Assembly: GCF_029360805.1 (NCBI RefSeq)
Contig: NZ_JARKNC010000003.1
Coordinates: 62,001-126,000 of the forward strand
From: Daejeonella sp. JGW-45
Lineage (GTDB): Bacteria; Bacteroidota; Bacteroidia; Sphingobacteriales; Sphingobacteriaceae
Direction: 5' to 3'
DNA length: 64,000 bases
Under the pieces are notes generated by a model. That model searched no databases, was not told the origin of the DNA, and was given only the letters and a program-made list of their open reading frames with translations. Shown piece by piece: positions 1 to 64,000 of this stretch; within the stretch, counting starts at the first letter, position 1, and each line of letters begins with the position of its first letter. Both the position numbers and the translations under genes were made by a program.

Positions 1-223
1 CGGAATCGTTGATCTGGTATCTTAAGCCCCCGGCCTCCAGCAGCTCAATCGCTCTTTCAACAGTAAGCCCCTTTAGCTTGGGTACCGGCATTCCTTCACC
101 ATGATGAGTATAAAAACCAAGGCTATAGAATATAATAAGCAGGAATGCCGTAATAGATATTGCCGCTATGATGAGGTTTTTACGAAAGGTCCTGGTCTTT
201 AAGTAATCAAAGAATTTGCTCAT
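1..223 (-). CDS. PASTA domain-containing membrane protein (partial, 3' end outside window)
   Basis: The ATG is at 223 and the frame stays open to base 1, so only about 74 N-terminal residues are visible. They show a short basic cytoplasmic start (MSKFFDYLKTRTFRKN), one hydrophobic membrane segment at about residues 17-35, then the start of a PASTA repeat (MPVPKLKGLTVERAIELLEAGG). PASTA repeats bind peptidoglycan or muropeptides in other bacteria; the domain would lie outside the cytoplasmic membrane. The divergent neighbour is ddl, a peptidoglycan precursor enzyme, and this pairing is common in Bacteroidota. No kinase domain is expected from this N-terminus, since the membrane segment begins almost at once. 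Function is inferred from domain and context only. Confidence 0.8.
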   Translation of the reverse strand, partial: MSKFFDYLKTRTFRKNLIIAAISITAFLLIIFYSLGFYTHHGEGMPVPKLKGLTVERAIELLEAGGLRYQINDS

Positions 224-384
224 TAACAGCTGGCTTAAGATTTATTAAAAGGTTCTCTGCAGTGATTATGCTGTTCTATAGAGCAGCATAAAGTATCCAA
301 AAATAATCCAAAATTCGGCAATAGTGAAAGAATAAATATTCAGACCATTTCCGGTAGAATTGTTTTTTGCAATATATTTGAGCG

Positions 385-1374
385 ATGAATAAGACAATAG
401 CTTTAGTTACCGGCGGGTTTACAGGTGAATCTGTAGTATCATTTAAAAGTGCCGCCTTCGTAGAATCTCAGCTAGACCGCAGCAAATATGAAGTATATAA
501 GATAGCTGTGCTTAAGGAAGGGTGGTATTATGAAGGCCCCAACGGTGTAAAACACACGGTCGACAGGAATGATTTTACTCTAATGCTGCATGGCAAAAAA
601 GTACATTTCGATGCAGTATTTATTATGCTACACGGTTCTCCAGGTGAAGACGGCAAGCTGCAGGGTTATTTTGACCTGTTAAATATCCCATATACCAGTT
701 GTGATGCGTTGACTTCGTCTTTAACAATGAATAAGGGTTATTCCAAGGCGATAGTAGATGGTATATCTGGGCTTCATATTGCGAGGTCGGTTCAGTTGTT
801 TGAGAATTCAAACCAGGACTCAGGGCAATTGTTAACCTCCCTGAAGCTGCCACTGTTCGTCAAACCTAACAATGGCGGAAGTAGCATTGGCATGAGCAAG
901 GTTAAATCTTCAGATGAGCTGCCGGCTGCTCTTGATAAAGCTTTCAATGAGGATTCGCAGGTTCTGGTTGAGGAATTTATTCAGGGAAGAGAATTCTCCA
1001 TCGGAGTTTATAGTGGAAAAAATAGTATTACGGTACTTCCTGCAACTGAAGTGATACCTTCTAACGACTTCTTTGATTTTGAAGCTAAATATACCCCTGG
1101 TGCCACCGAAGAAATTACACCCGGCCGGATGAGTGATGAGGAGAAATCCAGAGTGGAAAGGATCGTGAAGGATATTTATATTAGACTTAATTGCCGCGGA
1201 ATGGTAAGAATCGATTATTTCCTTCAGGACGGTACGAGTAATTTTTATTTTGTGGAGATTAATACGATACCCGGTCAGACTGCTCAAAGTTTTATACCGC
1301 AACAGGTAAAGGCCGCCGGAATGAATATCGGAGAATTTTATGGAGAATTGATCGAGAAAGCTTTAGAGGGGTAA
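385..1374 (+). CDS. ddl: D-alanine--D-alanine ligase
   Basis: ATP-grasp enzyme that joins two D-alanines for the peptidoglycan stem peptide, in the cytoplasm. The 329-residue length is normal for Ddl. The N-terminal substrate-binding motif reads GGFTGES near residue 10, a variant of the usual GGxSxE. The central ATP-grasp segment has FVKPNNGGSSIGMSKV, and the metal-binding loop EINTIPGQT lies at residues 291-299. The ATG at 385 is the only sensible start. The gene is divergent from the PASTA protein, and its TAA stop lies inside the first unit of a heptamer repeat (1372-1413). Assignment is secure; the Thr/Glu variant in the first motif is mild. Confidence 0.95.
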   Translation: MNKTIALVTGGFTGESVVSFKSAAFVESQLDRSKYEVYKIAVLKEGWYYEGPNGVKHTVDRNDFTLMLHGKKVHFDAVFIMLHGSPGEDGKLQGYFDLLNIPYTSCDALTSSLTMNKGYSKAIVDGISGLHIARSVQLFENSNQDSGQLLTSLKLPLFVKPNNGGSSIGMSKVKSSDELPAALDKAFNEDSQVLVEEFIQGREFSIGVYSGKNSITVLPATEVIPSNDFFDFEAKYTPGATEEITPGRMSDEEKSRVERIVKDIYIRLNCRGMVRIDYFLQDGTSNFYFVEINTIPGQTAQSFIPQQVKAAGMNIGEFYGELIEKALEG

Positions 1375-1413
1375 TCAGTAATCAGTAATCAGTAAGCGGT
1401 AATCAGTATTCAG
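1372..1413. repeat. Tandem 7-bp repeat (TAATCAG) overlapping ddl stop
   Basis: Six consecutive heptamers: TAATCAG three times, then TAAGCGG, TAATCAG and TATTCAG. The first unit supplies the TAA stop of ddl. A shorter mirrored set of the same heptamer (TGATCAG, TAAATCAG read on the minus strand) sits at about 1482-1502 and abuts the stop codon of the convergent thioesterase gene. A transcript across the gap could pair the two sets into a long imperfect stem. No T-run follows, so it is not a classical terminator. Confidence 0.75.
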
Positions 1414-1499
1414 TGCGAACGTACCGTGACTATTAAATAGTTTTTGATTGATGAATACCCATCACTGTTTACCCGGCGCAGCCACTGATTTACTGATCA

Positions 1500-1922
1500 C
1501 TAAATCGAATACTTCCCAATCATCTCTTCAGATACCAAAACTCCTTTCCCTGTTTTGGTATCGATCATAACATAGTCGAACCAGCCGTCACATGAAACTT
1601 TCCCTGTTTTCAGGTTTACGATCTCAAATCTAACCCTGCATCCTTTTGGACTTATCGTTTCGATACCGGTTTCAACCGTAAACATGTCACCAAGACCTAA
1701 TGGACGCTTGTAATCTACATGAGCGGTTCGTACAACCCAGCCATATCCCTGCTCAAGGAAAGTTTCCATTGGCATCTTATAAAAGACTTCCATTTGTTCG
1801 TATCGGGCTGCCAGCACATAGTCGAAATAAGTACTATTATGCACATGATTGAACATATCGATATCATCAGGGCGGACTTTGAACTCGGTTTTAAAGCGGC
1901 TGTATTTTGGGAGAGTTTCCAT
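1500..1922 (-). CDS. Acyl-CoA thioesterase, hot-dog fold (YbgC/FadM type)
   Basis: A 140-residue single hot-dog domain protein. The segment VRPDDIDMFNHVHNSTYFDYV (residues about 17-37) is the characteristic DxxMxxHVxNxxYxxY pattern of the 4-hydroxybenzoyl-CoA thioesterase/YbgC/FadM group, with the catalytic Asp in the first part. Such enzymes hydrolyse acyl-CoA thioesters in the cytoplasm; the exact acyl group cannot be read from sequence. The gene converges on ddl. The ATG at 1922 gives the usual length (130-150 residues). No operon partner is visible; rpsO upstream points the other way. Confidence 0.88.
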   Translation of the reverse strand: METLPKYSRFKTEFKVRPDDIDMFNHVHNSTYFDYVLAARYEQMEVFYKMPMETFLEQGYGWVVRTAHVDYKRPLGLGDMFTVETGIETISPKGCRVRFEIVNLKTGKVSCDGWFDYVMIDTKTGKGVLVSEEMIGKYSI

Positions 1923-2002
1923 TGGATACGAAATTCGGGGTAATTATTGGGAATTGGAAATTTGACGAGAGGCGAGAAGCATAAGAAAGATTTCCGCCCA
2001 GC

Positions 2003-2066
2003 ATCCTATGAATCTTACAATCCTATAAATCCTATTCCTCTTTGAACTTACATATCTTAATCCTAT
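2003..2066. repeat. Short direct repeats AATCCTAT upstream of rpsO
   Basis: The octamer AATCCTAT occurs at 2019-2026, 2028-2035 and 2059-2066, with related units ATCCTAT at 2003-2009 and AATCTTAC at 2011-2018. The last copy overlaps the -7 box of the rpsO promoter. It may be a small intergenic repeat family or a chance AT-rich run. Confidence 0.5.
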
Positions 2067-2071
2067 CTTTG
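2041..2071 (+). promoter_or_regulatory. Bacteroidota-type promoter of rpsO
   Basis: TTTG at 2041-2044 (-33 box) and TATCTTTG at 2064-2071 (-7 box, perfect TAnnTTTG) are separated by 19 nt, the expected spacing for the primary sigma factor of Bacteroidota. This predicts a transcript starting near 2076-2080 and a 5' UTR of about 35-40 nt before the rpsO ATG at 2116. Confidence 0.8.
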
Positions 2072-2115
2072 CATCCAATTCAATTAATTATTTACGCTTT
2101 AATATTATTCAGGTA

Positions 2116-2394
2116 ATGTATTTAAGTACAGAGTACAAGGCAGAAATTTTTGCCAAGCACGGAAAAGGTGCCACAGACACAGGTTCTGCAGAGGGGCAAG
2201 TGGCATTATTCACTTCACGTATTGCTCATTTAACCGGGCATTTGAAGAAAAACAAGAAGGATTTTTCTACACAATTATCTCTTCAGAAATTAGTAGGTAA
2301 ACGTCGCGCTTTATTAGCATATCTTTACAAAAAGGATATTAACAGGTATCGTGCGATTATCAAAGCATTAGAGTTAAGAGATATTATAAAATAA
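2116..2394 (+). CDS. rpsO: 30S ribosomal protein S15
   Basis: Small-subunit primary rRNA-binding protein, 92 residues, slightly longer than the usual 89. The family signature is clear: DTGSAEGQVALFTSRIAHLTGHLK in the first half and KDFSTQLSLQKLVGKRRALLAYLYKKD in the second, which carry the 16S rRNA helix 20-22 contacts. It precedes pnp, the same order as in many bacteria, but here a strong intrinsic terminator separates them, so much of pnp transcription must come from its own promoter or from read-through. A good promoter lies 45-75 nt upstream of the start. Confidence 0.97.
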   Translation: MYLSTEYKAEIFAKHGKGATDTGSAEGQVALFTSRIAHLTGHLKKNKKDFSTQLSLQKLVGKRRALLAYLYKKDINRYRAIIKALELRDIIK

Positions 2395-2412
2395 TCTTAG
2401 CAAATTATTGCG

Positions 2413-2442
2413 AAGCCATCCTTTACTTGGGATGGCTTTTTT
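2413..2442 (+). terminator. Intrinsic terminator after rpsO
   Basis: Stem AAGCCATCC (2413-2421) pairs perfectly with GGATGGCTT (2430-2438) over an 8-nt loop and runs into six Ts (2437-2442). It sits 19 nt after the rpsO stop and insulates rpsO from pnp. Confidence 0.9.
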
Positions 2443-2511
2443 ACTTTATTAGAAATAAACCAATATAAAAAAGGTATACTCAAAAGAGGAAAAGTATACC
2501 GCTATAAACCA

Positions 2512-4659
2512 ATGAGTTATAACGCAATAAAAAAATCATTTGATCTTGGCGATGGCCGTATGATCGAGATCGAAACCGGTAAGTTAGCTAAACAAGCTGA
2601 CGGTTCGGTAGTAGTGAGAATGGGAGACACGATGCTCCTTGCAACCGTAGTTTCTACAGTAGGCGCTAAACCTGGAACAGATTTCCTGCCATTATCGGTT
2701 GATTATCAGGAAAAATATGCTTCTACAGGACGCATTCCCGGCGGGTTTTTACGTCGTGAAGCACGGCTTTCAGATTATGAAGTCCTGATCTCGCGTTTAG
2801 TTGACCGTGCCCTTCGTCCGATGTTCCCGGATGATTATCATTCAGACACCCAGGTGATGATCTCTTTGATATCGGCTGATAAAAACATCATGCCCGACTG
2901 CCTTGCGGGCTTAGCAGCTTCTGCAGCGATTGCAGTTTCTGATATCCCTTTCAACGGACCAATTTCCGAAGTTCGTGTTGCACGGATTGATGGGAAATTC
3001 GTTATCAATCCTTACCTGAGCGACCTGGAACGAGCAACTATTGATTTCCTTGTAGCTGGCACAGAGCATGATATCGTGATGGTGGAAGGCGAAGCTGATG
3101 AAATTTCTGAAGAGGACATGGTTGCTGCAATTGAATTTGCACACAAGGCAATCGTCGTTCAGGTTCAGGCTCAGAAGGAGCTTGCTGAAATGGTTGGTAA
3201 GACCAAAAAACGTGAGTACAGCCATGAGTCACATGATGAAGAATTAAAGAAAGCTGTTTATGCAGCTACTTACGATAAGGTTTATGCAATAGCTAAATCT
3301 CAGTCAGCGAAACACGAAAGAGGAGACGCATTCGGAGCCGTGTTAATGGACTTCATTGCAACCCTTGGCGAAGATCTGGATGATACAACCGGATTCCTTG
3401 CAAAAAAATATTTCCACGACGTTCAATATGATGCCATCCGTAACCTTGTACTGGACGAAGGGATTCGTTTAGACGGCCGCGACGCGCGTACCGTGCGCCC
3501 GATCTGGAGCGAAGTTGGTTATTTGCCATCTGCGCACGGATCTGCTGTATTTACAAGGGGAGAGACACAGTCTTTAACAACTGTGACATTGGGCGCTAAG
3601 TCTGATGAGCAGATGATCGACGGTGCGTTCTTTAACGGTTATCAGAAATTCTTATTACACTATAATTTCCCGGGTTTTTCAACCGGCGAGGTTCGTCCTA
3701 ACCGTGGTGCCGGACGCCGTGAAATCGGCCATGGTAACCTTGCAATGCGTTCCCTGAAAAAGGTACTTCCAGGCGATGAAAACCCATACACCATACGTGT
3801 TGTATCAGATATCCTTGAATCCAATGGTTCGTCTTCAATGGCTACAGTATGTGCGGCTACACTGGCACTGATGGACGCCGGAGTCAAGATCAAAGCACCT
3901 GTATCAGGAATTGCTATGGGACTGATCACTGACGAGAAGACAGGCAAGTACGCGATATTAAGTGATATCCTGGGCGATGAAGATCATTTGGGTGACATGG
4001 ACTTCAAGGTTACCGGTACTGAAGCAGGTATTGTAGCTTGCCAAATGGATTTGAAGATCAATGGTTTGAAATGGGAAGTGTTAACTGCAGCTTTGAAGCA
4101 GGCAGGTGAGGCACGTCTTCATATTTTAAATGAAATGAAGAAAACTATTTCTACTCCTCGCGAAGACTACAAGCCACACGCACCACGTATCGTTACCCTG
4201 AAAATTGATAAAGAATTTATCGGTGCTGTTATAGGCCCCGGCGGTAAGATCATTCAGGAAATGCAGCGTGAAACCGGTGCAACTATTGCTATCGAAGAAA
4301 AGGATAATCAGGGCATCGTACAGATCTTCGCCGATAACAAAGATGCTATCGATAAGGCGGTAGGCCGAATCAAGGCAATTGCTGCAAGGCCTGAGGTTGG
4401 TGAGATCTACGAGGGTAAAGTTAAGACGATCATGCCGTTCGGTGCTTTTGTTGAGATCATGCCTGGTAAAGACGGCCTTCTTCATATTTCAGAAATCGAC
4501 TGGACCCGCCACGAGACAATGGAGGGTGTTCTGAACGTAGGTGACATTGTTCAGGTTAAACTTCTGGATGTAGACAAACAAGGAAAATTAAAGCTTTCAC
4601 GCAAGGCGTTACTTCCCCGTCCTCCACGGCCAGAAGAAACTAAACCTGCTGAAGCTTAA
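2512..4659 (+). CDS. pnp: Polyribonucleotide nucleotidyltransferase (PNPase)
   Basis: Phosphorolytic 3'-5' exoribonuclease of mRNA turnover, cytoplasmic homotrimer. The 715 residues show the standard order: first RNase PH-like domain (about 10-220), a helical linker, second RNase PH-like domain (about 315-550, with [21 protein letters not shown]), a KH domain from about residue 560 with the GxxG loop ([12 protein letters not shown]), and a C-terminal S1 domain from about residue 630 ([20 protein letters not shown]). Full length with all domains present. The [15 protein letters not shown] start matches the family. It is followed by its own terminator, so it ends a transcription unit. Confidence 0.97.
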
Positions 4660-4681
4660 TTTTTAAAGGTTAAAATTATAT

Positions 4682-4715
4682 AAACCTGATCAGATTCGTT
4701 TGATCAGGTTTTTTT
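4682..4715 (+). terminator. Intrinsic terminator after pnp
   Basis: AAACCTGATCA (4682-4692) pairs perfectly with TGATCAGGTTT (4701-4711) over an 8-nt loop, followed by a T-run to 4715. Located 22 nt after the pnp stop. Confidence 0.92.
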
Positions 4716-4768
4716 GTTTATTTCCCGCTCAACCCCTTTAATTTCTGTCAAAGTCGTAAATTTATCCC

Positions 4769-5440
4769 ATGAAACATCTCATTGCTCCTTCTGTACTCTC
4801 TGCTGACTTTGCGAACCTACAGACCGATATTAAAATGATCAATCAAAGCGAGGCTGATTGGTTCCATATAGATATCATGGATGGGATGTTTGTTCCTAAC
4901 ATCTCTTTTGGCTTCCCGGTATTAAGCGCGATCAATAAATACGCTGAGAAACCTTTGGATGTCCATTTGATGATTATGGATCCGGACAGATATTTGCGGG
5001 ATTTTAAAAACTCCGGCGCTGCAAATATTACAGTCCATTATGAAGCATGTACACATTTGCATAGAACCCTGAGCGCGATTAAGGATCTTGGTTGCAAGGC
5101 TGGGGTAGCTATCAACCCACACACTCCTGTTAGTGTTCTTGAAGATATTATTCAAGATGTTGACCTGGTTTGTATTATGTCCGTTAACCCCGGTTTTGGC
5201 GGGCAGAAATTTATTGAAAATACCTACAAAAAAATTCAAGCTTTAAGATATCTTTCCAGCGAAAAAAATAATTCATTGATGATAGAAATTGACGGCGGGG
5301 TGGGCATGCAAAACGCCGCTTCGCTGCTTAAAGCCGGTGCGGATATACTTGTGGCGGGCAATGCAGTTTTTGCAGCGAATGATCCATCAGTTGCTATATC
5401 TGAATTAAAGCATCTGAATATCGATATATTAACTTCGTAG
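4769..5440 (+). CDS. rpe: Ribulose-phosphate 3-epimerase
   Basis: Interconverts ribulose 5-phosphate and xylulose 5-phosphate in the pentose phosphate pathway. The 223-residue TIM barrel opens with IAPSVLSADFANL, carries the metal-binding HIDIMDGMFVPNISFG loop (His34, Asp36 region) and HLMIMDP, and has the phosphate-binding MSVNPGFGGQKF and EIDGGV motifs. All catalytic elements are present. A near-consensus -7 box (TAAATTTA, 4757-4764) lies just before the ATG, which would give a very short leader. It is followed after 7 nt by the TonB-dependent receptor gene, so the two are probably cotranscribed, although no functional link is evident. Confidence 0.95.
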   Translation: MKHLIAPSVLSADFANLQTDIKMINQSEADWFHIDIMDGMFVPNISFGFPVLSAINKYAEKPLDVHLMIMDPDRYLRDFKNSGAANITVHYEACTHLHRTLSAIKDLGCKAGVAINPHTPVSVLEDIIQDVDLVCIMSVNPGFGGQKFIENTYKKIQALRYLSSEKNNSLMIEIDGGVGMQNAASLLKAGADILVAGNAVFAANDPSVAISELKHLNIDILTS

Positions 5441-5447
5441 GCTTAAT

Positions 5448-7922
5448 GTGAAGCGATCATCACAACCTTTCTTCCGTCAAGGTTTTTACTCGCAAGCTGG
5501 CTTCAGTTTCATATTATTTTTCAATCTTTTTCTTTGTTCTCTACTTTCTTTTGCACAAGAGTTTTCCTCCATTAAAGGTACCGTCCGCTCATCACGGGGA
5601 GAATTATTAAGCGGGGTTACAGTTCTGGCAACACAATCAAGGATCATTACTCAAACAGATGATGAGGGAGCATATCTAATTAATTCTGTGCCACTGAATA
5701 TTACCCTGACGTTTAGCCGGCTTGGATATAAAGCTGTGACAATTGATCTGGGTCTTCTCCCTTCCCGCGAAAATATACAGGATATCATTTTGTCGCCTGA
5801 AGTACAGTCCTTAGACGAAATCAATATAACCGAAAAGTTCAGCGGCAGCAACTTTAAGCTGGTAGAACCAGCCAAGTTTAGTGCATATCCGACTGTTTCA
5901 GGAAGCTTTGAAAGTTTGATTAAAAATATGCCCGGTGTGTCGGCTAATAACGAGCTGAGTTCTCAATATTCAGTAAGAGGGGGGAATTTTGATGAAAACC
6001 TGCTGTATCTTAATGATATCGAGATATTCCGTCCGCTGTCTATCAGCAAAGGCCAGCAGGAAAGTCTTGGTTTTATCAATCCGGATATGGCTTCAAACGT
6101 GAGGTTCTCAGCTGGCGGTTTTGAAGCCCGTTATGGTGATAAATTATCGTCTGTGCTTGATGTACGTTATTCGAGGCCGGATAGTTTTTCGGCAGAGGCC
6201 TCGGCAGGCTTTTTAGGCAGCTCTGCTACGCTAAAACTTCCCTTCAAAGGGAGCTACGTTTTAGCTGGGGTAAGAAATAAGCGCAATCAGGATCTGCTCG
6301 AAAGGCAGAATTTAAGAGGAAATTATAAATCGAAATTTTCGGACTACCAGCTACTTTATAGACAGGATATAGGCACGAAGTTTAACGTTTCTTTATTTGG
6401 GAACTACAATACCGGCGAGCTTGATGTTGTTCCCGGAGAACGCGAAACAGAGTTCGGAACCTCGGACGAGGTGCTAAAACTGTATGTAAATTATGACGGG
6501 TTGGAAGCTACCAAATATAAAACAGGGGTTGCTGCCATAACCTTCGCTTACAATTTCTCCAATAGCTCCGCCATTAAATGGATCAGCTCTGTGACTGGTT
6601 TAAAAGAGTCTGAAGATACGAAGCTTTTAGGCTGGTATTCATTTGACGAGCGCGATGGAGGTCTTGATGGTGGTAGTAACCCAAGCTTGCTTGGGAGAGG
6701 CTCGCAATATGATTTTACAGAGAACAGGGTGAAATCCGTCATCTATAATTCAGAGTTGCGGATATACAAGCAGTATAAGAGGTCGTTTCTTGAAATGGGA
6801 GCGAGGTTTCAAAACGATCGGATCAGAGACAATATAAACGAGTATGTCGCCCTGGATTCGACATCATTTTCTTCACCAGGCGGCGGTAATTGGATATATT
6901 CAGACATTATTGATGAAGAGACTGATATTAGTATTAACAGGATAAATGGCTTCCTTCAGAATACCTTCAGCCTAAATCCGTATTTAACTTTTGCTGCAGG
7001 CATAAGAGCAAACTATAACTCCTTTACAAAGGAAACTCTCATAAGCCCCAGATTATCATTTATGTATTATCCTGGAAATTCAGAACGGTTTCTTTTGCGC
7101 TTTTCCGGTGGCTCATACGTTCAGCCTCCGCACTATAAAGAACTGAGAAATTATGATGGCAGCCTGAACCCGCGTGCAAAATCCCAGCGTTCATTTCAGC
7201 TCCTGAGCGGTGCTGATTATAAGTTCAATGGACTAGGTACCAAACTGAAATTCACATCTGAAGTTTATTATAAGTTTCTGTCAAGGTTGACACCCTATAA
7301 GACCGACGACCTCAAGGTCAGATATTTCTCTGATCAGGAGTCAAAGGGTTATGCTGCAGGTGCGGACTTTAGCCTGAGCGGAAATTTCGCGCGCGATTTA
7401 GAATCAACTTTCCGGCTTTCTTATATGAAGACAGAGGAAGATATTAAGGATGATTTTTATTTGACCGGTGGGCCAGGAATTCCCGGGGCAGCCGTTAGGC
7501 CGGGATATTTAAAACGTCCCACAGATCAAAGGATCAATCTCGGAATATTGTTTCAGGATCGCCTTTTGCAGAACCCTACCTATAAAGTCCACTTAAACTT
7601 ATTATTTGCTTCAGCGCTGCCCACTGGTCCGGCCGGATCGCAACGTTACCAGGATGTTTTTAAGATTCCAGCATATAAGCGGGTAGATATCGGATTTTCT
7701 AAAGATTTTGCTGACCAGGATAGTCGGAGAATACCCGCATTCATAAAAAAATATTTTCAGTCGCTAAGCGCACATGCCGAAATTTTCAACCTTTTAAATA
7801 ACAAGAATACGGCTTCCTATCTGTGGTTAAAAGACGCCAGGTCGGTTCAATATGCTGTGCCTAATTACCTCACTTTTAGAAAATTCAATTTTAGGATTAT
7901 TGCAGAGCTGAAAAGCCGCTAA
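5448..7922 (+). CDS. TonB-dependent outer membrane receptor with N-terminal carboxypeptidase-regulatory-like domain
   Basis: An 824-residue outer membrane beta-barrel protein. A basic N-terminus and hydrophobic stretch end in SFAQ at about residue 37, a signal peptide. Next comes a CarboxypepD_reg-like beta-sandwich (SSIKGTVRSSRGELLSGV, about 41-125), then the plug domain (SFESLIKNMPGVSANNELSSQYSVRGGNFDENLLYLNDIEI, about 150-240) and the barrel, with the YLNDIEIFRP plug turn clearly visible. The final residues (FNFRIIAELKSR) do not end in the usual aromatic, as is common when Bacteroidota receptors lack it. No SusD-like partner is next door, so it is not a SusCD pair. Substrate unknown. Start is GTG or the following codons; the reading begins at 5448, 7 nt after rpe. 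Confidence 0.85.
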   Translation: MKRSSQPFFRQGFYSQAGFSFILFFNLFLCSLLSFAQEFSSIKGTVRSSRGELLSGVTVLATQSRIITQTDDEGAYLINSVPLNITLTFSRLGYKAVTIDLGLLPSRENIQDIILSPEVQSLDEINITEKFSGSNFKLVEPAKFSAYPTVSGSFESLIKNMPGVSANNELSSQYSVRGGNFDENLLYLNDIEIFRPLSISKGQQESLGFINPDMASNVRFSAGGFEARYGDKLSSVLDVRYSRPDSFSAEASAGFLGSSATLKLPFKGSYVLAGVRNKRNQDLLERQNLRGNYKSKFSDYQLLYRQDIGTKFNVSLFGNYNTGELDVVPGERETEFGTSDEVLKLYVNYDGLEATKYKTGVAAITFAYNFSNSSAIKWISSVTGLKESEDTKLLGWYSFDERDGGLDGGSNPSLLGRGSQYDFTENRVKSVIYNSELRIYKQYKRSFLEMGARFQNDRIRDNINEYVALDSTSFSSPGGGNWIYSDIIDEETDISINRINGFLQNTFSLNPYLTFAAGIRANYNSFTKETLISPRLSFMYYPGNSERFLLRFSGGSYVQPPHYKELRNYDGSLNPRAKSQRSFQLLSGADYKFNGLGTKLKFTSEVYYKFLSRLTPYKTDDLKVRYFSDQESKGYAAGADFSLSGNFARDLESTFRLSYMKTEEDIKDDFYLTGGPGIPGAAVRPGYLKRPTDQRINLGILFQDRLLQNPTYKVHLNLLFASALPTGPAGSQRYQDVFKIPAYKRVDIGFSKDFADQDSRRIPAFIKKYFQSLSAHAEIFNLLNNKNTASYLWLKDARSVQYAVPNYLTFRKFNFRIIAELKSR

Positions 7923-7982
7923 AATATTCTGACGATTTGTTATTAAGGGCTTAAAATCCTCCAATGTGTCGAATTATTCTGC

Positions 7983-7990
7983 TATTTTTG
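7983..7990 (+). promoter_or_regulatory. -7 box upstream of serC
   Basis: TATTTTTG is a perfect TAnnTTTG match 20 nt before the serC ATG at 8011. I see no clear TTTG at the expected -33 position. The box supports the downstream start at 8011 because a start at 7966 would precede the transcript. Confidence 0.6.
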
Positions 7991-8010
7991 CGCCAACAAA
8001 TCTTAATATC

Positions 8011-9081
8011 ATGACACATAATTTTGGTGCAGGTCCCTGCATTCTACCACAGGAAGTTTTTAAACAAGCATCCCAGGCAGTACTTGAATTTAACGGCACG
8101 GGCTTATCCATTTTGGAGATATCCCATCGCACTCCCGAGTTTGAACAGGTAGTAGACGAAACCGTGCGTTTAGTTAAGGAACTTTTAAATGTTCCTGAAG
8201 GGTACTCGGTAGTGTTGCTACAGGGCGGGGCCTCCATGCAATTTTCTATGGTTCCGCTGAATCTGTTAGGTGAAGGGCAAACTGCTGCTTACCTGGACTC
8301 TGGGGTATGGGCAAGTAAGGCCATCAAAGAGGGAAAGGTTGTTGGAAACGTGAATGTTGTTGCTTCCTCGAAAGACGCCAATTATACTTACATACCAAGG
8401 GATTTTGAAATCCCTGCAGATTCTGCATATTTTCATTATACTTCTAACAACACGATCTATGGAACGGAATTGTTTGAAACACCGAAAACCTCAGTTCCGG
8501 TTGTTTGCGATATGTCGTCCGATATTATGAGCCGTGTTATAAATGTCTCTGATTTTGACCTGATATATGCCGGAGCGCAAAAGAATATCGGACCGGCAGG
8601 AGTAACCGTCGTTATTGTTAAAGATAGTATTCTTGGTAAAGCAGGTAGGAAGCTTGGATCGATGCTCGACTACCAAATTCAGGTTGAAGGCGGATCAATG
8701 TATAATACGCCGCCTGTATTTGCCATATACGTGTCCATGTTAAATCTTCGCTGGTTGAAATCAAAGGGAGGCATCGCGGAGATAGAACGCGAGAATATCG
8801 CCAAAGCTGAAGCGCTATATAAGGAGATCGACCGCAATCCATTATTCAAAGGAACCTGTAAAATTGAGGACAGGTCACGGATGAATATCTGTTTTGTAAT
8901 GGAAGATCCTGAATTAGAAAAGCCTTTTCTGAAATTTGCAGAAGACAGGGATATAATTGGAATAAAAGGCCATCGTAGTGTAGGAGGTTTCCGGGCTTCC
9001 ATGTACAATGCGCTGCCAATTACCAGCGTTCACGCGCTGATAGATGCAATGCAGGAATTTGCTGAGAAGCAACGTAATTAA
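8011..9081 (+). CDS. serC: Phosphoserine aminotransferase
   Basis: PLP-dependent transaminase making 3-phosphoserine from 3-phosphohydroxypyruvate with glutamate. I place the start at the ATG at 8011 ([13 protein letters not shown]), which is the family's usual N-terminus; an in-frame ATG at 7966 adds 15 unrelated residues and lies upstream of the likely promoter. The product is then 356 residues. The PLP-binding lysine is in [12 protein letters not shown], and [14 protein letters not shown] is the phosphate-binding segment. It is followed by serA and a DUF1015 gene on the same strand, forming a serine-synthesis operon that lacks serB here. Confidence 0.95.
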
Positions 9082-9182
9082 AAAGAAGTTTATCCTGATT
9101 CTGATGGGCAGTTTCATGCATATTAAACTAATTATTAAAACAGGTAACACAAATAATTTTATATCAATTAATTACAAAACAT

Positions 9183-10142
9183 ATGTTTCGCATACTCGCC
9201 AATGACGGCATAGATCCTATAGGTAAAGAATTATTAGAGAAAGCTGGTTTCGTCGTGGATACTGTTCACATTCCTCAGGCGGAGCTGGTGAATGGGCTTA
9301 AGAACTACGATGGTATTACAGTTAGAAGCGCCACTAAACTCCGGCAAGATCTCCTTGACGCGTGCCCTAACATTCGTTTGATAGGACGCGGCGGAGTAGG
9401 TATGGATAACATTGATGTTGATTATGCGCGCGGGAAAGGTATCGCAGTTGTTAATACCCCGGCGGCATCCTCACTTTCAGTGGCCGAGCTGGTCTTTGCC
9501 CATCTCTTTACGGGTATCCGTTTTCTGCAGGATGCAAATCGTAAGATGCCCCTGGAAGGCGGAACCCGGTTTAATGACCTGAAAAAAGCTTATGCGAAAG
9601 GAATTGAGCTTCGGGGGAAGAAGATCGGTATCATTGGTTTTGGCCGCATTGGCCGCGAGACTGCCAGGGTAGCGCTCGGACTGGGAATGGAAGTTCTCGC
9701 GTACGATCTGTTTGAAGTACCTTCTGAACTCGAAATTCAGTTAGCGGGAAATATTCGCGTTACCTGCCCTATAAGAGCATTGAGTGTAGAGCAATTGATT
9801 AAGGAAGCAGACTTTATTAGCCTTCACGTGCCGTTTTCTGAGAAGCCTGTGCTCGGCAAGGAAGAGTTCGCCAGAATGAAAGATGGAGTTGGGGTGGTTA
9901 ACTGCTCGCGTGGGGGGACAATCGATGAAGAGGCTTTATTGGAAGCGTTGGACTCGGGAAAGGTTGCATTTGCCGGACTGGATGTATTTGATAACGAACC
10001 AACGCCACGTCAGGCTTTGCTTGCTCATCCAAAGGTATCGTTAACTCCCCATATCGGCGCATCAACCAATGAAGCACAGGAGCGGATCGGTACGGAACTT
10101 GCTAACCTTATAATAGATTTCTTTAAAACAGTAAAGGTGTAA
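9183..10142 (+). CDS. serA: D-3-phosphoglycerate dehydrogenase (short form, no ACT domain)
   Basis: NAD-dependent first enzyme of serine synthesis. At 319 residues it is the short type and ends right after the substrate-binding domain, so the C-terminal ACT domain that gives serine feedback inhibition is absent. The Rossmann motif is GKKIGIIGFGRIGRET at about 139-154. The catalytic Arg is in VNCSRGGTIDEEAL, the Glu in DVFDNEPTP, and the His in LTPHIGAS. The gene lies 101 nt after serC and 35 nt before the DUF1015 gene. A broader 2-hydroxyacid dehydrogenase role is possible from sequence alone, but the serC context makes SerA likely. Confidence 0.92.
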   Translation: MFRILANDGIDPIGKELLEKAGFVVDTVHIPQAELVNGLKNYDGITVRSATKLRQDLLDACPNIRLIGRGGVGMDNIDVDYARGKGIAVVNTPAASSLSVAELVFAHLFTGIRFLQDANRKMPLEGGTRFNDLKKAYAKGIELRGKKIGIIGFGRIGRETARVALGLGMEVLAYDLFEVPSELEIQLAGNIRVTCPIRALSVEQLIKEADFISLHVPFSEKPVLGKEEFARMKDGVGVVNCSRGGTIDEEALLEALDSGKVAFAGLDVFDNEPTPRQALLAHPKVSLTPHIGASTNEAQERIGTELANLIIDFFKTVKV

Positions 10143-10177
10143 ATTCCTTTAAGGGTTTGCATCTGTCATTATTTTAA

Positions 10178-11413
10178 ATGCCAAGAATCAAACCATTTAA
10201 TGGAATACGACCTAATCCCCGTTATGCGGGAAAGGTAGTATTAGATATTGAAAACTTAAGCCTTCAGGAGGCAAAGATTATCCGGCAGGAAAACCCATAT
10301 TCCTATGCGAATATGCTGGTTCCCAAGCTGGATAATCTTTTTTTAAGAGGTTCTAAAAACGAACTCGCTTTTAAGAAGATAAATGAAAATTTCGACGACT
10401 TTCTTGACAAGGAAGTCTTGGTGCGGGATACCAAACCCTCAATATACGTTTACCGAATTTCCGACAGTGAAAAAAGCCAGACCGGCATCTGGACTGTCAC
10501 CCATGTAGACGACTATCTGAATGATCGCATAAAAAAACACGAGTTAACCCGGCCTGAACGGGAAGTTGTGCTGACCGACTACCTGCAACAGACAGGCATT
10601 GATGCAAATCCGGTACTAATCACCTATGAACCGGATAGGAGAATAAATAATTTCATAGAAAAAGTATGCAAGACAACTTCCTGTCTGTCATATGAGAAGA
10701 ATAAGTACCGGCACGAGCTTTGGAAGGTTGAAGATGAACAGGATATTGCAATATTAAGCCGGGCTTTTGAAACCATTTCGACTGCGTACATTGCTGATGG
10801 ACATCATCGCGCCGCCGCAGCTGCAAGATTATCGATCAATCAACGGCAGCTTCAGAATAGATATAACGGTGATGAGGAATTTAATTATTTTTCTTCGGTC
10901 TATATGGCCTCTGATCAACTCCGGATATATCCTTTTCACCGGCTTGTTAAAGATCTGAACGGCTATACTGTAAGTATGTTTCTTAAGAGGCTTTCGTGTG
11001 ATTTTGTCGTACAGAAATCAGAAAAAAGTGTGATGCCGTCGGAATTACACGATTTCGGAATGTACCTGGATGGAATATGGTATCATCTAAGGGCACATGA
11101 AGAACTCTATCTCGGCGGTGGAGCAGTCTCGGAGCTCGATGTAAGCATACTACAGGATTATGTTTTATCCCCTCTGTTGCATATCGACGACCCCAGAACA
11201 GATAAAAGGTTAGTTTTTTCGGGGGGGATCTTAACTGCTGACGATTTAGTAAAACAGGTAACAGAAAATGATTATGCAGTTCTTTTCACCCTATTTCCTA
11301 CTTCGACAGACCAACTGATGAAAATTGCCGATATGGGAGAAGTTATGCTTCCAAAATCCACCTGGTTTGAACCTAAGTTTCAGGCCGGTTTATTGGTACA
11401 CAGGATAGGGTAG
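10178..11413 (+). CDS. DUF1015 family protein
   Basis: A 411-residue cytoplasmic protein of the DUF1015 family, with the signature IADGHHRAAAA at about residues 205-215 and a basic N-terminus (MPRIKPFNGIRPNP) usual for the family. No experimentally proven activity is known to me for the Bacteroidota members. The DGHHR block resembles the GxHR active-site loop of ParB/sulfiredoxin/SerK-like proteins, some of which phosphorylate free serine; this resemblance is my inference. The gene is third in serC-serA-DUF1015, an order found in many Bacteroidota, which supports a role in serine metabolism. It is full length and intact. Confidence 0.85.
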   Translation: MPRIKPFNGIRPNPRYAGKVVLDIENLSLQEAKIIRQENPYSYANMLVPKLDNLFLRGSKNELAFKKINENFDDFLDKEVLVRDTKPSIYVYRISDSEKSQTGIWTVTHVDDYLNDRIKKHELTRPEREVVLTDYLQQTGIDANPVLITYEPDRRINNFIEKVCKTTSCLSYEKNKYRHELWKVEDEQDIAILSRAFETISTAYIADGHHRAAAAARLSINQRQLQNRYNGDEEFNYFSSVYMASDQLRIYPFHRLVKDLNGYTVSMFLKRLSCDFVVQKSEKSVMPSELHDFGMYLDGIWYHLRAHEELYLGGGAVSELDVSILQDYVLSPLLHIDDPRTDKRLVFSGGILTADDLVKQVTENDYAVLFTLFPTSTDQLMKIADMGEVMLPKSTWFEPKFQAGLLVHRIG

Positions 11414-11438
11414 GCGTAGGTTAAGAATTACCGGTATT

Positions 11439-12833
11439 TTATAAATCGAGGGAATAACATTTTCCCTTAACCGCTATCTCGGCATTATATCCGTTTTCCA
11501 TAAGCGTCTGTTTAAAACTCTCCATTGAAGAGATCTCACCATGAACAAGGAAAACCTTCCCGAGCCTGTCCTTATCCTGTTGCTTTACAAAATTCACGAG
11601 ATTATTATGATCGCCGTGACCGCTAAATAAGTCTGTTTGTTTGATTGTAGCGTAGACAGATAATTCCCGGTGCCTGATATTTACGATAGGATCGCCGCGT
11701 AGCAATCTATGGCCCAGGGTTCCTTTAGCACAGTATCCAATAAAAAGGATCGTGCAATAGTAATTTGATATATTATAATATAAATGATCCTGTATCCGTC
11801 CCCCCTCCAGCATGCCTGCAGACGAGATTATGATGCAAGGTTCATAATAATTCGAAATCGCCTTGCTCGCATTCATATCCTGTATATACTCCAGGTTCTC
11901 AAATTCAAACTCGTCGCCTTTTAGCCGGTAAAATTCCTGTGCTTCATGATTTAAAAGAGAATGGTGTTTTCTGAAAATATCGGTTGCATAGGTTGCCATT
12001 GGGCTATCTACAAATACTTTCACTCTGGGCAACAATCCTTTGGAAAATATCCTGTTCAGTGAATAAACCAGGGCCTGGGTGCGGCCCACGCTAAAGGCCG
12101 GAATAATTAGCCGGCCGGGTGATTTTACACAAGCTTCGTTAACTGTTTCTGTAAGCAGTTCATCAACAGTCTGTGTTGCCTGATGCCGGCGGCCTCCATA
12201 GGTCGACTCACAAACCAGGTAATCAACCTGGGGTAAGTCTTCAGGGTCGTTCAGGACGGGGTAGTTTTTACGACCAATGTCGCCGCTAAATGCGATAGTC
12301 TTATCCTTTCCATTTTGTTTTACAGTCAGTACCACGGCCGATGCCCCTAACAAGTGGCCAACAGGTACGAATGTGACGCTGATCTCTCCATTGATCAGAA
12401 AGGGCCGGTTAAAAGCTATTGTCACGAAGCGATCAACTGTTTCCATAACATGCTTCTGAAGATAAAGAGGTTTTGGCCCGGAATTGAATCCTCGTTTACC
12501 TTTACGGATCTTGCGTTGTTTGTTAAGGAAGATGTTTACTGAGTCGAGGAGAAGAAGTTCCGTCAGGTCGGCTGTGGGGGGTGTGCAAAGGATTTGCCCG
12601 TTAAATCCGTTCCTGACCAGTGTGGGGAGGTTTCCGGAATGATCAATATGTGCATGGGTTAGGACGACAACATCAATTTCAGAAGGTGAGAAAGGAAAGT
12701 ATTCATTCTCTTCAATCCAGGTATCCTTTTCGTAATCCAGCCCGCAATCTATCAGGATCTTATAATTGTCAATTTCGAGCAGGTGCATGCTTCCAGTAAC
12801 CTGTTGCGCAGCACCCCAAACAGTTAATTTCAT
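11439..12833 (-). CDS. Metallo-beta-lactamase fold RNA nuclease-like protein (beta-CASP)
   Basis: A 464-residue protein of the beta-CASP group, related to the CPSF-73/Ysh1-like exonucleases. The zinc-binding motif HAHIDH is at residues 60-65, and further ligands are seen in VGHLLGAS and AFSGDIGRKNYPVL. The beta-CASP cap and the RNA specificity C-terminal part are present (IIPAFSVGRTQALVY, SSAGMLEGGRIQDHL, FSGHGDHNNLVNFV, VFLVHGE). These families process or degrade RNA in the cytoplasm; no specific substrate can be read. The gene is separate from the RNase Z gene in this window. It converges on the DUF1015 gene with only 25 nt between stops and no clear terminator. Confidence 0.85.
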   Translation of the reverse strand: MKLTVWGAAQQVTGSMHLLEIDNYKILIDCGLDYEKDTWIEENEYFPFSPSEIDVVVLTHAHIDHSGNLPTLVRNGFNGQILCTPPTADLTELLLLDSVNIFLNKQRKIRKGKRGFNSGPKPLYLQKHVMETVDRFVTIAFNRPFLINGEISVTFVPVGHLLGASAVVLTVKQNGKDKTIAFSGDIGRKNYPVLNDPEDLPQVDYLVCESTYGGRRHQATQTVDELLTETVNEACVKSPGRLIIPAFSVGRTQALVYSLNRIFSKGLLPRVKVFVDSPMATYATDIFRKHHSLLNHEAQEFYRLKGDEFEFENLEYIQDMNASKAISNYYEPCIIISSAGMLEGGRIQDHLYYNISNYYCTILFIGYCAKGTLGHRLLRGDPIVNIRHRELSVYATIKQTDLFSGHGDHNNLVNFVKQQDKDRLGKVFLVHGEISSMESFKQTLMENGYNAEIAVKGKCYSLDL

Positions 12834-12891
12834 AATTGGCTTGGTATTCGTATTAAGTGGCTATTAAACAGCAAACCGTAATCCTATACAG

Positions 12892-12940
12892 TAATCACGA
12901 ATTACGTCGATTCTCTGCAGAATACTAATCACCGATTACG
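12892..12940. repeat. Pair of 15-nt near-identical direct repeats
   Basis: TAATCACGAATTACG (12892-12906) and TAATCACCGATTACG (12926-12940) differ at two central positions. They are internally near-palindromic (TAATC/GATTA, TAAT/ATTA) and resemble the TAATCAG heptamers near ddl. They sit between the ABC transporter stop and the beta-CASP gene start, so they could be a processing or regulatory site, or a remnant of a dispersed repeat. Confidence 0.5.
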
Positions 12941-12945
12941 AGCTT

Positions 12946-14799
12946 TTATGCTTCCAGTTGTAATTGGCTTAAATAACGATAAAGACCTTCTTCGTTTTTC
13001 ATCAGTTCTGCATGACTTCCGGTTTCAATAACTTTGCCTTTTTCAAGAACGACAATAGTATCGGCTTCGCGGATAGTCGACAGCCTGTGGGCAATGATGA
13101 TCGAAGTTCTATTTTTCATCAGTTCTTCCAGTGCTTCCTGTACCAGGCGTTCAGATTCAGAATCCAGGGAAGAGGTTGCTTCATCCAGGATAAGGATAGC
13201 AGGATCCTTTAATAAAGCCCGGGCAATGGCTATTCGTTGGCGTTGCCCCCCTGATAATTTAACTCCACGTTCACCAACCAGCGTATCGTAAGCTTCCGGG
13301 AACCCCGTAATAAATCCGTGAGCGTTAGCCCGTTTTGCAGCAGTCTGGATTTCTTCTTCGCTGGCATTCAAACGGCCATAAGCGATGTTCTCCCTGATAG
13401 TGCCGCCAAACAGCAAAACATCCTGCGGTACGATAGCCACCTGGTTACGGATGTCGGTCAGGCTATAGTCTGAGGCTGCCTTACCATCAAAAAGTAACTG
13501 GCCCTCCTGAGCTTCGTAAAAGCGCAAAATTAAGCCTGCCATAGTAGACTTTCCGGCACCGCTGGGACCAATGATAGCTACTCGTTCGCCTGTTTTAGCT
13601 TCAAAAGAAACTCCATTCAAAACGGTAATCTCCTTACGGGATGGGTATGAGAAAACAATATCTTTAAATTCCAGGTTGCCTTCTATTTTCTGGTCTACCT
13701 TATTGTTGTCGTTGAGCATGTAAATAGGCTCATTTTCTTCGCCAAGTATCTCTAGAACACGCTCACTTGCACCAAATGCTTTTTGCATTGTTGCATATAA
13801 TTCCGGAAAGCTACCCATTGCGGCACCCACGAACGTGGAGAGGAGAATGAAGGTAAACATGCTCGCGAGGCTTATTTCGCCAGCTTGCACCAAATGCGAC
13901 CCGTACCAGACTACTGAAACTATTGTGCCGAATAAGCAGAAAACGATAAACGATGCGAACATTCCTCTAAACCGGGCTCCGCGCATGGCTATTTTAACAA
14001 CCTCACGAATACTTTTATTGTACCTGCTTACCTCGTATGATTCGTTCACGAAGGCCTTGACATTAGAGATCCCCTGCAATGTCTCTTCCACGATAGTATT
14101 AGACTCGGCAAGTTTGTCCTGCGCTTTCCTTGATAATTTGCGGATAAATCGCCCGAATACCACGGCGATCACCACCATGACAGGCAGCACGGCAAGCAAC
14201 ATCAGTGTTAGCTTGCCTGAAACCAGCACCAGAAAGATGATCCCCCCAGTAAAAATGATCACCTGCCTGATCATTTCGGCAAGGGTAGTGGTTATAGCAT
14301 CCTGTATTTGTGAAAGATCCGCCGAAAGCCGGCTGTTTAACTCGCCAACCCTCCTCTGCGAAAAGAAGTTCATGGGCAGCGTAATAAGCTTATGGTAAGT
14401 ATCCCGCCGGATGTCGGCAAGGCCTTTCTCCGCCACCTCAACGAACCAGTTTATCCTGAAATAGGAAAAAATCGATTGTACGAACAATACAGCAAGTAAT
14501 GTAAGAGCAACAGTATTTATATCTGTTGGAAAATAATCTAAGATCTCCCTGGGAACCGCGGCACCCGTTTGCCTTAACTGCTGTCCACCGGTTCCGATCA
14601 AACGGCCCATTAGCAGAGGAAAAAGAAACGAACTACCGCTAGATATTATAAGGCATGCTAACCCAAGAAAGAATTTAACGCGGTAAGGCTTGAGGTATGA
14701 AAGTAGCCTCATCACCTGCTTAATGCTTTCTTTATTGATTTTTGCTTTGGGAAGTTCTTCAGCCTGAGCGTTGCCGCTATTTAATCGAGCACGTGCCAT
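12946..14799 (-). CDS. ABC exporter half-transporter, fused permease and ATPase
   Basis: A 617-residue type IV (MsbA-like) exporter subunit that probably works as a homodimer in the inner membrane. Six membrane segments fill about residues 35-350, with the MNFFSQRRVGELNSRLSAD coupling region between helices. The ATPase part has Walker A GPSGAGKST at about 408-416, the signature LSGGQRQRIAIARALLK, Walker B ILILDEATSSLDSES and the H-loop IIAHRLSTI. All nucleotide-binding motifs are intact. Lipid, drug or peptide export are all possible; nothing nearby fixes the substrate. The gene lies 62 nt after the coiled-coil membrane protein gene on the same strand. Confidence 0.9.
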   Translation of the reverse strand: MARARLNSGNAQAEELPKAKINKESIKQVMRLLSYLKPYRVKFFLGLACLIISSGSSFLFPLLMGRLIGTGGQQLRQTGAAVPREILDYFPTDINTVALTLLAVLFVQSIFSYFRINWFVEVAEKGLADIRRDTYHKLITLPMNFFSQRRVGELNSRLSADLSQIQDAITTTLAEMIRQVIIFTGGIIFLVLVSGKLTLMLLAVLPVMVVIAVVFGRFIRKLSRKAQDKLAESNTIVEETLQGISNVKAFVNESYEVSRYNKSIREVVKIAMRGARFRGMFASFIVFCLFGTIVSVVWYGSHLVQAGEISLASMFTFILLSTFVGAAMGSFPELYATMQKAFGASERVLEILGEENEPIYMLNDNNKVDQKIEGNLEFKDIVFSYPSRKEITVLNGVSFEAKTGERVAIIGPSGAGKSTMAGLILRFYEAQEGQLLFDGKAASDYSLTDIRNQVAIVPQDVLLFGGTIRENIAYGRLNASEEEIQTAAKRANAHGFITGFPEAYDTLVGERGVKLSGGQRQRIAIARALLKDPAILILDEATSSLDSESERLVQEALEELMKNRTSIIIAHRLSTIREADTIVVLEKGKVIETGSHAELMKNEEGLYRYLSQLQLEA

Positions 14800-14861
14800 C
14801 TATATATCTATACAAGTAGGTGTTGTCCGTTATGAGACGGCGCAAAATTAGCTTTATTTGA

Positions 14862-15416
14862 TCATTCTTTACCATTTTGTCGATCAATCCAAAGTAATTT
14901 TTTGATGGCTGATAGAAATAGCCCTATGGGTCTGGAAAAAATCAGCAAACCAATTGAAAGAATCACCAGTATGATTATAGACGACTTCAGCCTGGCCTCC
15001 CGTTTTTCTAGTTTCTCAACCTCACCTTTTAAGACTTCATTTTGCTGCTGCAGGCTTGTAATTGTCGATTGAAAACGATCTATCCGTCCCTCAACGGTTT
15101 CAGCCCGGGTTTCAACTTCCTTTTTCTCGAAATCTTTGTAATCCAGCAGTATCTTAAGTTCGGTGAAGATCTGATTATCGTTCAATACGATCTGCGTTAA
15201 GATATCATTCGATGCCTGCATGTCGCGTTTCGTTTTTAAGCCAAAAATGCCTGAACGTTTAGTAAGGCTATTGTCATACTGTCCAAAACGCTCACTTCTC
15301 TCGTCAAGCAACTTATTGATCTTATTCCTTTGTACGTTATAAGCCGTTGTATCTGTTTGAGCTACTAAAAACTTGTTTGAAATAAGAAGAAAGGCAATCA
15401 GGGCTATATATCTCAT
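14862..15416 (-). CDS. Secreted/membrane coiled-coil protein of unknown function
   Basis: I do not recognise a named family. The 184 residues start with a signal peptide (MRYIALIAFLLISNKFLVAQ, cleavage likely near residue 19), followed by a charged helical part. Residues about 95-145 (TRAETVEGRIDRFQSTITSLQQQNEVLKG) look like a coiled coil. A membrane segment follows at about 146-172 (IIILVILSIGLLIF), ending in a short basic tail. The topology would be periplasmic coiled coil with a C-terminal membrane anchor. It lies 22 nt after the SAM hydrolase gene and 62 nt before the ABC exporter, so these three may be cotranscribed. Confidence 0.7.
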   Translation of the reverse strand: MRYIALIAFLLISNKFLVAQTDTTAYNVQRNKINKLLDERSERFGQYDNSLTKRSGIFGLKTKRDMQASNDILTQIVLNDNQIFTELKILLDYKDFEKKEVETRAETVEGRIDRFQSTITSLQQQNEVLKGEVEKLEKREARLKSSIIILVILSIGLLIFSRPIGLFLSAIKKLLWIDRQNGKE

Positions 15417-15438
15417 GAAAGTTAGGGCTAGTGCATTA

Positions 15439-16218
15439 TCATGATTGAAATTCTATGCGTACAATATCTCCAAGATGAAGGCCAAGCAAACCGCTGGCGT
15501 TTCCTTTATTAATTGCTATTTCGAGGTGGTTGCTAATGCCGAAAAGGCAAAGTTTCTCGCCCTCTGGAACCTCGTTGTAGTGCCAGCTTAATTGTGATAT
15601 TGATTCATTTCTCTTAAAAAACAGCGTGAAATCGCGGTTCAGCTGTACACTGGTGAATATCTCTTTTGTGATATTCGTTATGATATTTTGAAATGAGTCA
15701 ATGTAAATTACGCTTCCGCGGATAATATCCCGCTCAATAACGGGTTGAAGTGTCATCCGGTCTTCAACTCCTGATACTGAAATCCCTATGTCCTTAAGTT
15801 TGCCCCCTTTAGCAAGATGGCTGGCAGCTTTAGGAAATATATCAGAAAGAGGAAAATGAAGATATTTAAGATCCTGCATGATATTCAGCTCAACAATTTC
15901 ACTGGGATCTTCCTCGAAGAGGAGGGAAAATATACCATTATCCGATCCGATAAAATAGTGATCTCTATATTTGAGAGCCAGATACCGGGTTTTCTCGTTA
16001 AACACCGAATCAATTCCAATTAAATGGACAGTTCCCTTTGGAAAATAATGAAAAGCGTTCTTTAATATAAAGGCCGCCTGTGGAATATTAAAGGCAGAAA
16101 TATCATGGCTAATATCAACAATATTCGCGGTTGGCAACTGGCTCAGGATGCTTCCTTTCAGCGCAGCCTGATAAAAATCTTTATAGCCTAAATCGGTCGT
16201 TAAAGTGATTATTGCCAT
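15439..16218 (-). CDS. SAM hydrolase / SAM hydroxide adenosyltransferase (DUF62)
   Basis: A 259-residue member of the SAM-dependent chlorinase/fluorinase-related family, whose ordinary bacterial members hydrolyse S-adenosylmethionine to adenosine and methionine with hydroxide. The start MAIITLTTDLGYKDFY carries the conserved Asp in TTDLG, VDISHDI and GIDSVF are the next family blocks, and SDNGIFSLL is the usual N-terminal domain motif. The C-terminal beta-barrel domain ends GLHLGDIVRI. I see no halogenase-type cluster nearby, so the hydrolase role is most likely. The link with the SAM-controlled methionine operon elsewhere in the window is only thematic. Confidence 0.85.
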   Translation of the reverse strand: MAIITLTTDLGYKDFYQAALKGSILSQLPTANIVDISHDISAFNIPQAAFILKNAFHYFPKGTVHLIGIDSVFNEKTRYLALKYRDHYFIGSDNGIFSLLFEEDPSEIVELNIMQDLKYLHFPLSDIFPKAASHLAKGGKLKDIGISVSGVEDRMTLQPVIERDIIRGSVIYIDSFQNIITNITKEIFTSVQLNRDFTLFFKRNESISQLSWHYNEVPEGEKLCLFGISNHLEIAINKGNASGLLGLHLGDIVRIEFQS

Positions 16219-16320
16219 TTAAAATGTAAATATTTATTGTTAATCTTGCGATAGATATTATTGGTACAAATATTGAATTTTAATCTCAAATAAACACCGT
16301 GAACTAAAAATAACCGCAAC

Positions 16321-17283
16321 TTGAACGAGCTTAATCTAACTTTAGAAAATGTAAATCCGGTAGTAATCTGGGGAGCTAACAATGAATATTTTGAGATTAT
16401 AAAGAAGCATTTTCCGAAGATAAAGATTGTTGCCCGCGGGACTGATCTGAAAGTCCTCGGCGATGAGACTGAAATCAATAATTTCAATGCGAAATTTACT
16501 GAGATATTGAATCACGCAGACAAGTTTCAAAGTCTGAACAATAACGATCTTGAGCAGATCCTCGGAGCTAAGATTTCGGCGAATTCGGAAGCAGAAGCTG
16601 GTTCGGCACGGAGCAGCGGAGGCGGAGATCCTATAGTTTTTGGTCCGAATGGAATAGTGGTTAAGGCGCGCACTGCCAATCAGCGGAAGATGGTAGATAG
16701 TATAATCAAAAATGATATTATTTTCGCTATCGGACCTGCAGGCACTGGTAAAACTTATACCGCTGTTGCACTCGCAGTTAGAGCCCTGAAAAACAAGGAA
16801 ATAAAGCGGATTATCTTAACAAGGCCGGCAGTTGAAGCCGGAGAGAACCTGGGGTTCCTGCCTGGAGATTTGAAAGAGAAAATAGACCCTTACCTGAGGC
16901 CTTTGTATGATGCTCTTGACGATATGATCCCGGCAGAAAAACTGAAGGTCTTCTTGGAAAACAGAACTATTGAAATTGCTCCGCTTGCATTTATGCGTGG
17001 CAGAACCCTTGATAATTGCTTCGTTATTTTGGACGAGGCTCAGAATTCAACGGATATGCAGTTGAAGATGTTTCTTACCAGAATGGGACCGACCGCTAAA
17101 TTCATCGTTACCGGTGACGTTACACAGATCGATCTTCCGCGTAAGCAGCAATCGGGTTTGAATACTGCGTTGCGAATATTAAACGAAATAAAGGGAATTG
17201 ATATTATTTACCTCAACGGAGATGATGTCGTAAGGCATAAACTGGTTAAAAACATTCTAAGAGCCTACGGTGATATCCAATAA
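16321..17283 (+). CDS. PhoH family ATPase (YbeZ-like)
   Basis: A 320-residue P-loop NTPase of the PhoH family. Residues 1-100 form an N-terminal domain ([28 protein letters not shown]), and the PhoH core follows, with Walker A GPAGTGKT at 138-145 and Walker B VILDEAQN at 235-242; DEAQ is the family's hallmark. The start is TTG at 16321: an upstream GTG in the gap runs straight into a stop, and the next ATG lies about 20 codons inside the conserved domain. PhoH proteins act on RNA together with YbeY in some bacteria; here no ybeY is seen. It is followed by purC with a 17-nt gap, and another PhoH-type gene is at 52.8 kb. Confidence 0.9.
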
Positions 17284-17299
17284 AATAAATTTACAATAC

Positions 17300-18247
17300 A
17301 TGAACGCCATTAAAGAAACCCACTATAAATTTCCCGGACAAAGCAACTTTTATAAAGGAAAGGTCCGTGATGTCTACACAATAGGGGACCAACTTCTTGT
17401 TATGGTAGTGACAGACAGAATTTCAGCTTTCGATGTAGTATTGCCTGAACCTGTACCTTTCAAAGGTCAGGTTTTAAATCAGATTGCAGCTAAGTTTTTA
17501 CAGGCGACAATCGACATTGTCCCGAATTGGGTAGTCGACATTCCTGATCCGAATGTTACTATAGGCCGGATATGCGAACCATTCAAGGTCGAAATGGTCA
17601 TCAGAGGGTACCTCGCCGGTCACGCCTGGCGCGAGTATCAGGCGGGGCGACGTTCTGTTTGCGGAGTTGCACTTCCGGATGGCTTAAGAGAAAACGACAG
17701 ACTTCCTGAACCTATAATTACTCCTACTACGAAAGCATCCGTTGGCCATGATGAAGATATATCCCGTGAGGAGATAATAAAAAGAGGGATTGTTTCTGAG
17801 GAGGATTATTTACAGCTTGAAAATTATACTCGTGCTGTATTCAAACGCGGGACCGAAATGGTAGCCGAGCGTGGATTAATCCTGGTGGATACTAAATACG
17901 AATTTGGCAAGGCAGATGGTAAGATCTATCTAATCGACGAAATACATACCCCGGATTCCTCGCGTTATTTCTACAAAGATGGCTACGAGGAATTATTGTC
18001 TAAGAATGAGCCTCAAAGACAGCTTTCCAAAGAATTTGTACGAAAATGGCTGATCGACAATGGGTTTCAGGGTAAAGAAGATCAAGCGATCCCGGTAATG
18101 AGCGCCGAATTTGTCAAGTCAGTTTCTGACCGGTACATTGAACTGTACGAACACATAACAGGTGACAGATTTATAAGACAGGACGATTCCGACCTGACAT
18201 CGCGCGTAGAGAGAAATATTAAAGAAGCGCTCCGGCGGCTTTCGTGA
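17300..18247 (+). CDS. purC: SAICAR synthetase (purine synthesis)
   Basis: Phosphoribosylaminoimidazole-succinocarboxamide synthase, the ATP-dependent ligation of aspartate to CAIR in purine synthesis. With the ATG at 17300 ([26 protein letters not shown]) the protein is 315 residues, the size of the long Bacteroidota/yeast-type enzymes. The signature [28 protein letters not shown] and [14 protein letters not shown] motifs are clear, and [12 protein letters not shown] marks the ATP/substrate site. An ATG at 17270 would add 10 residues overlapping the phoH end and is less likely. The gap to phoH is 16 nt, so they may share a transcript. Confidence 0.95.
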
Positions 18248-18334
18248 TTATTATATTGAAAACCGAAATATCTTCATTAAATTAGAACATGTATCCTGCT
18301 TGGGATCCATAGTCTACCAGCAAATCATATCCCG

Positions 18335-18712
18335 ATGAAATTCACAGTCGATAAACACGAGAAATACGTTTTAATAAAGCTCAACGAAAACAAGTTAAAC
18401 AGTATAATCTCGCCCCAGCTTAAATCTGAATTAATTTTAACGAACACAGAAGGCCAGCGTAACGTGATCCTTGACCTCTCCAACGTTAAATATTCAGACT
18501 CTTCAGGCCTGAGCAGTCTTCTTGTTGGACACAGGATCTGTAAAAATGCCGGTGGAGCATTTATTCTTACAGGTATTAACGAAAATATTGCCAGGCTCAT
18601 TGCAATCTCTCAATTGGAAAACATCCTGACTATCGTGAAAACCGTAGATGAGGCTATTGATCTGGTTTTTATGGAGGAAATCGAAAAAGAACTCAGGAGA
18701 GAATTGAAATAG
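18335..18712 (+). CDS. STAS domain protein (anti-sigma factor antagonist-like)
   Basis: A 125-residue single STAS domain (KFTVDKHEKYVLIKL ... NVILDLSNVKYSDSSGLSSLLVGHRI). The Ser in the DSSGLS loop is at the position phosphorylated in SpoIIAA-like proteins. These act as phosphorylation switches binding an anti-sigma or partner kinase. No such kinase is next door, so the partner is unknown. It is separated from rnz by 21 nt; the STAS-rnz pair recurs in Bacteroidota. The upstream 87 nt to purC hold no clear promoter. Confidence 0.88.
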   Translation: MKFTVDKHEKYVLIKLNENKLNSIISPQLKSELILTNTEGQRNVILDLSNVKYSDSSGLSSLLVGHRICKNAGGAFILTGINENIARLIAISQLENILTIVKTVDEAIDLVFMEEIEKELRRELK

Positions 18713-18733
18713 GCACAATGAACCAGACTGCGC

Positions 18734-19645
18734 ATGAAGTTTGAAGTTACGATTTTAGGTAGCAGCTCTTCGACCCCGATTTTCAATAGAAACCCCTCGG
18801 CGCAGCTTCTGAATGTTAATGAGAAGTTTATCCTGATAGATTGCGGCGAGGCAACGCAGAATCAACTATTGAATTTTGGCTTAAAAGCCAACCGGATTGA
18901 CCAGATCTTCATAAGCCATTTGCACGGTGACCATTACCTCGGTTTGGTCGGCCTTTTGTCGTCCCTTCACTTAAATGGCAGGACTAAACCTATGGATATC
19001 TTTGGTCCGCCTGAATTAAAAGAGATCATTGACCTGCAGTTTAAACACTCCCAAACCTTTCTCAAGTATCCGCTTAATTTTAAAGCTACTAATCCGGCTA
19101 TAAGGGCGAAGATATTTGAGAGCTATGATGTGGTAGTTGAGAGCTTTCCGCTTGACCATCGAATTCCATGCACTGGCTTCCGGTTTACCGAGAAGCAACG
19201 CCTGCGCAAGATGATCAAAGAAAAGATCGAGGAATTAAATATCCCGGCTGATCAAATTCAACTGATAAAGAAAGGTGGAAGCTTTACGGATAAGAAAGGA
19301 AGAGTTCATTCATCAGAAGAACTTACAACAGAGCCTGAAAAGCCAAAAACTTACGTGTACTGCTCTGATACTATATGCAGCTGGAAATACCTTGACTATA
19401 TTCAGGGCGCGGATACGTTATATCACGAAGCAACGTTTTTGCATGATATGCTCGCGCGGGCAGAAGAAACATTTCATACAACTGCTTTACAGGCCGCCGA
19501 GGTAGCGGTAAAATCAAATTCCAGAAAACTGTTAATCGGTCATTTTTCCGCCCGCTACCGGGAGCTTGAGCCCTTATTGGAAGAAGCCAAATCCTTGTTT
19601 CCGAATACTCTCCTGGCTATCGAGGGAACGACTTTTGAGATCTGA
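18734..19645 (+). CDS. rnz: Ribonuclease Z
   Basis: Endonuclease that trims the 3' end of pre-tRNA. The 303-residue metallo-beta-lactamase fold opens with MKFEVTILGSSSSTPI, has the zinc motif SHLHGDH (His62, His64, Asp66, His67), and a PxKxxR-like exosite region (KMIKEKIEELNIPA). Later ligands are in YCSDTIC and LIGHFSARY. Length fits the short bacterial RNase Z. It follows the STAS gene closely and converges on the MlaD-like gene, with 17 nt between the stops. Confidence 0.93.
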   Translation: MKFEVTILGSSSSTPIFNRNPSAQLLNVNEKFILIDCGEATQNQLLNFGLKANRIDQIFISHLHGDHYLGLVGLLSSLHLNGRTKPMDIFGPPELKEIIDLQFKHSQTFLKYPLNFKATNPAIRAKIFESYDVVVESFPLDHRIPCTGFRFTEKQRLRKMIKEKIEELNIPADQIQLIKKGGSFTDKKGRVHSSEELTTEPEKPKTYVYCSDTICSWKYLDYIQGADTLYHEATFLHDMLARAEETFHTTALQAAEVAVKSNSRKLLIGHFSARYRELEPLLEEAKSLFPNTLLAIEGTTFEI

Positions 19646-19662
19646 TAACTTTCAGCTCTTAA

Positions 19663-20607
19663 CTAGTCTTTTCTGCCGCCAAATACCGAGAAGCTAACAT
19701 ATCTTTTAGGGTTAGCTTTCAGATCGATCATTAGCTTGTCAAGATTCTCGGCCGCATTATTCAGATTATTATACATTTTCTCGTCATTGATCAGCTGCCC
19801 CAGGGTTCCCTCACCGGTATTGATCTTATTGACTATAACTTGCAGTTCAGCAACGGCTTTATTTGCCTCAGCCATCGTCTGCGCGAAGTTCGTCTTCGCA
19901 ACATCGTCTGATAACTTTTCGAAGTTATTCATGATGTTGGTGATCTTAGCATTATTATTTTTGAAGTTTCCGGTAATAGATTCAAGATTACTCATAATAC
20001 CGGCAATTTTGATGCTTTGAGTGGTTACCAGACCATCCACGGTTTTCGTTGTTCCCTCGAGTGTTTCAAGCGTTCTGGCGATACTTGCAAAACTCCGGTC
20101 AAAGTTACGTTGAAATTCAGGGCTTAAGGTGCTGTTTACAGAGGTCAGGACCGAGTCCATTCTCGCAATGATCTGCTCAGCCTTTTTCTGTATGGGTTCG
20201 ATCTGGTCGGTAAGATTTTTCTGAATATTTGCATTCAATGTATCGCCGTCCTTTGCAAAGTCGCTCCCCGTACCTAATTCAAATACAATAGCTTTTCCTC
20301 CCAGAAGATCGGTACTTTCTAAACGGGCTATGGTATTTTTAGGGATGGCATATTCTGGATCGATCTTAAACTGCGCAAGTATCTGTCCGTTGGGCTGCAA
20401 AGTAAGATCAGAAACCCTGCCAATCTGGTAACCATTAACCAATACCGGCTTAGAAACAGCCAGGCCATCTACACGATCGTAAGTGGCGTAGAACTCGTTT
20501 TCGCTTGAAAAAACATCGTTGCCTTTTAAGAAACTATATCCTATGATCAGTATCGCAATCGCGATTGCAGCTAATGCACCTACTTTTGTCTCGTTGGTAA
20601 TTTTCAT
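19663..20607 (-). CDS. MCE/MlaD-family lipid-transport protein
   Basis: A 314-residue protein with one N-terminal membrane segment (residues about 10-28, AAIAIAILIIGYSFLKG), then an MCE domain at about 39-115 (YATYDRVDGLAVSKPVLVNGYQIGRVSDL), and a long helical C-terminus. MlaD-type proteins form periplasmic rings that pass phospholipids between membranes. No ABC ATPase or permease partner lies in this window. It lies 104 nt downstream of the amidase on the same strand, with the LptD-like gene beyond, making a small envelope cluster. MlaD is a family-level name, not a proven orthologue. Confidence 0.85.
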   Translation of the reverse strand: MKITNETKVGALAAIAIAILIIGYSFLKGNDVFSSENEFYATYDRVDGLAVSKPVLVNGYQIGRVSDLTLQPNGQILAQFKIDPEYAIPKNTIARLESTDLLGGKAIVFELGTGSDFAKDGDTLNANIQKNLTDQIEPIQKKAEQIIARMDSVLTSVNSTLSPEFQRNFDRSFASIARTLETLEGTTKTVDGLVTTQSIKIAGIMSNLESITGNFKNNNAKITNIMNNFEKLSDDVAKTNFAQTMAEANKAVAELQVIVNKINTGEGTLGQLINDEKMYNNLNNAAENLDKLMIDLKANPKRYVSFSVFGGRKD

Positions 20608-20711
20608 TTAGTTTGTAAACTTGCTTATGAAGAAACTTATCAGGGCCGAAGGTATTTCAAATATCGTTAGCAAATACTAATTAAGACGACTAATTACGAT
20701 ATTATGTTGCA

Positions 20712-21581
20712 TCATTCCAGTTCAGCCTGTTTCTTATAGGTCTGAATTGCTTTTAACAAATTATTTACGATTTCGTTTTGCCCGCTTTCTGAATTCATAT
20801 ATTCCTCTTCTTCGGGATTGGAAACAAACCCAATTTCCGTTAACACAGCCGGCATACCAGCTTTGGCAAGCACTGCCAGACTTTGTTCCTTTACACCACG
20901 GTCAACCCTTCCGCTAAGTACGTACTCATCCTGCATATAGGAGGCCAGCTTTATGCTCTGGTCACGAAACGCATTTTTCATCAGCGATAACATGATTATA
21001 CTTTCGGGGTCCTTAGGGTCATAGCCTTCGTAATTATTCTTATAATCCTTTTCCAAGAGGATGGATTCATTTTCCCTGATTACCACATCCTGCTCGTCTA
21101 AACGGCCAAATCCCGAAACAAAAGTTTCTGTTCCACGGGTAGAAGTACTCTGCCGGTTTGCATATACCGGAATCCTGCGCCCGCGGCTATCCTTCCTGTA
21201 ACTTACTACCACACGTTTAATGGGCATAGAATTGCAATGGATAGAAATAAATAAGTCGGCCTTTATATTGTTAGCAATTCCAATACGTTCATACAATGGA
21301 ATAAACACATCGGTTGTCCTGGTATACACAACTTTCACATCTTTTAAATTCGTTTCTATGGCTTTACCAAGTTTTAAAGCTACCTGTAAAGCAATATCCT
21401 TTTCTCGGGAGAACAGGCCTTTGGTTGCCCCGTCGTGGCCGCCGTGGCCGGCGTCAATCACGATGGTTTTTATCCGGTATGCGCTGACACCGTTAGATTT
21501 ATTGGTAAAAGAAGTGAGAGTTAATAAGACTAAGACAGGCAGTAATACGTAAATGTATCTGATCAATGGTATATTTTTCAT
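20712..21581 (-). CDS. N-acetylmuramoyl-L-alanine amidase
   Basis: Zinc amidase (Amidase_3 type) that cuts the bond between MurNAc and L-Ala during cell separation. I prefer the ATG at 21581 (MKNIPLIRYIYVLLPVLVLL, a signal-anchor), giving 289 residues; an upstream in-frame ATG at 21632 adds 17 residues and would nearly meet the divergent lptD-like start. The catalytic block VIDAGHGGHDGATKG has the first zinc ligand at His46, then FISIHCNSMP and TEIGFVSNPEEE with the catalytic Glu. There is no cell-wall-binding domain. It diverges from the LptD-like gene. Confidence 0.9.
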   Translation of the reverse strand: MKNIPLIRYIYVLLPVLVLLTLTSFTNKSNGVSAYRIKTIVIDAGHGGHDGATKGLFSREKDIALQVALKLGKAIETNLKDVKVVYTRTTDVFIPLYERIGIANNIKADLFISIHCNSMPIKRVVVSYRKDSRGRRIPVYANRQSTSTRGTETFVSGFGRLDEQDVVIRENESILLEKDYKNNYEGYDPKDPESIIMLSLMKNAFRDQSIKLASYMQDEYVLSGRVDRGVKEQSLAVLAKAGMPAVLTEIGFVSNPEEEEYMNSESGQNEIVNNLLKAIQTYKKQAELE

Positions 21582-21605
21582 TAATTTTGAGCGTATATTA
21601 TTATC

Positions 21606-21613
21606 TATCGTTG
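21606..21613 (+). promoter_or_regulatory. Near-consensus -7 box before the LptD-like gene
   Basis: TATCGTTG differs from TAnnTTTG at one position and lies 24 nt before the TTG start at 21638, consistent with a short leader. It sits in the divergent region shared with the amidase gene. Confidence 0.4.
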
Positions 21614-21637
21614 CAAAAATAGTATTCATCATCGAAT

Positions 21638-24277
21638 TTGAAATTTATTAAGTCCCTTTTTACATATTTTTTTATCGCTTTGCTATTCATAACGTGCTCC
21701 ATTTCACGGGTGAATGCGCAACAACTTACCGTGCGTCCAGATAACGCAAAAGGTGATACAACATTGCGACGGGATTCAACTAAGCTGGATACTGTAACAA
21801 AAAAATCAATATCTGGCACTGGTCTCGAATCGGAAGTGACTTATTCCGCAGAGGATTCAATCATCTCTGACCGCGTTAACAATATAGTAAAAATGTACGG
21901 AAGAGCCCGGGTTAAATACCAGGATATGGAACTTGATGCCGACTATATTCAATACGACCAGAAGAACAACACTCTTTTTGCCAAAGGTCTTATAAATCCC
22001 AAAACACAACGATACACCGGACGGCCTTTATTCAAACAAGGCGCGGAGCAGCCCATCACTACCGATTCATTGTTTTACAATTACAAATCGAAGAAAGGTA
22101 AATCGTACGGTGTATATACCGAAGCCGAGGGAGGCTACCTGCAGGCTCAGCAATTTAAAAAGAACGAATGGGGGGAAGGGAATTTTGCCCACGGGGTGTA
22201 TAGTACCTGTAATTTGCCCTATCCTCATAATCATTTCGGAATAAATATCACCCGGGGTATCGTTACGGAGAAACAAATAATTACTGGTCCTTCATATCTT
22301 GAAATTGAAGGGGTTCCCTTACCCCTGGGGATTCCTTTTGGTTTTTTTCCAAAACCTAACAAACGATCGGGGGGCTTGTTGTTTCCGACTTTTGGAGAAG
22401 ACATCCGGGGCTTCTTTATGCGAGATCTGGGTTATTACATCGGACTGAATGATTACTGGGACCTTGCTACACGGGGCACATTGTATTCCAAGGGATCTTA
22501 TGAAATAAGTTCCGCCGCACGATACCGTAAAAATTACAAATATGACGGCAGTGTAAATTTAAGATTTGCCTCCACGAAGACTGGTGTAGAAGGTACCGAG
22601 GCATTTAAACATCCCAACAAGGACTTCAATATAACCTGGAGTCATTCGCAGAATCCGCTGGCAAATCCTGGAACAACATTCAGTGCCTCGGTAAATGCCG
22701 GAACCGGAAGCTATTTCAGAAACACGGGTGCAGCGGGAAGCTATAACCCTGAACAGCTGGCAAGAAATACACTAACATCCAGTATTAGCTACGGCAAGGT
22801 ATTTGCCGACGGCCTTTTTAACTTCACGTCGAGTTTACGCCATAATCAGGATATAGAACGTGGAACAGTCTCCCTGCAATTGCCCGACTTCAATCTGGGA
22901 ATGACGACACTGAACCCATTCGATAGTAAGAACAGGGCAGGAGAGCAGAAATGGTATCAGAGAATTAGTCTTGGGTATACCATGCAGGGAAGCAACTCCA
23001 TCAACACGACGGAAAGCGAGCTTTTTAAGCGCGAAACATTAAGCAAGTTTCAGAACGGGATAAGGCATGATATTCCGATTTCTATGTCGCTGAACGTCGC
23101 GAAATTTTTTCAGTTCAACACGAGCGTTAACTATAGTGAAAAGTGGTATCTGCAGACTATCCGGCAGAGGCTGGCTAACGTTCCTAATGGTTTTGAAAAA
23201 GTCACTGATACAGTTCAGGGATTTAGCAGGGTATATGACTACAACATAAATAGCGGCTTCTCAACCAAAGTCTATGGAAAAGTTAATTTCAAAAAGGGTA
23301 ATTTAATGGCCTTGCGTCATGTAATGACGCCGTCTGTATCGGCCAATTATCAGCCTGACTTTGGTTCGAACCGTTTTGGATATTTCCGCGATCTGCAGAA
23401 TGATACAGCAAGCACGCGCGAGGGCCGGGATCGTAATCGTTACTCCATCTACAGCGGCTCGCTTTATGGTGCTCCTTCGGTTGGAAAGGTTGCGGGAATC
23501 GGGTTTAGCCTGGATAATAACATCGAGGCTAAAGTCCGTTCAACTGCAGACTCAACTAAAAGTTCTGTTATTGTTCCGATCCTTCAGAGCCTTAGCTTTT
23601 CGGGCTCTTACAATTTTGCAGCTGAACATTTCAAGCTTTCCACGATCGGGTTTTCGGGAAGGACTGCGTTCTTTAAGCAAAAAATTGCGCTTAACTTTTA
23701 TGGGACCCTGGACCCCTACCAGATCGATGAAAAAGGGGATAGGATTGACAAATTTACGATTAGTAACGGCAGTCTGGCCAGGCTCACTAGCTTCGGTATG
23801 TCAACCGATTTTAGCTTGAATTCCACGGCTTTCAAAAACCGGAACGAAAACCTGAACCAGATCGATGCAGGAAAGCAAAATTTGACGCCGCAGCAACAGC
23901 AAGAGCTAAATGCGATCAGCCGCGATCCTAATGCATTTGTTGACTTTAATATACCCTGGAATATAACTGCAGCTTACAGTTTTAACTATTCAAAAAGCGG
24001 TCGTACATCAAACGTTTCGAACACTTTAAACTTTTCCGGCGATTTTAACGTGACACCGAAATGGAAGGTGCAATACACGTCAGGCTACGATTTTGACAGA
24101 AACGATCTCAGCATGACCACCTTTTCTATATACCGTGACCTGCACTGCTGGGATCTTTCTTTCAGGTGGTCGCCAATTGGAACTTACAAGTTCTATACTG
24201 TTGATCTACGGGTTAAAGCTTCGATCTTACAAGACCTGAAACTGAGCAAACGACGTGACTTCTACAATAACTTCTAA
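21638..24277 (+). CDS. LptD-like outer membrane LPS-assembly protein
   Basis: An 879-residue outer membrane protein. The start is TTG at 21638 (MKFIKSLFTYFFIALLF), giving a signal peptide that ends near residue 28 (VNAQQ). An OstA-like domain follows (NNIVKMYGRARVKYQDMELDADYIQYDQ, about residues 83-145), then a long beta-barrel-rich C-terminal part to the end. This is the usual architecture of LptD, which puts LPS into the outer leaflet. The C-terminal CDLSFRWSPI segment carries a cysteine pair region (CWDL). No LptE is visible nearby. It overlaps nothing and is followed 3 nt later by cinA. Confidence 0.82.
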   Translation: MKFIKSLFTYFFIALLFITCSISRVNAQQLTVRPDNAKGDTTLRRDSTKLDTVTKKSISGTGLESEVTYSAEDSIISDRVNNIVKMYGRARVKYQDMELDADYIQYDQKNNTLFAKGLINPKTQRYTGRPLFKQGAEQPITTDSLFYNYKSKKGKSYGVYTEAEGGYLQAQQFKKNEWGEGNFAHGVYSTCNLPYPHNHFGINITRGIVTEKQIITGPSYLEIEGVPLPLGIPFGFFPKPNKRSGGLLFPTFGEDIRGFFMRDLGYYIGLNDYWDLATRGTLYSKGSYEISSAARYRKNYKYDGSVNLRFASTKTGVEGTEAFKHPNKDFNITWSHSQNPLANPGTTFSASVNAGTGSYFRNTGAAGSYNPEQLARNTLTSSISYGKVFADGLFNFTSSLRHNQDIERGTVSLQLPDFNLGMTTLNPFDSKNRAGEQKWYQRISLGYTMQGSNSINTTESELFKRETLSKFQNGIRHDIPISMSLNVAKFFQFNTSVNYSEKWYLQTIRQRLANVPNGFEKVTDTVQGFSRVYDYNINSGFSTKVYGKVNFKKGNLMALRHVMTPSVSANYQPDFGSNRFGYFRDLQNDTASTREGRDRNRYSIYSGSLYGAPSVGKVAGIGFSLDNNIEAKVRSTADSTKSSVIVPILQSLSFSGSYNFAAEHFKLSTIGFSGRTAFFKQKIALNFYGTLDPYQIDEKGDRIDKFTISNGSLARLTSFGMSTDFSLNSTAFKNRNENLNQIDAGKQNLTPQQQQELNAISRDPNAFVDFNIPWNITAAYSFNYSKSGRTSNVSNTLNFSGDFNVTPKWKVQYTSGYDFDRNDLSMTTFSIYRDLHCWDLSFRWSPIGTYKFYTVDLRVKASILQDLKLSKRRDFYNNF

Positions 24278-24280
24278 GTA

Positions 24281-25528
24281 ATGCTGGCTGAACTGATTAC
24301 TATTGGAGATGAAATACTTATTGGGCAGATAGTCGATACGAATTCTGCGTGGATGGCTCAGCAGTTAAATTTGGCCGGAATAGCAGTTAAGCAGATCAGT
24401 TCTGTATCTGATGAAAGGCAACATATTTTAAACGCCTTAAAAGAGGCGTCAGAGCGTGCAGATATCATACTTATAACCGGAGGCCTTGGGCCGACCAAGG
24501 ATGATGTTACAAAGACTACCCTAGCCGAATATTTTAATGTTGGGCTGCATACAGATGCGGAGGCACTGGAAAATGTGAAACGTATCTTTTCCAGGCACAA
24601 AGGGCCTATGCTTGAAGCCAATATCAAACAGGCTGAGGTATTGGAAAACTGTATCACCTTAGTAAACTCTAATGGCACTGCTCCCGGAATGTGGATCGAA
24701 CACGAGGGTAAGATCTACGTTTCGATGCCCGGCGTCCCTTTCGAAATGATGTACCTGATGGAAGAGCTAGTTTTACCAAAGATCAAGGAACGCTTCAGTC
24801 TGCCATCCATCGTTCATCATACAATCCTTACCGCCGGCATAGGGGAGTCGCTGCTTGCCGATAATATCTCGCTTATTGAAGATTCCTTACCCGATCATAT
24901 CAAGCTGGCATACCTCCCAAAATTAGGGCTGGTCAGGTTGAGACTCAGTGGAAAAGGCGGCGATCCACACCAATTGCAAAGCGAAATTGCTTCCTGGGTC
25001 CTTAAAATAACAAATGCTGTCAGCGAGTTTGTCGTAACCGAAGCTGATGTCACGCTTGAGAAAGCAGTATTAGATAACATGGCCTCAAAAGGGCTCACCC
25101 TGTCGGTCGCCGAAAGCTGTACCGGAGGTTATCTGTCTCATCTCCTTACGATGCATGCCGGTAGCAGTAAAGTTTTCCTCGGAGGCGCAATATCTTATTC
25201 AAATCAATTGAAGGAAAGTATGCTGAATGTCTCTGAAGACACTCTTACTAAGTTTGGAGCAGTTAGCGAAGAAACGGTTTTAGCAATGGCTCGCGGCGCT
25301 ATTAAAAATTACGCATCCGACTATTCTGTCGCGATCAGCGGAATAGCGGGACCCGACGGAGGGACTGAAGAAAAACCTGTCGGAACTGTCTGGGTGGCTG
25401 TTGCAGGAAAAACAAAAACAATTTCAAGGAAATTTCAGTTTGGAAACAAGAGGGCTCAAAATATTGAACGATCGGCAGTTAATGCACTTTCAATGCTTCA
25501 CAAATTAGTTAAAGAAGAACAAGCATAA
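24281..25528 (+). CDS. cinA: CinA-like competence/damage-inducible protein
   Basis: A 415-residue two-domain protein. The N-terminal MoCF/COG1058 domain (LITIGDEILIGQIVDTNSAWMAQQL) is linked to NMN/ADP-ribose-type metabolism. The C-terminal CinA/PncC domain, from about residue 265, has the nicotinamide-mononucleotide amidase features LSVAESCTGGYLSH and ISGIAGPDGGTEEKPVGTVW. Both halves are complete. The gene starts 3 nt after the LptD-like stop, so the two are on one transcript, although the link is not functional in an obvious way. Assignment is clear; the natural role in Bacteroidota is not proven. Confidence 0.93.
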   Translation: MLAELITIGDEILIGQIVDTNSAWMAQQLNLAGIAVKQISSVSDERQHILNALKEASERADIILITGGLGPTKDDVTKTTLAEYFNVGLHTDAEALENVKRIFSRHKGPMLEANIKQAEVLENCITLVNSNGTAPGMWIEHEGKIYVSMPGVPFEMMYLMEELVLPKIKERFSLPSIVHHTILTAGIGESLLADNISLIEDSLPDHIKLAYLPKLGLVRLRLSGKGGDPHQLQSEIASWVLKITNAVSEFVVTEADVTLEKAVLDNMASKGLTLSVAESCTGGYLSHLLTMHAGSSKVFLGGAISYSNQLKESMLNVSEDTLTKFGAVSEETVLAMARGAIKNYASDYSVAISGIAGPDGGTEEKPVGTVWVAVAGKTKTISRKFQFGNKRAQNIERSAVNALSMLHKLVKEEQA

Positions 25529-25548
25529 CCAACATGCCCGAAAAAGCT

Positions 25549-25556
25549 TATTTTTG
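25549..25556 (+). promoter_or_regulatory. -7 box before the E2 acyltransferase gene
   Basis: TATTTTTG is a perfect TAnnTTTG, 31 nt before the ATG at 25588. I found no good -33 TTTG at the right distance. Confidence 0.5.
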
Positions 25557-25587
25557 CAGGCAGACATCCAATTCATAAAAACCAAAT

Positions 25588-26958
25588 ATGGCCCGATACG
25601 AATTAGTGCTTCCTAAAATGGGTGAAAGTGTTGCAGAGGCTACTATTATCAAGTGGATAAAGCAGCCAGGTGATTCAATTGCAGTTGATGAGTCCGTTTT
25701 AGAGATAGCTACAGATAAGGTAGATTCCGATGTTCCTTCGCCTGTGGCCGGGAAACTGCTTGAAGTTCTTTACAATGTGGACGATGTAGTTCAGGTTGGC
25801 TCCCCAATAGCCGTTATCGATACAGGCGGCCCATCGGATGAAACGGAGCAAACAACTGTTCCAAAGGTAGCTGCAAAAGAGGAACAGGTTACCAAACCCG
25901 ACGACGATACTCAAAACACTGAAAGCGATCAGGAGGAGGAAATTCCCGGCATGAGTGCTTTACAGGAAAGTGAAAGTCAGCCGCAGGATTTTTCTGCAAA
26001 CAACTCAGGCAGGTTTTACTCACCGCTGGTTAAAAGTATGGCGGCCGAAGAAGGAATTAGTATCGCAGAGCTTGATTCACTTAAAGGAACAGGATCTGAA
26101 GGCCGTGTTACCAAACAGGATGTGCTGGATTACATCCGTCGATCCGGACGTAGCACCGGCTCGACGGCATCAACTCAAAGTTCGGCCTCCGAAGCACCTA
26201 AAGTATCATCCATTGAGACAAAATCACCGTCTCCGGTTTCAGTTTCGGGCGGTGATGAAATTATCGAGATGGACAGGATGCGAAAGCTTATAGCCGAACA
26301 CATGGTTATGAGTAAGCACACCTCGCCGCATGTAACCTCTTTCGTTGAAGCCGATGTTACTAACATAGTTAAATGGCGTGATCGCGTAAAAAGCGATTTT
26401 GAGAAAAGGGAAGGGGAGAAAATTACATTTACTCCAATTTTCATCGAAGCTGTTGCGAAAGCGATTAAGGATCTTCCTATGATCAATGTCTCAGTCAGTG
26501 GCAGTCAAATTATCAAGAAACGCGATATTAATATCGGTATGGCAGCGGCCCTTCCTTCAGGTAACCTGATAGTTCCTGTCATTAAAAACGCCGATCAACT
26601 CAACCTGGTTGGACTTACAAAAGCAGTGAATGATCTCGCCAACCGTGCTCGCAAATCTCTGCTCAAGCCGGATGATACGGCAGGAGGGACGTTTACGGTG
26701 ACTAATGTCGGCACCTTTGGTAACGTAATGGGTACGCCGATAATAAATCAGCCGCAGGCCGCCATACTGGCTGTAGGCGCTATTAAAAAGAAACCTGCGG
26801 TGATTGAAACAGAGCATGGTGATGTTATTGCAATAAGACATATGATGTTTCTCTCTCTTTCTTATGATCACAGGGTTGTTGACGGCTCGTTAGGAGGCTC
26901 ATTTATCCGCAAGGTGGCGGATTACCTGGAAGCCTGGGATACTAATCACGAAATCTAA
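25588..26958 (+). CDS. 2-oxo acid dehydrogenase E2 (dihydrolipoamide acyltransferase)
   Basis: A 456-residue E2 core protein. The lipoyl domain (residues 1-80) has the lipoylated lysine in EIATDKVDSD at Lys44. An acidic Ala/Pro/Ser-rich linker leads to the E3-binding domain at about 143-182 (YSPLVKSMAAEEGISIAEL) and another linker. The catalytic domain begins near residue 220 and has the active-site motif SYDHRVVDG, with His428 and Asp432. It could serve pyruvate, 2-oxoglutarate or branched-chain complexes. E1 and E3 genes are not in the window. The gene is followed after 22 nt by a GDSL hydrolase, likely cotranscribed. Confidence 0.9.
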   Translation: MARYELVLPKMGESVAEATIIKWIKQPGDSIAVDESVLEIATDKVDSDVPSPVAGKLLEVLYNVDDVVQVGSPIAVIDTGGPSDETEQTTVPKVAAKEEQVTKPDDDTQNTESDQEEEIPGMSALQESESQPQDFSANNSGRFYSPLVKSMAAEEGISIAELDSLKGTGSEGRVTKQDVLDYIRRSGRSTGSTASTQSSASEAPKVSSIETKSPSPVSVSGGDEIIEMDRMRKLIAEHMVMSKHTSPHVTSFVEADVTNIVKWRDRVKSDFEKREGEKITFTPIFIEAVAKAIKDLPMINVSVSGSQIIKKRDINIGMAAALPSGNLIVPVIKNADQLNLVGLTKAVNDLANRARKSLLKPDDTAGGTFTVTNVGTFGNVMGTPIINQPQAAILAVGAIKKKPAVIETEHGDVIAIRHMMFLSLSYDHRVVDGSLGGSFIRKVADYLEAWDTNHEI

Positions 26959-26980
26959 TTATTTAGCTTAATTTAACCGG

Positions 26981-27649
26981 ATGAAATACACTACCAGGCT
27001 ATTAGTTTGCTTTTTATTTGTCCAATTATCAAGTTTATCGCTGTCAGCTCAGCAAAATCCCCGATTTTATAAGGACATCCAGGCCTTTAAAAAACAGGAT
27101 AGTATTAGTGCCCCACCTAAAAACGCAATCTTATTTGTGGGCAGTTCCTCATTCACCGGATGGAAGGATGTGCAGACTTATTTTCCGGAATATCCGATTA
27201 TTAATCGTGGCTTCGGAGGCTCAAGTCTGACGGATGTGATCAGGTATACTAATGACATCATCATTCCTTATCAGCCCAAACAAGTTGTGGTTTATTGTGG
27301 AGAGAACGATTTTACGGTGACAGGTGTTAATGCTGATACTGTATATAATCGTTTCAAAACATTATTCGAATTGATCCGCAAAGATTTACCCAAAACCCAC
27401 ATTGCATTCGTGTCACTTAAGCCTAGTCCGAGCCGCGCTAAATATATGCCGGAAATGGCGAGAGCGAATGACCTGATCAGGGATTATCTGAAGACAAACC
27501 GTAGAACCGCCTATGTGGATGTCTATTCCAAAATGCTGCTTGCCGATGGCACACCTATGCCCCATATCTTTAAAGCCGACAAATTGCACATGGTCGAATC
27601 CGGCTACCGGATCTGGCAAAAGGAAATCCAGCCGGCATTAGTCAAATAA
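26981..27649 (+). CDS. Secreted GDSL/SGNH-family hydrolase
   Basis: A 222-residue SGNH hydrolase with a signal peptide (MKYTTRLLVCFLFVQLSSLSLSAQ, cut near residue 24). The four family blocks are visible: block I FVGSSSFTGW with nucleophile in GSS (54-56), block II INRGFGGSSLTD, block III VVYCGENDF, and block V ADKLHMVESGY with the Asp-x-x-His pair. The canonical GDS is GSS here. It is probably a periplasmic or secreted esterase, acetyl-hydrolase or lipase. The partner is the upstream E2 gene by distance only, and it converges on hom. Confidence 0.85.
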   Translation: MKYTTRLLVCFLFVQLSSLSLSAQQNPRFYKDIQAFKKQDSISAPPKNAILFVGSSSFTGWKDVQTYFPEYPIINRGFGGSSLTDVIRYTNDIIIPYQPKQVVVYCGENDFTVTGVNADTVYNRFKTLFELIRKDLPKTHIAFVSLKPSPSRAKYMPEMARANDLIRDYLKTNRRTAYVDVYSKMLLADGTPMPHIFKADKLHMVESGYRIWQKEIQPALVK

Positions 27650-27701
27650 GAATGCATTCGACCCATCTGAGCTAACCGGAATTTTGAGATTGGAACACAC
27701 C

Positions 27702-28937
27702 TCAGACGGCAAGTTCCACGCTGGCCTGATTATATGTTTTAAATTTATCCGTTAGTGCAGCCGCCTGAGCTATAAATGCTTTGTCTGCGTCTATCAGGCT
27801 TTTCTTCGCATTCAATTCACTGATCTTTACCCCGGCGAGTAAATAATTCAGATCGATGCTTCTATGCTGTTCTATGATATACTCGAAATTTATCTGATCG
27901 ATAAGTTTCTCGTCGTTGTAACGCACATATACCGGCAGCACATAATCATTTTGGATTCCTAGCTGTGAATTCTGGTGATATTTTTTGTATTCATAACGGT
28001 AGTCGTATCTGAGAGCGGCAATATCCGACAGAACAGCCGAGCCGGTAGGATGCCCGCCCGCGCCTTTTCCATAAAATAATTGCTGATCAGCAAAGGCAGC
28101 CTTGACCGATACGGCATTATATTCATTTTCAACATTATATAAAAAGTCGCTTTTGGGAACAAGTTGAGGGGCTACATACAGCGCAATTTCCTTCTCGTTT
28201 AACTTTTTTGCCGTTGGAACCAGTTTTACTTTCAGATTATGCTCCTGCGCGAAAACCAGATCAGCAGCCGAAAAGTTATGGATTCCTACGTTCAATACCT
28301 CTTCTGGCTTTAGGAAAACACCATAAGCATGTGCAGCGGCTATTACCAACTTGTATTTTGCGTCGTAACCGCCAACATCAAGCCGGGGATCTTTTTCGGC
28401 AAATCCCAGATCTTGTGCCTGCTTCAGGGCATCGTTGTACTCTAACCCTTCATTCGCTATTTTAGAAAGGATGTAATTGGATGAGCCATTAAATATCCCG
28501 CTTATGGAGTGCAGTAGCTCATTGTCATAGTATTCTTCAAGATTCCTGATAATTGGGATACTGCCGCAAACAGAGCCTTCATACAGGAGCGAGGTTCCAT
28601 ATTCTTCCTGGATAGCAACTAGTTGATCCAGATGTTCGGCAACCATTTTCTTGTTGGCTGAAACGACATTTTTCCCATTTTTTAACGACGTTGCAGTAAT
28701 ATGAAAGGCAGCATCGGCGTCGTTTATCAGTTCGATCACGGTATTGATCTCAGGATCATTTAAGATATCACCAGCATCTGTTGAAAATAATTCAGAAGGA
28801 AGGCTTCTGGGCTTACCGGGGTCTTTGATAACGATCTTCCTGATCTCGATATTTAAATCCTTGGTGCTGATTATGTCATATAACCCTTGTCCTACAACAC
28901 CAAAACCAAATAAACCTATTGATAGTTTTTTGCTCAT
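27702..28937 (-). CDS. hom: Homoserine dehydrogenase
   Basis: NAD(P)-dependent conversion of aspartate semialdehyde to homoserine, the common precursor of methionine and threonine. The 411-residue protein is the monofunctional form, without an aspartokinase domain. The Rossmann motif GLFGFGVVGQGLYD is at about residues 8-21, the family block LLYEGSVCGSIPIIRNLEEY follows, and the C-terminal part has no ACT-type regulatory domain of the usual length. It is the last gene of metY-metX-hom, and its ATG abuts the metX stop with no gap, which indicates translational coupling. It should therefore respond to the SAM-I riboswitch. Confidence 0.93.
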   Translation of the reverse strand: MSKKLSIGLFGFGVVGQGLYDIISTKDLNIEIRKIVIKDPGKPRSLPSELFSTDAGDILNDPEINTVIELINDADAAFHITATSLKNGKNVVSANKKMVAEHLDQLVAIQEEYGTSLLYEGSVCGSIPIIRNLEEYYDNELLHSISGIFNGSSNYILSKIANEGLEYNDALKQAQDLGFAEKDPRLDVGGYDAKYKLVIAAAHAYGVFLKPEEVLNVGIHNFSAADLVFAQEHNLKVKLVPTAKKLNEKEIALYVAPQLVPKSDFLYNVENEYNAVSVKAAFADQQLFYGKGAGGHPTGSAVLSDIAALRYDYRYEYKKYHQNSQLGIQNDYVLPVYVRYNDEKLIDQINFEYIIEQHRSIDLNYLLAGVKISELNAKKSLIDADKAFIAQAAALTDKFKTYNQASVELAV

Positions 28938-29996
28938 TTACGCTATTTTATGCAAACTGATAACCTGATTATCGGTATCTGCGGTTATGAATGTGCCGAT
29001 CTCCTTTGTCAGGATCTCGGTCTCTATAAGGAACCCGTCATGTCCGTAGAAGGAATTTAACTCTGAAAAACGGGCTCCGGGTATGTGTTTTGCGAGGAAT
29101 TGCTGCTCTTCCAGGGGAAAGAGGACGTCGTTCACAATCCCAATCACTAAAGTTTTAGCTTTAATTTGTTTCAATGCATCGATAACCGAAGACTTTCCGC
29201 GGCCGACATTATGACTGTCCATAGCCTTGGTCAAATACCAGTAACTATAAGCATTAAACCTGTTCACAAGCTTCTCGCCCTGGTAGTTCTGATAGGAGCA
29301 TGCTTTGAAGTTACCAACCTTGTCGTTCCCAACTTCAAGCTGCGTTGCACCGTAAGTGCCATAGCTTCGATAAGAAAGGAGCGCTATGCTTCGTGCAGCT
29401 TTAAGACCCTTGCTTCCCCCGTCTTTAGACTGAGAATAAAAAGTCCTGTCGGCCGTAATCGCTAATCTTTGGCTTTCGTTAAAAGCGATACCCCATGCCG
29501 AGTGCTGTGCATTTGTAGCTATAAGAACCAATTTTCTGATTCGCCCGGGCTCGAGTATCGCCCATTCCATTGCTTGTTGCCCGCCCAAAGAACCTCCAAG
29601 AAGCAATGCTATTTCGGGTAAATTCAGATGATCGGCAAGTATTTGATGAGCAGCAGCGAGATCGCGTACTGTAAATTCGGGGAAGGAAAGATAATAAGGA
29701 AGTCCGGTGGCTTTATTAATGCTTAAAGGGTTTGTGCTGCCATAGTTTGAGCCCAAAACGTTAGCGCAAATTATGAAGTGCTCCTCAGGGTTAAACAAAC
29801 AGTTTTCTCCAAAGAGCCCTTTCCACCAGTCGAAAACGTCAGAATTGGCAGTAAGGGCATGACATACCCAAATAACATTGTCCTTTTGAGCATTCAGCTT
29901 GCCATAGGTGTGATAAGCGATCTGCAGGTCGCTTATCTTTTTACCGCTTTCCAGTTTAAATGGTTCTTTATGCTTGTATATATTCTCGGTGTTCAT
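28938..29996 (-). CDS. metX: Homoserine O-acetyltransferase
   Basis: Transfers acetyl from acetyl-CoA to homoserine, the first committed step of methionine synthesis. The 352-residue alpha/beta hydrolase has the nucleophile elbow GGSLGGQQAMEW (Ser in GSLGG), the NVLGSNYGSTNP loop, and the His in YGHDGFLIE. Succinyl versus acetyl use is set by a few residues I cannot call, but the family and the metY partner favour acetyl. The ATG at 29996 follows a GC-rich hairpin (30009-30036). metX is the middle gene of the SAM-riboswitch operon. Confidence 0.95.
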   Translation of the reverse strand: MNTENIYKHKEPFKLESGKKISDLQIAYHTYGKLNAQKDNVIWVCHALTANSDVFDWWKGLFGENCLFNPEEHFIICANVLGSNYGSTNPLSINKATGLPYYLSFPEFTVRDLAAAHQILADHLNLPEIALLLGGSLGGQQAMEWAILEPGRIRKLVLIATNAQHSAWGIAFNESQRLAITADRTFYSQSKDGGSKGLKAARSIALLSYRSYGTYGATQLEVGNDKVGNFKACSYQNYQGEKLVNRFNAYSYWYLTKAMDSHNVGRGKSSVIDALKQIKAKTLVIGIVNDVLFPLEEQQFLAKHIPGARFSELNSFYGHDGFLIETEILTKEIGTFITADTDNQVISLHKIA

Positions 29997-30008
29997 TCTT
30001 TTATTGTT

Positions 30009-30036
30009 CGCCGGGGCGCTGGAAGACGCCCCGGCG
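30009..30036 (-). repeat. GC-rich perfect inverted repeat between metY and metX
   Basis: CGCCGGGGCG (30009-30018) and CGCCCCGGCG (30027-30036) are perfect 10-bp complements around an 8-nt loop. The stem is all G and C in a 49-nt intercistronic gap of an AT-rich genome. No T-run follows on the minus strand (the next bases are AACAATAAAAG), so it is not a usual terminator. It may protect the upstream metY message from 3' exonucleases, hinder ribosome loading at metX, or set the metY/metX ratio. Confidence 0.8.
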
Positions 30037-30045
30037 TATGTGAGA

Positions 30046-31365
<1,320 letters not shown>

Positions 31366-31428
31366 CTATTAATTAAAAGAATGTATTAATGATAGGAGCC
31401 AGGGAGCTAAGTTCACAGGCTAATTCTC

Positions 31429-31459
31429 AGGCTAAATGCCTTAGAAACATACATAAGGC
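31429..31459 (-). promoter_or_regulatory. Two mutually exclusive hairpins across the small ORF's stop
   Basis: On the minus strand, GCCTTA (31459-31454) pairs perfectly with TAAGGC (31443-31438). The stem holds the stop codon TAA in its right arm and the last Cys codon in its loop region. AGGC (31441-31438) can instead pair with GCCT (31432-31429). Both use the same AGGC bases, so only one can form. Two copies of TTAGCCTG follow at 31435-31428 and 31423-31416. The arrangement resembles a translation-coupled switch, although no T-rich terminator follows. Confidence 0.6.
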
Positions 31460-31563
31460 GTGCACATACAACAATCAACTTTGAAAGCAAATTGCGGATC
31501 AGCCTCGAATTTCAGATTATTCCCAATTCGGGAAAATACAGGGATTGTGTTTTCTCTTTTCAT
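31441..31563 (-). CDS. Small Cys-rich ORF in the metY leader (candidate leader peptide)
   Basis: A 40-codon ORF with ATG at 31563 and TAA ending at 31441, lying between the SAM-I riboswitch (ends at 31574) and metY. It begins MKRENTIPVFSRIGNN, has FEADPQFAFKVD in the middle, and ends CCMCTPYVCF with four Cys in nine residues. It has no signal peptide or membrane segment. The bunched Cys codons at the end are what a ribosome-stalling attenuator for cysteine would need, and the sulfur/methionine enzyme gene metY follows 93 nt downstream. It is too short for default gene calling. I do not recognise it as a known named family; a structural or metal-binding micropeptide is the alternative. Translation is not proven. 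Confidence 0.65.
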   Translation of the reverse strand: MKRENTIPVFSRIGNNLKFEADPQFAFKVDCCMCTPYVCF

Positions 31564-31573
31564 TATTTATAAA

Positions 31574-31674
31574 TTTATATCTCCCTTTCGGGACAGGAAT
31601 TGGCACCTTTCCCGGCATGACCGGGGGGTTGTCAGTGGGTCAATGAGCCTGATCTCTCGCCACTTCTGTATAAA
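31574..31674 (-). ncRNA. SAM-I (S-box) riboswitch in the metY leader
   Basis: On the minus strand this 101-nt element has the SAM-I core: AGAAGTGGCGAGAG and CAGGCTCATTGACCC in the first half, then GACAACCCC, and the hallmark AAGGTGCCAATTCC. P1 pairs TTTATA with TATAAA at the ends, P3 is CCCGG/CCGGG, and P4 is TCCC-GAAA-GGGA. It binds SAM and should turn the metY-metX-hom operon off when SAM is high. It lies directly after a strong promoter and 11 nt before the small Cys-rich ORF. I do not see a simple terminator stem with a T-run, so a translational or Rho-type platform is possible. Confidence 0.9.
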
Positions 31675-31731
31675 TCAATAAACATCAGAGTCTATTGAAG
31701 GACAGATTGGTACTTCTACCAAATATTGTTT

Positions 31732-31764
31732 CAAATATATGCATCTGCACGTATTTAAACCAAA
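31732..31764 (-). promoter_or_regulatory. Promoter of the metY-metX-hom operon
   Basis: On the minus strand TTTG (31764-31761) and TATATTTG (31739-31732) are both perfect and 21 nt apart. Transcription would start near 31725, about 50 nt before the riboswitch, and downstream of the metB stop. metB is thus outside the riboswitch transcript unless read-through occurs. Confidence 0.82.
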
Positions 31765-31797
31765 TTTAATTTTTAAATTTATGCATCGTCCTGATTA

Positions 31798-32922
31798 TTA
31801 GTTTATTGGGCTTAACGCTTGCCGCAGGTCATCAAGCAGATCGTCTATGTTTTCCAATCCCACCGATATCCGGATCAGGTTTTGCGGTGTCTTGGTGCCG
31901 GGGCCTTCCTGGGATGCCCGGTGTTCCGCCAGGCTCTCAACTCCTCCCAGGCTTGTTGCCTGGCTAAACACTTTCAGGGAGTTTACAACCCGTATCGCTT
32001 CTTCCGCACCGCCTTTTACCAGGAAAGAAAGCATACCTCCAAATAAACTCATCTGCTTTTTTGCCTGTTCATGACCGGGGTGGCTCGTCAGGCCGGGATA
32101 GTAGACTTTTTCAACAAGCGGATCACTCTCCAGGAATTTTGCCACCTGCATGGCGTTCTCATTATGGCCGCGCATCCTGTAAGGCAGTGTTTTGATTCCT
32201 CTTACCGTCATATAGCAATCAAATGGTGAGGGCACGGCGCCGGCAAGCACCTGTACGCTGCGGACCTTTTCCCAGAACTGGTCTTTATTGGCGCTGATAA
32301 TGACTCCGCCCAATACGTCACTATGCCCGCTCAGATATTTAGTGGTCGAATGCATGACCAGATCGCATCCAAGGTTTATTGGTCGCTGAATTACCGGGGT
32401 GCTGAATGTGTTGTCGCAGGCTACCATGACGTCATGCTGCTTCGCCAAGTTAACGATCGCCCGGATATCACATACTTTCAACAGGGGGTTTGAAGGTGTT
32501 TCCACCCAGATAAGCCTTGTTTCCGGCCTTAGATGTCTTTCCACGGCCTTAATATCGCTTAGATCAACAAAGTCAACCTCAATCACCCCTTTAAATACCT
32601 GGAGAATTTGCGTACGCAAACCATGGTACATATCGTCAGGCGCTATGATATGCGCACCGGGACCAAGAGCCTGGAAAACAGCTCCGGCTGCTGCGTTACC
32701 CGATGAAAAGGCGCAGGCGTCAGCTCCTCCCTCCAGTTTCGCCGTCACGTTTTCCAGGGATCTTCTGTTCGGATTATCCATTCTAGAATACATATAACCA
32801 TCCGGGTAGCCGCCGTCGTGCGCACGTTCGAAAGTGGTAGACAGCGTTATAGGCTGGATAACGGCTTTAGTATGTTGATCAATCAGGTTTCCGGCGTGAA
32901 TTGCTATTGTTTCGATTTTCAT
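31798..32922 (-). CDS. metB: Cystathionine gamma-synthase/lyase-type PLP enzyme
   Basis: A 374-residue Cys/Met-metabolism PLP enzyme. I use the ATG at 32922 (MKIETIAIHAGN), the family's standard N-terminus, rather than one at 32943. The PLP lysine is in HSTTKYLSGHSDV, with YSRMDNPNRRSLE and SSGNAAAGAVFQAL as earlier family blocks. The protein lacks MetY's long insertion. It makes cystathionine from an activated homoserine and cysteine, or splits it; sequence alone does not settle direction. It lies upstream of the metY promoter, is divergent from mqnE, and has no riboswitch in its 131-nt upstream gap. Confidence 0.85.
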   Translation of the reverse strand: MKIETIAIHAGNLIDQHTKAVIQPITLSTTFERAHDGGYPDGYMYSRMDNPNRRSLENVTAKLEGGADACAFSSGNAAAGAVFQALGPGAHIIAPDDMYHGLRTQILQVFKGVIEVDFVDLSDIKAVERHLRPETRLIWVETPSNPLLKVCDIRAIVNLAKQHDVMVACDNTFSTPVIQRPINLGCDLVMHSTTKYLSGHSDVLGGVIISANKDQFWEKVRSVQVLAGAVPSPFDCYMTVRGIKTLPYRMRGHNENAMQVAKFLESDPLVEKVYYPGLTSHPGHEQAKKQMSLFGGMLSFLVKGGAEEAIRVVNSLKVFSQATSLGGVESLAEHRASQEGPGTKTPQNLIRISVGLENIDDLLDDLRQALSPIN

Positions 32923-33030
32923 GAGGGTGGGTTTTAAAAGCAATATTAATAATCTCTGAAGAATTTATTGAGATTGGCTGCTATATTTCATGCTTTTACA
33001 AGCAAATGATATTGATTCGATCCATTGTTG

Positions 33031-33038
33031 TATTTTTG
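33031..33038 (+). promoter_or_regulatory. -7 box before mqnE
   Basis: TATTTTTG, a perfect TAnnTTTG, lies 15 nt before the mqnE ATG at 33054. A weak TTG lies 16 nt upstream at 33012-33014, short of the ideal spacing. Confidence 0.55.
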
Positions 33039-33053
33039 CATAAAGAATTCTGA

Positions 33054-34247
33054 ATGAATATCAATTTGAATTTCAATCTCCTTTTAGCTGATCAAAACCT
33101 TTCCCCGGATCTTCGCGCCGTGGCTGAAAAAGTTATCGCTGGTCAGCGCATATCATTTGACGACGGGGTTTTATTATACGAGAAAGCGGAGCTTGGCTTT
33201 CTTGGCGTTCTTGCAAATTACATCCGCGAAAAACGTCACGGGGACTTCACCTACTTTAACCGCAATTTTCATATAGAACCTACCAACCTGTGTGTGTACG
33301 ATTGTAAGTTCTGTTCCTACTCCGTGCTTATTAAAGAACGCTCAGAAGGATGGGAATATACCATGCAGGATATGATGGACATCGTAAAGAAATACGATGA
33401 TCAGCCTGTTACCGAAGTTCATATCGTCGGTGGTGTGCTTCCTCAGTACGATGTTAAATTTTACAGTGAGCTGTTTACCGCCATTCATGAACATCGGCCC
33501 GGTCTTCATGTGAAGGCCCTGACACCCGTTGAATACCATTATATTTTTAAAAAGGCGAAAATCGACTACGCTGCAGGGATGAAAATGATGAAGGAGGCAG
33601 GCCTGGACTCCATACCCGGTGGCGGAGCGGAGATCTTTCATCCCGAGATCCGTACGCAGATTGCTAAAGACAAATGTACCGGTGATCAATGGCTGGAAAT
33701 TCATGAAGAATGGCATAAGCTGGGGATGAGATCAAACGCAACTATGCTGTACGGACATATAGAGAAGTACTGGCACCGTGTGGACCACATGGAACGGCTT
33801 CGGGTTTTGCAGGATAAAACTCGCGGCTTCCAGACATTTATACCGCTTAAATTCAGAAACCAGGACAATCAGATGTCTGATGTACCTGAGGTCTCTGTAA
33901 TAGAGGATCTACGGAACTATGCCATCGCCCGTATATACCTTGACAATTTTGATCACATCAAAGCGTATTGGGCAATGATCAGTCGCAATACCGCTCAATT
34001 GTCGTTAAACTTTGGAGTTGATGATATTGATGGGACCTTAGACGACACTACTAAGATCTACTCCATGGCCGGTGCAGAAGAACAGCATCCGGCGATGACA
34101 ACAAAGGAACTGGTAGATCTCATCAAATTCGCCGGCCGGCATCCCATCGAGCGCGATACGCTTTACAATGTTATCAAGGATTACGAGAACTACGAGTTTC
34201 CGGAAGACGAAAAGCCTAAATTTTATAAATTACCTGTTCTGAATTGA
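33054..34247 (+). CDS. mqnE: Aminofutalosine synthase (radical SAM)
   Basis: Radical SAM enzyme of the futalosine route to menaquinone, adding the enolpyruvyl benzoate product to SAM-derived adenosyl. The 397-residue protein has the cluster motif CVYDCKFCSY (CxxxCxxC) at about residues 80-89, preceded by FLGVLANYIREKRHGDFTYFNRNFHIEPTN. The GGVLPQYDVKFYSEL and PGGGAEIF blocks are typical of the MqnE/MqnC group, and I choose MqnE because of the length and N-terminal YEKAELGFLG. It heads mqnE-phosphatase-mqnA. The next gene starts with a TTG inside its stop (TTGA), which shows coupling. Confidence 0.9.
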   Translation: MNINLNFNLLLADQNLSPDLRAVAEKVIAGQRISFDDGVLLYEKAELGFLGVLANYIREKRHGDFTYFNRNFHIEPTNLCVYDCKFCSYSVLIKERSEGWEYTMQDMMDIVKKYDDQPVTEVHIVGGVLPQYDVKFYSELFTAIHEHRPGLHVKALTPVEYHYIFKKAKIDYAAGMKMMKEAGLDSIPGGGAEIFHPEIRTQIAKDKCTGDQWLEIHEEWHKLGMRSNATMLYGHIEKYWHRVDHMERLRVLQDKTRGFQTFIPLKFRNQDNQMSDVPEVSVIEDLRNYAIARIYLDNFDHIKAYWAMISRNTAQLSLNFGVDDIDGTLDDTTKIYSMAGAEEQHPAMTTKELVDLIKFAGRHPIERDTLYNVIKDYENYEFPEDEKPKFYKLPVLN

Positions 34248-34861
34248 AGAAAACACTATACATTATCCGGCACGGCGAAACAGACCTTAATAAAAGAGGA
34301 GTAGTTCAGGGTCGTGGAATGGATACTAACCTGAATGACAAGGGAAGGGAGCAGGCTGAAGCCTTCTACCGGGCTTATAAAAACGTACCTTTTGATAAGG
34401 TTTACACTTCTACGCTTAAAAGAACCCATCAGACTGTCAGGAAATTTATCGACAGTAACATCCCATGGACACAGTATCCCGGTCTTGATGAACTCGGATG
34501 GGGCATTTATGAAGGCAAGGAAAGCAGCGAACACATTAAGGCTGAGTTTGTCAATATCCTGAATAAGTGGAATTCAGGAGAACTGCACCACAAATTTGAA
34601 CTTGGCGAGAGCCCGCTGGAAGTCCAGGAACGTCAGTTAACAGTTCTCGAACGACTCATCGAGGAAAACGATGACCAGAATATTCTTATCTGCATGCACG
34701 GTCGTGCCCTGCGGTTATTTCTGTGCCTTCTTTTGAATAAGCCCCTGACTGAAATGGAAACATTTCCACACTCCAATACTACGTTATATAAAGTTGAATA
34801 CGATGGCAGCTCATTCCAGATCATCGATTTTAACAATACCGATCACTTAACTCACGCTTAA
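34244..34861 (+). CDS. Histidine phosphatase family protein (phosphoglycerate mutase-like)
   Basis: A 205-residue protein with the RHG motif in LYIIRHGETDLNKRG at about residues 6-20, the phosphate pocket STLKRTHQT, and the second catalytic His in ILICMHGRALRLF. It could be a phosphatase of a small phosphorylated metabolite, such as the alpha-ribazole phosphatase or PGAM-like type. The start is TTG at 34244, overlapping the mqnE stop by four bases (TTGA). The mqnA gene follows 5 nt later. Being inside the menaquinone operon suggests it removes a phosphate in or near that route, but this is inference. Confidence 0.85.
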   Translation: MKKTLYIIRHGETDLNKRGVVQGRGMDTNLNDKGREQAEAFYRAYKNVPFDKVYTSTLKRTHQTVRKFIDSNIPWTQYPGLDELGWGIYEGKESSEHIKAEFVNILNKWNSGELHHKFELGESPLEVQERQLTVLERLIEENDDQNILICMHGRALRLFLCLLLNKPLTEMETFPHSNTTLYKVEYDGSSFQIIDFNNTDHLTHA

Positions 34862-34866
34862 CCGGT

Positions 34867-35583
34867 TTGAATAAAATAAAGATTTCCGCAGTATCATATA
34901 CCAATACGAAGCCTTTTGTGCATGGTTTAATACATTCAGGAATCCCTGACAAAACGAATTTCAGTTTAGATATCCCTTCAGTTTGTGCTCAAAAACTCAT
35001 TAATAACCAGGCAGATATAGGATTAGTTCCGGTAGCCGCACTTCTTGAAATCCCGGAATACCAGATAATTTCTAATTACTGCATCGGAGCAACAGGTGCA
35101 GTGGATTCGGTATTTATTTTCAGCGACAAGCCCATACAAGAGATCAGGAGTATTAAACTTGATGTACAGTCAAGAACATCCAATAACTTAGCCAAGGTAC
35201 TTCTTAAAAATCATTGGAAATCCCAGCCTTCCTTTGTTGAAGAAAATGCGGACGCATTTGTGCAAATAGGGGACCGGACCTTCGGTAAAAAAGACCAGTT
35301 TGCATACGGGTACGATTTAGCTGAAGAATGGCAAAAGTTTAGCGGTTTGCCATTTGTTTTTGCGGTTTGGGCTTCCAATAAAGAGATGCCGGAAACATTT
35401 ATTAAGGAATTCAACGAAGCCTTAAAATATGGGCTGGATCATCGCATGGAAGTAATCGAAACAATCCCGCCAAGGGATAATTTTGATTTCAACGATTACT
35501 TAATGAATAAAATAGATTATAACCTGGACGAGAGAAAGCTTGAAGCCCTTCATAAATTTCACGGCCTGATCAGGGAGCTGTGA
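34867..35583 (+). CDS. mqnA: Chorismate dehydratase (menaquinone, futalosine route)
   Basis: Converts chorismate to 3-enolpyruvyl-benzoate, the step before MqnE. The 238-residue periplasmic-binding-protein-like fold starts with KIKISAVSYTNTKPFVHGL and has the characteristic ISNYCIGATGAVDSVFIFS and FAYGYDLAEEWQKFSGLPFVFAVWAS blocks. The start is TTG at 34867, because no ATG precedes the conserved region. It ends the mqnE-phosphatase-mqnA operon and converges on the nucleoside phosphorylase gene after 2 nt. Confidence 0.92.
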   Translation: MNKIKISAVSYTNTKPFVHGLIHSGIPDKTNFSLDIPSVCAQKLINNQADIGLVPVAALLEIPEYQIISNYCIGATGAVDSVFIFSDKPIQEIRSIKLDVQSRTSNNLAKVLLKNHWKSQPSFVEENADAFVQIGDRTFGKKDQFAYGYDLAEEWQKFSGLPFVFAVWASNKEMPETFIKEFNEALKYGLDHRMEVIETIPPRDNFDFNDYLMNKIDYNLDERKLEALHKFHGLIREL

Positions 35584-35585
35584 TG

Positions 35586-36452
35586 TTAAGGTAACCTGCT
35601 TAAAACTAATTGTATCGTTTCATCAATGACCGCGGCGGCATTGTTTGAAAATTCAAATTTAACCCTGTTTGCCAATATCGCGTTTACAGACAGTGCTTTG
35701 TGTCCCAGCGCGTTAGCTAAGGCATATATACCTGCGGTTTCCATCTCCAGGTTGGTAATACGATGATGTCCTGACCTGAAGGTACGGAGATCATCGATGA
35801 AGGCGGGCACCGAGTTCCTTGCCCGCACATCGCGCCCCTGAGGTGCGTAAAATCCCGGCGTTGTTACCGTAATACCCTTACGAAGTCCCTTTCCTATGAT
35901 CTCAAGTAATCCTTTGTCTGCCGCCGTAATGTAAGGGTTTATACCCCTTATATATTTAAAATGATTTTGTACCTTTTCCAGTAAGTTCCGGATATCAGCT
36001 GTGCTATCGGCAGCATAATAACTCATCAAAGCATCCAGGCCGAGTCCAAATTCGGATATCATGATAGTGCCCACAGGGATATCTTCCTGAATGGCTCCCG
36101 ATGTTCCAATCCTGATAATCTTTAAACTCTTAAGCTCGCTATTAACTATCCTGCTATCAAAATCCACGTTAACCACTGCATCGAGTTCATTGAGGACGAT
36201 ATCAATGTTATCTGTTCCTATCCCTGTAGAAATAACGCTGATACGTTTCGGCCCGATATATCCGGTATGAGTTATGAATTCGCGTTTGCCCCTTTTTAAT
36301 TCAATTCTGTCGAAATGCTTACTTACACTGGCGACTCTATCCGGGTCACCCACTGTGATGACCGTTTCAGCAACATCGCCGGGCAGTAGATTTAAGTGAT
36401 AAACACTGCCGTCAGGGTTTATTATAAGGTCCGTTTCTGAGATCTTTTTCAT
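35586..36452 (-). CDS. Nucleoside phosphorylase (uridine phosphorylase-like)
   Basis: A 288-residue member of the PNP/UDP superfamily. It has the phosphate site VITVGDPDRVASV, the GIGTDNIDIVLNEL block, IRIGTSGAIQED, and the ribose/base site ITNLEMETAGIYALANALG. The length exceeds a typical futalosine hydrolase (MqnB, near 200 residues), so a uridine-type phosphorylase is more likely. It meets mqnA tail to tail, which makes a role with futalosine worth a thought but unproven. YigZ follows the same strand after 21 nt upstream. Confidence 0.85.
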   Translation of the reverse strand: MKKISETDLIINPDGSVYHLNLLPGDVAETVITVGDPDRVASVSKHFDRIELKRGKREFITHTGYIGPKRISVISTGIGTDNIDIVLNELDAVVNVDFDSRIVNSELKSLKIIRIGTSGAIQEDIPVGTIMISEFGLGLDALMSYYAADSTADIRNLLEKVQNHFKYIRGINPYITAADKGLLEIIGKGLRKGITVTTPGFYAPQGRDVRARNSVPAFIDDLRTFRSGHHRITNLEMETAGIYALANALGHKALSVNAILANRVKFEFSNNAAAVIDETIQLVLSRLP

Positions 36453-36473
36453 ATCAATATCTATTCGGGATTA

Positions 36474-37088
36474 TCAGGACGTACTAAGGTATTTCACTTG
36501 AAGCCCATCGATATTTTTAAATCTTCCGAGGACTTTTTCCTGCTGAGATAACCTGATCTCCACCTGAATAACAGACAGATTATCGAAGATTTGGTTTCTG
36601 ACCTTAAGGCCCTCGTCTTTTATTATCTTCATAGTATCGTTCATTTTCGAATGATCAAAGCTGATCTCATAAACCGACGAAATACTCAGCTCGATTATTG
36701 CGGCCTGGTCCAATGCGTCTATCGTAGCCTTTTTATACGCGTTTATTAAACCGGGGACGCCAAGTAAGGTACCGCCAAAGTAGCGCACAACAACCGCTAA
36801 TACATTTGTAACATCGTATGACAGCAAGGTGTTTAAAATTGGCCTTCCCGCAGTACCGGAAGGTTCTCCATCATCACTAACCCGGAATACGGAACGATCC
36901 GGGCTTAAGCGGAAAGCCCAGCAATGGTGATTCGCTTTGGGATGCTCTTTTCGCAACCTGCTTAAAATTTCCTTAACCTCGCCTTCTGCACGAACAGGAT
37001 AAATAAAGGCCAGGAACTTACTTCCCTTGTCGCTAAAAGCACCCGATGAAAGCTGGAGGATCGTTTTATAGGAATCAGTAAACAACAT
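36474..37088 (-). CDS. YigZ/IMPACT family protein
   Basis: A 204-residue protein of the YigZ/IMPACT family. The N-terminal UPF0029 domain has KGSKFLAFIYPV, HHCWAFRLS and SDDGEPSGTAGRPIL, then VVRYFGGTLLGVPGLINAYKKA, all strongly conserved in the family. The C-terminal part is an EF-G domain V-like fold (about 130-204). The biochemical role in bacteria is unclear. It sits between the nucleoside phosphorylase (21 nt) and the EamA permease (5 nt) in a minus-strand run that starts at ribD. Confidence 0.92.
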   Translation of the reverse strand: MLFTDSYKTILQLSSGAFSDKGSKFLAFIYPVRAEGEVKEILSRLRKEHPKANHHCWAFRLSPDRSVFRVSDDGEPSGTAGRPILNTLLSYDVTNVLAVVVRYFGGTLLGVPGLINAYKKATIDALDQAAIIELSISSVYEISFDHSKMNDTMKIIKDEGLKVRNQIFDNLSVIQVEIRLSQQEKVLGRFKNIDGLQVKYLSTS

Positions 37089-37093
37089 TGGGC

Positions 37094-37945
37094 TTAGGAA
37101 GAAAAAGTCATCATTATGATCGATATTAAGGCTAAAACTATTCCGGCGTAGTTCAGGCGGCTCAGCTTTTCGCGGAATATGATAACCCCCACAAATGATC
37201 CCAGCAGTATAACGCCGATGTTCATACCCGAAAAAACAAGAGATGGCGTGAGAGCGAGGGCCTGGTGCGCCTTAAGGTAGAAGAGTATATTCCCAAAATT
37301 GGCTATTCCCAGGATCCATCCACAAAGTATATTGACAAGGGTAAATTTTACCTTTTTACTGAGAAAAAGGTAAAATAAAAAGATCGCTGAAACAACAAAT
37401 GCGAGAAGAAAAACAACTAACAACGATGAAGTGAAAGGAATTGCGGTTGTTTTTGCGATTTGTTTAAACAGGATGTCTATAATTCCCATTCCGATAAAAA
37501 CGCTTAGTGGATAGATCCAGTAGGCGCCTGATCCATTTTCATTTTTCTGCCAGCGGACAGAGCATATTATGGCAAGGAATGCCACCCCAATACCGGCGAG
37601 CTTCAGATCGGAAAAGTATTCTCCGAAAAGCAAAAATGCAGCTAAAACCGGGATGAACAGCGAGAGCCTCTGCGCAATATCTGTTCTTACGATTCCGGTG
37701 AACTTAACCGATAAGGCCAGAATCAGGAACAAAGAGGGCAGGAGAAGTCCTAAAGCGATATAGGTGGGATACAAACTACCGCTGATCGGAGGCCAGTCTG
37801 GCCGGTAAAAGAACCAGGCCAGGAATGCTGCAATCGAATAGTTCCACATGATAGCCTGCCGCGTGTCTATTTCATATCTTTTGGCCAATTTTAACAGGAC
37901 TGACACGAACACACTACAGCAGACTGCTAAGAAAATGTATATCAT
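37094..37945 (-). CDS. EamA/DMT-family permease
   Basis: A 283-residue membrane protein with about ten hydrophobic segments in two halves, typical of the drug/metabolite transporter superfamily. The first helix is at residues 1-18 (MIYIFLAVCCSVFVSVLLKL), and the C-terminal helices include IGVILLGSFVGVIIF and LNYAGIVLALISIIMM. It is probably an exporter or importer of a small metabolite; no substrate can be named. Its start overlaps the ribD stop by four bases, implying coupling, although riboflavin transport is not known for this group. Confidence 0.85.
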   Translation of the reverse strand: MIYIFLAVCCSVFVSVLLKLAKRYEIDTRQAIMWNYSIAAFLAWFFYRPDWPPISGSLYPTYIALGLLLPSLFLILALSVKFTGIVRTDIAQRLSLFIPVLAAFLLFGEYFSDLKLAGIGVAFLAIICSVRWQKNENGSGAYWIYPLSVFIGMGIIDILFKQIAKTTAIPFTSSLLVVFLLAFVVSAIFLFYLFLSKKVKFTLVNILCGWILGIANFGNILFYLKAHQALALTPSLVFSGMNIGVILLGSFVGVIIFREKLSRLNYAGIVLALISIIMMTFSS

Positions 37946-38991
37946 AAATTATTTCGCCAAATAGTTAATATGTCGGGTCCAATGTTTAAAGTCTCAAGAG
38001 GGCTTCCCGGTAATGAAGGCGATTTTATACCTCGCGTCCATTCGCCGGTTCCGGTGAATACCCGGGCCTCATCCCACAAGCCAGCTGAAATGAACAGGCC
38101 CAGAATTGTGGCGCCCCCTTCAATTATCACAGATTGAACGTCCATCAGATAAAGCTGGTAACAGATCAACTGAGGCAGCAGGTTACCAAAATCTTCCAGC
38201 TCAAGATATTTGATCCTGCCGTCCAGCTCCGTTTTGAGAGCGTTGAAAATAATGGTGTCCTGGCTTTGATCAAAAATGTGAAGATTTTTAGCCAATTCAA
38301 GATTCCTGTCGACCACTATACGAACAGGAGACTTCCCACTCCACTCACGCACATTCAGCCTGGGATTATCGGCCCTGACGGTATTAGACCCCACCAGGAC
38401 AGCATCTTCTTCACTACGCCACTTATGCACCAGTTGCTTAGCCGAACGAGCCGTGATCCACTTTTGACTAAGATCCGCGGGGGCAAAAAAACCATCCCTC
38501 GTTCGAGCCCATTTAAGTATGATGTAGGGGCGTTGTTGTTTGATCCTGGTATCGAACCGTTTGTTCAGCAAAAGACACTCGTGTTCAAGCACACCTATAA
38601 CTACCTCGACGCCCGCGTCCCTTAACTTTTCAATGCCTTTGCCGTTAACTTGTCCATAGGGATCGCTGCAGCCCACTACAACCCGTGGAATGTTGTTATT
38701 TATAATAAGGTCGGTACAGGGTGGCGTCTTCCCGAAATGCACGCACGGTTCGAGACTGACATAGATCGTCGACCTTTTCAGCAGCTCATGCCCGTTTGCG
38801 TGGGTATCTAAAACGCTTCTTAGCGCATTAACTTCCGCGTGGGCTTCACCAAATGCCTTATGGTAACCTTCACCAATGATGCGATCATCACAAACGATCA
38901 CTGCACCAACCATAGGATTCGGACTGACGCTGCCCATCCCCAGGCAGGCCAGCTCCAGGCATCGCCGCATGTAACCCTCATGTTGTTGCAT
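37942..38991 (-). CDS. ribD: Bifunctional riboflavin deaminase-reductase
   Basis: The 349-residue enzyme does the deamination and reduction steps of riboflavin synthesis. The N-terminal zinc deaminase has the HAE motif (His51, Ala52, Glu53) and PCVHFGKTPPC with Cys83 and Cys92. The reductase half starts near residue 150 (PYIILKWARTRDGFFAP), with KLVHKWRSEEDAVLVGSNTVRADNPRL and VIIEGGATILGLFI. Both parts are complete. The gene heads a minus-strand run (ribD, EamA, YigZ, nucleoside phosphorylase). It diverges from prmC; no FMN riboswitch was found in the 233-nt upstream gap. Confidence 0.95.
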   Translation of the reverse strand: MQQHEGYMRRCLELACLGMGSVSPNPMVGAVIVCDDRIIGEGYHKAFGEAHAEVNALRSVLDTHANGHELLKRSTIYVSLEPCVHFGKTPPCTDLIINNNIPRVVVGCSDPYGQVNGKGIEKLRDAGVEVVIGVLEHECLLLNKRFDTRIKQQRPYIILKWARTRDGFFAPADLSQKWITARSAKQLVHKWRSEEDAVLVGSNTVRADNPRLNVREWSGKSPVRIVVDRNLELAKNLHIFDQSQDTIIFNALKTELDGRIKYLELEDFGNLLPQLICYQLYLMDVQSVIIEGGATILGLFISAGLWDEARVFTGTGEWTRGIKSPSLPGSPLETLNIGPDILTIWRNNL

Positions 38992-39224
38992 ACCACAAAA
39001 GTAATCAGGATAAAGCTACTTTGATGATGGTGCGGGTTATTTCTGAAAATATGGCCGGATATCTAAAATAACCTACACATATTACCGGTAAAAGCCAATC
39101 AGTTAACGGTAGAATCGATAACACAAGCGGGGGTAGAAATACAATGCCGGACTTTCACGGTGTTTTTTCTGACCCGACCAGTTACCGAAGCAAAATTGTT
39201 CTCCAAAATGGCTTACTTTGCTGC

Positions 39225-40085
39225 ATGACAATTGCAGGCATGGAGAAGACGTTTATCCGGGAACTGACTGCCCTCTATTCTCCGGAAGAAGCAGGCAGCA
39301 TAGCCCGGCTGGTCATCTGTTTTCTTTGCCAGATCGAACACGGTCAATATTTCATACGTAAAAATGAAGAACTCAGCGAAAAGCAGCACCTTACGCTCGA
39401 CGACATCCTCAATACCTTGAAAAAGGGAGTTCCCGTTCAATATGCGCTCGGCGAAACGGAATTCTACGGCTTGCCGTTTAAAGTAAACCTTTCAGTTCTT
39501 ATCCCAAGGCCGGAAACAGAAGAACTGGTTGATTGGATATTGAAAGATCTTAAGCTGCGCGGCGATAAAGTTAAAAGCTTAAAAATATTGGACATTGGAA
39601 CCGGCAGCGGCTGTATTCCGGTCACGCTCGGGAAGAATCTTCCTGAAGCCGAAGTGTCGGCGCTGGATGTATCACCCGGGGCATTAACCCTGGCTCAGGA
39701 AAATGCCATTCTCAATAAAACTGAGATCATTTTTATTCAGGATGATATATTGGATCCACGCCCCACATCGACCAGGTATTCCATAATAACAAGTAACCCG
39801 CCTTACATAACTCTCACTGAAAAGTCGCAAATGCATGTCAATGTGCTCGACCACGAACCCCATTTAGCCCTTTTCGTGCCAGACGACGATCCGCTGGTAT
39901 TTTATAAGGCCATCGCAAACTTTGCTAAAAGCCACCTTGAAGCCGGCGGACTATTATACCTTGAGATCAATGAGCATCTTGGCCAGGAAACAGCGGCTCT
40001 TCTCCGGGATGAAGGGTTCATTCACGTTGAGCTTCGCCAGGACCTGCGTGACCGCGACAGAATGATAAAAGCACAATTAGGATAA
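39225..40085 (+). CDS. prmC: Release-factor glutamine methyltransferase
   Basis: Methylates the glutamine of the GGQ motif in release factors RF1 and RF2. I choose the ATG at 39225 (MTIAGMEKTFIRELTALYS), giving 286 residues, the family's usual length; an upstream ATG at 39144 would add 27 unconserved residues. The SAM site is DIGTGSG (123-129), and the catalytic NPPY is at 191-194 in TSNPPYITL. The VLIPRPETEELV block is at 92-103. It diverges from ribD, and the nucleoid-associated protein gene follows 30 nt later. Confidence 0.93.
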   Translation: MTIAGMEKTFIRELTALYSPEEAGSIARLVICFLCQIEHGQYFIRKNEELSEKQHLTLDDILNTLKKGVPVQYALGETEFYGLPFKVNLSVLIPRPETEELVDWILKDLKLRGDKVKSLKILDIGTGSGCIPVTLGKNLPEAEVSALDVSPGALTLAQENAILNKTEIIFIQDDILDPRPTSTRYSIITSNPPYITLTEKSQMHVNVLDHEPHLALFVPDDDPLVFYKAIANFAKSHLEAGGLLYLEINEHLGQETAALLRDEGFIHVELRQDLRDRDRMIKAQLG

Positions 40086-40115
40086 TCTTAAGGCGAAAAG
40101 CCAACATTTACAGCT

Positions 40116-41168
40116 ATGGTAACCTCTTACGAAGCCACATTAGAAGAACTTTCAGTACACCGGATCGGAAATAAGATCCAGAACGAATTTTACAGCTTGT
40201 CAGCCCAGCCGCTTCAGCTTGAAGACGAGACGCTTCGCGGGTTTCTGATGCAGTATTTCCTGACCCCATTTGAAAAAGAAAATGAGATATATCGCCTGAT
40301 GCATTCAAGTGACGACCTGAACCTGAATGAATTGTTCCACTTTAGTTCGGAGATCTTCAATGAGAGTACCAAATTTCATGAAGTCAGCGGGAGCATTACG
40401 AAACACCTGTTTGATATCTCCAATCACCCGAAGATTAAGTCCGGCGAACTCTATATCGCCCGTTTTAAAGACCTTCAATTGGAGGGAGAGATGGTCGACG
40501 CTCTCGGCATCTTTAAATCTGAAACTAAAGAACCTTATCTGACGGTAAGTCCCGGGCAGGACGGATTCATTGTAAGTTACGAGGAGAATGGAATAAATAT
40601 TAATAAACTCGACAAAGGCTGCTTAATCTTCGACACAGAGAAAGATCAGGGCTATAAGGTGATGGTGATCGACCAGACCAACCGTACTGATGCTGCTTAC
40701 TGGAAGGATGAATTCCTCAAATTGCGGATCAGAAATGATGATTTCAACAAAACAAGCAATACCCTGAATGTCTGCAAGAGCTTTATCACCGGAAAGATCG
40801 ATGACGATTTCGACATCTCCAAGGCTGATAAGATAGACCTGCTGAATAAATCATTGAAGTATTTTAAGGACAAGAATAGCTTTAACATTGATGAGTTTGC
40901 GGAAGAAGTGATTGGGAATCCCAGGGCAATTGAGTCGTTCAAAAGCTATACAAAAGAATATAACAACGAATTTGACGCCGGACTGGAAGAGTCATTCGAT
41001 ATCTCCAGCGCCGCTGTTAAGAAGCAGGCCAGGGTGTTCAAGAGTATCCTGAAATTAGATAAGAACTTTCATATATATATTCATGGCAATAAAGAACTTA
41101 TAGAAAAGGGCTTCGACGAGGATAAATCGATGAATTTTTATAAGGTGTATTTCAGGGAAGAGCAGTAG
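40116..41168 (+). CDS. Nucleoid-associated protein (NdpA/YejK family)
   Basis: A 350-residue protein of the NdpA/YejK nucleoid-associated family, recognised by the N-terminal SVHRIGNKIQNEF block, the FEKENEIYRLMHSSDD stretch, and the GELYIARFKDLQLEGEMVDALGIFKSE segment. It is full length and mostly charged, without membrane segments. Its cellular role is poorly known; DNA binding is expected from the family. It follows prmC and converges on xerD, with their stops adjacent at 41168/41169. Confidence 0.8.
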   Translation: MVTSYEATLEELSVHRIGNKIQNEFYSLSAQPLQLEDETLRGFLMQYFLTPFEKENEIYRLMHSSDDLNLNELFHFSSEIFNESTKFHEVSGSITKHLFDISNHPKIKSGELYIARFKDLQLEGEMVDALGIFKSETKEPYLTVSPGQDGFIVSYEENGININKLDKGCLIFDTEKDQGYKVMVIDQTNRTDAAYWKDEFLKLRIRNDDFNKTSNTLNVCKSFITGKIDDDFDISKADKIDLLNKSLKYFKDKNSFNIDEFAEEVIGNPRAIESFKSYTKEYNNEFDAGLEESFDISSAAVKKQARVFKSILKLDKNFHIYIHGNKELIEKGFDEDKSMNFYKVYFREEQ

Positions 41169-42068
41169 CTAACTTCGCGGATGGTATTGGACGATAGACT
41201 CCCTTAAATAATCGCGGTCTAAATGGGTGTAGATCTCGGTCGTAGTTATACTTTCGTGGCCCAGCATCTCCTGTACCGCCCTGAGGTCTGCCCCCCCCTC
41301 GATGAGGTGCGTCGCAAAAGAATGCCTGAACGTGTGTGGGCTGATGCTTTTCTTTATCCCTGCAGCTTTAACAAGGTCTTTAATGATCAAAAATATCATA
41401 ACACGTGAAAGCGGGCTTCCGCGGCGGTTTAAGAAGACAAAATCCGCTTTTCCCGCCTTAATGGGTATATGCACCCGGATGTCGTCCAGGTATATTTTTA
41501 GAAATTTAATTGCCTGGCTTCCAATGGGGACAAGCCTTTCCTTGTTGCCCTTTCCAACAACCTTTATAAATTCAATATCCAGGTAGAGGTTGGAAATCTT
41601 TAAGCTGGTGAGCTCAGACACCCGCAACCCGCAGCCATAAAGCGTTTCAAGAATAGCTTTATTACGCATTCCTTCCGGCCGTGACAGGTCTATAGCTTCT
41701 ATCACGCTATTTATTTCCATGATGTTCAGCGTATCGGGCAATTTCCTGGTCGTCTTCGGGCTTTCAAGCAAAGCAGAAGGGTCTGTTTCTATCCTGTTCT
41801 CGAGGGCCAGGTACTTGAAAAACGACTTCAATCCGGAGAGGACTCGTGCCTGCGTAGGGGGGATCATGCCGAGTTCGTTTACCCAGGCAAGAAAGTCCTT
41901 AAGATCCTTGGTCGTGACGCTGGCCGGCCCTTTTTCTTCTGAGCGGGCTAAGAAAAATTGCACAAGCTTATCCACATCGTGCAAATACGCTTCGATCGTA
42001 TTGGCAGATAACGACCTTTCAAGCTTTAAATATGCCTTAAAACCGCGCAGGCTTGATTGCCAGTCCAA
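41169..42068 (-). CDS. Tyrosine recombinase XerD/XerC type
   Basis: Site-specific recombinase that resolves chromosome dimers at dif. The catalytic set is visible: Arg in GCGLRVSEL, Lys in KVVGKGNKERLVP, HxxR in SPHTFRHSFATHL, His in LGHESITTT, and Tyr in EIYTHLDRDYL. I start it at TTG 42068 (LDWQSSLRGFKAYLKLERSLS), giving 299 residues, normal for XerC/D. The ATG at 42113 would add 15 non-conserved residues and overlap the divergent aroQ start. XerD and XerC cannot be separated by eye. No integrase neighbours or att sites were seen, so this is a housekeeping Xer. Confidence 0.88.
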   Translation of the reverse strand: MDWQSSLRGFKAYLKLERSLSANTIEAYLHDVDKLVQFFLARSEEKGPASVTTKDLKDFLAWVNELGMIPPTQARVLSGLKSFFKYLALENRIETDPSALLESPKTTRKLPDTLNIMEINSVIEAIDLSRPEGMRNKAILETLYGCGLRVSELTSLKISNLYLDIEFIKVVGKGNKERLVPIGSQAIKFLKIYLDDIRVHIPIKAGKADFVFLNRRGSPLSRVMIFLIIKDLVKAAGIKKSISPHTFRHSFATHLIEGGADLRAVQEMLGHESITTTEIYTHLDRDYLRESIVQYHPRS

Positions 42069-42101
42069 TTTATTTTTTAAGTTTGATGAAAAATATTGCT
42101 G

Positions 42102-42515
42102 ATGAATATACAAATCATTAACGGTCCAAATTTAAACTTACTTGGCATAAGGGAGAAATCTATTTATGGCGACAGCAGCTTCGAAGACTATCTGGAAACA
42201 CTTAGGAGCAAATACAGTATCATAAACATCGATTATTTCCAAAGCAATGTTGAGGGCGAAATAATTAACAAATTACATGAGGTGGGATTCAGTTACGACG
42301 GGATCATTCTTAACGGTGGCGCCTACACTCACACGTCGGTAGGCATAGCCGATGCAATTGCCGGGATCAACACTACCGTTGTTGAAGTTCATATATCCAA
42401 TATCTACGCAAGGGAAGAGTTTCGCCATGTTTCGCTTACTGGCAAGAATTGCAGGGGAGTACTAACCGGGTTCGGACTGGATGGTTATAGATTAGCCCTG
42501 GAAAGCTTTCTATAA
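42102..42515 (+). CDS. aroQ: Type II 3-dehydroquinate dehydratase
   Basis: Third shikimate step enzyme, 137 residues from ATG 42102 (MNIQIINGPNLNLLGIREKSIYG). The GPNLNLLG motif with catalytic Asn/Tyr region, the INGGAYTHTSVGI stretch with conserved Asn, and VEVHISNIYAREEFRHVS with the catalytic His and Arg are all present. An ATG at 42096 adds two residues and is less likely. It diverges from xerD by about 33 nt and overlaps the convergent glycosyltransferase gene by six bases at its 3' end. Confidence 0.95.
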   Translation: MNIQIINGPNLNLLGIREKSIYGDSSFEDYLETLRSKYSIINIDYFQSNVEGEIINKLHEVGFSYDGIILNGGAYTHTSVGIADAIAGINTTVVEVHISNIYAREEFRHVSLTGKNCRGVLTGFGLDGYRLALESFL

Positions 42516-43526
42516 GCTGTTATAGGTTTTTCTTTTTAAAACAAAATACTGCCATACGATACTTATATTCCTTAAACCTGTTTTATTGAATTTCGAGCGA
42601 TCTATCTTCCGTGCTTTCCTGGCATTTATGAAGACCGACCTGAAAAATGACTGGTGAGCACGGCTCACGGCCCAGGCATTTGCAGGCTTGCCATCCAGCA
42701 GGAACTTGAATATTGACAGCAGATCTAGCCAGAGGCGGCTGAAGACGATCAGGCCGGAGTAATAGAAAGGTTGGTTTTTTTGAATGACAATCAGGCTATT
42801 TCGAAAATTCAGGTAAGTTTTGAACGGGCTTTCAGAATTCAATGTTCCGCCACCCAGGTGATAAACCCGGGATTGAGGACAGTACATGATCTTATAACCG
42901 CGGTTCTTGAGTCTCCAGCAAAGATCAATTTCTTCCATATGGGCGAAAAAATCTTCGTCCAGCCCGCCAGCTTCTATCCATTTTTCTCTTTTAATAAATA
43001 GCGCTGCGCCTGATGCCCAGAAAATTTCTGTGGTGTCGTCATACTGGCCATTATCTGATTCGACATGGTCGAAAATCCTGCCCCGGCAGAAGGGATACCC
43101 AAACACATCTATAAAACCTCCGGCGGCACCGGCATATTCGAATTTCTCAGGATGCGTATGGGACAATATTTTGGGTTGGGCAGCGGCGATCAAAGGGTTG
43201 CTCTGCATTAATGCTATAACAGGCTGAATCCAGTCCGGCTCCACAGCAACGTCTGAATTAAGGAGAACGAAATAGTCGCTTTCAACCTGCCCCAAAGACT
43301 TGTTATAGCCCCCGGCAAAGCCATAGTTTTTATCATTTCTGATGATACGGATCTCGGGATAATCAGCCTTCAGGAATTCCAGCGACAAATCATTAGAAGC
43401 GTTGTCTGCAACTATTATTTCGAGTTTCGGATAAGTGCTTCTGCAAACTGACGGAAGAAAGTCTTTGAGGTGCTTTAACCCGTTCCAATTTAAAATTACT
43501 ACGCTAACTTTTGGCAGATCTGTCAT
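42510..43526 (-). CDS. Glycosyltransferase family 2
   Basis: A 338-residue inverting glycosyltransferase. The GT-A start is VSVVILNWNGLKHLKDFL, the nucleotide-sugar Asp is in IIVADNASND, and the metal DxD-like motif is in FVLLNSDVAVEPDW. The acceptor part has GAALFIKREKWIEAGGLDEDFFAHMEEIDLCWRL. This pattern is like rhamnosyltransferases, but donor and acceptor are unknown. Its start overlaps the acyltransferase stop by 4 nt, so they are coupled; lipid or envelope glycan synthesis is the likely setting. Confidence 0.88.
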   Translation of the reverse strand: MTDLPKVSVVILNWNGLKHLKDFLPSVCRSTYPKLEIIVADNASNDLSLEFLKADYPEIRIIRNDKNYGFAGGYNKSLGQVESDYFVLLNSDVAVEPDWIQPVIALMQSNPLIAAAQPKILSHTHPEKFEYAGAAGGFIDVFGYPFCRGRIFDHVESDNGQYDDTTEIFWASGAALFIKREKWIEAGGLDEDFFAHMEEIDLCWRLKNRGYKIMYCPQSRVYHLGGGTLNSESPFKTYLNFRNSLIVIQKNQPFYYSGLIVFSRLWLDLLSIFKFLLDGKPANAWAVSRAHQSFFRSVFINARKARKIDRSKFNKTGLRNISIVWQYFVLKRKTYNSL

Positions 43527-44413
43527 GCTGAGATATTTTCGGGTTTAAACTTCCATCTCTTATGCGACCAAAGCCAATAATCTGGTTTTTCGCGAATAAG
43601 TTTTTCCAATTCACTCGTATGCATGTTTGTTATTTCAAACTCTTTAGTGTCTTTAGGATAATCAATGAGAGGTTTAATTACACATAGATAATATCCTCTT
43701 TTAATTCTATTAATGCTAAAATATATGATCGCATCATTTGACTTAACCGCAACCTTTTCCACACCGAGAAATATTGCCGTAGCCTGGTTTAAAAAATTCG
43801 TAAAATAGCGGGATTCCTCGCGTGTCGGCGTCTGATCGCCCACGAGCACCAGTACACGGGGACGACCTTTACCTTTATACTCTGCAACTTTTCTGTACGT
43901 CTGTTTCATAGGTACCATTGTAGTCCCGAACCTCGAACGGACAGAATTAATAAGATGATCAAAGTTCGTGTCTGACAATGGTTTATAAACAATTAAGGTG
44001 TCATATTCTTGTATTGCGAGACCAATAGCCAGCGATCCTAATTCCCAGTTTCCGTAATGACCGGATACAGCAATAACGGATCTTCCGTTCTCCAGGTGCG
44101 AAGTGATAGCTTCGAGGTTTTCAAACTTGTAACGCTTGTTCAGTTCTTTAGCGCTTATGGTAAGGCTTTTCACAGATTCAAGTATCATATCGGCCAGGAA
44201 TTTGTAGAAGCTTTTCTCAATTACACTCAACTCATCAGCTGACTTTTCAGGAAATGAGTTTCTAAGATTATCCCGGACCACTTTGCGACGGTATTTGAGT
44301 ACATAATAGAGAAGAACGAAAAGCCCGTCCGAAATAAGGTATATTATGCTGAATGGAAGTAAAGAGATTAGTTTCAGGAGAAAAACTACTATCTGAAATA
44401 CAATTTTATTCAT
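43523..44413 (-). CDS. LpxL-like lipid A acyltransferase
   Basis: A 296-residue inner membrane protein of the LpxL/HtrB (LABLAT) acyltransferase family. A hydrophobic N-terminus (residues about 6-35) anchors it. The catalytic HxxxxE is in SGHYGNWELGS, and GDQTPTREESRYFTNF and FLGVEKVAVK are later family blocks. It probably adds a secondary acyl chain to lipid A. The downstream GT2 gene overlaps by 4 nt, and WbqC is divergent; together they look like an envelope-lipid/glycan group. Confidence 0.87.
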   Translation of the reverse strand: MNKIVFQIVVFLLKLISLLPFSIIYLISDGLFVLLYYVLKYRRKVVRDNLRNSFPEKSADELSVIEKSFYKFLADMILESVKSLTISAKELNKRYKFENLEAITSHLENGRSVIAVSGHYGNWELGSLAIGLAIQEYDTLIVYKPLSDTNFDHLINSVRSRFGTTMVPMKQTYRKVAEYKGKGRPRVLVLVGDQTPTREESRYFTNFLNQATAIFLGVEKVAVKSNDAIIYFSINRIKRGYYLCVIKPLIDYPKDTKEFEITNMHTSELEKLIREKPDYWLWSHKRWKFKPENISA

Positions 44414-44535
44414 CCTGAACCATCATTTATATATTATAGGGTAGGGGTATCCGGGTTGATTTAGGAACATTCCCTCCAGCAGCGATATTTAATTTACTAA
44501 TTTCGGCAAATTGAAGCACAAACATAACCTATACC

Positions 44536-45144
44536 ATGGAAAAAGGAGCAATTTTCCCCCTGTTTTATCTGCCACCCGTTGAGTATTTCAGTGCCATTTT
44601 ACAAAACAAGGATCAAATTATTATTGAGAATGCAGAGAATTTTGAGAAGCAAACCTATCGCAACCGGGCTTCGATTCACTCGCCTAACGGCAAGCTCGAC
44701 CTGATTATTCCGGTAATCAAGGGATCGAAAAATCACACGAAAGTTAAAGACGTTAAAATAAGCTATGATTTTAAGTGGCAGCGCTTGCACCTGTTGAGTT
44801 TACAGACTTGTTATCGAAGTTCAGCTTATTTTGAGTTTTATGAAGACGATCTCAGTCCGTTTTATGAGAAAAAGTGGAAGTATTTGTTTGACTTCAATGA
44901 AGAGCTGCTTGAAATGATGTTTCGCTTCCTGAAAATCAAGGTACAGTACGGGTATTCGAATGAATTTCAGAAAGACTACCCGAAACATTTGGATTTCCGG
45001 CATTCAATTCATCCCAAGCATTCCCGGCCTGATAATGTTAAAAGATATTTCCAGGTCTTTGAAGAAAGAAACGGTTTTTTACCTAATTTGAGCATAGCGG
45101 ACCTTATCTTCAATCAGGGCCCGCAGAGCAGTAAATATCTTTAA
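44536..45144 (+). CDS. WbqC family protein
   Basis: A 202-residue WbqC-like protein. The N-terminal FPLFYLPPVEYFSAILQ and NRASIHSPNGKLDLIIPV match the family, and there is no signal peptide or membrane segment. WbqC proteins are found in polysaccharide loci, but their activity is not established; proposed roles are in O-antigen or glycan synthesis. It is divergent from the LpxL-like gene and followed by corA one base after its stop. Confidence 0.85.
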   Translation: MEKGAIFPLFYLPPVEYFSAILQNKDQIIIENAENFEKQTYRNRASIHSPNGKLDLIIPVIKGSKNHTKVKDVKISYDFKWQRLHLLSLQTCYRSSAYFEFYEDDLSPFYEKKWKYLFDFNEELLEMMFRFLKIKVQYGYSNEFQKDYPKHLDFRHSIHPKHSRPDNVKRYFQVFEERNGFLPNLSIADLIFNQGPQSSKYL

Positions 45145-45145
45145 A

Positions 45146-46270
45146 ATGGCAAAGATAAGGCGCATCCATTTAAAAGCCAGGAAATACGTCCCCATCCCCG
45201 GCGTAAGCCCTGGGTCCATTCAGTTATACGAAGGGGCGCTGGCACCCAAAATAACAGTATACGCATATAATGCGTCTGAATATCATTGTGAAAATCTTGA
45301 TTCAGTTACGGACCTGGACGAACATTTTAAAAAATACCAGGGTTTAACGCATTGGATTGATGTACGTGGGATAGGGGATATCGGGTTATATAATTACCTG
45401 GAGAAGAAATTTGATATTCATAAACTCGTTTTAGAAGACATTGCCAATATTCAGCAACGCCCAAAAATGGACGAGTATGACAGGTATGTATTTGCTGTGA
45501 GCAGGATGCTTTACGTAGATGTCGACCTCGAAATCGCCAACGAGCAGATTTCCTTTATTCTACTGCCAGACATATTGATCAGCTTCCAGGAGAATTATAC
45601 CGAAATCACCCGGCCGGTTATAAGCCGCCTGGAAATGGGCAAAGGAAATATCCGCGTTAGCGGTCCATCCTATATGCTTTACTCCCTGATGGATGTAGTG
45701 GTGGATAATTACTTTACCCTTATCTATAAACTCGGCGATGAATTGGAAACCATCGAGGAGCTTTTGTATCGCAAGCCGGATAAAACCCTCATGTATCAAA
45801 CTCAGTGTATTAAAAGAGCAATGATCATGATCCGGAGAGCCGTATGGCCAGAGCGAGATAAGATCAATGACATGATCAGGAGTGACAGCAAGCTGATCAG
45901 TTCTCATACTAAAACCTTCCTGAAAGATACCTACGACCATTCCATGCAGGTTATCGACCTCGTAGAAAGCTATAAGGAGTTAACTACCAGTTTGATCGAT
46001 ACTAATCTCTCATTTATCACTAACAGGATGAATGAGATCATGAAGGTTTTAACCATTATTTCGTCCATTTTTATACCGCTCACGTTTATTGCAGGCGTAT
46101 ATGGAATGAATTTTGCCTATCAGGACCCGGAGACCGGGAAGATTCTCAGACACAATATGCCGGAGCTGTATTCAGAAAATGGTTATATCTATACAATGGC
46201 AGTCATGCTTTTGATCGCGGTTGTTCAAATGATCTACTTCTGGAGAAAGGGTTGGTTAAGTAATAAGTAA
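45146..46270 (+). CDS. corA: CorA-family magnesium/cobalt channel
   Basis: A 374-residue cation channel subunit (pentamer in the inner membrane). A long soluble N-terminal domain leads to two C-terminal membrane segments at about residues 305-330 and 345-368. The pore signature GMN is in FIAGVYGMNFAY. It imports Mg2+ and can carry Co2+ or Ni2+. It starts 2 nt after the WbqC stop and is followed by mgtE after 37 nt, so two different magnesium uptake systems are next to each other. Confidence 0.93.
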   Translation: MAKIRRIHLKARKYVPIPGVSPGSIQLYEGALAPKITVYAYNASEYHCENLDSVTDLDEHFKKYQGLTHWIDVRGIGDIGLYNYLEKKFDIHKLVLEDIANIQQRPKMDEYDRYVFAVSRMLYVDVDLEIANEQISFILLPDILISFQENYTEITRPVISRLEMGKGNIRVSGPSYMLYSLMDVVVDNYFTLIYKLGDELETIEELLYRKPDKTLMYQTQCIKRAMIMIRRAVWPERDKINDMIRSDSKLISSHTKTFLKDTYDHSMQVIDLVESYKELTTSLIDTNLSFITNRMNEIMKVLTIISSIFIPLTFIAGVYGMNFAYQDPETGKILRHNMPELYSENGYIYTMAVMLLIAVVQMIYFWRKGWLSNK

Positions 46271-46307
46271 AATCCCGTTTCTCACCTGTAATTCCTACTT
46301 TTAACAA

Positions 46308-47657
46308 ATGCAATCGTTCGAACTGGATAAATCAGATATTCTAAAGATCAGGAAAGCTCTGGAACAGGACGATTCTGCGCTAAAGATCTCTGTCTCCGAA
46401 TATCATCCGTCCGAGATCGCGATACTTTTCGAGAGCTTACCCCAGGAGTCCAGAGAACGAATTATAAGCATTTTACCTGCTGAGATCGCTTCAGAGGTTA
46501 TTTCTGAAATGGACTCTGAATTTCATCCCGAGCGCCTACTTGAAAACCTGCATCCGGAACGTCGTTCAGAGATCGTTGAAGAACTTGATTATGATGATGC
46601 TACAGACATCATTAGTCAGCTACCCGAGGAGCAGCAGCAAGAAATTCTTCAGGAACTTGACGAGGAGGACGCATCGAACATCCGTTCGCTCTTAAAATAC
46701 GATGATGATACCGCCGGCGGTTTGATGAACACCCAGGTAATCAAAATCAACCAGAACCTGATGAAGAAGGAAGCACTTGACCTCATCATCAAGCAGTCGG
46801 AAGAGATGGAGGAGTTTTATACTATTAATGTAATTGATGAGCATAATATGCTGAAAGGTATAGTCTCCTTAAAAGATATTATAAAAGCCCGCAACAACGT
46901 CAGGATCCAGGAAATCATCAAAGCTGATTTCGTTTATGTTAAGGCTGATACAGATCAGGAAGAAGTAGCAAAGCTTATTTCTCAGTATAATCTGAGTAGT
47001 ATTCCGGTGGTTGACGACAATATGCATCTTCTTGGCCGGATCACTTTCGATGATGTGATTGATGTTATGGAGGAGGAGAATACAGAAGATATTCTTAAGA
47101 TATCCGGGGTGTCGGAAGATGAGGAACTTGCCGGTAACTGGAAAGAGGCCGTTAAAAGCCGCTTGCCCTGGCTTGTGCTAAATCTCGGAACCGCATTTCT
47201 TGCTGCGTCCGTTATTCGTTATTTCGATAGTTCAATAGCCAGAATGGGGATACTAGCAGGATATATGGTTATGATCGCCGGAATGGGTGGGAACGCTGCA
47301 ACCCAGGCACTTGCCGTGACGGTCAGGCGTATTTCCCTCAATGACCTTACCGACAATCAGGCATATAGAACTGTGCTGAAAGAATTTACGGTGGGGCTGA
47401 TAAACGGCGCAAGCATTGGATTTATTATTTTTCTATTTGCCTTATTCTATGATGCGAATCCGATGCTCGGCCTGGTCATTTTTATAGCCATGACCGGAAA
47501 CCTGATCATTGCCGGGATGGCTGGCTCATCTATTCCGTTAATATTAAAAAGAGTAGGGATAGACCCGGCAATCGCCTCATCCATAATCATTACTACGTTT
47601 ACTGACGTCTTTGGCTTCCTGCTTTTACTCGGCCTGGCAAGCAAACTCTTACTGTAA
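46308..47657 (+). CDS. mgtE: MgtE magnesium transporter
   Basis: A 449-residue dimeric Mg2+ channel. The acidic N domain (residues 1-130, rich in Asp/Glu) is followed by a CBS pair (about 135-255, with FYTINVIDEHNMLKGIVSLKDI and SSIPVVDDNMHLLGRITFDD), then the membrane part (five segments, from about 285). It has the family block AGYMVMIAGMGGNAATQALAVTVRR and the ending TTFTDVFGFLLLLG. The N domain and CBS pair are the Mg2+ sensors. It is tandem with corA and followed by bioB. Confidence 0.94.
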   Translation: MQSFELDKSDILKIRKALEQDDSALKISVSEYHPSEIAILFESLPQESRERIISILPAEIASEVISEMDSEFHPERLLENLHPERRSEIVEELDYDDATDIISQLPEEQQQEILQELDEEDASNIRSLLKYDDDTAGGLMNTQVIKINQNLMKKEALDLIIKQSEEMEEFYTINVIDEHNMLKGIVSLKDIIKARNNVRIQEIIKADFVYVKADTDQEEVAKLISQYNLSSIPVVDDNMHLLGRITFDDVIDVMEEENTEDILKISGVSEDEELAGNWKEAVKSRLPWLVLNLGTAFLAASVIRYFDSSIARMGILAGYMVMIAGMGGNAATQALAVTVRRISLNDLTDNQAYRTVLKEFTVGLINGASIGFIIFLFALFYDANPMLGLVIFIAMTGNLIIAGMAGSSIPLILKRVGIDPAIASSIIITTFTDVFGFLLLLGLASKLLL

Positions 47658-47704
47658 ATAGTCGTATTTGCCGTATTTCATTTTCACCGCTGGCGATTTT
47701 ATTC

Positions 47705-47712
47705 TAAATTTG
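47705..47712 (+). promoter_or_regulatory. -7 box directly in front of bioB
   Basis: TAAATTTG is a perfect TAnnTTTG, ending only 3 nt before the bioB ATG at 47716. A transcript starting a few bases later would be leaderless or nearly so. The preceding TTTG at 47667-47670 is too far (34 nt), so the -33 is weak. Confidence 0.55.
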
Positions 47713-47715
47713 TGT

Positions 47716-48729
47716 ATGACTGAAATCAGAAACAACTGGACTAAAGAAGAGATATCAGAAATTTATCATAGTCCGCTGCTGGACTTGATTTACCGTTCTG
47801 CGACCGTGCACAGGGAGAATAAGGACTATTCTGAGGTTCAGATCAGCAGCTTGTTATCGATCAAGACAGGAGGTTGTCCTGAAGATTGCGCGTATTGTCC
47901 GCAGGCAGCCCGTTTCCATACTGACCTTGAAGTTCAGGCTTTGATGTCGGTGGACCAGGTTACAGAAGCCGCACAGAAAGCTAAAGACGCTGGTGCGTCC
48001 CGCTTGTGTATGGGAGCGGCCTGGCGTGAGGTTAGAGATAACCGCGATTTTGAGAGAGTTATAGAAATGGTCAGTTCCGTCAATGCGATGGACATGGAAG
48101 TCTGCTGTACCCTCGGCATGCTTACCGAATCACAGGCACAGAGGCTGGCGGATGCCGGCCTGTACGCATACAACCATAATTTAGATACTTCGGAAGATGA
48201 TTATAAGCGGATTATTACAACCCGTACCTATGATGATCGTCTGAAAACAATTGAAAATGCCCGGAAAGCAAAATTAACAGTCTGCAGCGGAGGTATTATT
48301 GGGCTGGGGGAAACCGTTGAAGACAGGATATCGATGCTAAAGACTCTTTCCAATATGGCAAGACATCCTGAATCTGTGCCTATCAATGCCCTTGTGCCTG
48401 TAAAGGGCACGCCTTTAGCGGATCAGCCACGTGTACCTGTCTGGGATATGGTTAGGATGATAGCCACCGCACGTATCATTATGCCGAAGACTGTCGTCCG
48501 CCTGTCAGCCGGCAGGACCGAAATGAGCTTAACCGATCAGGCTTTGTGTTTTATGGCCGGGGCTAATTCTATCTTTGCCGGCGATAAATTACTTACCACT
48601 CCAAATCCCGCTTTTAATGAGGATATGGAAATGTTTAATTTGTTAGGTCTTAAGCCCCGGGAAGCCTTTAAAAACGGCAGGCCGGCAGTACAAGCGGATA
48701 AGGAGCATCTATCGCCTGTTAACTCGTAG
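47716..48729 (+). CDS. bioB: Biotin synthase
   Basis: Radical SAM enzyme inserting sulfur into dethiobiotin. I start at ATG 47716 ([13 protein letters not shown]), giving 337 residues, the usual length; an upstream ATG at 47668 overlaps the mgtE end and adds 16 odd residues. The cluster motif CPEDCAYC gives Cys54, Cys58 and Cys61. Later conserved blocks are [35 protein letters not shown], and the [2Fe-2S] region with [15 protein letters not shown]. No other bio genes are in this window. A -7 box sits right before the start. Confidence 0.94.
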
Positions 48730-48773
48730 CGGCGCTGCTCAACGTTATCTAATGACGGGAGGAATGGTTTCTG

Positions 48774-50897
48774 TTATGGCAGGACAAGTTTCTGAATGTC
48801 CGAAATTAGTTTGTTGATGTAGTCTAGTTGCTCATATAGCAGGTACTGATCTTTAGTAACCTCCTGATCACCGGTTTGGCCCTGATACCGTATTTCGACC
48901 TCTTTCAAGTCAGTTCCGCCCATCTTTCTTATAATTTCACTTAAACTATATAACGATTTACGTATCAGCTTGATATGACTCTCGTTTATCTCTGCATTAT
49001 CGGCATTTTGCAGATTGGTAATCAAGGTCGCTACATATGATGACAGCATATGATTCAGGACAACGAACTTATGGATTTCTTTACTGTTTTGCTGTTTACT
49101 TTTAGGCTCCGACTGCATTCTCTGGAAAGCGCTCGCCAGGTTGGCTGAACTCACATAAACATCTTTTCGCGCTAATTTATAAGAAGTGATGTCGAGCTGC
49201 TTTTCAGTAAGCTCATCCGCAACATTAAGGAGGTACTGGTGGTTAGCGACCAAAACCTCCCTCATGAAACTTTTGAGATGATAGTATTCCCAATTGGGCA
49301 GGATGAAGAAACTAGCACCGAGGGCTATAAACGAACCGACAAAGGTGTCAATAATCCTTTCCTGCGCAACAGTTAGATTATTCTCTCCCAGAAAACTGAA
49401 AAGTATCAGGGTATAAGGAGTCATAAACAGCACGCTGACAATGTAATTGAGTCTCTGAAAACTGTATGCGCCTACCATGAAAAAAAGCAGAAAAACAAAT
49501 AAAGCCGTCTGGTCCTTTACATAAATTATGATCAGTGCACCAGCCACGCCGCCACACAGAGTACCGACAAGTCGTTGTATATTTCTCTGTTTTGTAAGAC
49601 TGAACGCAGGTTTCAAAATTACCAGGATGGTTAAGAGTATCCAATAACTGTGATGTCCGAATGGAAACAATTTTGAAACAAGGAAACCGATAAGGCACAT
49701 TAACGAAACCCGTATTGCGTGGCGGAATATGGATGACTTAAAGGTGAGGTTCTCCCTAAGTGTTTTAAGGTCAAAATCCTGGTGTGACACGAATTTGTTT
49801 AGGTGCTCCTGACTTCGAACGCTTACACTTGAAAGCTGAGGGTTATCATAATAACTGTAAATTTTGCGAATACGACTGGCCATGTTCCGAACGTTGATCA
49901 GGATTTTCTTCAACACGAGATTGCTGACTTCCTGTTCTTCAAGGCGATCGATACTAAGTTTCAGTGCCTCAAGCTCCGTTTTATAATGATGAAGCCGTTC
50001 CGGATTTTCATTGCTGATGATGAAATAGCTTAAATTTTCTAAATCCTCACTGAATTTTGTAATAACCTTATTGAATCCATCAAGCACGTTTGTCTCACCG
50101 TATGTATTTCGAATAGCCTGGTAATCGTAATGTGTCGCCATTGCTTGTTCAAAAAGATCTACAATGTCCACAAAAACCAGGATAAGAAGTCTGCCGGCTC
50201 CGGTCGACTCTTTAACCATAAGCCGGCTTTTAAAAAGAAGTTCCCTTACCGTATCCTGATGCTGGTGTACCAGGATCTGCTGATCAACGAGTTTGGTATA
50301 ATTATCGTCGTGATCCGTGTTAAGGTTGTAAAAATCTGCCTTGATCCGTACAAATACGGCAATTTCCTTAATGCACTCCCCTAAAGCCTGCTGCGCCAGG
50401 CGATAGGGTCTTATCTGGCTCAAAGAAATGCTTAAGATGGTATACCAGAGGCCTCCTGACAAAATATACAAGCTGTGTTCCCAGGCACCGGACGCGGATA
50501 CTACATCTTCGTCAATGCTCAGGATCATAACAAGCAGCGCCGCCGTGCCTATAGAAGACGCCCGGTTTCCGTAGACCGAGAACATGGAATACAGAAAACA
50601 CAGAACAGTGATCTCTATCCCCACAAGTATTGGATTCCAATTAATTAAACCCGTTAGGATAGCCGTCAGAAACACGAACAGGTTACAAAACAGCATCCCG
50701 TTACGCTTGTGAACAACCGGGCCCGGATTATCTGCTATACTGACGCAAAGTGCACCAAGAGAAATCGTAAGACCAACCGAAAGCATATTGAGGTTGTAAA
50801 AAACCAGCGAGGGGAGGAGCACGCCGAAAGTTATACGAAGCCCGTCGGAAAAGTATTGGCTAAAAATAAAGGACTTGATCTCCCTCGAATGGTTCAT
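48774..50897 (-). CDS. FUSC-family transporter (YccS/aromatic acid exporter-like)
   Basis: A 707-residue inner membrane protein with an FUSC-like layout: an N-terminal membrane block (about residues 12-180), a long soluble helical part, a second membrane block (about 390-540), and a soluble C-terminus. I start at ATG 50897 (MNHSREIKSFIFSQYF) because the ATG at 50930 adds 11 unusual residues. The SYWILLTILVILKPAFSLTKQRNIQRLVGT motif belongs to the family. It may export aromatic or other acids; the substrate is unknown. It converges on bioB and follows ohr by 48 nt. Confidence 0.85.
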   Translation of the reverse strand: MNHSREIKSFIFSQYFSDGLRITFGVLLPSLVFYNLNMLSVGLTISLGALCVSIADNPGPVVHKRNGMLFCNLFVFLTAILTGLINWNPILVGIEITVLCFLYSMFSVYGNRASSIGTAALLVMILSIDEDVVSASGAWEHSLYILSGGLWYTILSISLSQIRPYRLAQQALGECIKEIAVFVRIKADFYNLNTDHDDNYTKLVDQQILVHQHQDTVRELLFKSRLMVKESTGAGRLLILVFVDIVDLFEQAMATHYDYQAIRNTYGETNVLDGFNKVITKFSEDLENLSYFIISNENPERLHHYKTELEALKLSIDRLEEQEVSNLVLKKILINVRNMASRIRKIYSYYDNPQLSSVSVRSQEHLNKFVSHQDFDLKTLRENLTFKSSIFRHAIRVSLMCLIGFLVSKLFPFGHHSYWILLTILVILKPAFSLTKQRNIQRLVGTLCGGVAGALIIIYVKDQTALFVFLLFFMVGAYSFQRLNYIVSVLFMTPYTLILFSFLGENNLTVAQERIIDTFVGSFIALGASFFILPNWEYYHLKSFMREVLVANHQYLLNVADELTEKQLDITSYKLARKDVYVSSANLASAFQRMQSEPKSKQQNSKEIHKFVVLNHMLSSYVATLITNLQNADNAEINESHIKLIRKSLYSLSEIIRKMGGTDLKEVEIRYQGQTGDQEVTKDQYLLYEQLDYINKLISDIQKLVLP

Positions 50898-50945
50898 TAC
50901 CAAAAATACCTTTATCTGATTGATTAGCAATTCATAAAAAGTAAT

Positions 50946-51356
50946 TTATAAGGCAGTTACCCTTGTTTGAATATTTCCTCTTGTTGCCTTCGAATAAGGA
51001 CAAACAAGATTAGCCTTGTCGGCAAGTTTCTGGGCTTGTGCTGCGGTAATTCCCGGAATTTGCACATCAAGTTCGGCCGAAAGAACAAATGCATTTCCAT
51101 CTTTATTGAATGAAATCTGAACATCGACGGATGCTTCTGAAACATCCGTTCCCTCGCGTTCGGCCACAGCTCCCAGGGCGCCCAGATAGCAAGCCCCCCA
51201 GGCGGCAGCAAAAAGTTGCTCAGGGTTCGAGGCGCCTCCCTGGCCACCCATTTCATGAGGTTTGCGAAGGTCCATTTCTAATATTCCGTCAGACGACTTA
51301 ATATGGCCATTCCGACCGCCTTTGGCGGTGACAACAGCTGTATATAATTTTTCCAT
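50946..51356 (-). CDS. ohr: Ohr/OsmC-family organic hydroperoxide resistance protein
   Basis: A 136-residue thiol peroxidase that detoxifies organic hydroperoxides. The two redox Cys are present: Cys56 in FAAAWGACYLGAL and Cys119 in ANLVCPYSKATRGNI, and the Arg/Glu region (EMGGQGGASNPEQLF) is normal. I favour Ohr over OsmC for the length and the VCPYSKATRGN block. No ohrR regulator is adjacent. The upstream side opens into a 1.4-kb gene-free region with the two related RNAs, so any regulator would be elsewhere. Confidence 0.92.
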   Translation of the reverse strand: MEKLYTAVVTAKGGRNGHIKSSDGILEMDLRKPHEMGGQGGASNPEQLFAAAWGACYLGALGAVAEREGTDVSEASVDVQISFNKDGNAFVLSAELDVQIPGITAAQAQKLADKANLVCPYSKATRGNIQTRVTAL

Positions 51357-51620
51357 GATCTAGTTTGGTAGTAAGAAGCAAAAACTGTTCCTCTAAAGCG
51401 AAAAAGCAGATAATACTAATTCAGGGAGTTTTTCCAGAGGCCCTTTAGATGCTTTCGCCGCTACGGATATAATATAAAAGAATTTCAGCTGTTTTTTATC
51501 AATTTGTTAATAGTGGAATTTGTTGTACCCGTTAATAATATCTCATTCGCAAATGTTATGTCCTTACAATCAAATGGATATCAAAAACAGAACTGTTAAT
51601 AAAGTCACCTTTGTTGTGGG
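51357..51620. other. Intergenic stretch upstream of ohr and the first RNA
   Basis: No credible ORF, tRNA or repeat was found here. The part next to ohr must hold its promoter on the minus strand, but I could not identify a clear -7 box. The bases nearest 51620 begin to share sequence with the upstream side of the second RNA (AACCTGTT before the -35). Confidence 0.5.
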
Positions 51621-51651
51621 TAACCTGTTTATAAATTATAGCACTTTTTAC

Positions 51652-51680
51652 TTGACGGCAAAGGCTTTGTAGCATACCTT
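51652..51680 (+). promoter_or_regulatory. Promoter of structured RNA copy 1
   Basis: TTGACG (51652-51657), a 17-nt spacer, and TACCTT (51675-51680). The latter continues as TACCTTAG, one base off TAnnTTTG, so it fits the Bacteroidota -7 box too, with TTG 20 nt upstream. The layout is identical to that of copy 2. Confidence 0.7.
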
Positions 51681-51686
51681 AGTATT

Positions 51687-52018
51687 AATAAGAACGAGGT
51701 ACATTGACAGTCTGAAACAAGGTCCCAAAAGATCCGAAGCTCTCGGGTTTCAAGATCCGGGATTATTTAAACCTGATTCAGAGCAGATCGCAAGATGTGT
51801 TCGAAAAGATCAGGGTCGAAATGACAGACGTTATTGAAGATTGCAAACGATCTAAGGAATGTATGCAATATTGAAATAAAGGGCCACGAGAATCTTGTTT
51901 GAAAGAGCACTGATTCTACGAACCGGTTAAGTATCGCAGAACTTATGCTTTTGATCAACTACGGTTGTGAAAAAAGTTAAACGGAAACCTGAATCGCAAG
52001 AGGACGGTTTCCGTTTTT
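51687..52018 (+). ncRNA. Structured RNA, tandem copy 1 (unassigned family)
   Basis: Predicted transcript of about 330 nt from the promoter at 51652-51680 to an intrinsic terminator: AAACGGAAACC (51979-51989) with GGTTTCCGTTT (52006-52016) and five Ts. A 5' hairpin GAAGC (51736-51740)/GTTTC (51747-51751) encloses TCTCGG, and a 3' hairpin CAAC-TACG-GTTG sits at 51956-51967. A 16-nt block ATCCGAAGCTCTCGGG (51732-51747) is identical in copy 2. There is no ATG-initiated ORF of note; one frame stays open through the conserved 5' block, but without a start codon. It does not look like RNase P, tmRNA, SRP or 6S RNA, and I cannot name it. Confidence 0.7.
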
Positions 52019-52350
52019 GTTTTCATGGACCCTGGGCTAATATACAGCTGAATCGTTAATTTTCCCGATCTGTTCTCCGCCTAATCCTCTGACATTTATT
52101 GTCAATGTAATCGTTAAAGAGACTTTCCCGCCTGAAAACCTAAAAAAGCAATTGCCTCTTTGGGGTCTATTTCTAATATCGCATAGTAAACATAAAAAAC
52201 GTTTTACTGTTAATATCATCACAAAGGACTTATTGTTAATAAACCTGCGATTTGCTTATTAGCGTGCTATATAATAACTACTTACGAATATCCCAACGGT
52301 TGACAAGTCTGATATTCCTGTTGATAAACCTGTTACTAAAAACATTCATT
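52019..52350. other. Spacer between the two structured RNAs
   Basis: About 330 nt of AT-rich sequence with no convincing ORF, repeat or tRNA. Its last 30 bases before the second promoter align with the sequence before the first one (AACCTGTT...), showing that the duplication includes upstream promoter sequence. Confidence 0.6.
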
Positions 52351-52356
52351 TTTCCC

Positions 52357-52385
52357 TTGACATGTGTCTCCAAAAAGCCTATATT
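52357..52385 (+). promoter_or_regulatory. Promoter of structured RNA copy 2
   Basis: TTGACA (52357-52362), a 17-nt spacer and TATATT (52380-52385), a textbook -35/-10 pair, which is rare in Bacteroidota. The -10 continues as TATATTAG, one base from TAnnTTTG. It matches copy 1 in spacing and in flanking bases. Confidence 0.75.
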
Positions 52386-52391
52386 AGTATT

Positions 52392-52727
52392 ATTAAGACG
52401 GACGTACTTTGACAGCCTGAAACAATATCCACAGAAATCCGAAGCTCTCGGGCTTCATCAGATTTCGGATAATTTAAGCTTCAATTCAGACCGGCATCGT
52501 GAGATAAAGGCTGACAGGAAAAGTTCCAAAGGACAGGCATTACCTATGTTACAAACATTCTATGGAATGGTTGTGATGAGAAAGTAAGGGTCAACGGATA
52601 CTAAAGGTTTGAAAAGACCGGCAGGAACGAACCAGGCAAAGTAAAGATGAATTAATACTTTGAGCAGCTACGGCTGCGAAAAAGTTAAAACGGAAACCCC
52701 AATCGAAAGAGCAAGGTTTCCGTTTTT
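52392..52727 (+). ncRNA. Structured RNA, tandem copy 2 (unassigned family)
   Basis: About 336 nt from the promoter at 52357-52385 to the terminator AAACGGAAACC (52688-52698)/GGTTTCCG (52715-52722) with TTTTT. The 5' hairpin is GAAGC (52441-52445)/GCTTC (52452-52456) with loop TCTCGG; the 3' hairpin is CAGC-TACG-GCTG (52665-52676), against CAAC-TACG-GTTG in copy 1. An outer inverted repeat ATCCGAA/TTCGGAT surrounds the 5' hairpin. The middle of the RNA has diverged from copy 1. Its terminator lies 62 nt before the PIN-PhoH gene. Regulatory or housekeeping roles are both open. Confidence 0.72.
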
Positions 52728-52775
52728 CTTTTTACCCCTTTTTCCATTTCTACCCAAACCTTCTCTCGATTTTCT

Positions 52776-52783
52776 TATTTTTG
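52776..52783 (+). promoter_or_regulatory. -7 box directly before the PIN-PhoH gene
   Basis: TATTTTTG is a perfect TAnnTTTG, ending 5 nt before the ATG at 52789. The message would have almost no leader. I see no clear -33 TTTG at the standard distance. Confidence 0.55.
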
Positions 52784-52788
52784 ATTAA

Positions 52789-54135
52789 ATGGGAAAGGAT
52801 AACTCAATATCAGCTACGGGAAAAATATTCGTCCTGGACACCTCGGTTATTTTGTATGATCATGACGCGTTTCAAAACTTCCAAGAGCACGATGTCGCGA
52901 TTCCGATACAGGTACTGGAAGAACTGGATAATTTTAAAGCTGGGAATGATACCCGCAATTATGAGGCGAGGAGTTTTATCCGTTTGATGGATGATATCTC
53001 AAGGAACGCGCTTTTAAATCAATGGATACCATTAAGCGGAAAGGGGAGAGGCAGCTTCAAAGTAGTAATGGACCATATACCTGCAGAGGCTGATGCTGAA
53101 AAGATCTTTGGAGAAGGTAAATTCGACCACCGCATATTAAATGCAGCTTTAAGTCTTCAGGAGCTGTATCCATTAAAAAAGATCATCCTGGTTTCAAAGG
53201 ATATTTGCTTAAGGTTAAAAGCAAAAGCGCTCAACCTTTTTGCTGAGGATTATGAGACCGGAAAGGTTAAAAATGTAGAGGAGCTTTACACCGGCAAGAC
53301 GACAATAAGTAAACTTCCCAATAAGGTACTGGATGAACTGATCACAAAAAAAGTTCTCCCAATTGAAAAAACCGGTACTAGCATACTTCATGAAAATCAT
53401 TTCTTTATTCTGAACAGTAAAAATAAAACAGTCTCTGCTTATTATAATCCTAAAAAATTTGAGCTGGAATATATTCCGGGACAGTCTGTTTATAATATTG
53501 AACCAAAAAATCCCGAACAGGCCTTCGCCGTTCACGCGCTAATGAACCCGCAAATTAAGCTTGTTACCATCCAGGGAAACGCGGGAACGGGAAAGACGCT
53601 TTTAGCTTTAGCCAGCGCTCTGGAGCAAAGGAAAAATTACAGACAGATCTTTGTCACCAGGCCGATAGTGCCATTAAGTAATAAAGATATAGGATTTTTG
53701 CCTGGCGATATTAAGTCAAAGGTAGATCCCTATATGGCACCGATATGGGATAATCTTAAGTTTATCAAGGACCAGCTAGGTATCGATGAAAAGGCACAGG
53801 CGAAAATTGATGAACTGGTTCTTACAGAGAAAATTTCAGTAGCTCCTCTGGCTTTCATCAGGGGCCGCACTTTAACGAAGATATTCTTTATCGTAGACGA
53901 AGCTCAAAATTTAACTCCACATGAAATTAAGACTATTATTTCCAGGGCGGGTGAAGACACGAAAATAGTTTTTACGGGAGATATTTATCAGATTGACACT
54001 CCATACCTTGATGCAGAAAGCAATGGCCTGTCATACTTGATCGATAAAGCCAAAAATCATCCCTTGTATGCTCATATAACACTTCAAAAAGGCGAAAGAA
54101 GTGAACTGGCCAATCTGGCAAATGATTTGTTGTAA
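52789..54135 (+). CDS. PIN-PhoH fusion protein (PhoH2 type)
   Basis: A 448-residue protein with an N-terminal PIN nuclease domain (residues about 10-150, FVLDTSVILYDHDAF with catalytic Asp17, and further acidic residues in PIQVLEELDNFK) and a C-terminal PhoH ATPase. Walker A is GNAGTGKT at 263-270 and Walker B is FIVDEAQNLTP. These PIN-PhoH proteins are RNA helicase-nucleases in toxin-antitoxin-like settings in some actinobacteria; no antitoxin gene is visible here. It is distinct from the 320-residue PhoH at 16.3 kb. It converges on csp through a shared terminator. Confidence 0.9.
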   Translation: MGKDNSISATGKIFVLDTSVILYDHDAFQNFQEHDVAIPIQVLEELDNFKAGNDTRNYEARSFIRLMDDISRNALLNQWIPLSGKGRGSFKVVMDHIPAEADAEKIFGEGKFDHRILNAALSLQELYPLKKIILVSKDICLRLKAKALNLFAEDYETGKVKNVEELYTGKTTISKLPNKVLDELITKKVLPIEKTGTSILHENHFFILNSKNKTVSAYYNPKKFELEYIPGQSVYNIEPKNPEQAFAVHALMNPQIKLVTIQGNAGTGKTLLALASALEQRKNYRQIFVTRPIVPLSNKDIGFLPGDIKSKVDPYMAPIWDNLKFIKDQLGIDEKAQAKIDELVLTEKISVAPLAFIRGRTLTKIFFIVDEAQNLTPHEIKTIISRAGEDTKIVFTGDIYQIDTPYLDAESNGLSYLIDKAKNHPLYAHITLQKGERSELANLANDLL

Positions 54136-54182
54136 GTTAAGTTGACTCAACTCTAAGAGAACCATTTTTAAAAAGGCGTAAA

Positions 54183-54215
54183 AAAAAAGCCCGGAAGTAA
54201 ATTCCGGGCTTTTTT
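54183..54215. terminator. Bidirectional intrinsic terminator between PIN-PhoH and csp
   Basis: AAAAAAGCCCGGAA (54183-54196) and TTCCGGGCTTTTTT (54202-54215) are perfect complements around loop GTAAA. A-run on the left and T-run on the right make it work on both strands, for the phoH-type gene (+) and the cold shock gene (-). Confidence 0.92.
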
Positions 54216-54233
54216 GTCATGATATATGTTGAT

Positions 54234-54434
54234 TTAGTAAACAACTTTCACATTAACAGCGTTAAGGCCTTTTTTGCCACGCTCAACTTCGTATTGAACT
54301 TTATCGTTTTCACGAATTTGATCAATTAGACCTGATGAGTGAACGAAAACGTCCTCTTCACCTGATTCTGCGGGCACGATGAACCCGAATCCTTTAGTTT
54401 CATTAAAAAACTTTACTGTACCTTCTTTTTGCAT
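54234..54434 (-). CDS. Cold shock protein (CspA family)
   Basis: A 66-residue single cold-shock domain from ATG 54434 (MQKEGTVKFFNE). RNP1 is KGFGFI (14-19) and RNP2 is DVFVHSS (28-34), the nucleic-acid binding motifs. An upstream ATG at 54515 would add 27 hydrophobic, unconserved residues and lies upstream of the promoter, so I reject it. The protein binds single-stranded RNA/DNA and may act as an RNA chaperone. The promoter (TATCTTTG at 54468-54461) predicts a short leader, so there is no long thermosensor UTR. It shares a terminator with PIN-PhoH. Confidence 0.95.
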   Translation of the reverse strand: MQKEGTVKFFNETKGFGFIVPAESGEEDVFVHSSGLIDQIRENDKVQYEVERGKKGLNAVNVKVVY

Positions 54435-54460
54435 TGTGTTATTTATTAAGATAATAAGAT

Positions 54461-54491
54461 CAAAGATATGAAAAATAGATATCATTCTAAA
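54461..54491 (-). promoter_or_regulatory. Promoter of the cold shock gene
   Basis: On the minus strand TATCTTTG (54468-54461, perfect TAnnTTTG) lies 19 nt from TTTA (54491-54488, one base off the -33 TTTG). Transcription should start near 54455, about 20 nt before the ATG at 54434. Confidence 0.7.
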
Positions 54492-54705
54492 CATAATTAT
54501 TCTGCAAGCATGCAAGGGGCAATTTTGGTTTTGTATAATTAGTAATAATCAGAAGATTATTTTCCAATACTAAATAATGGGTTTAAAGATGTCTACACAC
54601 TATTGGCAATCGTCAGATTATTGAAAATATAATAATGAACTAGAATAACAATATCAGAACCATAATTAATATTATGTTAAATAGAGTCAGGCGATACGAA
54701 TAGCT
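54492..54705. other. AT-rich gap between csp and the TPR operon
   Basis: Over 200 nt without any gene, RNA or repeat I can support. It is very AT-rich. The csp promoter is at its left end and the terminator of the TPR operon at its right end. Confidence 0.6.
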
Positions 54706-54708
54706 TTT

Positions 54709-54742
54709 CAAAAAAAAAGAGCCCGGATATAATACCCGGGCT
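54709..54742 (-). terminator. Intrinsic terminator of the gyrA-TPR operon
   Basis: Read on the minus strand, AGCCCGG (54742-54736) pairs with CCGGGCT (54726-54720), with a 9-nt loop, followed by a long T-run opposite the A-run at 54709-54718. It lies 26 nt after the stop of the last TPR gene. Confidence 0.9.
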
Positions 54743-54767
54743 TCCTCTATCTTCTCTAATTAAATTA

Positions 54768-55946
54768 TTATGGAAGTGCTTCAATCTTTTTGGTGAGCTC
54801 CTCAACCTTTGCATTATCTTTCTTCACAAGGTAGTAAGTTTTTAAATTTTCCAGCGCGATCCTCGACTTGCCGTCTAATTCAGTAGCCTTTTGGAGATAT
54901 GGGAAAGCTTTGTCAAATTCAACTGTAGCCTTTTTCATAATCACATCATATTCCTTTTGCTGTGTAGGTGGAAGTTTATTCGCTTCATTATAAAGTGCGA
55001 TTCCCTTATTTAGCATTACACCGCCAATATTGATCGTAGCATCAGCAAAGGCAGGATCAATCGCCAGAGCCTGAAGATATGACTCTTCTGCTTTCACATT
55101 GTCACCGACAGTACTGTAGGCAATTCCAAGATAATATGGATACAACTTATTTTTTGGGTCTTTTTGTGCCTGATCTGCAATCTTGGTGATAACCTCCTTC
55201 TGCTTTCCGGACATTAAGCTCAGCTCAATTTCCTGTGTTGCCAGGGCAGCGTCGCCGAATTTAGCAGCTCCTTCACCGGCGATCGCAATCGCCTTGGCTG
55301 TATCGCCTTTCATGGAATAAAGCCGGGAAAGGTCAAGATAAATCTGGTTGTTAGCTGAAAAATTGGTCTTTGTCAATGCCTCATAGCTTTTGATCCCCGC
55401 CTCATAATTTTTAGAATTAATTGCAGAAAGACCAGCATAATAAGTTATTGTTGTATCACCGGGGCGATAGTTCAATGCATTAGAAAACGATGTATAAGCA
55501 TCAGCGAAATTACTGGTCTGGTAAGCTCTGACACCTTGATTAAGCTCGTACTGACTGAAGATCGCACCACTCGCATGATCGAGGTTTGCTTTGTTAGCTC
55601 CATCTTTATCAAGTTCCAATGCTTTTTTATGGGCGGTTTGGGATTCTGTAATAAGGGGTTTTGATGTCGCCGGAACTGTGTCCATTAGTGCCAGCTCTCC
55701 GTAGATCAGGGCTTTATAAGTCCATGCAGTCGGATCTGCTGAAGTCTTGTCGTGTGCCACAGCTTTATCTATCGACGTTTTAGCATTTTTCAAGTTTGGC
55801 ATGGCCAAAGGCAGCGAATTAGCCTCCTTTAGCTGGACATAACTCTCGTAATTTTTTTTAGCATTTGCTACTTCCCCCTTTTGCGCGAAAGCCGACACAG
55901 AGGAAACTGTGAAAACAGCTGCTAAAATGAAAGATCTGATTTTCAT
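54768..55946 (-). CDS. Secreted TPR-repeat protein
   Basis: A 392-residue protein with a signal peptide (MKIRSFILAAVFTVSSVSAFAQ, cleaved near residue 22). The rest is helical with repeated TPR-like units, clear in ADAYTSFSNALNYRPGDTTITYYAGLSAI (about residues 145-175) and KLYPYYLGIAYSTVGDNVKAEESYLQALAIDP (about 265-300). It should be a periplasmic scaffold. It is third in the gyrA-TPR-TPR run, 7 nt after the previous TPR gene, and is followed by an intrinsic terminator. Function is unknown. Confidence 0.8.
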   Translation of the reverse strand: MKIRSFILAAVFTVSSVSAFAQKGEVANAKKNYESYVQLKEANSLPLAMPNLKNAKTSIDKAVAHDKTSADPTAWTYKALIYGELALMDTVPATSKPLITESQTAHKKALELDKDGANKANLDHASGAIFSQYELNQGVRAYQTSNFADAYTSFSNALNYRPGDTTITYYAGLSAINSKNYEAGIKSYEALTKTNFSANNQIYLDLSRLYSMKGDTAKAIAIAGEGAAKFGDAALATQEIELSLMSGKQKEVITKIADQAQKDPKNKLYPYYLGIAYSTVGDNVKAEESYLQALAIDPAFADATINIGGVMLNKGIALYNEANKLPPTQQKEYDVIMKKATVEFDKAFPYLQKATELDGKSRIALENLKTYYLVKKDNAKVEELTKKIEALP

Positions 55947-55953
55947 GTTATTT

Positions 55954-57060
55954 TTAATTTAATTTGAGTTGATTTATTCTGTTATTAATTTTCTGAAGTT
56001 CATCGGTATCTCCGGTATACTTATACAATAGAGATAAAGATGTTAATGACTTTAACTCATTAGGATCGATTTCGTTTGCTTTAGACAAATAATATTTAGA
56101 AATATACATCATGTCGCTCTTTGTTTTATCTTTTAAATATAAATTAAGATAAAGTAAACCTAACGCATAATTTCCTTCATAATTATTAGGATTGATATTT
56201 AGAACGGCTTTATAATATTCTTCTGCTTTCAGGGTATTACCAGTCATCTCATTAGAAAAGCCAGCGAGATAATTTAAATTGACATTGAATTCATCCAGTT
56301 TCAGTGCACGTTCAATAAATTGGGCTATTCCTTCGTAATCATTACGATTAACAAGTACATTGATCAACTTAAAAATAAGGTCACGGTTAGCAGGAAACGC
56401 CTCACTCCCATTTTTTAAGGTACCTAATAATTTATTCTCATCTCCAAGCGACTCATATAAATTTGCTAAGATCAAATAGTATTCAGGCTTTGCTTTTTGT
56501 GAAATCAACTTTTCATAAAAGAATATAGCTTTTGAATAATTTCCCAATTCCTGATGAAGCAAGGCCAGGTTATGTGTTATGGAAAAATTATTCCTGTCTA
56601 TTGTGTCAAGAATAGTGAAGTACTTTAACGCTTCGCTGAAACGGCGACCCTTAAATGAACTATTTGCACGGTACAAATAGGTGTGCTTAAGCTGGTCGTT
56701 GATATAGTTGATCTGCGATGCAGCATCCCCCGCCGATTTTGAAGCATAAACAATATTAAGCGAATGCAGGGTCACGTCTACCGGATCTTTGGCGTACTTC
56801 AACTTTAGATTCGAGTCTACTCTGGCAAGCGTGGAATAAATAAGGCTGCGAGTGAGATTATTTCTAAATGCGCCTGAATCTGACTTGGTTTTATAAGCAT
56901 CATCAGCAAATTTTCTCGCACTCTCAAGATCCTTTATATTCCCGGAAGAGGAATATTTTGCGAGATTGTTCATAGCTTCCTTGGTGGTCAGGGTCTGAGC
57001 CTGAGAAGATGCTATGAACAAAAGCAACGTAGAAAAAAGAAATACTGATATTCCCTTCAT
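55954..57060 (-). CDS. Secreted TPR-repeat protein
   Basis: A 368-residue protein with a signal peptide (MKGISVFLFSTLLLFIASSQAQ). At least four TPR-like units are readable: EALKYFTILDTIDRNNFSITHNLALLHQELGN, YSKAIFFYEKLISQKAKPEYYLIL, NLYESLGDENKLLG, and AEEYYKAVLNINPNNYEGNYALGLLYLN. It is probably a periplasmic protein-binding scaffold. It lies 6 nt after gyrA and 7 nt before the next TPR gene, so the three are cotranscribed. It differs from the other TPR protein in sequence and is not a recent duplicate. Confidence 0.8.
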   Translation of the reverse strand: MKGISVFLFSTLLLFIASSQAQTLTTKEAMNNLAKYSSSGNIKDLESARKFADDAYKTKSDSGAFRNNLTRSLIYSTLARVDSNLKLKYAKDPVDVTLHSLNIVYASKSAGDAASQINYINDQLKHTYLYRANSSFKGRRFSEALKYFTILDTIDRNNFSITHNLALLHQELGNYSKAIFFYEKLISQKAKPEYYLILANLYESLGDENKLLGTLKNGSEAFPANRDLIFKLINVLVNRNDYEGIAQFIERALKLDEFNVNLNYLAGFSNEMTGNTLKAEEYYKAVLNINPNNYEGNYALGLLYLNLYLKDKTKSDMMYISKYYLSKANEIDPNELKSLTSLSLLYKYTGDTDELQKINNRINQLKLN

Positions 57061-57066
57061 TGTAAA

Positions 57067-59625
57067 TTATTCCGTTTTCTGATCATCGGTATCTTCCGAA
57101 TTATTTTCCATATCCTCATTTCCGGCATCTTCAGTAGTTTCGTCTTCCACCTCTTCCTCGTGTTCTACCTTAGTAATGGAAGCTATTGAATCATCACCTT
57201 TGAACGTAATCAAGCGAACTCCCTGAGTAGCACGCCCCATCACACGAAGATCACTCAAACCTATGCGGATGACGATTCCAGATTTATTAATGATCATAAG
57301 GTCGTCGTTGTCAGTAACGTCCTTAATAGCGACCAACTCACCTGTTTTTTCGGTTATATTAATAGTTTTAACACCCTTACCTCCCCTGTTAGTAACGCGA
57401 TAATCATCTATATCAGTACGTTTGCCATAACCATTTTCTGATACTACTAAGACCGTAACCTCAGGATTATTGATACTTATCATTCCAACTACTTCGTCTT
57501 TGTCATGCGCCAGTGTGATACCACGCACCCCGGTAGCCGTACGGCCCATCGGGCGAACTGTTGATTCATTAAAACGTATAGCCCTTCCCGAACGAAGTGC
57601 CATAACAATTTCACTTTCTCCGGTGGTCATACATGCTTCAAGAAGCTGATCACCCTCATTTATGTTGATAGCATTTATTCCATTAGTACGAGGACGGGAA
57701 TACGCCTCCAGGGATGTCTTTTTTATCGTTCCCTTCTTGGTACACATAATAATAAAGTTGTTTTCCAGGTATTCCTGATCCTTGAGATTTACAACTTTAA
57801 TGTATGCTTTGATATTTTCCTCCTTAGGAATATTGATGACGTTCTGAATTGCGCGGCCTTTACTGGTTCGCGACCCTTCAGGTATCTCAAACACCCTGAG
57901 CCAGAAACATTTACCGCTTTCAGTAAAGAAAAGCATGTAATTATGGTTTGTGGCAACCAAGATATGCTCGATAAAATCTTTGTCACGTGACTGGGATCCC
58001 ATCGAACCTTTACCACCCCGGCCCTGCTTGCGATATTCTGTTAAGGGCGTACGTTTGATATAACCTTCGTGAGAAATGGTTATGACAACTTCTTCATCAA
58101 CGACAAAATCCTCCATCCGCATGTCATCGGCAGAGTGCGTGATAGAAGTACGGCGCTCATCCCCGAATTTGTCTCTTATTTCAATCAGCTCATCGGTAAT
58201 GATCTTCATCCGCAATGCTTCATCAACTAAAATTTGATTTAAGTATTCGATGGTTTTCATTAATTCAGCATACTCCTCTTTAATCTTATCTCTCTCCAGT
58301 CCTGTCAGACGACGCAAGGTCATGTCAAGGATAGCCCTGGCCTGAATGTCCGAAAGATTAAAACTCTCCATCAAACTTACTCTCGCATCTTCCGGACTAT
58401 TTGACGCACGGATTAACTTAATTACCTCGTCAAGATGATCAAGAGCAATTAATAAGCCCTCAAGTATGTGAGCCCGTTTTTCCGCTTCTGCAAGATCGAA
58501 TTTAGTCCGGCGTATAACTACCTCATGGCGATGATCAACAAAATGCCGTATCAGGTCCTTTAGGTTCAACAACATTGGCCGCCCGTTTACAAGAGCAATA
58601 TTGTTTACACTAAATGAGGTTTGTAAAGCTGTATATTTAAAAAGGTTATTAAGTACCACGGAAGCGTTCGCGTCACGTTTAATTTCATAAACAATACGCA
58701 TTCCGTCTCTGTCCGACTCATCCCTTATTTCACTGATACCTTCTATTTTTTTATCATTAACAAGACCTGCAGTTTGCTCGATCATGTTAGCTTTATTCAC
58801 CAGGTAAGGGATCTCATTTACGATAATACGCTCGCGATCGCCTTTATAAACCTCGATGTCTGCTTTAGCACGCATTACTATCCTGCCCCGACCGGTCTCA
58901 AATGCTTCCTGAACGCCAGAATAACCATAGATTATGCCGCCTGTAGGGAAGTCAGGGGCCTTAACATGCTGCATCAGGTCTGCTACAGTGACTTCATTGT
59001 TCTCAATGTAGGATATAGTCGCGTTTACAACTTCTGTTAAATTGTGCGGCGGCATGTTGGTTGCCATACCAACAGCAATACCCGACGCTCCGTTTACGAG
59101 AAGGTTAGGAATCCGGGACGGCAGTACAGTCGGTTCTTCAAGTGTATCGTCAAAATTGAGCTGAAAATCGACGGTATCTTTATTGATATCCGCCAGCATT
59201 TCTTCAGCAATTTTCTTTAAACGGGCTTCCGTATAACGCATCGCTGCCGGCGAGTCGCCATCAATAGACCCAAAGTTTCCCTGACCGTCAACCATTGGGT
59301 AACGCAGGCTCCACTCCTGGGCCATACGAACCATTGCAAAATAAACCGAAGCGTCACCATGCGGGTGGTACTTACCTAAAACATCCCCGACAATACGTGC
59401 CGATTTTTTATGGGCCTTACTACTCGTTACGCCCAGATCAAGCATTCCGTAAAGCACCCGCCGGTGTACAGGCTTGAGTCCGTCGCGAACATCCGGAAGT
59501 GCCCGGGAAACAATCACCGACATCGAATAATCGATGTAGGCGGACTTCATTTCCTCCTCAATATTAATAGGTATTATTCTATCGTTCTGGGGTGCTAAAT
59601 TATCGTTTTCTGTATCTTCAGCCAT
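57067..59625 (-). CDS. gyrA: DNA gyrase subunit A
   Basis: The 852-residue A subunit that cuts and rejoins DNA in negative supercoiling. The catalytic Tyr131 is in [12 protein letters not shown]. The N-terminal winged-helix part has [16 protein letters not shown]. The C-terminal DNA-wrapping domain has six beta-pinwheel blades, starting with the GyrA-box region [11 protein letters not shown] and later [11 protein letters not shown]. The tail is very acidic ([16 protein letters not shown]). In the quinolone-resistance region the residues [10 protein letters not shown] place Ala92 and Phe96 at the positions of Escherichia coli Ser83 and Asp87. Two TPR genes follow. Confidence 0.96.
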
Positions 59626-59789
59626 GTTTCTTTTACTGTTCTAAATAAGGGTTCTTCAAGTCGATCAAAGTCCGATATAAGTGTTACGATATCTTTACTT
59701 TTTGAACCTTGCGAAGTTAGCAAATTTCACGGTCTTTACCATCAGTGTACAAAAATATTCGGTGCTTCCTGATCTGTGCATTGTCATTT

Positions 59790-61094
59790 TCAGACCTCCG
59801 ATAAAGCCTGTCTATACACGGAAATAGCTCTTTTTCTCGCAAAGTCGTTTTCCACTACCGGAGGGATATCATAAGAATCAAAATCCTTTATCCATGTTCT
59901 GACATAGGCTTGCCGGGGATCAAATTTTTTCGCCTGGGTAATGGGATTAAATATCCTGAAATAGGGTGCCGAGTCACAGCCGGAGCCGGCTGCCCACTGC
60001 CAGTTCCCATTATTGGAGGAAAGTTCATAATCAAGAAGCTTTTGTCGAAAATAAGCTTCTCCCCACCGCCAGTCAATCAGCAAATGTTTTGTCAGGAATC
60101 CAGCAACAATCATCCGGACACGGTTATGCATCCACCCTGTTTCATTGAGCTGCCTCATTCCAGCATCTACAAGCGGGTATCCTGTCTCACCTTTACACCA
60201 TAACTCAAATTCCTTCTCATCATTTCGCCAGGGTATTTTATCATATTTCTTTTTGAAGCTTTCAGAAACAACCCCTGGAAAACAATAAAGTATCATCATG
60301 AAGAATTCCCTCCAAATTAACTCATTTAACCAGGTTTCATTCCATTTATAAGCTAAGCTCACAACTCGGCGAATGCTAATGATCCCAAAACGAAGATAAT
60401 GGCTCACGTGACTTGTTCCCCCTGGCGATGGAAAGTCCCTGGTTTTGTGATAGTTCCTTATAGTTCTTTCGCTGAAGTCCGGTTTTGGCATGACTGGATC
60501 CAGACTTGAAAAACCTGTCTCTTCCAACTCCGGGAATTGAAATTGTTTGGTTTTAAACAGGTTGCTCAAAAATTTCTCGCTTGGGTAGCCAGTAAGTTCC
60601 GCTGTGGTAAATTTTTGTTTCCATTGCCTGGAGTAGGGCGTAAAAATAGTGTAAGGCGATCCATCTGATTTCAGTATTTCCAGCTTTTCAAATATTACCT
60701 GGTCTTTATAGGATTGAAATAAAATTCCCCTCGATCCTAGCAGGGCCCTTATATTCGCATCACGCTTGATGGCATAAGGCTCATAATCATTATTTGTGAA
60801 CACCGCCTGCACATCAAACGTGTCCAGGATTTTAAGAAAGGCTTCTTCAATTGATGAGTATACAACATAGAAGCCCGATCCATGATCTTGAAGCCTTAAA
60901 TCGAGCGCACGAAGTGTATTGTAAATAAACGATATTCTGGGATCGTACTTATCAGTAAGCTCGTCCAGGATGTCCGGATCAAAGATAAAAACCGGCAGTA
61001 CCGGGTAAGGCGATTTAAGGGCATGAAAAAAAGCAGCATGATCATCCAGGCGAAGGTCCCGCCTGAACCAGCAAATACTCAGCCTCGCTTTCAA
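59790..61094 (-). CDS. DNA photolyase/cryptochrome family protein
   Basis: A 434-residue photolyase with an N-terminal alpha/beta antenna domain ([17 protein letters not shown]) and a FAD-binding domain (about 200-420). The FAD/DNA segments are clear: [59 protein letters not shown] and the [27 protein letters not shown] motif. It is most like a class I CPD photolyase, which repairs UV dimers with light. A cryptochrome-like sensor cannot be excluded. It lies 4 nt after the SDR epimerase gene. Confidence 0.9.
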   Translation of the reverse strand: [434 protein letters not shown]

Positions 61095-61098
61095 ATCG

Positions 61099-62022
61099 TT
61101 ACTGAGAATAAATTTCTGTCAGCGCATCATCAAGAGCAGGATAGCGGAATTGAAATCCTGCATTAAGCAATTTTTGAGGCGAATTGCGATCGCTGATCAG
61201 CACTACTTCACTCATTTCTCCCAAAAGGGCTTTTAAAACAAATTCAGGTACGTTAACCGGCCATACCGGCCTGTTGAGTTTCTTAGCGAGGGCCCTGGTA
61301 AACTCATGGTTGGTAACCGGGAAAGGTGTACAGGTATTATAGACACCATTATATTCCTCGTTCTCGACAACCTTTTCAAAGATGGAGATCATATCATATA
61401 GGTGAATCCAGGGAATCCATTGCTTTCCCGTTCCAAGTGCAGCGCCTGCAAACAAGCTAATGGGTTTCTCCAATTCGACCAGTGCGCCGCCATGCCGTGT
61501 TAATACAATACCAATTCTGAGTTTTATTATGCGCTTGCAAAATGCCTTTCCCTCATCGATGGCATCTTCCCATTGTTTACAGCATTCAGCCAGGAATCCT
61601 GTACCATTACTACTTTCTTCTGTAAGTATCTCGTCGCCGCGGTGCCCGTAGTAGCCACCCCCGGATGCTGAAACGATGGTGTCAATTTTTGCGCCCGTTT
61701 CACGTATAGTTTTATAAAGAAGTCTTGTGGACTTTACCCGGCTGTCAATAATTTCCTGTTTACGCTTCTTTGTCCAACGTTTATCGGCAATACCTGCGCC
61801 CGCGAGATGGATTATGGTGTCAATACCCGCCAGGCAGCCTGAATCGATTTGTCCGGTTTCAATATCCCAATAAAAAGCCTCGGCATTTTTAACCTTTGAA
61901 GGGTCACGGGTCAGGACTTTGATTACATGCCCTCTTTGCTGCAGATTTCTCACGATTCTACTTCCGATTAGCCCGGTCGCTCCAGTTACCAGAATGTTTT
62001 TACGTGTTTTAGACTCGCCCAT
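61099..62022 (-). CDS. TIGR01777-type SDR epimerase
   Basis: A 307-residue NAD(P)-binding protein of the TIGR01777 (YfcH-like) group. The Rossmann motif is ILVTGATGLIGSRIVRNL at about residues 9-26, with SASGGGYYGHRGDEILTEES as the middle block and FVLKALLGEMSEVVLISDRNSPQKLLNAGF as the C-terminal domain. The reaction is not established for this group. It is 4 nt upstream of the photolyase gene, an arrangement seen elsewhere, so the two likely share a transcript. Confidence 0.9.
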   Translation of the reverse strand: MGESKTRKNILVTGATGLIGSRIVRNLQQRGHVIKVLTRDPSKVKNAEAFYWDIETGQIDSGCLAGIDTIIHLAGAGIADKRWTKKRKQEIIDSRVKSTRLLYKTIRETGAKIDTIVSASGGGYYGHRGDEILTEESSNGTGFLAECCKQWEDAIDEGKAFCKRIIKLRIGIVLTRHGGALVELEKPISLFAGAALGTGKQWIPWIHLYDMISIFEKVVENEEYNGVYNTCTPFPVTNHEFTRALAKKLNRPVWPVNVPEFVLKALLGEMSEVVLISDRNSPQKLLNAGFQFRYPALDDALTEIYSQ

Positions 62023-62195
62023 TGTTATTTAATTGAACAACCTGTTTAATGTTGCTTCACGAAACCTGAAGATTTCTGCTATTTTATCCCTGACCACCAA
62101 ATGTGCTAAAATACCAAGAAATCCGAAAGGAAGTTCATATTTATTTCATCTTGCATAAAAATACCCTGACTTAGGTATCCCAACACTTGATCATC

Positions 62196-62744
62196 TCAAT
62201 TGATTCCAAGATATTGTACAACCCGCGGCAGGCAGATCTTCAACCATTCCGTATAGTCTTCAGGACGCGATAAAACATTGTTTTGCAGCTCATCCATTGA
62301 AATATATTTGCTGTCCATGACTTCGCAAGGATCCGGGTTTGGAAGATTCTGACTATAGCCAAGGTAAACGTGATCAAATTCATGTTCCGTCAGGCCATTT
62401 TCAAATTCTGCGCGGTAAGTAAAACTGAATGCAAATTTCAGATCGCTGCTCATACCCATTTCTTCCTGAAGCCTCCGCTCGCAGGCACGAAGCGTGCCTT
62501 CGCCTTTTCGCGGGTGACTACAGCACGTATTACTCCATAATCCGGGCGAATGATATTTGCTTAAAGCCCTCCGCTGAAGTAAAAGCTCGCCCGCGTTATT
62601 GAAAATAAACACCGAGAAAGCCCGGTGCAGTACTCCCTTTTGATGAACTTTAACTTTGTCAAGAAAGCCTATTCCGTTATCTTCCTCATCAACCAATATC
62701 AAAAGTTCGTTTGCCCCCTTGTCGTCCATATTGATCATTCCCAA
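62196..62744 (-). CDS. idi: Isopentenyl-diphosphate delta-isomerase (type I)
   Basis: Converts IPP to DMAPP for isoprenoid and menaquinone side-chain synthesis. The 182-residue Nudix-fold enzyme has WSNTCCSHPRKGEG with the catalytic Cys, the metal-binding ERRLQEEMG Nudix-like helix, and the catalytic Glu in TEHEFDHVYLG. The start could be ATG 62744 or the ATG five codons later (MDDKGAN). It lies 6 nt after the lipoprotein gene and may be in one transcript with hemF. Confidence 0.92.
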   Translation of the reverse strand: MGMINMDDKGANELLILVDEEDNGIGFLDKVKVHQKGVLHRAFSVFIFNNAGELLLQRRALSKYHSPGLWSNTCCSHPRKGEGTLRACERRLQEEMGMSSDLKFAFSFTYRAEFENGLTEHEFDHVYLGYSQNLPNPDPCEVMDSKYISMDELQNNVLSRPEDYTEWLKICLPRVVQYLGIN

Positions 62745-62750
62745 AAAGAC

Positions 62751-63152
62751 TTATTCTACCTTTTTCCAGTATTCTTCAACAACCATTCCATTAGGGAGAA
62801 CACCGCTGGTGATCATCTTGCCGGTTTCCGTTTTAAGCTTATAAGCAATTGTTACGTCATCATTCTGTGAAGGCTGAGTGCTGAACTTACTCGTTATTAA
62901 GATACTATCGCCCCTAATTTCATAGGTTCCTGAATTATATAGTTCTGGCGCAGCCGTTCCCTCCAGAAGAAATGCTTCGTACGTGTCCGACTTATAAGTT
63001 CGTTGCATCTGAAAGTCTGTATGGGCTTTACGGGCTTTGCCGTTATAAACACCTCCGTCATACTGCCATGTCCCTTCAATACCATTAGATGAGCATCCAG
63101 CGGCAAATATTAGAATCAATCCCGTTAATATACTTTTGATAGCTGTTTTCAT
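62751..63152 (-). CDS. Small lipoprotein of unknown function
   Basis: A 133-residue protein with a lipoprotein signal (ILTGLILIFAAGC, lipobox Cys20). The mature part has GTWQYDGGVYNG at the front, like lipocalin-type small domains, and SILITSKFS later, all beta-rich. I do not recognise a named family. It lies between hemF (13 nt) and idi (6 nt) on the same strand. A role in the envelope is all that can be said. Confidence 0.75.
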   Translation of the reverse strand: MKTAIKSILTGLILIFAAGCSSNGIEGTWQYDGGVYNGKARKAHTDFQMQRTYKSDTYEAFLLEGTAAPELYNSGTYEIRGDSILITSKFSTQPSQNDDVTIAYKLKTETGKMITSGVLPNGMVVEEYWKKVE

Positions 63153-63165
63153 AGATGTCTATTTT

Positions 63166-64000
63166 TTATATCCAGTTGATACCCTTTTTTAGTAAGCTAA
63201 GTGTTTTTTGTTCTTCGCTGCCCGGCTCTGGTTTATAATCATATACCCAGTTTGCCTGGGGAGGCAGGCTCATTAGAATGGACTCTATTCTGCCATTAGT
63301 TTCTAAGCCGAATTTAGTACCAGCATCGTAAACCAGGTTAAATTCAACATATCTGCTCCGGCGCTGATATTGCCATTTTTTGTGCTCGCTAGTATATGAC
63401 TTATTCCTGTTTCTTTCGATGAGTTCTTTATAGACCGGCAGAAAAGTACGTCCGACGGCTTTGGAAAATTCAAAGATGTCCCGCCATTCCATACCAGTGC
63501 TCTCGGGATTCAAGCGGTCGTAAAAAATGCCACCCACGCCCCTGGTTTCTTCACGGTGTTTGATAAAAAAATAATCATCCGCCAGCCTCTTAAACTTTGA
63601 ATAGAAGTCTTTATTAAACCGATCGCACGTTTCTTTAAGTTCTTTATGAAAAAAATGTGCGTCTTCATCTATCACGTAATGAGGTGTCAGATCGATACCG
63701 CCACCAAACCAGCGCAGGTCGTTCCCTGAGCCCGAGCTCATTTCAAAATACCTGATGTTCATATGAATGATTGGTATCCAGGGGTGATCCGGATGAATTA
63801 CAATAGAAACGCCCGTAGCGAAGAAATGATTTTCGTGTACGCCGAAGGCTTTTTTTATATTCTCGGGAAGATCACCTTCTACCGCAGAAAAATTCACTCC
63901 CCCCTTCTCAATAACATTCCCGTTTTGAATGACTCTGGTTCTGCCACCACCTCCGCCTTCACGTGTCCAAACTTCCTCTTCAAATTTAGACTCACCATCT
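63166..64000 (-). CDS. hemF: Oxygen-dependent coproporphyrinogen-III oxidase (5' end outside window)
   Basis: Converts coproporphyrinogen III to protoporphyrinogen IX with oxygen, in heme synthesis. The visible part is about 278 residues and open to the window end at 64000, so the N-terminus is missing. The sequence runs FEEEVWTREGGGGGRTRVIQ, then EKGGVNFSAVEGD, which are the family's opening blocks. It also has WFGGGIDLTPHYV, KRLADDYFFIKHREETRGVGGIFYD, and YVEFNLVYDAGTKFGL. Taking the GTG at 63897 as a start would miss these upstream blocks, so it is not the true start. It heads hemF-lipoprotein-idi. Confidence 0.93.
   Translation of the reverse strand, partial: DGESKFEEEVWTREGGGGGRTRVIQNGNVIEKGGVNFSAVEGDLPENIKKAFGVHENHFFATGVSIVIHPDHPWIPIIHMNIRYFEMSSGSGNDLRWFGGGIDLTPHYVIDEDAHFFHKELKETCDRFNKDFYSKFKRLADDYFFIKHREETRGVGGIFYDRLNPESTGMEWRDIFEFSKAVGRTFLPVYKELIERNRNKSYTSEHKKWQYQRRSRYVEFNLVYDAGTKFGLETNGRIESILMSLPPQANWVYDYKPEPGSEEQKTLSLLKKGINWI

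Follow-up and report, generated by a model that had tools for sequence, protein, structure and literature searches.

A new family of large structured non-coding RNAs in the Sphingobacteriaceae, preceded by arrays of DnaA-box-like sequences

What are the two similar units that stand in tandem upstream of a PIN-PhoH gene in Daejeonella sp. JGW-45, do they belong to a known kind of RNA, and what might control them? The window, to which all positions refer unless stated otherwise, is the whole stretch of 64,000 nucleotides from contig NZ_JARKNC010000003.1 that was analysed. From the sequence, the pair consists of two structured-RNA genes, u1 and u2, both on the forward strand and each with a promoter and a terminator. 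Their features are listed in Table 1.

Table 1. Coordinates of the two RNA units, their upstream boxes and the adjacent protein gene.
Feature	Position	Strand	Description and basis
DnaA-box-like 9-mer upstream of u1	51594-51602	+	TGTTAATAA; sequence, enrichment
Double box upstream of u1	51615-51634	+	TGTGGGTAA-CC-TGTTTATAA; 2-bp gap; first half one base off TGTGNATAA
u1 promoter	51652-51682	+	-33 TTGAC 51652-51656; -7 TACCTTAG 51675-51682; aligned with relatives
u1 (RNA unit 1)	51687-52023	+	337 nt; repeats, shared block, folding, alignments, conservation
u1 conserved 5' block	51687-51713	+	5' strands of helices P1 and P2; GTACATTGA at 51699-51707 boxA-like
u1 3' hairpin	51947-51977	+	C(UACG)G loop; sequence, alignment helices 17 and 18
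u1 terminator hairpin and T-run	51979-52023	+	UCGCAAGA in loop; alignment helix 19
DnaA-box-like 9-mer upstream of u2	52234-52242	+	TGTTAATAA; sequence
Double box upstream of u2	52319-52339	+	TGTTGATAA-ACC-TGTTACTAA; 3-bp gap; second half one base off TGTTNATAA
u2 promoter	52357-52387	+	-33 TTGAC 52357-52361; -7 TATATTAG 52380-52387; sequence
u2 (RNA unit 2)	52392-52732	+	341 nt; repeats, shared block, folding, blastn, alignments, conservation
u2 conserved 5' block	52392-52418	+	5' strands of helices P1 and P2; GTACTTTGA at 52404-52412 boxA-like
u2 3' hairpin	52657-52685	+	C(UACG)G loop; sequence, alignment
u2 terminator hairpin and T-run	52687-52732	+	UCGAAAGA in loop; sequence, alignment
PIN-PhoH gene	52789-54135	+	PIN_4 and PhoH domains; Pfam; separate gene, outside the RNA

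A repeat search of positions 51400-52900 identified two direct repeats, D1 (82 nt, 80% identical), which contains the -7 element and the 5' block, and D2 (74 nt, 82% identical), which contains the 3' hairpin and the terminator; the copies of each are separated by 705-709 nt. An earlier note on this DNA had drawn attention to the shared promoter spacing, and TTGAC and TA(C/T)(C/A)TTAG are indeed 18 nt apart in both units; the 16 identical nucleotides that it reported at the 5' ends are ATCCGAAGCTCTCGGG. It had given the lengths as about 332 and 336 nt and described the middles as different. The units are alike in size, with boundaries now revised to 337 and 341 nt, and their middles do differ, but since u1 and u2 can be aligned almost end to end at 70% identity this difference reflects divergence, not a lack of relationship.

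Both units are strongly conserved. Compared with Daejeonella lutea (DSM 22385, locus L033), which likewise has two units, over aligned positions, u1 is 90.4% and u2 93.8% identical, versus 77.1% for the phoH coding sequence, 58.5% for the inter-unit spacer and 63.7% for the region upstream of u1. Since the RNA exceeds in conservation even the neighbouring phoH, itself a conserved protein gene, it very probably has a function. A protein-coding role was considered and rejected: among 80 units the longest forward open reading frame has a median length of 33 aa (maximum 99), against a median of 36 aa and a 95th percentile of 67 in shuffled sequences.

Each unit folds better than every one of 100 dinucleotide shuffles (z of -3.7 for u1 and -3.2 for u2), and RNAalifold returns the same architecture separately from two alignments that have no sequence in common, a Daejeonella-type alignment of 18 sequences (A5) and a Mucilaginibacter alignment of 28 (A6). 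The 5' end, AUCAAG, pairs with CUUGAU just 5' of the 3' hairpin to form helix P1, which closes a multi-branched domain, and the GUACUUUGAC block pairs with a segment 5' of the 3' strand of P1 to form helix P2. Branches inside the domain often end in tetraloops of the UNCG (UUCG, UACG) and GNRA types. P1 is followed by the UACG-capped 3' hairpin and then by the terminator, which carries UCG(A/C)AAGA in its loop.

Covariation argues for this fold in both alignments. Double-sided changes that preserve pairing are seen at 41 of 88 pairs in A5 (shuffled mean 19.8) and 31 of 82 in A6 (shuffled mean 16.2), and neither count was reached in any of 500 shuffles; these counts exceed the number of independent events, because the sequences are related and the pairs were counted in the very alignments that yielded the fold, a procedure that favours it. 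Structures slid out of register in A5 have at most 20 double-sided pairs, and the proportion of paired cells drops from 93% to at most 49% when partners are slid by 1-3 columns. The weakest measure is the number of further pair types, which was reached in 2 of 500 shuffles for A5 and 8 of 500 for A6. Covariation in P2 is slight, with a single double-sided pair in A5; in A6 neither P2 nor P1 shows any double-sided change. Across genera, P1 is exchanged blockwise (AUCAAG/CUUGAU, GUUAAGU/ACUUAAU, AACAAG/CUUGUU, AUCAAU/AUUGAU and AACAAAA/UUUUGUU); 79 of 99 units form at least 6 bp of it, where 200 partner shuffles give 58.1 units on average and 67 at most, and in six of the 99 it is only 3-4 bp long. 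Unit lengths in relatives cluster at about 335-365, 395, 440, 545 and 600-620 nt. The forms of about 600 nt in Mucilaginibacter (L059, L060, L106 and others) contain, as judged by eye, an insertion with repeated hairpins of the AUCAGCGUU...AACAAUGA type, which could be protein-binding repeats such as those that mark a CsrB-type protein sponge.

None of the 4227 families in Rfam 15, among them RNase P, tmRNA, SRP, 6S, 6S-Flavo and Pedo-repair, matches u1 or u2 at the gathering threshold. A search of positions 51400-52800 with E values up to 5 gave six weak matches, all far below gathering scores and the best of them (E 0.13) on the other strand, and 16 relative loci gave only three tRNAs. The earlier note had proposed this check, and its view that the units fit no known family is sustained for the window and the 16 loci. 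The Rfam library includes models for OLE, ROOL and GOLLD, and these too have no match in the window or at the 16 loci. The window's sole Rfam match at the gathering threshold is a SAM riboswitch (RF00162; 31572-31676, reverse strand, 63.7 bits, E 1.7e-12).

In general character the RNA resembles OLE, ROOL and GOLLD (PMC12286853), which are likewise large multi-branched non-coding RNAs of obscure biochemical role and limited range; it differs from them in being mostly shorter (335-620 nt), in its Bacteroidota hosts and in the DnaA-box-like array upstream. A survey of the literature, judged from listings, yielded no description that we recognised of this RNA or of a comparable DnaA-box-controlled non-coding RNA; motif catalogues (for example PMC8040213 and PMC6429828) and most subscription literature lay outside its scope. 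What would be new is the RNA family and its proposed control; in broad kind it is still a large structured non-coding RNA.

A covariance model of the 3' module (R1) matches 160 of 301 family genomes at an E value of 0.01, in 13 of 25 genera and mostly once per genome; the total includes uninspected weak matches in G025, G035, G036, G141, G148 and G169 (E 0.001-0.01) and in G203 (3e-4). Distant homologues may be missed because the model has only 13 pairs, and it is small partly because the terminators of Daejeonella are out of register with those of Mucilaginibacter in the alignment. Within Daejeonella, 12 of 20 genomes have a match. The eight in which R1 finds none (G001, G002, G004, G007, G010, G011, G013 and G017; 2.3-3.2 Mb) have possibly lost the RNA with genome reduction, and the small genomes G008 (2.7 Mb) and G016 (2.3 Mb) retain it. 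With u2 as query, blastn at E 0.01 gave matches in 19 of 60 genomes, its own included; those in G025, G054 and G056 (L019, L020 and L022) were judged on inspection to be chance. Conservation above that of phoH, covariation in two alignments, this distribution and the lack of an Rfam match together bear out the description of the pair as structured RNA genes of unknown family, and we consider it almost certain that they represent a new one.

When the scan was widened to the phylum (345 genomes, E 0.001), eight genomes matched, seven in the family and one, G428 (E 3.4e-5), in another family. The putative homologue there (L199) lies on the reverse strand at about 5649-6255 of its stretch, and the predicted RNA, folded as 607 nt, has CCAAG/CUUGG at the position of P1, a UUACGG 3' hairpin and AAUCGAAAGGUU in the terminator loop. 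TGTGGATAA and TGTTCATAA lie 125 and 103 nt upstream of it. The 11-kb stretch contains three forward boxes, and tblastn found no PhoH in it. Coming from one genome, this candidate for a homologue beyond the family needs confirmation. By eye, the motif ACGG(G/A)..ACCGCAGAA occurs three times in it.

The earlier note overlooked the array of DnaA-box-like 9-mers that precedes each unit. The array was analysed in 116 units (80 plus 36) from regions in which the 5' block had been found, with relatives unthinned; the set was selected by the 5' block and therefore not by the boxes. Between -300 and -40, TGTTNATAA occurs 233 times on either strand, against a mean of 6.3 and a maximum of 16 in 100 base shuffles. 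Exact TGT[TG]NATAA is present in 112 of the 116 upstream regions (-260 to -41), with a mean of 2.5 in each and a nearly uniform orientation (four reversed). Box density is 11.4 per kb, compared with 0.051 per kb per strand in the remaining 686 kb of the 80 PhoH loci described below. The enrichment is thus about 37-fold over shuffles (for the T form) or about 220-fold over flanks; the larger figure overstates it and the smaller is safer, because the flank control is mostly coding.

The arrangement of the boxes is also characteristic. Double boxes with a gap of 2-3 bp and at most two substitutions are found in 108 of the 116 regions, whereas the control has 10; boxes 6 bp apart (58 regions) and 12 bp apart (68 regions) are frequent as well, and the commonest start-to-start distance is 11 bp, with 15 and 21 also common. 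Among the 15 commonest 9-mers, position 4 is T in 231, G in 62, C in 7 and A in 2; the commonest box, TTATNAACA (231), is one base off the canonical TTATNCACA, and the canonical TGTGNATAA accounts for 62. Of 13 RNA units without a PhoH gene in the surrounding 4 kb or so, 12 retain the boxes. We hold it highly probable that the boxes are bound by a dedicated regulator. Searches for double boxes elsewhere gave 10 matches against 4 in the control for the JGW-45 genome and 18 against 12 for 11 genomes, two of which had none, and no wider double-box regulon was visible in either search. Two imperfect double boxes of the JGW-45 genome, L206 (C5:14703) and L209 (C9:854578), do precede genes named by eye as clpC-like and parA-like, at distances of 86 and 174 bp respectively.

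DnaA, the protein that starts DNA replication, is a candidate for this regulator. Upstream of dnaA itself in 30 family genomes there are 23 TGT[TG]NATAA-type 9-mers in 12.8 kb, as against one in the 27.6 kb further upstream and six for reversed control patterns; 28 of the 30 regions are a full 450 bp and two only 105 bp. Boxes occur in 13 of the 30 regions, in five of 15 among RNA-bearing genomes and in none of three from Mucilaginibacter, and 14 of the 23 boxes are in reverse orientation. In four genomes of g14, probably Pedobacter, canonical and variant boxes are mixed upstream of dnaA. Because only five of the 15 RNA-bearing genomes have a box upstream of dnaA, we lowered our estimate a little, and now give DnaA an even chance of being the regulator. 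In Escherichia coli, boxes separated by 2 or 3 bp are favoured by DnaA (PMC11317965), and its double-box promoters have tandem 9-mers with the same 2-3 bp gap as those described here; the E. coli example precedes a protein gene, purH, the most frequent 9-mer of the present arrays is one base different, and its binding by DnaA is a prediction.

Alternatively, the same RNA family could have its array bound by another regulator, for example one of the OmpR/PhoB type reading 11-bp direct repeats, in which case the RNA would belong to a stress or phosphate response. The predominance of the 11-bp distance, the nearly uniform orientation of the boxes and the suitability of 11-bp repeats for such proteins all favour this, as do the one-base departure of the commonest 9-mer from the canonical DnaA box and the ten RNA-bearing genomes of 15 with no box upstream of dnaA. 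TGTTAA, moreover, resembles Pho-type half sites. However, spacings of 15 and 21 are common too, canonical DnaA boxes are mixed into the arrays, and taking all genomes together the region upstream of dnaA is enriched in the 9-mer, the g14 genomes having mixed clusters there. A phosphate regulon in particular was rejected, since no pst or phosphatase gene was recognised by eye beside the 13 double-box sites inspected of 28. We regard a regulator other than DnaA as a possibility to be taken seriously, but as less likely than not.

The explanation that we prefer, a new structured non-coding RNA family with a probable link between its transcription and DnaA, stands as a whole at about even. Its fold, conservation, distribution and upstream boxes are computational results; binding of the double boxes by DnaA, and an RNA output that follows DnaA, we infer. 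Each unit would be a gene transcribed on its own, and its product a large structured non-coding RNA with a length of about 340 nt here and about 335-620 nt in relatives. One-way double boxes of the form TGT(T/G)NATAA-N2/3-TGT(T/G)NATAA would bind DnaA, and RNA output would follow DnaA level or nucleotide state, and with it replication. The RNA would then be a stable structured molecule working in trans, probably as part of an RNP; that it acts in trans, as an RNP or a regulator, seems to us somewhat probable. PIN-PhoH, a predicted RNase/ATPase and frequent neighbour, would be a plausible partner or processing factor. We put forward only tentatively the boldest version, in which a new DnaA-switched class with a double-box array, carried by roughly half the Sphingobacteriaceae sampled and by a single genome from another Bacteroidota family, reports or feeds back on replication, possibly with PIN-PhoH.

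With this RNA, a large group of environmental bacteria in which our searches turned up few described non-coding RNAs gains a conserved structured family. If DnaA drives it, there would be a direct wire from replication initiation to a non-coding RNA outside the origin, through which a stable RNA would report or feed back on chromosome replication, and the double boxes would offer a route to the DnaA-binding code of the Bacteroidota. The nearest parallel among genes tied to replication-control sequences is CcnA of Caulobacter crescentus, a cell-cycle non-coding RNA within the origin, presumably activated by CtrA (PMC8959179); the RNA here lies away from the likely origin (GC skew, one genome sampled). 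A role of the locus as replication origin was rejected on the same data: the RNA of G135 is at 2.545 Mb, away from noisy skew switches at about 1.1-1.3 and 2.9-3.4 Mb (20 samples of 20 kb).

The 5' block permits a further reading that is compatible with the preferred explanation. It could be a boxA of the rRNA type, on which NusB-S10 would load on the nascent RNA and shield a long untranslated transcript from Rho. GTACTTTGACA at about +12 is boxA-like, GTTCTTTGA or GTTCTTTAA (with a GTTCTTT core) occurs in seven of the 116 blocks, including those of g4 and g12 loci, GTTCTTTAAAG is found in eight of 12 family 16S leaders, and the 5' strand is nearly fixed while its pairing partner varies. However, 93 of the 116 blocks have GTACTTTGA, with A where all 11 of the family 16S leaders reaching the site have T, and differ from the boxA of family rRNA leaders at several bases; the block also pairs in P2, which can account for part of its conservation. 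We keep a boxA function as a possible rival or addition, less likely than not.

Could the RNA instead serve the PIN-PhoH protein, as an RNA antitoxin-like inhibitor, a substrate or a guide of this nuclease/ATPase? The search beside PIN-PhoH in relatives that the earlier note had proposed was productive: 69 of 80 loci have a unit, recognised by a 5'-block regular expression, upstream of PhoH and in the same orientation as it, the 80 being the best of 184 candidates by PIN-PhoH protein and mostly from Mucilaginibacter. The 11 loci without a unit include three cut by contig ends (L043, L045 and L074). The duplication that the same note had inferred is real here, but it is not a defining trait of the family, since only nine of the 69 positive loci have two units. 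In L177 (G159), three units lie within 5 kb, at 3338, 4937 and 7981, the middle one without an exact upstream box, and there is no PhoH in the 13-kb stretch.

Proximity of RNA and PhoH is kept in several genera while the neighbour on the other side changes, from a FUSC-type gene in most inspected g1, g14, g12 and g45 loci to a ROK-type kinase, a radical-SAM pair or an rpiB-like gene elsewhere (by eye; FUSC and OsmC in the window were assigned by Pfam). The g4 loci point the same way, with the RNA divergent from yet adjacent to phoH in four of five (L165, L166, L189 and L190); no PhoH was found in the stretch of the fifth, L167. Against a partnership, copies of the RNA from which PhoH is missing for about 4 kb around occur in several genomes, a terminator separates RNA and PhoH, phoH appears from sequence to have its own promoter-like motif in Mucilaginibacter, and the adjacency is also explained by shared ancestry. 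Copies away from phoH have no neighbour common to all, and some of those in Mucilaginibacter share neighbours. The linkage may thus be functional or inherited; a functional connection of any sort is doubtful in our judgement, and the specific role of inhibitor, substrate or guide improbable. A cis-acting leader of phoH was rejected in view of the intervening terminator and of the copies remote from or divergent to phoH. The RNA of type III toxin-antitoxin systems (ToxI) offers a likeness, as an RNA gene with a terminator upstream of a nuclease gene, but the repeat search of 51400-52900 found no short tandem-repeat array here, the neighbour combines PIN_4 and PhoH and is not ToxN-like, and the RNA is also found without PhoH nearby.

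It is very unlikely that the DNA, rather than the RNA, is the functional part, as a datA- or DBC-like locus that titrates or recycles DnaA and yields the RNA as a by-product: each genome has one dense group of boxes or a few, as this would predict, but the transcribed part is better conserved than both phoH and the region upstream of u1, and A5 and A6 record compensatory changes in the RNA. A diverged form of a known housekeeping RNA (6S, RNase P, tmRNA or SRP), or a chance repeat, is scarcely credible, for although the size resembles that of RNase P RNA or tmRNA and most genomes have one match, Rfam scans of the unit region and the 16 relative loci found only tRNAs, with the proviso that a relative recognisable by structure alone could have escaped them, and the fold is multi-branched and not rod-like.

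The likeness to 6S and 6S-Flavo extends to being a regulatory RNA in mostly one copy; neither has a match at the locus, and the fold here is not a rod with a central bubble. The 6S model RF00013 had no match in the JGW-45 genome, and a search with RF01685 in 41 genomes was uninformative because its control matched nowhere. An origin from phages or plasmids was likewise rejected, with no blastn match in phage or plasmid collections and two patterns absent from viral contigs. Towards the end of the window, at about 56000-64000, GC skew shifts from about zero or positive to -0.11/-0.12, possibly reflecting gene orientation or a replichore feature.
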